Position numbers and translations under genes: made by a program
In this document: piece after piece, positions 1 to 35,206 of the stretch
Numbering within the stretch: the first letter of the stretch is position 1
How the letters are laid out: every line of letters starts with the position of its first letter
Origin: Syntrophomonadaceae bacterium
GTDB lineage: Bacteria; Bacillota; Syntrophomonadia; Syntrophomonadales; Syntrophomonadaceae
Length of the DNA: 35,206 nt
Direction: 5' to 3'
Assembly: GCA_012522955.1 (NCBI GenBank)
Contig: JAAYJK010000103.1
Span: 1 to 35,206, forward strand
Notes under the pieces: generated by a model
The model's input: the letters and a program-made list of their open reading frames with translations, nothing else
Database searches by the model: none
Told to the model about the DNA's origin: nothing

Positions 1-112
1 CTGGTAACTATAGCGGAGAGGTCACACCCGTTCCCATCCCGAACACGGCAGTTAAGCTCTCCTGCGCCGATGGTACTGCATTAATTTGTGGGAGAGTAGG
101 TCGTTGCCAGGA
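1..112 (+). rRNA. rrf: 5S ribosomal RNA
   Basis: The sequence carries the conserved 5S core (CCCGTTCCCATCCCGAACAC, then GTTAAGC and GGGAGAGTAGGTCG). The first eight bases (CTGGTAAC) pair with GTTGCCAG at 103-110, closing helix I. One or two 5' bases may lie before the window. It should be the last gene of an rRNA operon whose 16S and 23S genes lie upstream of the window; that part is inferred. No clear intrinsic terminator with a T-run follows it. Confidence 0.95.
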
Positions 113-244
113 TTTAATTTATTTCTGCTTAACTTACAGCAGAGCTGGAAAAATGTTTACAAGGGTAGATGGGATCAGTGGTTGATAGAATTTCTTGCCT
201 GGGCAAGGTATATGTGATAACATAAATTTGAACTTTAAAGGATT

Positions 245-279
245 GGAGAAAGAACATGCGCAAGTGTTTTCTGGCCTAA
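245..279 (+). CDS. Putative 7-codon leader peptide upstream of the ABC-F gene
   Basis: ATG at 256 opens a seven-residue ORF, MRKCFLA, ending at TAA 277-279. GGAG at 245-248 sits seven bases upstream, a well-spaced ribosome binding site. The codons for KCFL lie inside the 5' arm of a long-range hairpin (262-274 with 336-346). Short leader ORFs whose translation senses ribosome-targeting drugs are known for erm, cat, msr and some ABC-F genes; a role as a stalling peptide here is inference. The peptide has no sequence match that I recognise. Confidence 0.5.
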
Positions 280-346
280 ATGAATACTGGCAGGTCGGGG
301 GAAGAATAGAGATTCTTGCTATGGCCCTGCTGTGACCAGAACACTT
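262..346 (+). promoter_or_regulatory. Nested leader RNA hairpin of the ABC-F gene
   Basis: AAGTG(TT)TTCTGG at 262-274 pairs with CCAGAACACTT at 336-346, with a two-base bulge. Inside it GCAGG (290-294) can pair with CCTGC (326-330), and AAGAAT-AGAG-ATTCTT forms a small apical hairpin at about 302-317. The 5' arm overlaps the leader ORF, so a ribosome on that ORF would open the outer stem. This is the arrangement expected of an attenuator controlled by leader translation; the mechanism is inferred. Confidence 0.5.
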
Positions 347-416
347 GTTATGAACTGCAATAGTTGGAAGTTGCGAAGGTATACCTTTCGTGATTTAGGT
401 CTTATATAGCTTAAAG

Positions 417-460
417 AAGCTGTAGGTGACGAGTGTCTCCTGCAGCTTTTGATATTTTCT
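417..460 (+). terminator. Terminator-like attenuator hairpin before the ABC-F gene
   Basis: AAGCTGTAGG (417-426) pairs with CCTGCAGCTT (439-448), ten pairs with one G-T wobble and a 12-base loop. It is followed by TTTTGATATTTT. It lies directly before the ribosome binding site of the ABC-F gene rather than after a gene, so it fits a conditional terminator in the leader. A further imperfect hairpin (CGAAGGT/ACCTTTCG) lies at about 375-391. Confidence 0.55.
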
Positions 461-464
461 GGAG

Positions 465-2201
465 GTGTTTATCATACTGTTAAGCTGTCGTAGAATAAAA
501 AAATCCTTTGGAGATCGAACGGTATTAAAAAATATTGATATGGATATAGGCAAGGGTGATCGAATCGGTTTGGTTGGCCGTAATGGAGCAGGTAAAACCA
601 CCCTGGCTAATATTCTCACAGGTTCCCTAGATTTTGATGATGGGACCATTATTTGCACCCGCCAACAATTTAATATCGGCTATTTGCGGCAAACGGAGGC
701 AGAACCTGAGCTGTTTCTGAATGTGCTGAATATGGAAACAGAAGTCAATGGAGAATTCCAACGATTGTCCAGCCATCTGGGTATAAATCAGCTTAAGAAC
801 TGGTCAGGAGACAGGATGCAGAAACTAAGCGGGGGAGAAAAGACGAAAATTGCATTGACCCGAGTTTGGTCTGCCCATCCTGAGCTGTTGATTTTGGATG
901 AACCCACCAACCATATGGATTATCAGGGAATTAGTTTCCTCATATCCGAACTTTCGGCTTATAAAGGAGCGGCCATAATTATATCTCACGATCGTTATTT
1001 CCTGGATCGTACTATTTCGAAAATAGCTGAGATTGATAACGGGAAGCTGAAAATGTATCCAGGCAATTACTCTGCTTATCGGCAAAGGAGGCAAAAGGAA
1101 CGAGAAAGCCAATTACACCTCTATGAGTCTCAGCAGAAAGAGCAAAACCAAATTGAAAGAAAAATCAAGCAGCTAAAGAGCTGGTCTGATAAGGCTCACC
1201 GGGAATCACGGCAGAAGGCCGCAGGGAGGATGGGAGGCAAGGAGTACTATCGTAAAAAGGCCAAAAAGCGGGATCAGGCGGTAAAATCCCAGATCAAACG
1301 CCTGGAAAAAATGCAGCATGAAGGCAAAAGCCGTCCGGAAAAGGAGGCGCAGGTTATTTTTGATCTGACTGCACGAGACCAAGGAGGGAAACGTCTGGTG
1401 GAAGGCCAGGCCGCCGGCAAATGCTTTGGGGAACTGCTATTGTTTAAAGACAGTTCTTTTTATGTTAAACGGGGTGAAAAAGTAGGCATTTCAGGTTCCA
1501 ACGGATGTGGAAAGACTACGCTGATAAATATAATTGGAGGGCGTGAGAGCTTGAATGCCGGCAGTATTTTTGTGAGTCCATCCGCCCGAATTGCTTTTGT
1601 GAATCAAGAATTACCCCAGGGAGAGAAAGACACCGTATTGGACACCTTGAAGGCGGTAAAGCTGGGAGAAAGGAAAAATACCCTTCAGCTTTTGGTTAAT
1701 ATGGGCCTGGCCTATGATCGTATGCAAGTACCCATGGGAAAGCTCAGCCGGGGCGAGAGAATGAAGATTGCCATGGGTATGGGGATTATGGGTGAATATG
1801 ATCTGCTCATTATGGATGAACCCACCAATCATTTGGATGTCTATAGCCGTGAGGCTCTGGAGGAAAGCCTGATTGGATTTCCCGGGACTATTCTGTTAAT
1901 TTCTCATGATCGCTATTTCCTGGATAGGGTCTGCAATGTGATGCTGGTGTTTGAGCGACAAAGAATCAAACGAGTGGAGAGCAATCTTTCGGATTATTTG
2001 TCCAGTCAGTTGTCCCCAACGGCTGCTTCAGGGTCAAAAAATAATGATAACCGGGAGGAATTGCTATTAGTGGAAACCCAAATATCCAGGCTACTAGGTG
2101 AATTCAACCGTTACCAACTGGGGGAAGCAGATTATATAGCCCTCGATCTTAAATACCAGCAGCTTTTGCAACGGAAAAAAGCGCTCCAGAACAGGCAATA
2201 A
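465..2201 (+). CDS. ABC-F family ATPase, probable ribosomal-protection (antibiotic resistance type) protein
   Basis: About 575 residues with two ABC domains in one chain and no membrane segments, the hallmark of ABC-F. Domain 1 has Walker A GRNGAGKTT (about residues 38-46), signature LSGGE (about 121-125) and Walker B with DEPTNHMD. Domain 2 has GSNGCGKTT (about 344), LSRGE and DEPTNHLD. The inter-domain linker is long, charged and helical (RESRQKAAGRMGG, then EYYRKKAKKRDQ), resembling the drug-displacing linkers of the Vga/Msr/VmlR group rather than EttA. ABC-F proteins bind the ribosomal E site and change the peptidyl-transferase centre. A leader ORF plus terminator hairpin upstream fits inducible expression. 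The start is unclear: the first in-frame GTG (465) overlaps the GGAGG at 461-465, and no ATG, GTG or TTG stands at normal spacing. Candidates are ATC 471, ATA 474 or CTG 477. The drug spectrum cannot be read from sequence. Confidence 0.9.
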   Translation: MFIILLSCRRIKKSFGDRTVLKNIDMDIGKGDRIGLVGRNGAGKTTLANILTGSLDFDDGTIICTRQQFNIGYLRQTEAEPELFLNVLNMETEVNGEFQRLSSHLGINQLKNWSGDRMQKLSGGEKTKIALTRVWSAHPELLILDEPTNHMDYQGISFLISELSAYKGAAIIISHDRYFLDRTISKIAEIDNGKLKMYPGNYSAYRQRRQKERESQLHLYESQQKEQNQIERKIKQLKSWSDKAHRESRQKAAGRMGGKEYYRKKAKKRDQAVKSQIKRLEKMQHEGKSRPEKEAQVIFDLTARDQGGKRLVEGQAAGKCFGELLLFKDSSFYVKRGEKVGISGSNGCGKTTLINIIGGRESLNAGSIFVSPSARIAFVNQELPQGEKDTVLDTLKAVKLGERKNTLQLLVNMGLAYDRMQVPMGKLSRGERMKIAMGMGIMGEYDLLIMDEPTNHLDVYSREALEESLIGFPGTILLISHDRYFLDRVCNVMLVFERQRIKRVESNLSDYLSSQLSPTAASGSKNNDNREELLLVETQISRLLGEFNRYQLGEADYIALDLKYQQLLQRKKALQNRQ

Positions 2202-2332
2202 AAAATATAGTATTCATGTATGTCATAATTCAAGTACAATAAGTAAGGGTTGATCTGGGAGGATACTACCCACATGTCATCAATAATGCCCGCAGGTAAA
2301 TATGTTATATTGCATGAAACATGGAGAATTGT

Positions 2333-3268
2333 ATGTACAAGGATGAAGAATCGATACTGTTTGTAGTAAATCCTCGATCAGCTTCCGGCAGGACCCTGCA
2401 ACGTTGGAAAAACACTGAAAAAATGCTGTTAAATGCGCAGGTTCGGGGCTACCGTACAGCATATACCAGCAAGTCTGGTGAGGCCACCCACATCACTAGT
2501 AAGGCGATAAAAGGAGGGTATCAGCATATAGTTGCTGTGGGCGGCGATGGCACCATTAATGAGGTATTGAATGGTTTTTATGAGAATGGCCAGAAGATTG
2601 CAGAATCCTCTTATTTCTCCTTTTTGTCTACAGGTACCGGCAGTGATTTTCAGCGTATGTTCCCGGACCATGATTTTATAGGCGCTGTCCTTTCCATTAT
2701 CAGAAGAGAAAGAATTATCCATTGCGATACGGTCCGGGCTATTTACAGTTCCTGGGCGAAGAACCGCGAATGCCGATATTATATAAACACTGCCGATTTG
2801 GGTATCGGAGCTGAAACCTGTATGCGGGTGAACCAGAACACTAAGCACCTGGGCGGGTTTCTCACTTTTCTCTCTGCTGCCATTAGAACAATTATTGCTC
2901 ACCAGAACTTCCAAGCAGAAGTTCTGGTTGATGGTATAAAAGTTTTTTCCGGCTTGACCCCGGAAATTGTTGCCGCCAATGGACGCTTTTTCGGGGGAGG
3001 AATAATGATTGCTCCTGAAGCCGAAATTGGGGATGGGCTGCTGGACGTAGTAATTATAGAGGATATCAGCAAAGGAAAATTCCTCCTAAACATGCCAGCA
3101 GCTTACCGGGGTGATCATATTCGCCAGTCCTGTGTAAAAATGTATCAGGGTCAACGGGTAGATATTACCTGTTCCAAACCGGTTCCCCTGGAAACGGATG
3201 GTGAAAACCCCGGAACATCCAACACCAGCTTTGAAATACTGCCAGGCAATATCCTTCTGGCATTCTAA
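2333..3268 (+). CDS. Diacylglycerol/lipid kinase family protein (DagK/YegS-like)
   Basis: A soluble protein of 311 residues with the diacylglycerol-kinase catalytic fold. FVVNPRSASGR sits near the N-terminus, and GGDGTINEVLNGF (from about residue 70) is the nucleotide-binding glycine motif. Further on come a GTGSDF motif and a C-terminal beta-sandwich ending in a DGE segment. The family phosphorylates lipid alcohols such as diacylglycerol with ATP at the membrane surface; the substrate here is not determined. I chose ATG 2333 because GGAG at 2323-2326 lies six bases before it; the ATG at 2321 overlaps that site. The gene is 131 bases after the ABC-F gene and may be read with it, but no shared function is evident. 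Confidence 0.85.
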   Translation: MYKDEESILFVVNPRSASGRTLQRWKNTEKMLLNAQVRGYRTAYTSKSGEATHITSKAIKGGYQHIVAVGGDGTINEVLNGFYENGQKIAESSYFSFLSTGTGSDFQRMFPDHDFIGAVLSIIRRERIIHCDTVRAIYSSWAKNRECRYYINTADLGIGAETCMRVNQNTKHLGGFLTFLSAAIRTIIAHQNFQAEVLVDGIKVFSGLTPEIVAANGRFFGGGIMIAPEAEIGDGLLDVVIIEDISKGKFLLNMPAAYRGDHIRQSCVKMYQGQRVDITCSKPVPLETDGENPGTSNTSFEILPGNILLAF

Positions 3269-3290
3269 GACCAGGGCACGTTTCGAGACC

Positions 3291-3420
3291 ACTTAAAAAG
3301 AACCTGTTTGGTATCCTTAAGTAGCCGAAGGAGACGAAGGACCTTATCAACAATAGCGTATTATTGGTGTTTATACAGTTACAAGATCTCAGCATGATAC
3401 ATTTAAGAGACTTTTTCACT
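3291..3420 (-). repeat. MITE-like repeat, left copy (inverted relative to 34998-35137)
   Basis: The reverse complement closely matches 34998-35137: shared blocks include GTCTCTTAAATG, TCATGCTGAG, TCTTGTAACTGTATAAACAC and CTTAAGGATACCAAACAGG. The left copy lacks about 12 bases (CGTAAGCGAAGC) present in the right copy just after TCATGCTGAG. Its terminal repeats are degraded (CTTAAAAAGA and ACTTTTTCAC), so it looks like the older copy. It begins about 20 bases after the stop of the lipid-kinase gene. No transposase is encoded. Confidence 0.75.
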
Positions 3421-3572
3421 AGTCTCGCACGTTTCGTTCGTCTTATTTAGTTCTATGATTGTTTCAAACCCTAACAAAGGGGCAAATGGCCTGAAAGTGA
3501 GGCCCGATTTGCTTATAAACCACCATGATAAGAAAACACAAGCGATTATGAAAATTTGTGGCTATACCCGAC

Positions 3573-3591
3573 GGGCGGTCACAGACCGCCC
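3573..3591. repeat. Short palindromic repeat, GGGCGGTC-ACA-GACCGCCC
   Basis: A perfect 8-bp stem with a three-base loop, followed by CTACATATG. It belongs to the family seen also at 8388, 31290, 34740, 34805 and 34894, with a degenerate member at 3638. It lies in a non-coding gap. Confidence 0.85.
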
Positions 3592-3637
3592 CTACATATG
3601 TCTGCCTGAGATCCATATTAACGGTGCCAGTCTGTAG

Positions 3638-3655
3638 GGACGACCTGTGGTCGCC
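3638..3655. repeat. Degenerate short palindromic repeat, CGACC-TGT-GGTCG core
   Basis: It matches the hairpin at 34805-34823, but one G of the stem is A here, so the outer pairs are broken. It is preceded by the shared GTAGGG context. It belongs to the left composite repeat. Confidence 0.7.
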
Positions 3656-3684
3656 GAAACGGTTACCAATTTTCGGGGAACAAT

Positions 3685-4596
3685 TCATTTCGTGTGAACC
3701 TCTTGCATCCAGGCTACTGTTTCTGGTATACCATCTTCCAGGCTAACCAAGGGGCTAAAATTTAATTCTCTTTTTGCTTTAGATATATCAGGGAATTTTA
3801 TCTGAGTGGTAAAAGGCTCAGCATCCTTATACAGTACCAGATGGTCGCTTTTGCCCAGATGGTGCAAAACCAAATCAGAGATAAACTTCATGTCATGTAA
3901 TTGGCTTCCGGCCAGGTTATAGACTTGGCCAGGAATAAAATGATCGGTAATATCGGCCATGGATCTTACGCAATCGTCAATGTATAGGGATGTTCTTTGA
4001 TGATTAAGGTAAACCGTAAAAGGCAAATCGTGCAAGGCTCGGAAAGTAAATAAAGCTACCGCGCTTCTATAAGGCGTATAGTACTCACCGGGACCATATA
4101 CATTGAAAAGCCGGATTCTAACAGTTTCCGTATCGTGCATAGCTTCCGAATTAACAATTTGCAATTCGTTAACCCATTTGGATAGTGCATAGTCATTCAT
4201 TTGTCTGATTTCTTCCAACTCCATAATATCTTCGGCCATAATTCCATGATAATCTCCATAAACTTCTGAGCTGCTGGAAAATACCATACGAAAACGGTGT
4301 TTTTCTTGTAGACGAATTAGGTTTTTGGTACCTATAACATTGGTCATCCATAGCTGTTCATAGTATTCTTCCCCGTTCCATCTACCAAATTCAGCAGCTA
4401 AATGGTAGACTAAGTCAAAGGCGTAATCCTCTAATATTTTACTCAGCTGCCGGTATTGGCTAATGTCGCAACGCCAATACCGGTCTTCATGGCTGTGCTT
4501 GGTATCACAGGTCCATACCTCCATTCCTCTCCGCTTTAGTTCATTAACCAGTCTGGTACCTATGGTACCCTTTCCTCCTGTTACCAGTACTCTCAT
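3685..4596 (-). CDS. NAD-dependent epimerase/dehydratase (extended SDR family)
   Basis: 303 residues. The N-terminus has the Rossmann motif TGGKGTIG (residues 6-13); HLAAEFG follows at about 65-71, SSSSEVYG at 107-114, and the catalytic pair Y136-x3-K140 (YALSK). This is the plan of sugar-nucleotide epimerases and dehydratases such as GalE and RmlB; the exact sugar is not determined. It would supply a nucleotide sugar in the cytoplasm. GGGGG lies about six bases before the ATG. It is the last of three genes on this strand (glycosyltransferase, DNRLRE protein, epimerase), so a glycan-making role is likely. The final four sense codons and the stop lie within the composite repeat, so the C-terminal residues VHTK appear to come from it. 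Confidence 0.85.
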   Translation of the reverse strand: MRVLVTGGKGTIGTRLVNELKRRGMEVWTCDTKHSHEDRYWRCDISQYRQLSKILEDYAFDLVYHLAAEFGRWNGEEYYEQLWMTNVIGTKNLIRLQEKHRFRMVFSSSSEVYGDYHGIMAEDIMELEEIRQMNDYALSKWVNELQIVNSEAMHDTETVRIRLFNVYGPGEYYTPYRSAVALFTFRALHDLPFTVYLNHQRTSLYIDDCVRSMADITDHFIPGQVYNLAGSQLHDMKFISDLVLHHLGKSDHLVLYKDAEPFTTQIKFPDISKAKRELNFSPLVSLEDGIPETVAWMQEVHTK

Positions 4597-4690
4597 AGTA
4601 TTCCCCCATATTCCTAGTCCAGAAAAAAATCAAAAGATATTCTTAATAATCTCATATTATTCATCAATTGATAATTTGTTGTTAATAAGC

Positions 4691-4704
4691 GTGGTATTTA
4701 AATA
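4691..4704. other. Perfect 14-bp palindrome GGTATTTAAATACC
   Basis: It lies in the 141-base gap between the DNRLRE gene and the epimerase gene, upstream of the latter on the minus strand. It could be an operator or a weak hairpin. No T-run follows, so I do not call a terminator. Confidence 0.35.
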
Positions 4705-4737
4705 CCAAGGGGGTAGGTATAGTGTTAAGCAGCCCAT

Positions 4738-5283
4738 TTAATTAGGGTCAGAGCTGGACAGTGAAATCCCGGTGATGATTAACCTGGGCCAAGAGTCCGG
4801 GTTTTCTTCCCGACGGCTGCTAAAGGCTAGCAGACTATTATAATATTCTTCTCCAATTAAGATAAAACCATGGTTAACATAATTATGATTCAAGCAATTG
4901 TGTACCAAGACACTAATGTCTAATAATAATAAACCCTGCCAGCCAGCAGGGATAACAAATCTATGTTCTGGTACTGGGGAGAAAGGGATCATGGTATCCC
5001 AGGTAATTAAGCTTGCGTCCCATCCATCCAATATCCTATAGATACCCAGGTTGATTATTCTGACAGCACTCTCGTTTCTAGTTATATTTAACTGTAGATA
5101 TGCCTTTTGAATTTCCTGAGTTCCAAGCTTATCCAGATCAAATTGAAGAAGGGTACGGTACTTATCGTTATCTTGTCGATATCTGCCCATAAAAAGGGAG
5201 GAGTCAACTTGGCTTGAGTAGTTTTTGCTGGGAAAGTATTCGGATATGCATAGGTCTTTTATTGGCAGCAGTCTATATGTCAT
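4738..5283 (-). CDS. DNRLRE/CBM96-like domain protein without signal peptide
   Basis: 181 residues that look like a single DNRLRE-type beta-sandwich domain. The N-terminus has a DSSLFMGRYR segment and YRTLLQFDL; the middle has AYLQLNI and WDASLITWDT. The C-terminal half has LLLDISVLVHNCLN, NHGFILIGE, LLAFSSRREE and WPRLIITG. In the family these mark a carbohydrate-associated domain usually found on secreted or surface proteins. Here there is no signal peptide or membrane segment, which would suit a protein deposited on the spore surface from the mother-cell cytoplasm; that location is inference. GGAGG lies six bases before ATG 5283. It starts 45 bases after the glycosyltransferase gene on the same strand, so the two are probably cotranscribed. 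Confidence 0.65.
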   Translation of the reverse strand: MTYRLLPIKDLCISEYFPSKNYSSQVDSSLFMGRYRQDNDKYRTLLQFDLDKLGTQEIQKAYLQLNITRNESAVRIINLGIYRILDGWDASLITWDTMIPFSPVPEHRFVIPAGWQGLLLLDISVLVHNCLNHNYVNHGFILIGEEYYNSLLAFSSRREENPDSWPRLIITGISLSSSDPN

Positions 5284-5328
5284 GAGATACCTCCAGAATT
5301 CAAGCTGTGGATAGCATTTTCCAGCAGC

Positions 5329-6099
5329 TCAATAATAATATTTAATCGTTCCCCAATCCCTGCTTTCATTGCGCAATATTTTACCGCGTCTTTCCCGATA
5401 TAAGCTGGCATTCAATAGGTATTCAGGGGTTTGCTCTTTTCCGGTGTCATGCCTTTCATGATAAAGATGGACAGTTTGAGCCTGGGTAAGGCACAAACGA
5501 CATCCTTTTTTATGCAGGCGGTCCATCAAGTCGTTGTCGTCATAAGCAAAGCCAACAAAATCTTCGTCATATCCTCCAATAGCAAAAAACTCCTGCCTGC
5601 TTAAAGCCATAAGGAAGGGCAAGGTGGTGTTAAGGGTAGGGTAATTATAATAATCGAAGGCATTATAGGCCCCATGTTTCTGCTCCAAATGCTGCAAAAA
5701 TGATCCATCTTGGTCATCCATACCAATAGAAGTAGCTAAAAGCGTAGGTTCAAATAATACAGGCTCTGCCAAAAGTTCTATAGTGTTGTTGATATGAAAC
5801 ATCTCCGCACAGGAAATAATCAGAATATTTCCACGGGATATTCTAGCCCCGATATTTAAAGCAAAACCAGGGACTCGATATACCAGACCCTTTTCATTTC
5901 TATAACCGGTAAATACATACTTTAAATGCAAGGTGTTAGTAAATTGTTCGCAAATATTGAAAGTTAGATCTGGAATACCGTCATTGAGCACGATAGTCTC
6001 AAATGAAAAAGGTATATTTTGTTGAGCCAGAGAATAGAGATTCCATTTTAGTAAATGGGGCCGGCAAAAGGAGCTTATAAGTATAGAAATTTCAACCAT
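5329..6099 (-). CDS. Family 2 glycosyltransferase
   Basis: 256 residues of GT-A fold. ISILISSFCRP opens the nucleotide-binding half and ETIVLNDG follows at about 34-41. GYDEDFVGFAYDDNDLMDRL (about 176-195) is the acceptor and catalytic-base segment typical of the galactosyltransferase-like C-terminal module. At the place where a DxD metal motif is expected the sequence reads SCAEMFH (about 96-102), so metal binding may be unusual. It should transfer a sugar from a nucleotide donor in the cytoplasm; donor and acceptor are unknown. A GAGGAG site precedes ATG 6099. It heads a minus-strand set with the DNRLRE protein and the epimerase and is divergent from a second glycosyltransferase. Confidence 0.8.
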   Translation of the reverse strand: MVEISILISSFCRPHLLKWNLYSLAQQNIPFSFETIVLNDGIPDLTFNICEQFTNTLHLKYVFTGYRNEKGLVYRVPGFALNIGARISRGNILIISCAEMFHINNTIELLAEPVLFEPTLLATSIGMDDQDGSFLQHLEQKHGAYNAFDYYNYPTLNTTLPFLMALSRQEFFAIGGYDEDFVGFAYDDNDLMDRLHKKGCRLCLTQAQTVHLYHERHDTGKEQTPEYLLNASLYRERRGKILRNESRDWGTIKYYY

Positions 6100-6399
6100 A
6101 GCTTTCTCCTCTTCATTAAAACATGCTAGCGACTAGTGATTGCTTCTGGGCAAAAACATTTCTTTACAGATTACGCCGACAAATAGCTATTTATGATCAA
6201 AAGCGGAATTTTTGTTGGAGGGCTGGAGGTGTGCAGTGTAACAATATTCGCCGCAGGAATATATAGTAGATTAAGTAGCAGTTTTTTAGCTGTTACGTCC
6301 CCTGGTTCAAGCTGCATAATTGCCAATTAATAAAGAAGATAATGCCGTTCAGAGCAACTGCTAAGAATGCCTAGGCTTAAGGAATAGGAGGCAGCATGA
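6100..6399. other. Divergent intergenic region between two glycosyltransferase genes
   Basis: 300 bases without a credible gene. It must hold promoters for both directions. The stretch GGAATATATAGTA at about 6256 is AT-rich, but I cannot assign a sigma factor. An ATG at 6396 opens only a six-codon frame (MIGLPN) that overlaps the TTG start of the downstream gene. No repeat or strong hairpin was seen. Confidence 0.5.
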
Positions 6400-7239
6400 T
6401 TGGGCTCCCGAATTAATATTATTGCTTCGACCAAGTTAGATCAGCAGGCCGACTTTTCTTCTTACCCTGCTGCAGTACCACAAATGGAATTGAACACAAA
6501 TATTGAAGAAGCTAGGAAGAAGAAAGAAGAAGGCATGGAGGCAGATGCCGTATATGGAGTTAGTGTATTTACCTGTACTAACCGTCCCCAGCTAATGGAT
6601 CAAGTTTTTAATAATCATTTGCAGCAAGCTTACACCCCCTGTGAACTGGTAATAGTCCTGAACAACAATTCCATGGACCTGGAAGAATGGGAGCTTCGTG
6701 CCGCTCTTTATTCTAATATAAAGGTATTTCAGCTCGATGAAAAGGTGTCATTAGGCCAGTGTAACAACTATGCAATTCAGAATTGTTCTTATAATTATGT
6801 AGCCAAATTTGACGATGATGATTACTATGCACCTTATTATCTGAAAGATATGATGGCTGCGTTTAACTACAGTCAGGCAGACATAGTTGGCAAATCGTGC
6901 CGTTTTATTTATTTTAAGAGTAAATCCATCTTGGGTTTATATAGCCCTTGTCCAGAATTTTCTTATGTTAATTATGTGGTTGGGGCTACCATGGTTTTCA
7001 AAAAAGAAGTTTGGCAAAAAATCAAATTCCCCGATGTCACAGAAGGGGAAGATACCAAATTTCAGCAGGATTCCATTGATGGTGGTTTTAAGATCTTTGC
7101 CGCCGACAGATATAATTATGTAACAATCAGAGAGGAAAATCCTAATAAACATACCTTTCAACTGGATGACGATACATACATCAGCTATTGCCAGCGGCTT
7201 ATACCTATTAAGAATTTCTTGCCTTTAATTACCAGATAG
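6400..7239 (+). CDS. Family 2 glycosyltransferase with N-terminal extension
   Basis: 279 residues. An extension of about 50 residues, partly charged (EEARKKKEEG), precedes the GT-A core: GVSVFTCTNRP, then ELVIVLNNNS, then the acidic metal motif FDDDDYYAP at about 137-145. GATMVFKKEVW and EGEDTKFQQD follow, the latter being the usual acidic catalytic region. Donor and acceptor are unknown. The start is TTG 6400, with GGAGG at 6387-6391 eight bases before it; ATG 6396 is out of frame and stops after six codons. It is divergent from the other glycosyltransferase, and both lie in the probable surface-glycan island. Confidence 0.8.
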   Translation: MGSRINIIASTKLDQQADFSSYPAAVPQMELNTNIEEARKKKEEGMEADAVYGVSVFTCTNRPQLMDQVFNNHLQQAYTPCELVIVLNNNSMDLEEWELRAALYSNIKVFQLDEKVSLGQCNNYAIQNCSYNYVAKFDDDDYYAPYYLKDMMAAFNYSQADIVGKSCRFIYFKSKSILGLYSPCPEFSYVNYVVGATMVFKKEVWQKIKFPDVTEGEDTKFQQDSIDGGFKIFAADRYNYVTIREENPNKHTFQLDDDTYISYCQRLIPIKNFLPLITR

Positions 7240-7487
7240 GATCTTCAAGGCAAACTGCCACTTTCTTAATGAAGCTGCATATTAATGTATAAACTTTCTT
7301 TCCGTATGTTCATGCGATCAATTTCAGGCCTCAAACAAGCTAACTGGATGGTAGTGTTGCCAGGAAAAATTCTTGTATAAGAAAACCTGCTTAATCCTTG
7401 TTGATGTTCCAAGCGTAAGTTCACTTTAGAAGGGAGGGTCTTATATGACTTGTAATAAAGCCATAGGAAAGAACCTCCCCTATCTAA

Positions 7488-8207
7488 TCATAATAAGATT
7501 TTGCCATCGGTGCTTATGGTTGTGATTGACCAAGGTACTATCTGTCCGCTATCTTTCATGGCTTTCTTAACTGAATTGACCAAACCATTACAGCAGGGGA
7601 CTTCCATTCTAAGCACGGTAATACTCTTTATTTCATGCTGGCTTAAAATGTCATTAAGCTTGTCAGCATACTCCACGTCATCCAGCTTGGGGCACCCTAT
7701 TAGAGTGATTTTGTTTTTCATAAAATCATGGTGAATATTGGGATAAGCATAAGCAGTGCAATCGGCTGCTATAAGCAGATGGGCTTGATCAAAATAAGAA
7801 GCATTTGCTGGTGCCAGCTTTATTTGGCAAGGCCATTGCCGAAGCTGTGATACACTTGCAGCCTGCGGCCGGACAGCAGTCCCGCCCAGGAAACCCGGGT
7901 CTGGAGTAAGAACTTGAGCAGTGGTGCCTGGACATCCACCGATCAGGGATTGTGTTTTGCTTTGCTTGGACCTTTCCATATTTTTTTTAACTGCTTCTTC
8001 ATCATAAGCCGGAGCTTCTTTTTCTTCCAGACTTATTGCACCGGTAGGGCATTCCGGCAAGCAGTCTCCTAATCCATCGCAATAGGATTCGGATACTAAC
8101 CTGGCTTTTCCGTCGATTAGCTGCAGGGCTCCCTCATGGCAGGCATCAATGCATAGACCACAGCCATTGCATTTTTCCTCGTCTATTTGTACTATAGTCC
8201 GTTTCAT
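7488..8207 (-). CDS. 4Fe-4S ferredoxin-domain protein
   Basis: 239 residues. Two cluster-binding segments lie at the N-terminus: CNGCGLCIDAC (residues 13-23, CxxCxxCxxxC) and CDGLGDCLPECPTGA, a variant second site. The remaining roughly 180 residues contain further cysteines (GGCPGT, ADCTAY, GCPKLDD, PCCNGL) that could bind another cluster; I do not recognise a named enzyme. It is a probable cytoplasmic electron carrier or redox sensor, of a type common in strict anaerobes. ATG 8207 is chosen because GGAGG at 8215-8219 lies seven bases before it; the longer frame from 8234 would overlap that site. Confidence 0.8.
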   Translation of the reverse strand: MKRTIVQIDEEKCNGCGLCIDACHEGALQLIDGKARLVSESYCDGLGDCLPECPTGAISLEEKEAPAYDEEAVKKNMERSKQSKTQSLIGGCPGTTAQVLTPDPGFLGGTAVRPQAASVSQLRQWPCQIKLAPANASYFDQAHLLIAADCTAYAYPNIHHDFMKNKITLIGCPKLDDVEYADKLNDILSQHEIKSITVLRMEVPCCNGLVNSVKKAMKDSGQIVPWSITTISTDGKILL

Positions 8208-8275
8208 AATAAAACCTCCGTATAGCATTTGCATTAGTGTATTATATATAAAAGCAAAACACCAGGGTGAAGGGA

Positions 8276-8317
8276 AAAATCACGTGGGAAAATCACGAGG
8301 ACAGATTAAAAATCACG
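8276..8317 (+). repeat. Three direct copies of AAAATCACG
   Basis: AAAATCACG occurs at 8276-8284, 8289-8297 and 8309-8317, each followed by a G-rich triplet. It lies upstream of the ferredoxin-type gene on the minus strand. The spacing is uneven (13 and 20 bases). It could be a fragment of a dispersed repeat or a set of binding sites. Confidence 0.5.
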
Positions 8318-8387
8318 GGGGCTATTCCTAAACTTAGGTCGGAGAAAGCCCAGCCTGTAAACCATAGTATAACGATGCGGTATGTAG

Positions 8388-8406
8388 GGGCGACCTGTGG
8401 TCGCCC
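8388..8406. repeat. Short palindromic repeat, GGGCGACC-TGT-GGTCGCCC
   Basis: A perfect 8-bp stem with loop TGT, preceded by GTAGG. It is the same sequence as 34805-34823. It stands alone here, without the rest of the composite repeat, in the gap downstream of the interrupted cysteine-rich gene. Confidence 0.85.
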
Positions 8407-8475
8407 GCCTGCGACTGATAATTTAACGGTGCGCTTAGGCTAGTTTTTACACAGCTCCATTTTAAAATTAGAGGG

Positions 8476-9279
8476 TTAGTCTTCGGGGCAGGAGCACTCG
8501 CCAATTGATGTAGTACTACAGTCAACGTAAGTGTCACCGTGTGAAGCAGTAGCACTAAAGCGGACCGGAACTTCCACACAAATCGATTGAGAAACAGTGA
8601 AAGTACAGGCACCTCCTGGCTCCCCTGCGCATTCTTCACCTATACCAGCTTCACCGCAGCAAATGGTGGTAGCTCCGCCTATACATACTTGGGGTTCAAT
8701 GGTTATGGGTATACATACATCAACCATTTGCGAAGCAGTAACTGTACAGCCTCCTGCAGCGCAAACCGGTCCGCAGATAGCCAGAGCCGATGATGCGAAT
8801 TCTCCACCTTTTACACATACATTAACCGGGCCTACCGGATACGGGCAGGTCAGTTCGAAACAGAACCAGCCTACGCTGTCTGTAGCGTCCAGTACTTTAC
8901 CCACTGCAAAATCAAATTTTAAACCAGAGCATCCTGTTTCAGGGTCAGTGTCGGGCGGAATAATGAGCTCAACATTATCTCCGATTATTACGGTTTGGGA
9001 TACCCCGCCTATTGTTACCTGGACATTGGTAATCTGATCGAGGGCAATGGTGGGGCACAGGGATAAGACCCAATGACTTAAATCTATATACTGCTGTGTA
9101 TCTTCGCCTATTCCGGTTACCCGGTAACATCAACGTTGATTTTGGCCTGCAGGCGGATCTAAGATGGATAGATTCAGGTCGAGGTCAAATACATAGGGAA
9201 ATATCATGCTATCGATAACAACATTGCTATAATCAATTCTATAAGTGCATTCCTCTTGTTGTATTTGCTGATATACCAT
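8476..9279 (-). pseudogene. Cysteine-rich spore-surface-like protein with in-frame TGA at codon 50
   Basis: Reading from ATG 9279 gives 49 codons (MVYQQIQQEECTY and on), a TGA at 9130-9132, and then 217 more codons in the same frame to the stop at 8476-8478. Both parts read as one protein: after the TGA comes CYRVTGIGEDTQQYIDLSHW, then TGCSGLKFDF, CFELTCPYPVGP and, near the end, TFTVSQSICVEVPVRF. About 19 cysteines are present. AAAGGAGG lies ten bases before the ATG, and CATAATATA at 9308-9316 resembles a mother-cell sigma E/K minus-10 site. A point nonsense mutation (for example CGA to TGA), stop readthrough or selenocysteine could explain it; the first is most likely. The last 40 residues resemble those of the neighbouring gene at 9358-9759. 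The spore-surface role is inferred from composition and context. Confidence 0.65.
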
Positions 9280-9307
9280 TTTGTTAAAACCTCCTTTCTA
9301 TGCTCTA

Positions 9308-9316
9308 TATATTATG
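9308..9316 (-). promoter_or_regulatory. Possible sigma E/K-type minus-10 element (CATAATATA)
   Basis: On the minus strand CATAATATA fits the CATAnnnTA pattern of mother-cell sporulation promoters. It ends 14 bases before the ribosome binding site of the interrupted cysteine-rich gene. An AC-containing minus-35 candidate lies about 17 bases upstream of it, but that element is weakly defined. Confidence 0.35.
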
Positions 9317-9357
9317 GTAATTGTTACATTGATGTTCTTCTTTTACCAAAAGATAAT

Positions 9358-9759
9358 TTAACAGTCAACGCATGGATGAGTTGAGGCCTCATGGCAATCA
9401 ATCCATACTTCGCCTGCTTCCGCTTTAGCTCCAAAGTGAACCGGGACTTCTACGCATATTTCCTGACTGATAGTAAAATAGCATACTTGATGACCACAAT
9501 GACTGTGACAACGTATGCCTTTAATAATTGGATCAGTGCCACATACGGTTTGAGTTGGACCGGTATAGGCAAATGGTTTTACTTCAATGGGCACACTAAC
9601 TTCTGCTCTTTGATAAGCGCTTTTAGTACAGGTGTTAATACCTGGATAGGATTCTTTATGACAGCTACTGGGAAAAAAATCATTATGTTCCTGAGGTGGA
9701 GCAGCTTTGCTGGTTTTCTGGCGCCAACGAGAGGGGCTGGTTTTACCGCGTACTGACAT
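9358..9759 (-). CDS. Cysteine-rich protein, paralogue of the C-terminal module of the adjacent gene
   Basis: 133 residues, no signal peptide. The N-terminus is basic (MSVRGKTSPSRWRQK). The C-terminal half has VSVPIEVKPFAYTG, CHSHCGHQVCYFTISQEICV and EVPVHFGAKAEAGEVWIDC. This last part matches TFTVSQSICVEVPVRFSATA and YVDC near the end of the neighbouring gene, so the two share a module. It has about 11 cysteines and several histidines. High cysteine content without a signal peptide fits a protein cross-linked into a spore coat or exosporium, but I cannot name the family. GGAGG lies eight bases before ATG 9759. The gap to the neighbour is 78 bases. Confidence 0.65.
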   Translation of the reverse strand: MSVRGKTSPSRWRQKTSKAAPPQEHNDFFPSSCHKESYPGINTCTKSAYQRAEVSVPIEVKPFAYTGPTQTVCGTDPIIKGIRCHSHCGHQVCYFTISQEICVEVPVHFGAKAEAGEVWIDCHEASTHPCVDC

Positions 9760-9869
9760 TTGCTTTCCCTCCTTAAATTGCTACTAGTTCATACTATTAG
9801 CTAAGCCAATAATCTGTTACCAAAAAAATCATTATTACCTATAAAGTATACGAGTTGCTCTAATGTCCA

Positions 9870-9931
9870 AACCAGGGGGCGGTTCTTCTGTTTGCTTGTA
9901 TGCAATCAAACAGAAGAACCGCCCCTTGGTT
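9870..9931. repeat. Near-perfect 28-bp hairpin between divergent genes
   Basis: AACCAGGGGGCGGTTCTTCT continuing to 9894 pairs with 9907-9931 over 25 positions with a single G-T wobble. One mismatch, three more pairs and a TATG loop follow. It looks like a strong intrinsic terminator stem, but no T-run follows on either strand, and it lies between genes transcribed away from each other. It may instead be a mobile-element remnant, a protein-binding site or a small RNA. Confidence 0.75.
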
Positions 9932-9961
9932 GTTGAGAAAAGGTTACTCGATATGGCTACT

Positions 9962-9989
9962 TTGTATTATTATAACACTATAGTATAAT
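9962..9989 (+). promoter_or_regulatory. Candidate sigma-A promoter for the transglutaminase-like gene
   Basis: TTGTAT (9962-9967) and TATAAT (9984-9989) are separated by 16 bases. The gene starts about 80 bases further on. The minus-10 is perfect and the minus-35 partial. Confidence 0.45.
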
Positions 9990-10070
9990 TTTCTAAAAAC
10001 ACTATCTTTACCCAGAAGGTAACCAAAGCCAATTACTAAGTTATTTCGAGATATATGGAGGATAATCGGG

Positions 10071-10751
10071 ATGAATGAACTGGATCTCTATTTGCAGCCA
10101 ACCAAGTGGATTGACTGCGATCACCCACTCATTATCAAGCAGGCTGTTGATTTAACTCGGGGCTGTAATGGAGATAGCGATAAGGCAGTCCGTCTGTTCT
10201 ACTATGTACGAGATAAATGCCATTACAATATGTATGATTTGAGCGATCACCCGGATGATTACCGCTCATCCAAGATAATGGAAAAGAGGCAGGGCTGGTG
10301 TATGCCTAAGGCCATACTGCTAACTTCTTTATGTCGGGCAGCGGGAATACCTAGCCGGCTTATACTTGCTTCTATTCGTAATCACAAGTCTCCTCCGGAA
10401 GCTGTAAAGATGATGGGCAGCAATATATTTTTCCCTCATGTATATAACCACATTTATTTAAACCAGAGCTGGGTTAAAGCTGCGCCTACCTTCGATTATG
10501 ATATCTGTCAGCGCATCGGGGCAGCAGCGGTGGAATTCGATGGGGTAAATAATGCCATCCTGCCCCGGCAGGACCTGTGCGGAGGACTGTACATCGAATA
10601 TCTGGAGGAGTTTGGCTGGTTTGACGATGTACCCTGGAAAATTATCCGGGATATAGGCTATAAAATCTATGGAGAAGGGATGAGAGAATGGTTCAAGTCC
10701 GGGGATAAAACCGACAGGCAGGAAAACATGGAAAATATGCGGCCGGGTTAA
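10071..10751 (+). CDS. Transglutaminase-like (papain-fold) protein
   Basis: 226 residues. The transglutaminase-like core is visible: QGWCMPKAILLTSLCRAAGI holds the catalytic Cys and the following helix, FPHVYNHIYL the His, and WVKAAPTFDYD the Asp. There is no signal peptide, so it should act in the cytoplasm or mother cell. Family members act as proteases, amidases or cross-linkers; which applies here is unknown. GGAGG lies upstream of ATG 10071 at somewhat long spacing. It is divergent from the cysteine-rich genes; in a spore-forming organism a cross-linking role is conceivable but speculative. Confidence 0.75.
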   Translation: MNELDLYLQPTKWIDCDHPLIIKQAVDLTRGCNGDSDKAVRLFYYVRDKCHYNMYDLSDHPDDYRSSKIMEKRQGWCMPKAILLTSLCRAAGIPSRLILASIRNHKSPPEAVKMMGSNIFFPHVYNHIYLNQSWVKAAPTFDYDICQRIGAAAVEFDGVNNAILPRQDLCGGLYIEYLEEFGWFDDVPWKIIRDIGYKIYGEGMREWFKSGDKTDRQENMENMRPG

Positions 10752-10770
10752 GTCTGTGGCCCCTCTGTGC

Positions 10771-10776
10771 TATAAT
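10771..10776 (+). promoter_or_regulatory. Candidate minus-10 (TATAAT) for the superoxide dismutase gene
   Basis: A perfect TATAAT lies 111 bases before the start codon. TTAAGT, 17 bases upstream, is only a partial minus-35. Confidence 0.35.
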
Positions 10777-10886
10777 ATAAACATGGTTTGGTTTTCCTGA
10801 TTTGGGAAAGAAGTAAGATCTATTGCATTGCTTTCCAGTTAATCAGGAATATTAATTATAAATTTATCAAAAGGGAGTGGTCTTGC

Positions 10887-11486
10887 ATGGCACACAAATT
10901 ACCGGATTTGCCTTACTCCTATGATGCTCTGGAACCTTACTATGATCAGCAGACGGTGAGAATTCATCACGATTTACATCACAAGGGGTATGTTGATGGT
11001 TTAAACAAAGCCGAACAAGCACTGGCCCAAGCCAGGGAGCAGGATAACTATTCTCTGGTCAAACATTGGGAAAAAGAACTGGCTTTTCATGGTTCCGGAC
11101 ATATACTGCATTCCCTGTTTTGGACCAATATGGCACCAGCTGGACAAGAGGGTCCGGATGGAGAGCTTAAAGAGCGAATGGGGCAGGATTTTGGCAGTGT
11201 AGAAGCATTTAAAAAGCAGTTTAGTGCAGCAGCAGCAGCGGTAGAAGGTTCAGGCTGGGCGGTACTGGGATGGAATCCTCTTTTTCAGAAGCTGGAAATA
11301 CTACAGGCTGAGAAACATCAGAACCTTACTCAATGGGGGATAATCCCCATATTAGTTCTGGATGTCTGGGAACATGCTTACTATATCAAGTATCAGAACC
11401 GCAGAGGAGAATTCATTTCGGCCTGGTGGAATATAGTGAATTGGCAGGAAGCAGCCCATAGATATACCAAGGCCCTTAAAGCATGA
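10887..11486 (+). CDS. Fe/Mn superoxide dismutase
   Basis: 199 residues, the usual length for the Fe/Mn family. It begins HKLPDLPYSYDALEPYYD. The metal ligands are visible: the first His in IHHDLHH, the second in HILHSLFW, and the Asp and His in DVWEHAYY. GSGWAVLGW is also typical. It converts superoxide to oxygen and hydrogen peroxide in the cytoplasm. Iron and manganese forms cannot be told apart safely by eye. The start is ATG 10887, with GGGAG nine bases upstream; the longer frame from 10788 has no such site. In an anaerobe it would serve oxygen tolerance. Confidence 0.93.
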   Translation: MAHKLPDLPYSYDALEPYYDQQTVRIHHDLHHKGYVDGLNKAEQALAQAREQDNYSLVKHWEKELAFHGSGHILHSLFWTNMAPAGQEGPDGELKERMGQDFGSVEAFKKQFSAAAAAVEGSGWAVLGWNPLFQKLEILQAEKHQNLTQWGIIPILVLDVWEHAYYIKYQNRRGEFISAWWNIVNWQEAAHRYTKALKA

Positions 11487-11511
11487 TCTAAAGCAATAAT
11501 AAGTTGTCAAA

Positions 11512-11550
11512 CAATAAGCTGTATGGATGAATAAGTCATACAGCTTATTG
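11512..11550. terminator. Hairpin between the convergent sod and ridA genes
   Basis: CAATAAGCTGTATG (11512-11525) pairs perfectly with CATACAGCTTATTG (11537-11550). It lies 26 bases after the superoxide dismutase stop and ahead of the convergent ridA gene. The T-run is poor, so it may be a weak bidirectional terminator. Confidence 0.5.
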
Positions 11551-11614
11551 CTTGTTCATCAAAGTGCCTGAAGACTTTGAAGTACACAGGGGCTTTTAAC
11601 TGTCTGGTTCCGTA

Positions 11615-11992
11615 TTAAAGGTAGGCTATCATCTCTATTTCCACCTTAACTCCTTTAGGCAGTCGGCTTACCTCTACGCAGCTGCGGGCGGGATAGGGAG
11701 CAGTGAAAAGGCTGGCATAGACTTCGTTCATGGCTGCGAAGTTTTCCATGTTATCCAAAAATACTGTGGTTTTAACCACCTGTTCCAGGCTGCTTCCAGT
11801 TGCTTCCAAGATCTTTTTGGCATTGATAAGGCACTGGGTAGTCTGTTCAGTAATATCCACTCCCACCAAACCGCCTTCCGCATCCAGGGGTATTTGGCCG
11901 CTGGTATATATCAAGTTACCGATTTTAATGGCCTGGGAATATGGCCCTATAGCTGCCGGGGCCATGGGGGTATGAATTGATTCCTGTCTCAT
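11615..11992 (-). CDS. ridA: RidA family enamine/imine deaminase
   Basis: 125 residues, standard for the YjgF/YER057c/UK114 family. Hallmarks are AIGPYSQAIKIGNLIYTSGQ near the N-terminus and, near the C-terminus, YPARSCVEVSRLPKG with the active-site Arg, then VEIEMIAYL. RidA hydrolyses reactive 2-aminoacrylate and related enamines formed by PLP enzymes and protects against metabolic damage in the cytoplasm. AAGGAGG lies upstream of ATG 11992; the longer frame to 12049 would contain that site. It stands alone, convergent with the superoxide dismutase gene. Confidence 0.92.
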   Translation of the reverse strand: MRQESIHTPMAPAAIGPYSQAIKIGNLIYTSGQIPLDAEGGLVGVDITEQTTQCLINAKKILEATGSSLEQVVKTTVFLDNMENFAAMNEVYASLFTAPYPARSCVEVSRLPKGVKVEIEMIAYL

Positions 11993-12259
11993 GTTGGACC
12001 TCCTTGCAAGTACTTTATAAATTGTAAATCTTTTTCTTAATAGGGTCATTCTTTGTTCTCACAAGTTAAACAACTTACTTGTGGTCTGCAAACGCGTATA
12101 TGCTTTCTCGTCTTAGGCACCATAATAAGTTAAGATAGCTGATGGCGGGAAACCCAACTTTTATGGCGATAATAGTATGAGAAACTGCGAAATTGGAACT
12201 GATAAAGGCCGCTACCAACCAAACAGAACATAATTATAGGCCTGATCAAATAAGATATA

Positions 12260-12838
12260 ATGTTACCATACAAAATGAGGTGGAGAAAGCTGCTTGCTTT
12301 TGCAATAATAGATGCAACATTCTATGCTGATACCCTGGTAAAATACTGGATTGAAGGGATCAGAACCCCTCAGTCGGATATACTGTTTAAGGCCCTTACC
12401 GAGCTGGGGTCTCCCTATGCTTTTATCCTGCTGGGAGTGCTGGCGGTGGTAATCCTGTGCAAAGGTGGTCACCTTCGGGTCGCTCAGGTCTTAAGCGTGG
12501 GAATGATGCTTGGCTGGGCCATGATGAAACTGTTAAAAGACCTTATAGGCAGAGAACGACCTGCTGGAGAACAACTTACCATAGCTACTGGTATGAGCTT
12601 TCCCAGCGGGCATGCTATGCTGTCTTTGGTTTTCTATGGTTATATAGCGTACCTCTTGCTCCAGCATGGCAAGTCGAGGGTTCAGAGAATAGCTGCTTAT
12701 GGCCTTATGCTTTTAATTGGCTTAATAGGCTTTAGCCGTGTTTACCTTAATGTGCATTATGCCTCCGATGTGGCTGCTGGATTTGTTATTGCAGGTTTAA
12801 TATTAGCAGTGATGATTAGGTTATCCAAACCCAGGTGA
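12260..12838 (+). CDS. PAP2 family membrane phosphatase
   Basis: 192 residues with about five hydrophobic segments. The three PAP2 phosphatase motifs are present: KDLIGRERP, FPSGHAM and SRVYLNVHYASDVAAG. Such enzymes remove phosphate from lipid phosphates such as undecaprenyl diphosphate or phosphatidate at the outer face of the membrane; which substrate is not decided here. ATG 12260 has no clear ribosome binding site, and ATG 12275 is an alternative start. No operon partner is visible. Confidence 0.85.
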   Translation: MLPYKMRWRKLLAFAIIDATFYADTLVKYWIEGIRTPQSDILFKALTELGSPYAFILLGVLAVVILCKGGHLRVAQVLSVGMMLGWAMMKLLKDLIGRERPAGEQLTIATGMSFPSGHAMLSLVFYGYIAYLLLQHGKSRVQRIAAYGLMLLIGLIGFSRVYLNVHYASDVAAGFVIAGLILAVMIRLSKPR

Positions 12839-12914
12839 GAGAATATCCCCTTGCTGACCCCAGATAAGTATTAAATTAAATTCAGCATTGGATGTGCCCA
12901 TACCCTAGTCGGGT

Positions 12915-13055
12915 CTATTTTTGGGCCAGCTGCTTTTGATAAGCTTTCCATCCCGGGCATATTTTAGTGTGCCATCTCCACAAGCGAGCTTTAAAACTCT
13001 TGGGGTTTTTTTCGGCCTTTCTACGAAAGGCGCAGTTTTCACACTTAACCTCCAT
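12915..13055 (-). CDS. Small CxxC protein of 46 residues, unrecognised
   Basis: The frame reads MEVKCENCAFRRK and on to a TAG at 12915-12917, 46 residues. It has CxxC at positions 5-8 and a further Cys at 33 in KICPGWKAY, plus many Lys, Arg and Trp residues, which would suit a small zinc-binding or nucleic-acid-binding protein. AAAGGAG lies about nine bases before ATG 13055, and the start follows the stop of the Smr-domain gene by 14 bases, so the two are almost certainly cotranscribed. Function unknown. Confidence 0.7.
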   Translation of the reverse strand: MEVKCENCAFRRKAEKNPKSFKARLWRWHTKICPGWKAYQKQLAQK

Positions 13056-13069
13056 CAATACCCACTCCT

Positions 13070-13489
13070 TTAGCGGTTTTTATTCCTTTTCTGGGCTTTA
13101 AGGTTTTTTTGTTCTTTACGCTGTCGCTTGCCTTCGCTGGAGTAAATTAGCTGATTTTTCTTCTGCTGTTTTTTTCCTCCTATATACTCCTTTTCCAAGC
13201 CTCTAATAACTATCAGGGTATGACCTTCATCAAAGGTTAAGGCTACTGGAAAATCAGATTCCCCTGGCACTACTCGGTATCCGGCTTGTTTCAGGGGGGT
13301 ATTTTCATCTAAATATTTTCGGATCTCTTGTTTTATCACTGAGAAATTCCTGCTGCTATGATACCCTTTGCCATGAATTATATCCAGCACTTCTACCCCA
13401 TTGTTTATACACCAATTCAGGTTAATACGAGTCTTTTCCAGGGCTTCGTCCAGCGACAGACCATGTAGGTCCAATCTTTCCAGCTTCAC
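13070..13489 (-). CDS. Smr-domain protein
   Basis: 139 residues. The Smr domain fills the first 80 residues: LDLHGLSLDEAL at the start and the LDIIHGKGYHSS motif at about 35-46. A basic, low-complexity tail (KKQQKKNQ, KRQRKEQKNLKAQKRNKNR) suggests nucleic-acid binding. Smr domains, found at the C-terminus of MutS2 and as free proteins, have endonuclease or RNA-cleaving activity in several cases. The start is GTG 13489, preceded by AAAGGA. It is followed at 14 bases by the 46-residue CxxC gene. Confidence 0.82.
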   Translation of the reverse strand: MKLERLDLHGLSLDEALEKTRINLNWCINNGVEVLDIIHGKGYHSSRNFSVIKQEIRKYLDENTPLKQAGYRVVPGESDFPVALTFDEGHTLIVIRGLEKEYIGGKKQQKKNQLIYSSEGKRQRKEQKNLKAQKRNKNR

Positions 13490-13664
13490 AATTGCATTAT
13501 CCTTTCTTTTTAGTTCCCAGTATTTAAGCTTATCTCCCGTGTTCGTTATTGTTATCAGCCCTAAATGATAGGCATAGGCACCGGTATAAGGGGGATGCTA
13601 GGATTAAGCTTTGGCGCCATTCCCATGAACAGGGATAGGTACCGTTGGCTGAATAGTCACCATA

Positions 13665-14354
13665 TTATCGGGCTGGGTATCGATAATGCCCAGTAATTTC
13701 CCAGCGCAAGAGAGCGTTTTCCTCGGTGCATATACCGGCATTATGTATAACCAGAGGTATACCATGGGGGGCTAATCGGTCACTGATTATGCCACAGTGT
13801 TCATCCCCGTTGGGGAAGCGCCAATAGACTACGTCTCCCCATTTCCAATCTTCCTGATCATGGAATGGGTCCAAAGACAGAGTCTCCCCGTAGCGTTTCA
13901 GGAAAGCCACCTGATTTGGTACCCGGCGGTGATCGATATTGGCATCAGGTGCTTTCATCCCCCAGTTTTGGGGATAAATATCAAAATGATTTTGCATGTC
14001 TTCATGAATTAATTGCTGCAGATCAAGCCCTGCATTTCTAAAAGCTCTTATAACAACATCAGTGCAGGCACCTCGGTCCGGAGCAACATCACCGTCCGGA
14101 TAGTTTATTAGCTGATAAGAAGCATCATATAAGGTGCCTTGCTTGGCCTCTGTTCTGGCTCCCAGGAGGATCAAATCTGGTACCGTAAGTTGATCCTCCG
14201 GGATACTTTCAACCGGAGAAGGAATATGGTTAATCTTGCTAGGATTTTCCAGTATTTGACGGCTCTGGCCCATTAGAGAAGGCCAGTTAACAACGGCAAG
14301 ATACGAAACCGTTATTATTAATAGTATAATTATCATACTACGTAGGAATTTCAA
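13665..14354 (-). CDS. DUF1287 family protein with N-terminal membrane anchor
   Basis: 229 residues. Residues 5-23 form a hydrophobic segment (signal anchor or signal peptide). The DUF1287 signature follows: YPDGDVAPDRGACTDVVIRA, then FDIYPQNWGM, NIDHRRVPN, WKWGDVVYWRFP and EHCGIISDR. The conserved Cys in GACTDV and the His in EHCGII would form a catalytic pair in a papain/NlpC-like fold, so a cell-wall or extracytoplasmic hydrolase is possible; that is inference. It lies 175 bases upstream of the Smr gene on the same strand and is divergent from pcrA. Confidence 0.8.
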   Translation of the reverse strand: MKFLRSMIIILLIITVSYLAVVNWPSLMGQSRQILENPSKINHIPSPVESIPEDQLTVPDLILLGARTEAKQGTLYDASYQLINYPDGDVAPDRGACTDVVIRAFRNAGLDLQQLIHEDMQNHFDIYPQNWGMKAPDANIDHRRVPNQVAFLKRYGETLSLDPFHDQEDWKWGDVVYWRFPNGDEHCGIISDRLAPHGIPLVIHNAGICTEENALLRWEITGHYRYPAR

Positions 14355-14588
14355 GAGTATAATCCTCCCACAGAAACTTTTATCTAAGCCAAGAGATCTA
14401 CCTTAACTTTACCATGCAGCCTGAATATTTTAAACTTTTATCCCAACTTGGATAAATTTTTTACACTTTTGCTAGCTTAAGCTGTAAAATTCAGCTTTGC
14501 TTACCTAGCTGTGATACAATAAAATAGTTATCAAAACATGATAATTACAGGGATTTAACAATTTTCTTATTTTAAGGTGGTTTATATA

Positions 14589-18756
<4,168 letters not shown>

Positions 18757-18928
18757 GAATATAAGCCTGAAGATAAGTTGAATTACTTAATAATAAACAT
18801 ACCAAGTTTCATATATTCCATATTATCAATTCACATATCAATATAAGTTCTTCCTTGCAGTAAATGAGTTAATATCTAACTAGCAGCCATTTATGGTAAA
18901 ATGTTTAGTTAAGCTCCAGGCTTTTTGA

Positions 18929-18934
18929 TATAAT
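18929..18934 (+). promoter_or_regulatory. Candidate minus-10 (TATAAT) upstream of gatC
   Basis: TATAAT lies 34 bases before the gatC start in a 211-base gap that is otherwise AT-rich and without recognisable structure. The minus-35 region (around TTTAGTTA) is weak. Confidence 0.35.
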
Positions 18935-18967
18935 ATTTCACATGGGTAAAAAACAGGAGGTAATTCC

Positions 18968-19252
18968 ATGACTATTAGCTTTGAGGAAGTTGAACACGTA
19001 GCTCTGTTAGCTCGTTTGCAGCTTAAAGAGAAGGAAAAGGAAAAATATGCTGAACACATGGGCTCCATATTACAATATGTTGATAAACTTCAGCAACTGG
19101 ATACTGAAGGAGTAGAACCTCTGGACCATATACTGCCGGTGTTCAACATTTTCCGTGAAGATCAAGTCAAGCCGGCTCCTAAACGAGAAGAAATTCTGGC
19201 CAATGCTCCTCTGGTGGAAGCAGGACAATACAAGGTTCCAAAAATTATTTAA
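18968..19252 (+). CDS. gatC: Asp-tRNA(Asn)/Glu-tRNA(Gln) amidotransferase subunit C
   Basis: 94 residues, typical of GatC. It shows VEHVALLARLQLKEKEKEKY at the N-terminus, and in the C-terminal half EGVEPLDHI and FREDQVKP. GatC clamps GatA and GatB together. CAGGAGG lies before ATG 18968. It starts the gatCAB operon. Confidence 0.94.
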   Translation: MTISFEEVEHVALLARLQLKEKEKEKYAEHMGSILQYVDKLQQLDTEGVEPLDHILPVFNIFREDQVKPAPKREEILANAPLVEAGQYKVPKII

Positions 19253-19264
19253 GGGGGGCTTTCA

Positions 19265-20725
19265 TTGGAATTGTATGAATTAACCTTGCATGAGCTGCAG
19301 CAGGTATTAGATAAGCAAGAAGCATCTGCCACCGAGATAATTAGCTCGGTGTTGGGACGAATCAATAAGGTGGAAGATAAAATCCAGGCCTTTATCACCC
19401 TGGATGAAGAAGGGGCTATGGCCCAGGCTCAGCAGTGTGATGCCCGGGGGAGTTTTTCCGGACTGGATGGAATACCCTATGGATTGAAAGACATTATTTG
19501 TTCCCAAGGGATGAGAACCACCTGTGCCTCCAGGATGCTGGAGAATTTTGTGCCTTTTTATGATGCTACGGTGGCGGCCCGGTTAAAGGCAGCAGGCGGA
19601 ATACTAGTTGGTAAGCTCAACCTGGATGAGTTTGCTATGGGATCTTCTACCGAGCAGTCAGCATTTTTCCCCACCAGGAATCCATGGGATTTAACCCGGG
19701 TTCCCGGAGGCTCTTCCGGTGGATCAGCGGCGGCAGTAGCAGCTGGAGAAATTCCCTTTGCTTTGGGTACTGATACCGGAGGATCAATACGGCAGCCTGC
19801 TTCCTACTGCGGGGTTGTGGGTCTTAAGCCAACTTATGGCCGGGTATCTCGCTACGGAGTGGTAGCCTATGCCTCTTCCCTGGATCAGGTAGGGGTGTTC
19901 AGCCGGGAGGTGGGAGATTGTGCCCAGGTTTTAAACTTGATTGCCGGAAAGGACTCCTTGGACTCAACCTCGGTTGAGCTAGAAAAACCTGATTTTACCT
20001 CCTTCTTAAGGGATGATATAAAAGGCCTGAAAATAGCCTATCCCCGCGAGTATTTCCAGGAGGGAATAGAAACTGAAATAAAAAACACGGTTAAGCAGGC
20101 CCTGCTCAAGTATGAGGAATTGGGAGCAATAGTTGAGGAAGTATCTCTTCCCCATTCCGAGTATGCTCTGCCTGCCTACTATCTTGTAGCTCCAGCCGAA
20201 GCCAGTGCCAATTTAGCTCGCTTCGATGGAGTGAGATATGGGCTCAGGGATTTTCAAGCGGAAAACGTGATTGAGATGTTTTCCTCAACCCGGGCAGAGG
20301 GATTTGGGGATGAAGTGAAAATGCGAATTATGCTGGGAACTTATGCCCTTAGTTCAGGCTACTATGATGCCTATTACCTTAAGGCTTTAAAGGTGAGACG
20401 GCTGATAAAAAATGATTTTGATAAAGTTTTTGCAGATTATGATTTAATAGTAGCTCCAACTACGCCTACTACAGCATTTAAACTGGGAGAACAGGTGGGA
20501 GATCCACTTACTCTATATATGAATGACATATTGACGGTACCGGTTAACATGGCTGGCTTGCCGGGAATGTCGATACCCTGCGGATTCCTGGAGGGTCTGC
20601 CGGTAGGCTTGCAGTTGATTGGACGGGCCTTTGATGAGGGCACCTTGATCAGAGCTGCCTATGCCTTTGAACAGAATACAGACTACCATCAAGCAAAGCC
20701 GGATATCGGGGGTGATATAATATGA
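19265..20725 (+). CDS. gatA: Asp-tRNA(Asn)/Glu-tRNA(Gln) amidotransferase subunit A (amidase)
   Basis: 486 residues of the amidase signature family. The catalytic Lys lies in PYGLKDII and the Ser residues in [15 protein letters not shown], followed by [22 protein letters not shown]. GatA hydrolyses glutamine and channels ammonia to GatB. The start is TTG 19265, preceded by AAGGGGGG. It begins 12 bases after gatC and overlaps gatB by four bases (ATGA). Confidence 0.95.
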
Positions 20726-22161
20726 GTTTTGAGACTGTTATCGGCTTGGAAGTACATGTAGAACTCAAAACCAGGAGTAAAATATTTTGTTCCTGTTCCA
20801 ATGAATTTGGGGCTGAGCCTAACACCAATGTATGTCCTATATGTTCCGGTTTCCCTGGTATGCTACCGGTTCTCAATCAACAAGTGGTGGAATATGCCAT
20901 TAAAGCTGGTCTGGCCTTAAACTGTGAAATAGCTGATTATTGCAAATTTGATCGTAAGAACTATTTCTATCCCGATTTGCCCAAGGCTTACCAGATTTCC
21001 CAGTATGACTTGCCGGTGTGTAAAAAAGGTTATTTAGATATTGAGTTTGGCGGGACCAAGAAACGTATCGGTATAACCCGAGCCCATTTGGAGGAGGATG
21101 CTGGAAAGCTGGTTCATCAGGGAAGCATTAGTTCAACTCCATTTTCCCTGGTGGATTTGAATCGTTCAGGAGTACCCTTGTTGGAAATTGTATCTGAGCC
21201 TGACCTGCGCAGTTCCCAAGAAGCTAGAGCTTATATGGAAAAAATCCGTTCTGTGTTATTATTTGCCGGGGTTTCAGACTGTAAAATGGAAGAGGGTTCA
21301 TTAAGATGTGATGCCAATGTCTCAGTGCGTCCTTCCGGCCAGGCGACACTAGGTACCCGAACCGAAATTAAAAATTTAAACTCCTTTAAAGCTATGGAAA
21401 AAGCCATCGACTTTGAAGTGCAGCGGCAGATAGAAGCCATTGAAGATGGAGAGGAGATAATTCAGGAAACACGCACCTGGGAGGAGGACAAGCAAATTAC
21501 CCGGTCCATGCGCTCCAAAGAGGAAGCTCATGACTACCGCTATTTTCCTGAACCTGATCTGCCCCCACTTCGAATCAGTCGGAAATGGGTAAATGATATC
21601 ATACAGAGTATGCCTGAGATGCCGGAACAAGCCAGGGAGAGAATAATGGATGAGCATGGTCTTTCCGCCTATGATGCTAGTTTACTAACTCTGACTCCTG
21701 ATTTTCTGGGCTTTTTTGATGAATGTACTCGCTACTATCACGATGGCAAAATTATATCAAATTGGATGATGGGGGAGATGAGCAAGCTTTTAAATCAAAA
21801 AAACCTGGATATTACTCAATGCAAGATCAATCCAGTCCATTTGGTTGATATGCTGAAGTTAATGGATGAAGGCCGGATTAGTGGAAAAATGGCCAAAGAG
21901 GTTTTTGAGGCCATGTTCGAAACTGGATCCCCTCCTGAAGCAATCATAAAGGAAAAGGGAATGGAACAGATCTCAGATGAGGATACCCTGGAAAAGATAA
22001 TCCTGGAGGTTATTGCTAAGAACCCCAGGGTAGTTGAAGATTATCGCAATGGCAAGAAAAAAGCTACCGGTTTTTTGGTGGGGCAGGTAATGCAGGCCAC
22101 CCGGGGACAGGCCAATCCAGCCCTGGTCAACCAGATTCTAGCTCGAAAACTCAATAGCTAA
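20722..22161 (+). CDS. gatB: Asp-tRNA(Asn)/Glu-tRNA(Gln) amidotransferase subunit B
   Basis: 479 residues. The GatB catalytic domain opens with GLEVHVEL, then [20 protein letters not shown], whose four Cys bind zinc in the family. [19 protein letters not shown]-type residues and EDAGKL follow; the helical YqeY-like tail ends with [17 protein letters not shown]. It phosphorylates mischarged Glu- or Asp-tRNA and amidates it, giving Gln-tRNA(Gln) or Asn-tRNA(Asn). Its ATG overlaps the gatA stop (ATGA), showing translational coupling. It is the last gene of the operon. Confidence 0.96.
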
Positions 22162-22177
22162 TGCTAGCCAATGGCCT

Positions 22178-22320
22178 TACTCTGCTTACCAGAGTACAGC
22201 AGCCATTCATCAATGGCTTAATGAAATATAATCTTAAGCCTGCTAATTGTTATAAAGGCCTGCTTACTCCAGGGGATGCTGCAGTTTTAATATTATTTTA
22301 AAGTAAATGATTAGCAGGCT
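22178..22320 (+). promoter_or_regulatory. Three consecutive hairpins between gatB and the citrate synthase-like gene
   Basis: TACTCTG-CTTAC-CAGAGTA (22178-22196), AGCCATT-CATC-AATGGCT (22201-22218) and a large stem AGCCTGCTAAT (22237-22247) with ATTAGCAGGCT (22310-22320). All three stems are perfect. CTGCTTAC occurs twice, in the first loop and inside the large loop. None has a clear T-run. It may end gatB transcription, or it may be a leader of the downstream genes; it lacks the T-box core that would mark an amino-acid-sensing leader. Confidence 0.5.
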
Positions 22321-22396
22321 GTGCTATTTGTATTACTGTGATAGAATTATGAAGTTAAACAATTTCATATGCCCTTTATGGAGAGGAGTCTGATAT

Positions 22397-23575
22397 ATGA
22401 GTTTTGATTGGTCAAGTAAGGACTGGTTTAATAATGAAGGAGCCAAGATAAATATTGTTGATACTACCTTGCGGGATGGAGAACAGACGGCCGGGGTGGT
22501 TTTTGCCAATGCAGAAAAATTGAGAATTGCCAAATACCTGGATCAGATAGGGGTTGACCAGATAGAAGCCGGGATACCGGTTATGGGTGGATTTGAAAAG
22601 CAATGCATTAAACAGATAGTTGATTATGGACTAAAGGCTAGTATAATGGCTTGGAACCGGGCGGTTATATCCGATATTCAACAGTCCATCTGTTGTGGGG
22701 TGGATGCAGTAGCTATATCCATATCAACCTCTGATATTCATATCCAGCATAAATTACAGACTACCCACCAGGATGTATTAAACCGGATGTCGGATGCGGT
22801 AAAATTTGCCAAAGACAAAGATTTATACGTTTCTGTCAATGCGGAAGATGCTTCCCGTTCCCGCATGGAATTTCTTACCGAGTTTGCTTTGATAGCTAAA
22901 CATGCTGGCGCTGATCGCCTACGTTTCTGCGATACGGTGGGAACATTGACTCCATTGACTACCTACCGTTATATTAAAACTCTAAAAGATGTTACCAGTC
23001 TGGATATAGAGATGCACACCCACAATGATTTCGGCATGGCAACTGCTAATGCTCTGGCCGGAATCCAAGCGGGAGCTAATTATGTGGGAGTAACGGTTAA
23101 TGGACTGGGGGAAAGAGCTGGCAACACCTGTCTGCAGGAAATGATCATGGTAATAAAGTATTTGATGAACATGCCGGTAAGATATGATACTACTATATTC
23201 AAGGAAGTAGCTGAATATGTAGCCAAAGCCTCGGGAAGGGAATTGCCGGTTAACAAGCCCATAGTAGGCAGTAATATCTTTGCCCACGAGTCAGGTATTC
23301 ATGGGGATGGAGTGTTGAAGAACCCATTAACTTATGAAGTATTTACTCCTGAGGAAGTAGGTCTGGAAAGACAAATAGTGATAGGCAAACACTCAGGTTC
23401 ATCTGCTATCCGGGCCAAGTTCCTGCATGAGTATGGGGTGGAATTATCCCATGAATCTTCAGAGCAGATATTAGGCAAGGTGCGGCAGCTGGCCATTGAT
23501 CTTAAAAGATCCTTATTTGATAAAGAGTTGGTTTATATCTTTGAAGAGTACAAAAGGGAAAGAGGGGACAGTTAA
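22397..23575 (+). CDS. NifV-like acyl-transfer synthase; probable Re-type citrate synthase
   Basis: 392 residues of the DRE-TIM aldolase family: VDTTLRDGEQTAG (substrate and metal motif, residues 17-29), MHTHNDFGMATANALAG with the HxH metal site, NGLGERAGN and, in the C-terminal part, ESGIHGDGV. It resembles homocitrate synthase NifV and isopropylmalate synthase, but lacks the long LeuA regulatory domain. The next genes are an aconitase-like pair and NADP-isocitrate dehydrogenase, so condensation of acetyl-CoA with oxaloacetate to citrate (Re-citrate synthase, known from Clostridium kluyveri) is the best fit. Homocitrate synthesis for nitrogenase or lysine is the alternative. The start is ATG 22397 with GGAGAGGAG before it. 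Its stop abuts the next start. Confidence 0.8.
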   Translation: MSFDWSSKDWFNNEGAKINIVDTTLRDGEQTAGVVFANAEKLRIAKYLDQIGVDQIEAGIPVMGGFEKQCIKQIVDYGLKASIMAWNRAVISDIQQSICCGVDAVAISISTSDIHIQHKLQTTHQDVLNRMSDAVKFAKDKDLYVSVNAEDASRSRMEFLTEFALIAKHAGADRLRFCDTVGTLTPLTTYRYIKTLKDVTSLDIEMHTHNDFGMATANALAGIQAGANYVGVTVNGLGERAGNTCLQEMIMVIKYLMNMPVRYDTTIFKEVAEYVAKASGRELPVNKPIVGSNIFAHESGIHGDGVLKNPLTYEVFTPEEVGLERQIVIGKHSGSSAIRAKFLHEYGVELSHESSEQILGKVRQLAIDLKRSLFDKELVYIFEEYKRERGDS

Positions 23576-24832
23576 GTGGGAAAAACCATTGCAGAAAAGA
23601 TACTCTCCAATAAAAGCAAAAGAGATGTTAAGGCAAACGATATTGTCATTGCCGATCTGGATTTCACCATGGGCCAGGATGGAACTTCGGGGCTGGCCAT
23701 ACAGGCCTTTAATGAAATGAATGCCATTAAGGTTTTTGATCCCAAACGGGTGGCTATGGTAATAGACCACAGCGCCCCCAGCCCATTGGAAGGGGTTTCA
23801 GCCCTGCATCATCAGATGAGGGCTTTTGCCAGCAGCCAGGGAATAAATTTTTACGATATTGGAGATGGGGTATGTCATCAGCTGGTTCCCGAACAAGGCC
23901 ATGTAGTGCCGGGGGATCTGGTTATTGGTGCCGATTCTCATACCTGTACCTATGGTTCTATTAATGTATTTTCTACTGGAGTCGGATCAACTGATCTGGC
24001 GGCCGGAATTATATCGGGCAAGTTGTGGTTTAAAGTGCCGGAAACCATAAAATTTGTGTTAAATGGCACTCTGCCTACTGGAGTTTATTCCAAAGACCTT
24101 ATTCTGTATTTAATTGGTGATATCACTGCCGATGGTGCTACTTATATGGCAGCCGAATACACCGGACCGGCTATTGCTGATCTGTCCGTTGAAGCCAGGT
24201 TTACCATCAGCAATATGGCTATTGAAATGGGTGCCAAGTGCGGGCTGATGGAAGCCGATGATAAAACAATAGCCTGGGTCAAGCAGCATAGCGCAAGAGA
24301 TTTTGAGCCGGTTAAAGCAGATCCGGATGCTATATATGCAAAGGTTCTGGAATACGATGTTTCCAAGCTGGAACCTCAGGTAGCTAAACCTCATACCGTG
24401 GACAATGTGTCCCCTATCAGTGAGGTGGCCGGAACCCCCATTCAGCAAGGCTTTATTGGTACCTGTACCAATGGACGTATAGAAGATCTGCGGATAGGAG
24501 CTCAAATATTAAAAGGCAGAAAAATTGGCCAGAATACTCGCTTGATCGTTGCACCTTCCTCCCGTCAGGTCATGCTGCAAGCTTTGCGGGAAGGTTTGAT
24601 CGAGACCTACGTAGAAGCGGGTGCGGCAGTAGTTACTCCTGGTTGCGGACCTTGCGTAGGTACCCATAATGGAGTTCCTTCCGATGGGGAAAACGTGATC
24701 TCAACTGCCAACCGTAATTTTAAAGGAAGAATGGGCAATAACAAGGCTTTCGTATATTTAGGATCACCTGCAACGGTGGCAGCTTCAGTTTTGACCGGGA
24801 AGATAACCGATCCCCGGGAATTTATCAGTTAG
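23576..24832 (+). CDS. Aconitase/isopropylmalate-type dehydratase, large subunit
   Basis: 418 residues of the LeuC/HacA type. IGADSHTCTYGS is visible, with the cluster-binding cysteines in GFIGTCTNGR and VTPGCGPCVG. The 4Fe-4S centre dehydrates and rehydrates a hydroxy-tricarboxylate. From its place between a citrate synthase-like gene and icd the substrate is most likely citrate/isocitrate, although the family also includes isopropylmalate and homoaconitate enzymes. GTG 23576 follows the preceding stop with no gap, and GAGGGG lies just upstream. It partners with the small subunit 12 bases downstream. Confidence 0.87.
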   Translation: MGKTIAEKILSNKSKRDVKANDIVIADLDFTMGQDGTSGLAIQAFNEMNAIKVFDPKRVAMVIDHSAPSPLEGVSALHHQMRAFASSQGINFYDIGDGVCHQLVPEQGHVVPGDLVIGADSHTCTYGSINVFSTGVGSTDLAAGIISGKLWFKVPETIKFVLNGTLPTGVYSKDLILYLIGDITADGATYMAAEYTGPAIADLSVEARFTISNMAIEMGAKCGLMEADDKTIAWVKQHSARDFEPVKADPDAIYAKVLEYDVSKLEPQVAKPHTVDNVSPISEVAGTPIQQGFIGTCTNGRIEDLRIGAQILKGRKIGQNTRLIVAPSSRQVMLQALREGLIETYVEAGAAVVTPGCGPCVGTHNGVPSDGENVISTANRNFKGRMGNNKAFVYLGSPATVAASVLTGKITDPREFIS

Positions 24833-24844
24833 AGGAGGGGCAGT

Positions 24845-25345
24845 ATGAGCATGCAAGGTAAAGTTCACAAATTTAATGACGATGTTAACACTGATTATAT
24901 AATATCTGGCCGCTATAAGTTTAAAACCTTGGATATGAGGGAACTAGCGAAACACGTGATGGAGGATTTGGATCCTGAGTTCTACTCCCATGTTAACAAA
25001 GGAGATTTCATTGTAGCCGGTAAAAATTTTGGCTGTGGTTCATCCCGGGAGCAAGCTCCCTTGGCTATCATTAATGCCGATATTAGTGCAGTAATAGCCA
25101 AATCATTTGCCCGTATTTTTTATCGCAATTGTATTAACACCGGCTTGCCTTTGATTGAGTGTGATACTGATGAGATCGATGCTGGAGATGAACTGGAGAT
25201 TAACCTCCAGGAAGGTATGCTATACAATAAAACCAAAGGATTAGAGATTGCCATAACTCCACTACCGCCGGTAATGCTCAAAATATTGTCCGAAGGCGGC
25301 CTGGTGGAACATTTTAAAAAGCACGGCACTTTTAATCTTGATTAG
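24845..25345 (+). CDS. Aconitase/isopropylmalate-type dehydratase, small subunit
   Basis: 166 residues of the LeuD/HacB type: [13 protein letters not shown], then [32 protein letters not shown] and a C-terminal tail. It forms the swivelling domain that closes over the Fe-S centre of the large subunit. The substrate-recognition loop after the ISGRY motif reads KFKT, unlike the common LRT-type sequence of isopropylmalate isomerases, which may point to another substrate. GAGG precedes ATG 24845. Confidence 0.87.
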
Positions 25346-25515
25346 TATTACCCCATCAAAAGCAGCCGGGCTGATAGTTTAAATAATTAACCAACCGCAA
25401 TAGCTCAAAGCTATCAAGGAAGAAGATTTCCAGTTAATTTATATAAAGGCCAAGGCTTATCGCTGGGAATTAACTAAGAAGATGTTTGCAAAATACTATA
25501 TGAGGAGTTTTACTT

Positions 25516-26802
25516 ATGACTAATCAACAAAATAATCCCCAGGGAGAAATAATTACTGTCACCAATGGGGCTTTGAATGTACCGGATCATCCTATTATAC
25601 CTTTTATAGAAGGGGATGGTACCGGTCCTGATATTTGGGCTGCGTCATATCGAGTTCTGGATAGAGCAGTAGAAAAAGCCTACGGAGGCCAGAAATCAAT
25701 AGTGTGGCACGAGGTGCTGGCCGGGGAGAAAGCCTTTAAGCAAACCGGAGAATGGCTTCCGGCCGCAACCCTGGATGCTATCCGGAAATATATCATTGCC
25801 ATTAAAGGGCCTCTCACTACTCCCATAGGGGGCGGTATTCGTTCCTTGAATGTAGCCTTGAGACAGCAACTGGATCTCTACGTATGTTTAAGGCCGGTTA
25901 GGTATTTTGATGGTGTACCTTCACCAGTAAAAAGACCTGAAGATGTGGATATAGTTATTTTCCGTGAAAATACGGAAGATATTTATGCCGGGATAGAATA
26001 TGCCCATGATTCCCAGGAAGCCAAAGAACTGATTGCTTTTTTACAGAATAAACTGGGAGTCAGTAAAATAAGGTTTCCTGAAACTTCAGGGATCGGAATT
26101 AAACCGGTATCTGAGGAAGGAAGTAAGAGGCTTGTCAGGGCTGCTATTCAATATGCCATTGATGAAGGTCGCAAGAGCGTCACCCTGGTTCATAAGGGTA
26201 ATATTATGAAATATACCGAAGGTTCCTTTAAACAATGGGGTTATGAGCTGGCAGAAACGGAGTTTGCGGATAAGACTTTTACTTGGGATCAGTATGACCG
26301 CATTAAGGAAACAGAAGGAGAAGCGGCTGCTGATGCTGCCCAAGCCCAGGCCAAGGTGGAAGGCAAAGTTATCGTTAAGGATGCTATTGCCGATATATTT
26401 CTGCAGCAGGTTTTGACCCGGCCAACCGAATTTGAAGTGGTGGCTACCTTGAACTTAAACGGAGACTATGCCTCGGACGCACTGGCAGCCCAGGTAGGCG
26501 GAATAGGAATTGCTCCTGGCGCCAACATTAATTATGTTACTGGTCATGCCATATTTGAAGCCACCCACGGTACTGCCCCCAAATATGCAGGTTTGGATAA
26601 GGTTAATCCATCCTCGGTCATACTCTCCGGGGTAATGATGCTGCAGCACCTGCAATGGAATGAAGCTGCCGATTTGATTATCAAAGCCATGGAACAGACT
26701 ATCTCCAGCAAGATAGTGACTTACGATTTCGCCCGGCTTATGGAAGGGGCTACCGAAGTCAAGTGTTCTCAGTTTGCCGATGAGCTGATAAAGAATATGT
26801 AG
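25516..26802 (+). CDS. icd: NADP-dependent isocitrate dehydrogenase
   Basis: 428 residues, close to the E. coli and Bacillus enzymes. [20 protein letters not shown] holds the substrate Ser and Arg residues, and [14 protein letters not shown] and [14 protein letters not shown] follow. [16 protein letters not shown] has the Lys-Tyr pair and VTYDFARLM the Tyr and Arg that select NADP in the E. coli enzyme. It decarboxylates isocitrate to 2-oxoglutarate, giving NADPH. GAGGAG lies eight bases before ATG 25516. It lies 170 bases after the small dehydratase subunit; with the synthase and dehydratase it forms the oxidative branch feeding glutamate synthesis. Confidence 0.95.
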
Positions 26803-26855
26803 TAATATATAAGCTATTCGTTTATATAATTTAGATAAAGGGGGGATGGGCTTGT

Positions 26856-27725
26856 ATGAAAATAATTGAGTTTTATAAACTGTCCCAAAAACCAGTGCTC
26901 TCACTGGAAATTTTTCCACCCCAAGCCAGCTATCCGGTTGAATCTATATTTGAGACCATTGAAGAGCTCCGAGATTTAAAAATGGATTTTATTAGTGTAA
27001 CCTATGGAGCTGGAGGCAGTACCCGAGATAGAACGGTAGAAATTGCCTCCAGCATAAAAACGGATTATGGGATCGAGACTCTGGCTCATTTAACCTGTAT
27101 GGCTCATAGTCGGCAGGAAGTAGACTCTGTATTGGAAAGACTGTGGGATAGGGGGATTAGAAACATAATGGCCTTACGGGGTGATCCGCCCTCGGATGAG
27201 GAGGGTATAGATCCAGATCAACGAGAATACAACTATGCCCGTGAGCTAATTGAGGATGCCAGGAAGAAAGCAGATTTTGGCATTGCTGCTGCTGCCTATC
27301 CAGAAGGGCACCCGGATTGTGAAAAATTAAGTGATGACCTACTATATCTAAAACAAAAAGTAGAGGCTGGGGTAGATGTTCTGGTTACCCAGTTTTTCTT
27401 TGACAACCGGAAGTTCTATGACTTCATTGATCGTAGTTTGCAGATTGGCATAAACTGTCCGATAGTACCTGGTGTTATGCCGGTGCTAAACGCTAAACAG
27501 ATCAAGCGTATGTTAGCTTTGTCTGGTGCTTCGATACCACCCGCTTTACTGCAGTTGTTGGACAAATATGATAACCGCCCGGATGATATGGAGAAAGCCG
27601 GCATAGAGTATGCCAGTCGGCAGGTAGAAAACTTGATAATTAACAAAGTGCCGGGCATACATCTATATACCATGAACAAATCCAGACAAATAAAAGAAAT
27701 AGCTACAAACGCTGGCCTGAAATAA
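26856..27725 (+). CDS. metF: Methylenetetrahydrofolate reductase (MetF)
   Basis: 289 residues of the MTHFR TIM-barrel family: LSLEIFPPQ at the N-terminus with the catalytic Glu, VTYGAGGSTRDRT, AHLTCMA, NIMALRGDPP, AAAYPEGHP and TQFFFDN. It reduces 5,10-methylene- to 5-methyl-tetrahydrofolate using FAD. That serves methionine synthesis or, in anaerobes, the methyl branch of the acetyl-CoA pathway; the electron donor is not evident here. A GGGGGATGGG run precedes ATG 26856. It lies 53 bases after icd and may be cotranscribed. Confidence 0.93.
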   Translation: MKIIEFYKLSQKPVLSLEIFPPQASYPVESIFETIEELRDLKMDFISVTYGAGGSTRDRTVEIASSIKTDYGIETLAHLTCMAHSRQEVDSVLERLWDRGIRNIMALRGDPPSDEEGIDPDQREYNYARELIEDARKKADFGIAAAAYPEGHPDCEKLSDDLLYLKQKVEAGVDVLVTQFFFDNRKFYDFIDRSLQIGINCPIVPGVMPVLNAKQIKRMLALSGASIPPALLQLLDKYDNRPDDMEKAGIEYASRQVENLIINKVPGIHLYTMNKSRQIKEIATNAGLK

Positions 27726-27752
27726 GTCAAGGTACACTATGGCATTGACTTA

Positions 27753-29777
27753 TTAGGCCCCGAGTTTCTTATACAGGTCGCATAGTTGGGTAAATGAACT
27801 GTTAATGGCTTGGGATTCATTTGCCCCTGCAGCCTGTTCTATTTTGGCTGCGGTGCGGGATATTTCATGAAATCCGTATAATCCTGCACTGCCTTTTATG
27901 TCATGGCTGATATTTTTTACTCCTTCAAGGTCATTGCTTTTTACTGCTACATCCAGTTCCTGAATGGATTCATACAAAGAGTCTAAAAAATCAGGAATGA
28001 GCTCCGCTATTAGCTTCCTCTCCACCTCGCCCGGGGATTTCGGGATATTATTCTTAAAACAATTGGCAATTTCATTCATTAATTCTTCAGCTTTAAAGGG
28101 CTTAGCAATATAGGCATTGCAGCCGCTGCTAAGGCATTTTTCCCGGGCATTGGGGGTTGAATTGGCTGTCATAGCTATAATGGGCAAGGACTGAAAAGTG
28201 CTTTGCGCTCGTATATTCATGGTGGCTTGGTAACCATCCATCAAGGGCATCTGCATGTCCATTAACAGTAGATCGAAACGATTCTGGGGCAGTAAATCCA
28301 ATGCCTCCAGCCCATTACTGGCCACCTCAGTTTGGAAGCCATAATTGTGGAGTATTTGGGTGACTATGTTCAGGGTCAAGTGATTGTCGTCAACTACCAA
28401 AATTCGTAGGGGATTGAATCCAAAGGGCAGTTCATCTTCCTCCATGGGGTTGGGTCTGGAACTCACTGATTTGGAATGGCTTTGATCTAGAAGCAGTACC
28501 GGGAGTTTTATATGAAAGGTTGATCCTTTACCAACTTGGCTTTCAATCCTTAACTCACCATCCATAACCTCCAACAGTTTTCGGCACAAGTACAGACCTA
28601 ATCCTATACCCTGGTACTGCCGGGAGCAGGAATTATCCACCTGGGAAAAAGGAGACAATATTTTACTTAATTGATCCTCAGCTATACCAATTCCAGTGTC
28701 ACTTATGGATATGCTTATCCACGAATTGCTGCCATTTTGCTCATATTTTACTCGGCAAGCAATACCTCCTTGACGGGTATACTTAACCGCATTACTCAGT
28801 ATATTTGCAAGTATCTGTTGCAGTTTAACGCCATCCAGCACCAGATATTCGGGCACATTGGGTTCGATATACCAATCCATATCGAGCCCTTTTTCCTTCA
28901 AAGAAGGGTATATAGAGCTCAGAATTTCCTGGAGCAGGCTTTTGATATTGCAGTCTGCATGTTGACAATCTCCAGCCCCCAATTCCACCCTGGAGACAGT
29001 AAGCATTCGGTCAATTATTTGCAGTAGTTTTTCCCCACATTCACTTATAATGCGGATATTATCCAGTTCAGAATCATGGTGCTCATTGCGTTCCAGCAGT
29101 TCTACCGCTCCCATAATTCCTATCAGGGGGGTTCTCAGCTCATGGCTTATATTGGCTAAAAACTGATTTTTGACCATATTGGCGGTTGGGGTTTCTTGCT
29201 GGGTCCAGATCCCGGAGGAAATGTCCTTAGAGTAAAGCAATAAGCCCTGAACCATGCCGTTTTCTGAGATAGGATCAATTCGGTGCAAAAAGCTGCGCGT
29301 TTCACCTTCGATGCTAAGAGTTTGTCTGTTCTCCTCCTTTTCACCCTTTGATAATACCTGCCCAATAGCAGTGAGTTGTTTCCCGTCCAAGTGAAAGGCT
29401 TGTTCGACCAAACAGCCTGTGCATGTCATATTCTGTTTGAGACCGAATAGATGGACTGCGCTTCGATTGTGATAAATAACCTGGCGGCTGCCATTTAAAA
29501 TGATAATGCTTTCCGGTATTTGGTCCAGGCCTTGAAGAAAAATCGGAGATGTGCTGCCCTGAGAATTATGGGGCCCGGATGATCTGATCAGCTTATGGAA
29601 TTCTAATCCCCTATCCTGCCGTTGCTGATGATTAAAAAATATAAGAATAAAGAACAACACCAAGGCAAGAGTTGGGATATGTATGAATGGACAGCTTTCT
29701 GTGATGAATAAATAAGTGATAATAAAAAAACTAAGGATAAAAGCGAAAATTATATGGTTAATTCCTTTTAATGACAA
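27753..29777 (-). CDS. Hybrid histidine kinase with PAS, receiver and HPt domains
   Basis: 674 residues. Two membrane segments occupy about residues 5-47. A PAS-like domain (about 85-185) with SIIILNGSRQVIYHN follows. HisKA has FLANISHELRTPLIGI with the phospho-His near 212. The ATPase domain has NILSNAVKYT, SDTGIGIAE and GIGLGLYLC. A receiver domain (about 453-575) has ILVVDDN and the phospho-Asp near 507 in LLMDMQMPLMDG. A C-terminal HPt domain carries its His near 625 in ISHDIKGSAGL. This is the BarA-type phosphorelay layout. The start is TTG 29777 with GGGAGG before it. No response regulator lies beside it, so its output partner is encoded elsewhere. The signal is unknown. Confidence 0.92.
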   Translation of the reverse strand: MSLKGINHIIFAFILSFFIITYLFITESCPFIHIPTLALVLFFILIFFNHQQRQDRGLEFHKLIRSSGPHNSQGSTSPIFLQGLDQIPESIIILNGSRQVIYHNRSAVHLFGLKQNMTCTGCLVEQAFHLDGKQLTAIGQVLSKGEKEENRQTLSIEGETRSFLHRIDPISENGMVQGLLLYSKDISSGIWTQQETPTANMVKNQFLANISHELRTPLIGIMGAVELLERNEHHDSELDNIRIISECGEKLLQIIDRMLTVSRVELGAGDCQHADCNIKSLLQEILSSIYPSLKEKGLDMDWYIEPNVPEYLVLDGVKLQQILANILSNAVKYTRQGGIACRVKYEQNGSNSWISISISDTGIGIAEDQLSKILSPFSQVDNSCSRQYQGIGLGLYLCRKLLEVMDGELRIESQVGKGSTFHIKLPVLLLDQSHSKSVSSRPNPMEEDELPFGFNPLRILVVDDNHLTLNIVTQILHNYGFQTEVASNGLEALDLLPQNRFDLLLMDMQMPLMDGYQATMNIRAQSTFQSLPIIAMTANSTPNAREKCLSSGCNAYIAKPFKAEELMNEIANCFKNNIPKSPGEVERKLIAELIPDFLDSLYESIQELDVAVKSNDLEGVKNISHDIKGSAGLYGFHEISRTAAKIEQAAGANESQAINSSFTQLCDLYKKLGA

Positions 29778-30222
29778 GGTCTTACACCTCCCATTGAAAC
29801 AAAAAACAATGACAATAAATGTATTGTATAAATAAGATACACCATATAGTAAGAAAAACTTGTCTTCTTATGAGATAGAAAGCTATAATAATTTTTTGTT
29901 TTATGGCCGAATCGTGTAAAAACTGATAGCTTTATTTGTTCTTATGTAGTATTTGGCATCGACAAAATAATTAACGAGCCTAAAGGCTGGATATATCTAG
30001 TTTTACTCATCCCTCTTAGCCAGGACATACTATATGAGCTAAGCATCCTAAGGGTGGATTTTTATCTACCAACAGGGAGATTGGCCCAGGTGCCTCTATT
30101 CCGTACATATAATCTGGCAGTAAATATAGCACATATTCATCCAGAAGGAGGGGAGAGTAGCAGGAATTTAGGCTGCACAGCTTGAATTAATGTTAAGACT
30201 ATAAATTCTGGAGGTGCAGTCG
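29778..30222. other. Divergent intergenic region, kinase / glucosaminidase-like gene
   Basis: 445 bases, AT-rich, with no credible ORF. It holds a CTTAGC/GCTAAG hairpin near 30018-30046 and a small AGCC-TAAA-GGCT hairpin near 29978. I looked for the c-di-AMP riboswitch often found before cell-wall hydrolase genes and could not recognise its conserved core. Promoters for both directions must lie here. Confidence 0.4.
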
Positions 30223-31200
30223 TTGAAAAAAACAAGAAAAGGCACGGGTGTTTTAATCGTATTATTACTAATGACCATGGTTATTGGGACAAGTTTCCTA
30301 GGACCCATATCTACTGAGGCCCAGCAAATTATTAAGATATTTATTAACGGCAGGGAAATACATACAGATGTGGATCCAGTTATAATTAGCGACCGTACCA
30401 TGGTTCCGGTCCGCTTCGTTACCGAAGAATTAGGGATGGAGGTTGATTGGGACGGAGTGAACCGGCATGTTTTGATCACCAATCCAGTCCTGGATGACAA
30501 TGAATATAGCGGATCAGTCACTATTCCTGCCGACGGGAAGCTGTCGATAATGGGTGATTCCATGCTAAGTGCCCAGGTCTTGCAAGATTTAATGCTGGCC
30601 AATAATCCTTCGGCACCATCTGAGCTGCCGGCACTATATCTGCAGATAGGCCAGGACTACGGCATAAGGGGCGATGTGGCTTTCTGCCAGGCAGCCAAGG
30701 AAACCGGCTGGTGGAAATACGGAGGACTGGTAAAGGCTTATCAAAATAACTACTGTGGATTGAGCGCCACCGGTAAGGCTGCTACTGGCAATGAAGACCT
30801 GAGAGGATCTGATCCCACCCGGGTATGGTTCACGGAGGGCGTGCACGGAGCCATTTTCAAAACCCCAGCTGATGGAGTTGAGGCTCATGTACAGCATCTT
30901 TATGCCTATGTCAGCAAATCACCTCTGCCAGCAGGCAAGATACTCCTTGATCCCCGATTTGTTTTGGTTACTCGTGGAATTGCTCAAACCTGGAGTGATT
31001 TGGACGGCAGATGGGCGGTACCGGGAGTTGGTTATGGCCAGAGTATACTAAATGATTATTATGCCCAGGCTATTAATAACAGTGACAGTGACAATATGGT
31101 TAGTATGACCCCGGAAGAAAAAATTGCTCAGCTGGAAAAAGATAAGCAATTATTACAACTGGAAGTCTTGCGTTTACAAAGACTACTGGATGAAAAATAA
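30223..31200 (+). CDS. Secreted glucosaminidase-like protein with copper amine oxidase-type N-terminal domain
   Basis: 325 residues. A lysine-rich N-terminus and hydrophobic stretch (VLIVLLLMTMVIGTSF) form a signal peptide. A copper amine oxidase-like N-terminal (PF07833-type) domain follows with IKIFINGREI, DRTMVPVRFVTEELG and VDW; despite its name it is a wall-associated domain. The second half resembles the mannosyl-glycoprotein endo-beta-N-acetylglucosaminidase family, with QAAKETGWWKYGG carrying the probable catalytic Glu, then NNYCGLSA and DGVEAHVQHLYAY. A C-terminal coiled coil (EEKIAQLEKDKQLLQLEVLR) ends it. It probably cleaves peptidoglycan outside the cell. The start is TTG 30223, eight bases after GGAGG at 30210-30214; the upstream GTG overlaps that site. 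Confidence 0.8.
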   Translation: MKKTRKGTGVLIVLLLMTMVIGTSFLGPISTEAQQIIKIFINGREIHTDVDPVIISDRTMVPVRFVTEELGMEVDWDGVNRHVLITNPVLDDNEYSGSVTIPADGKLSIMGDSMLSAQVLQDLMLANNPSAPSELPALYLQIGQDYGIRGDVAFCQAAKETGWWKYGGLVKAYQNNYCGLSATGKAATGNEDLRGSDPTRVWFTEGVHGAIFKTPADGVEAHVQHLYAYVSKSPLPAGKILLDPRFVLVTRGIAQTWSDLDGRWAVPGVGYGQSILNDYYAQAINNSDSDNMVSMTPEEKIAQLEKDKQLLQLEVLRLQRLLDEK

Positions 31201-31289
31201 GTTCACAGGAAAATGTTTACTCGATTAAGTTCATACGAAAACCCTTTATCGCGATTTACCCAATGTTTATAATCGCCAAATATTTGTAG

Positions 31290-31308
31290 GGGCGGTCTTT
31301 GACCGCCC
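31290..31308. repeat. Short palindromic repeat, GGGCGGTC-TTT-GACCGCCC
   Basis: A perfect 8-bp stem with loop TTT, preceded by TTGTAG. It is identical to the copy at 34894-34912. The stretch GTTCATACGAAA at about 31231 is the reverse complement of bases that end the right composite repeat, so fragments of that repeat may be present. Confidence 0.85.
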
Positions 31309-31348
31309 GTCCCGCATAGACAAAATTATTGGGCAGATAATAAGAAAG

Positions 31349-31382
31349 TTAGAGGGGCTGTTCCCAGGAACAGCCCCTCTAA
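31349..31382. terminator. Strong hairpin between convergent genes
   Basis: TTAGAGGGGCTGTTCC (31349-31364) pairs perfectly with GGAACAGCCCCTCTAA (31367-31382). It lies between the glucosaminidase-like gene and the convergent transporter gene. AT-rich sequence follows on both sides, so it can serve as a bidirectional terminator, though neither side has a pure T-run. Confidence 0.7.
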
Positions 31383-31516
31383 TTATATAATCTCTTCCGT
31401 TGGGTTCATAATATTCTCTTGCTCTATTGCTGTAACGAACTACGAAGCAATAGAATCAATTCTTATTAGTCAAGTTCTAATACCTTATTGCAGCTAAACT
31501 CCTCCTAGTTTTAGGT

Positions 31517-32167
31517 CTATTTCTTCAAGGCCTGCGCTTTTTTCTGCCAGGGTCCAAAAGCAGCTCCTACCGGCAATACGGTATAGCCATATTGAGCATT
31601 CAATACGTTAGCAGCGGAACCATAAAGAGACATAATGGCAATACCCATTTCCGAGTAAGCGGCCAGTTCGTGCCAGGCTTCTCCGCCCCAACCCAGGGTA
31701 CTCATAAAAAGACCCAGGAAAAGTAAATCAATTAAGAAAAAGATAATAAAGAGCACCTTGTTGGCTCCCATAGCTCCTACGGTCATATAAACGGTGAAAA
31801 TAAAATAACCCAGAAAGGCAAAGCCCAGCTGGTGAAGATCGCCGCTTATACCTTCAGCAGCGCCTATGGTCCCATTGGACATCATCCAGGTGGTAGCCAC
31901 TGCAAACCAGAAAAAACCATACCCGCAGAAAGCAGTAGCTCCAAAAGTATTGTTGTGCTTAAAGTCATAGATGCCTGCCACAAACTGGGCAGTAGCTCCT
32001 AAAAACAGAGCCCAGGGTATGATAAACATAGTACCGTCAGTTATTCCTAATTTCTGCGTTGAAGCTACCAGGGTGACCAGGCCTAACCCCAATAGGCCAA
32101 GGGCAGACGGGTTAGCCACTGTCTCCTGAATATGTCCGGATATTTTTACTTCTTTTACGTCAGCCAT
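31517..32167 (-). CDS. Acetate/succinate transporter family protein (GPR1/FUN34/YaaH, SatP-like)
   Basis: 216 residues with six hydrophobic segments. The family motif NPxG region appears as ANPSALGLLGLGL near residue 20, followed by FIIPWALFLGATAQFVAGIYDF, FGATAFCGYGFFW and GYFIFTVYM. Such proteins move acetate or succinate across the cytoplasmic membrane. In a syntrophic butyrate oxidiser the likely role is acetate export, which is inference. The start is ATG 32167, with GGAGG at 32173-32177; the longer frame to 32182 would overlap that site. It is divergent from the acyl-CoA dehydrogenase gene. Confidence 0.88.
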   Translation of the reverse strand: MADVKEVKISGHIQETVANPSALGLLGLGLVTLVASTQKLGITDGTMFIIPWALFLGATAQFVAGIYDFKHNNTFGATAFCGYGFFWFAVATTWMMSNGTIGAAEGISGDLHQLGFAFLGYFIFTVYMTVGAMGANKVLFIIFFLIDLLFLGLFMSTLGWGGEAWHELAAYSEMGIAIMSLYGSAANVLNAQYGYTVLPVGAAFGPWQKKAQALKK

Positions 32168-32827
32168 AATTTCCTCCCCCAAATACTATATTCCCCCATA
32201 TTTCTTATAAAGTGCTTGTTCACTCCCTTCATCTTTATTTATGAGAGTTAAAAATATCAGTGAATAAATTCCACATCTGTGGCCAAAATCCTGTCTATTC
32301 TGTGATCATTTTCTTGAATAAAGGAAAACACATAGATTAAGGCAGGAATAAATACCATAAAAATAGAGACTTGCTTAAGTCGAATCGATATGGATTAAAA
32401 ATCAGGATGTAAAGCACATTTATAATAGAATCATTGAAATTAGGCAGACTATTTTGAAAATTAAAACTTCGATAAGGAAAAAAGGATTAACGGTAGTACT
32501 TTTAGAATATAAGAAATATCCAGAAATATCTTATTTTGCACTCTTAAATTGACACATTTCTTAAACAGCATCAATCGTTATTAGAGTTTCTGCAGCCAAT
32601 GGGTAGATAAAATAATAAATAGAAAAGAAGAAGACAAATCCATTTGCCGGCAGGGCTAGATAAGATCGGGGGGGTGGTTGCTAAAAGGCTGCTAAAGTTT
32701 CGGTTGTTTTAGGGGGTTTTATGTAGTTTTATTAAGAGGGGGCATCTGCATTACTTCTAGTATTAATTAAGGGGTGATACTGGAATGTATTGGTAGATCG
32801 CCGTTATATTGGAGGGGGTTTAATAAA
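32168..32827. other. Long divergent AT-rich region between transporter and acyl-CoA dehydrogenase
   Basis: 660 bases with no credible gene of normal size. TATAAT occurs at 32421-32426 and TTGACA at about 32548, but neither has a good partner element. An imperfect inverted repeat, ATAAGAAATAT with ATATCTTAT, lies at about 32510-32536. The last 120 bases are rich in G-runs (GGGGGGG at about 32669, AGGGGG at 32712, GAGGGGG at 32737). A three-codon frame (ATG TAT TGG TAG) at 32784-32795 follows AAGGGGTG. Function unresolved. Confidence 0.45.
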
Positions 32828-34666
32828 ATGGCTGCAAATTTTGCGTACCTAAATACCAGAGATTTAGAATTTATTCTGCAAGAATGGCTTCCTACCGAGG
32901 AAGTATTTAACTATCCCAAGTTTTCCGACTATTATTCCAAAGAAGATGTTAAATCAGTTCTAGCTCCAATTCTCAAAATGTGTAAAGAGGTTATTGAACC
33001 TAGCAACACCGATGGGGAAGAAAATCCGGTTAAATTTGAAAACGGTAAAGTAATCTGTTCACCAACTTTTGGACCTTTATTCCACCAACTGCAGGAAGAA
33101 GGCTGGGGAACCAGCAATATAGACGATTCTGAAGATGCTATGATTCTGCCTCATATACTGCATTCAACCATCTTTGAATTGATAGGCGCTGCCAATCCTA
33201 CTTTTTTGCCTACCATTATCTTAAGCAGTGGAGCTGCCGGCTTAATCCAGAGTTATGGCGATGAGCAATTAAAAGCTATGTTCCTGCCCAAAATGATGGA
33301 TGGGACCTGGTCCGGGACCATGTGCTTGACTGAACCCAGCGCTGGTTCTGATGTGGGTGATATACTGGCTAAAGCTATTCCCACCGATAATCCCAGAATA
33401 TTCAAGATAAAAGGTAATAAAATATTTATTACCTTTGGAGACAATGATTTTACGGAAAATATAATTCACTTGTACCTGGCCCGGGTAGAAGGGGCCAAGC
33501 CAGGAACCGGGGGCATTTCATTATTTGTGGTTCCCAAGTACTGGGTTAACGAAGATGGCAGTTTTGAACCTAACGACATAGAGACCACCGGGATAGAACA
33601 TAAGATGGGTCAACACGGCTCATGTACTGCATCTTTGAGTTTCGGTGACAACAATGCTTGCCGGGGCTGGCTCTTGGGTAAGAATCCCCTGGAAAACGAG
33701 GGCAAAGGGGAAGGCATGGCGCAAATGTTCCAGATGATGAACATGGCTCGGATGGAAACAGGTCACCTGGCTGCTTCCTGTATTGCCAATGCCATGTATA
33801 ATGCTCGTGATTATGCCAAAGACCGGATACAAGGGAGGCTTCTTACCAATCCTAAAGCTGGCCGAACTGCAATTATCAATCATGAAGATATCAGGAGAAC
33901 CCTGTTGTTGGGCAAGGCTCATGTGGAAGCCATGAGAGCCATGCTGTATAAGACTTATTTTGCCTTTGATGTAAGAGAACATGATCCTGATCCGGATAAG
34001 AGAAAAGAAGCCAATTTACTGGTAGAAATAACCACCCCATTATGCAAAGCCTATCCCACCGATGAAGGCTGGTGGCTTTGCGCAGAAGCCATTCAGGCTT
34101 ATGGCGGCTATGGCTATTGTGAGGAATACCCGGTAGCTCAGATTGCCCGGGATATTAAGATTTATTCGATCTGGGAAGGCACCAACTTCATACAGTCCCT
34201 GGACCTCTGCGGACGCAAGATGACCATGGGCAAAGGAGTTCCCTTCCAGGATTTCATGAAAGAAATGTATAGCTTCTATGAAGTCAACAAAGATAATGAA
34301 ACCCTGAAAAAGGAATTTGAAGTATTCATTAAAGCCTTTAAAGCCATGAACAAAACCCTGCAAATTATGCAGGGATATCTGGGGCAAGGGGATTTCAGCA
34401 TGATGCCATTGTATTCGAAACGAATTCTGACCGCTCTGTCTCAGCTTTATGCCGGCCGTTGTATACTGGACCAAGCGGTACTGGCTGATAAGAAGGCCCA
34501 GGAATTAGGCCCTGAACATTTCGACTACAATTTCTACCTGGGCAAGGTGTTGTCAGCCAGGTATTATCTGCTCAATGTGGTACCCAATGTATGGGCATTG
34601 ACTGACATTGTTGAACTGGGCGATCGCTCGGCCCTGGAAATTCCTGTAGAAGCTTTTGATTATTAG
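32828..34666 (+). CDS. Acyl-CoA dehydrogenase (long form, about 610 residues)
   Basis: 612 residues, longer than the usual 380 because of a C-terminal extension. FAD and substrate motifs are visible: TMCLTEPSAGSDVGD, KGNKIFITFGD, GIEHKMGQHGSCTASLSF, MNMARMETG and AYGGYGYCEEYPVAQIARD, then IYSIWEGTN with the probable catalytic Glu. It oxidises acyl-CoA to trans-2-enoyl-CoA in the first step of beta-oxidation, passing electrons to an electron-transfer flavoprotein. Chain-length preference cannot be told. ATG 32828 is preceded by GGAGGGGG at 32811-32818; the frame upstream is open to 32774 but has no better site. It stands alone, without etf or thiolase genes nearby. Confidence 0.94.
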   Translation: MAANFAYLNTRDLEFILQEWLPTEEVFNYPKFSDYYSKEDVKSVLAPILKMCKEVIEPSNTDGEENPVKFENGKVICSPTFGPLFHQLQEEGWGTSNIDDSEDAMILPHILHSTIFELIGAANPTFLPTIILSSGAAGLIQSYGDEQLKAMFLPKMMDGTWSGTMCLTEPSAGSDVGDILAKAIPTDNPRIFKIKGNKIFITFGDNDFTENIIHLYLARVEGAKPGTGGISLFVVPKYWVNEDGSFEPNDIETTGIEHKMGQHGSCTASLSFGDNNACRGWLLGKNPLENEGKGEGMAQMFQMMNMARMETGHLAASCIANAMYNARDYAKDRIQGRLLTNPKAGRTAIINHEDIRRTLLLGKAHVEAMRAMLYKTYFAFDVREHDPDPDKRKEANLLVEITTPLCKAYPTDEGWWLCAEAIQAYGGYGYCEEYPVAQIARDIKIYSIWEGTNFIQSLDLCGRKMTMGKGVPFQDFMKEMYSFYEVNKDNETLKKEFEVFIKAFKAMNKTLQIMQGYLGQGDFSMMPLYSKRILTALSQLYAGRCILDQAVLADKKAQELGPEHFDYNFYLGKVLSARYYLLNVVPNVWALTDIVELGDRSALEIPVEAFDY

Positions 34667-34739
34667 AATTAACTTATAAACCACCATGATTAGAAAACAC
34701 AAGCGAGTAGAAAGTTTTTGGGCTATGTCGGACGGTCTC

Positions 34740-34758
34740 GGGCGGTCACAGACCGCCC
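34740..34758. repeat. Short palindromic repeat, GGGCGGTC-ACA-GACCGCCC
   Basis: A perfect 8-bp stem, identical to 3573-3591 including the flank CTACATATG. Confidence 0.85.
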
Positions 34759-34804
34759 CTACATATGCCTGCCTGAGATCCATATTAACGGTTCGAGTCT
34801 GGAG

Positions 34805-34823
34805 GGGCGACCTGTGGTCGCCC
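34805..34823. repeat. Short palindromic repeat, GGGCGACC-TGT-GGTCGCCC
   Basis: A perfect 8-bp stem, identical to 8388-8406; the matching site in the left composite repeat is degenerate. Confidence 0.85.
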
Positions 34824-34893
34824 GCAACGATTACCAGTTTTCGGGGGATAATTCACTTTCGTATGAACTATATAATTAAATATAAACTTGTAG

Positions 34894-34912
34894 GGGCGGT
34901 CTTTGACCGCCC
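34894..34912. repeat. Short palindromic repeat, GGGCGGTC-TTT-GACCGCCC
   Basis: A perfect 8-bp stem with TTGTAG before it, identical to 31290-31308. It lies 25 bases beyond the end of the composite repeat. Confidence 0.85.
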
Positions 34913-34938
34913 GTTTTCATACCTCAGTTACAGTGGGT

Positions 34939-34988
34939 AAGGTTATGAGTGTCAATTTTTATTGAGAAAAGCTGAAACTCATAACCTT
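34939..34988. repeat. Hairpin with 12-bp perfect stem
   Basis: AAGGTTATGAGT (34939-34950) pairs perfectly with ACTCATAACCTT (34977-34988) across a 26-base AT-rich loop. It stands between the last palindromic repeat and the MITE-like element. Confidence 0.6.
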
Positions 34989-34997
34989 CCAAAATTA

Positions 34998-35137
34998 CTG
35001 AAAAAGTCTCTTAAATGTGTCATGCTGAGCGTAAGCGAAGCATCTTGTAACTGTATAAACACCAATAATAACCTATTGTTGATGAGATCCTTCGTCGCCT
35101 TCGGCTCCTTAAGGATACCAAACAGGTACTTTTTCAG
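34998..35137 (+). mobile_element. MITE-like element, right copy, with 10-bp terminal inverted repeats
   Basis: The element starts CTGAAAAAGT (34998-35007) and ends ACTTTTTCAG (35128-35137), perfect inverted repeats. It contains TCATGCTGAGCG, AGCATCTTGTAACTG and GATCCTTCGTCGCCTTCGGC and has no coding capacity. It matches the reverse complement of 3291-3420. No target-site duplication is obvious. This is a non-autonomous element by inference; no transposase is in the window. Confidence 0.6.
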
Positions 35138-35171
35138 GGGCCTCGAACCTCGGTCACACCCTCATTTGGGC

Positions 35172-35201
35172 AAAAAAAAAGCCGGCCCTTGGGGGCGGCT
35201 T
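35172..35201 (-). terminator. Probable intrinsic terminator for a minus-strand gene beyond the window
   Basis: On the minus strand AAGCCG pairs with CGGCTT around a C/G-rich inner stem with one imperfect position, followed by nine T residues (the A-run at 35172-35180). A gene entering from the right of the window would end here. Confidence 0.6.
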
Positions 35202-35206
35202 GCTCA

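Follow-up and report, generated by a model that had tools for sequence, protein, structure and literature searches.

We propose that the leader in front of an ABC-F gene in a Syntrophomonadaceae bacterium is a transcription attenuator controlled by a ribosome on a short leader ORF, and we consider this reading highly probable. The DNA analysed (the window) comprises positions 1 to 35,206 of contig JAAYJK010000103.1 of assembly GCA_012522955.1, and its relevant features are collected in Table 1. By analogy with vmlR and cplR, whose control has been established experimentally, the leader is a clade-specific attenuator of the same logic that is absent from Rfam. In the proposed mechanism, when no drug is present the leader ORF would be translated and quickly vacated, and the hairpin P1 would form and hide the switch strand. 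With this strand hidden the terminator would form, and transcription would stop before the ABC-F gene. A drug acting on the peptidyl-transferase centre would instead keep a ribosome on the first codon of the leader ORF or immediately beyond it, so that the 5' arm of P1 is covered. The freed switch strand could then pair with its downstream partner before the 3' arm of the terminator has been made, in which case termination would be blocked and the gene transcribed. The original prediction had also read this leader as an attenuator, which our analyses support as largely right, the detail of the antiterminator aside.

Table 1. Features of the leader and its surroundings in the window.
Feature	Position	Strand	Remarks
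5S rRNA	1-112		Contig begins with this gene; leader, then ABC-F gene, come next
Predicted promoter	195-223	+	TTGCCT 195-200, 17-nt spacer, extended -10 TGaTAACAT 215-223; conserved position
Shine-Dalgarno of leader ORF, GGAG	245-248	+	7 nt before ATG
Leader ORF (uORF) MRKCFLA	256-279	+	ATG CGC AAG TGT TTT CTG GCC TAA; conserved in relatives
P1, leader-ORF hairpin (anti-antiterminator)	260-348	+	260-274 with 336-348; covariation in 22 leaders
P2, inner stem at P1 apex	about 285-333
Switch strand, ACACUUGUUAU	341-351	+	3' arm of P1 and 5' strand of predicted antiterminator; forms 11 uninterrupted pairs with 426-436
P3, hairpin between P1 and terminator	368-396	+	Inside antiterminator helix; predicted with ribosome on uORF
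Predicted intrinsic terminator hairpin	415-450	+	15 bp, U-rich tail to about 460; energy and covariation
Antiterminator 3' strand, GUGACGAGUGU	426-436	+	Upper end of the terminator 5' arm, the loop and first part of the 3' arm
Shine-Dalgarno of ABC-F gene, GGAGG	461-465	+	Invariant in leader alignment
ABC-F ribosome protection protein, ARE-type, VmlR2-like	474-2201	+	NCBIfam NF000355 above cut-off

The ABC-F gene and the distribution of its leader

The product of the gene scores above the cut-off of the NCBIfam model for ribosomal protection-like ABC-F proteins (NF000355), and judged by its sequence it belongs to the antibiotic-resistance (ARE) class. Its best relatives in the PDB are 8buu (VmlR2, 469 bits) and 6ha8 (VmlR, 335 bits), and the long interdomain linker (SWSDKAHRES...GGKEYYRKKAKK) aligns in full with both. 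The protein is closer to VmlR2 than to VmlR and falls far under the cut-off of the CplR model. Within its own genome the second-best match covered only part of the length (E 2e-36). The nearest named relative by this gene is a Syntrophomonadaceae MAG (L009) with 83% identity. In the window and in L009 an ATA is found in place of ATG at the start of the gene (GGAGGTGTTTATC ATA CTG; window 461-479, L009 about 1888-1906), and the other relatives have ATG. The gene is thus likely to begin in both with the non-standard codon AUA, at 474 in the window, the alternatives being CTG at 477 or a GTG at 465 overlapping the ribosome site. AUA is a start codon that initiation factor 3 discriminates against. 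The 5S rRNA gene stands directly before the leader at the contig start, probably because of an assembly break in an rRNA operon. No 5S rRNA was seen near the ABC-F gene in 20 relatives, and this adjacency is therefore probably not part of the system.

We aligned 22 leaders, consisting of that of the window and those found before homologues of 56-83% identity in the same order, and the same leader was present upstream of every homologue checked within this range. A search of 63 genomes of the order with an RNA model of the leader found 23 copies, each standing before the ABC-F gene; these are the 22 aligned leaders and one more (L075), which was absent from model building, was found only by the RNA model (E 1.1e-13) and likewise precedes the beginning of this gene. 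When 398 genomes sampled from the phylum were searched with this model, no copy turned up outside the order, and in neither set did one stand before another gene. The original prediction had proposed looking for the ORF and stems in near relatives, and they are kept in all 22 leaders and in the held-out 23rd. These comparisons of sequence show the leader, its ORF, P1 and the terminator to be conserved and strictly tied to the ABC-F gene. One genome (G052) has two ABC-F copies, on contigs C183 and C187, each with such a leader (L015 and L034, uORFs MRKHILA and MRKQILV).

A second ABC-F group of the same family (L030, L031 and L032; 33-35% identity) has a different leader, in which a tiny ORF (GTG or TTG, AGG, AAN, TAA) encodes MRN or MRK. 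A hairpin lies nearby (e.g. AGTGGCATC/GATGTTACT), and AGTAGCATT, ahead of the gene's ribosome site, is a second possible partner for its 3' arm; the arrangement looks like an independent attenuator. By eye, other short leader ORFs were seen before more distant ABC-F homologues (about 40-46%), namely MFIRS, MFIHVLN, MRR, MWN, MKY and MINLFLA. The last of these, from a homologue of 40% identity (L051), begins like the uORF of Bacillus subtilis vmlR (MIN) and ends like that of the window (FLA).

Promoter and leader ORF

In 19 of the 22 leaders a -10-like hexamer preceded by TG was found 31-38 nt upstream of the leader ORF, in most cases together with a -35 of TTG type. Promoter scores of single sequences were not above those of shuffles, and the evidence for the promoter is therefore its conserved position. 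Transcription is expected from this to start near 230 (229-231). The original prediction would have been contradicted by a start downstream of 346; the one predicted here lies upstream of the ORF. The same start bears on an antiterminator that had been suggested between 133-140 and 419-426 (CTTACAGC/GCTGTAGG). The eight-base complementarity does exist, but 133-140 lies upstream of the predicted promoter and so outside the predicted transcript, and this pairing would require transcription to enter from the side of the 5S rRNA. Moreover, CTTACAGC is missing from the printed upstream sequence of the nearest relative, and we give this antiterminator a practically negligible chance.

The seven-codon ORF with its well-placed ribosome site, the starting point of the original prediction, was borne out by the alignment. 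Each of the 22 leaders has a ribosome site of GGAG or GAGG type ahead of the ORF, the start codon is AUG or GUG, and the relatives mostly follow the pattern MRK-x-(I/F/L/T)-L-A and then a stop. Codon 2 encodes Arg or His and codon 3 Lys (replaced in two) in the aligned leaders, 21 of which have seven codons. The remaining one (L023) reads MRK and then stop, as does the held-out L075, with a GUG start. That the ORF is shortened to MRK-stop in two lineages speaks for sensing during initiation or on the first codons, and not by a long nascent peptide. The leader ORF is probably translated, and a ribosome would stall on it. We also observed that CCTAAATAAATA, around and after the stop codon (about 274-287 in the window), is strongly conserved and lies outside the helices tested.

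The conserved Arg-Lys codons could also suit a general translation or amino-acid attenuator, in which the ribosome pauses for lack of Arg, Lys or Cys and not because of a drug. We consider this very unlikely, given that the ORF has no run of a single amino acid but one Arg and one Lys codon, both in the paired arm, that codon 4 varies freely, and that the gene encodes a ribosome protection protein and not a biosynthetic function. The strong conservation of parts of P1 and of the TAAATAAATA next to it might point to a ligand-binding riboswitch or a protein-binding leader, with the ORF incidental. However, conservation of the ORF extends to the class of its start codon (AUG/GUG), its ribosome site and its reading frame, and no Rfam 15 covariance model matched the leader even at E 5, which makes such a leader highly improbable. 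The riboswitches and T-box of Rfam were rejected on this lack of a match.

Leader hairpin, terminator and computed switch

P1 and the terminator are supported by covariation among the aligned sequences. In the 22 leaders, 96.8% of the P1 cells and 97% of the terminator cells are paired, together 96.9% compared with 32-53% when the partner was slid by 1-3 columns. Two-sided changes were found in 10 pairs, eight of them in the terminator, and none of 500 shuffles matched this. Those in P1 correspond to codon 4 of the leader ORF, which pairs with the 3' arm as TG/CA, CG/CG or CA/TG, and on the protein tree these two pairs change at least four times. A tree-based test of correlated change in P1 and the terminator gave no opposite-direction pairs, with too few supported independent pairs for significance. 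The long-range stem originally drawn at 262-274/336-346 thus stood and became slightly longer.

The hairpin directly before the gene, which had been described as a 10-bp stem at 417-448, was also found, but that length was too short: it comprises 12 bp (415-426/439-450) and a further 3 bp (428-430/435-437), with a predicted energy of -22.6 kcal/mol, and runs into TTTTGATATTTTCT. A simple terminator scan did not list this hairpin. The region 225-470 folds more stably than all of its dinucleotide shuffles (z -3.4), and so does 113-465 (z -4.0). The hairpin would end transcription.

The tail of the terminator is U-rich yet interrupted in the window, and it is interrupted in many other leaders. 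This would favour translation attenuation as the main mode, in which the hairpins would mostly conceal the start of the ABC-F gene or its Shine-Dalgarno, with termination playing a minor part. The leaders of vmlR and cplR join both modes (PMC9226507, PMC10201436), and one fold of the window has the Shine-Dalgarno covered by a weak hairpin of A-U and G-U pairs. However, this hairpin is outside the consensus fold, and the terminator ends at 450 and leaves out the GGAGG, therefore a mainly translational control appears unlikely to us.

Returning to transcription attenuation, our computations point to the 3' arm of P1 as the probable antiterminator strand missing from the earlier account, its partner being the stretch 426-436. 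The CTTGT of this switch strand is invariant in the 22 leaders, in which 90.5% of the antiterminator cells are paired compared with 34-55% when slid, and the duplex has a mean energy of -13.9 kcal/mol compared with -6.1 for a shuffled strand. The fit became poorer when partners were permuted among the leaders (p 0.03; outside P1, p 0.0095), values that are uncorrected for relatedness. No two-sided covariation was found in the antiterminator columns among the 22 leaders, perhaps because the switch strand must also pair in P1 and is nearly invariant. By eye, TAAATAAATA after the ORF seemed able to pair with a stretch resembling TATTTATATA ahead of the terminator; as the window does not keep this pairing, it was dropped.

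Folding of the window with the polymerase at 437 and no ribosome gave P1 a probability of 0.98 and the antiterminator 0.02. With the RNA hidden as far as 271, as by a ribosome on the start codon, the antiterminator rose to 0.91, and with it hidden as far as 280, to 0.96. Averaged over the 23 leaders, the antiterminator rose from 0.09 in the free RNA to 0.73 with the ribosome at codon 1 and 0.81 at codon 3, and the controls masking equal stretches elsewhere gave 0.37 and 0.11. It stayed below 0.5 in six of the 23 leaders at codon 1 and in four at codon 3. For L009 and L022 the calculation showed it forming even without a ribosome. For the full-length leader, the terminator wins at equilibrium in all calculated states, and the switch would therefore have to be kinetic, which is also the case in other attenuators.

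Known attenuators and meaning of the leader

For bmrCD, lmo0919/vgaL, msrD and erm, a resistance gene is regulated by a ribosome that a drug stalls on the leader ORF. The genes, leader peptides and RNA folds there differ from those of the window. One of the closest likenesses is to vmlR, where ribosomes that a drug has stalled on a uORF of three codons block an anti-antiterminator and initiation on the uORF is essential (PMC9226507). As in the B. subtilis vmlR leader, the ORF with its own ribosome site lies within a 5' hairpin that would act as anti-antiterminator, the predicted antiterminator would enclose a further hairpin, and a predicted intrinsic terminator stands between the ORF and an ARE-ABC-F gene, present after all 23 leaders. 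The natural vmlR uORF variants MDN, MDK and MRK function, MRK less well, and MRK occurs in other Bacillus (PMC9226507). Unlike that leader, the window has seven codons and not three, and another sequence, the likeness described here being one of design. The NusG motif TTNTTT is absent from 231-460 of the window and present in only some relatives. In vmlR, SL-4 hides the Shine-Dalgarno of the gene, whereas in the window only the weak hairpin mentioned above could do so.

The same logic has been shown for cplR of Clostridioides difficile, with a uORF MRI (consensus MR[I/M]) and proven drug induction (PMC10201436). This leader likewise has a Met-Arg uORF in a 5' hairpin and a terminator before an ARE-ABC-F gene, but its terminator hides the Shine-Dalgarno of the gene and that of the window does not. 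Leaders of vmlR2 also have a short uORF, and VmlR2 (8buu) is the nearest characterised protein; the comparison made here covers protein and uORF, and the vmlR2 uORF consensus, MK[L/Q], is another one (PMC10201436). It is argued that ribosomes on these short uORFs are halted by pleuromutilin, lincosamide, streptogramin A and nucleoside drugs, and that context has little influence on this (PMC10201436). From the kinship of the gene with VmlR2 and the work on vmlR and cplR (PMC9226507, PMC10201436), we infer that a drug of the peptidyl-transferase centre induces the gene; by this analogy the likeliest candidates are a lincosamide, a pleuromutilin or a streptogramin A.

Perhaps this leader represents an RNA family not described before, belonging to the Syntrophomonadaceae and their order. 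The MRK core would in that case be a general drug sensor, since the system persists where codon 4 has become a stop, and the AUA start a second brake in the species of the window and its nearest relative; we offer this combined view tentatively, as doubtful. The principle is already established and what is new is a clade-specific case, of use for annotation and as a candidate Rfam family, and the comparative data set lets three competing strands be read off. A type of control known from Bacillus and Clostridioides would here appear in an undescribed form in another lineage, and drug-sensing control of ABC-F ribosome protection would thereby extend to mostly uncultured syntrophic anaerobes.
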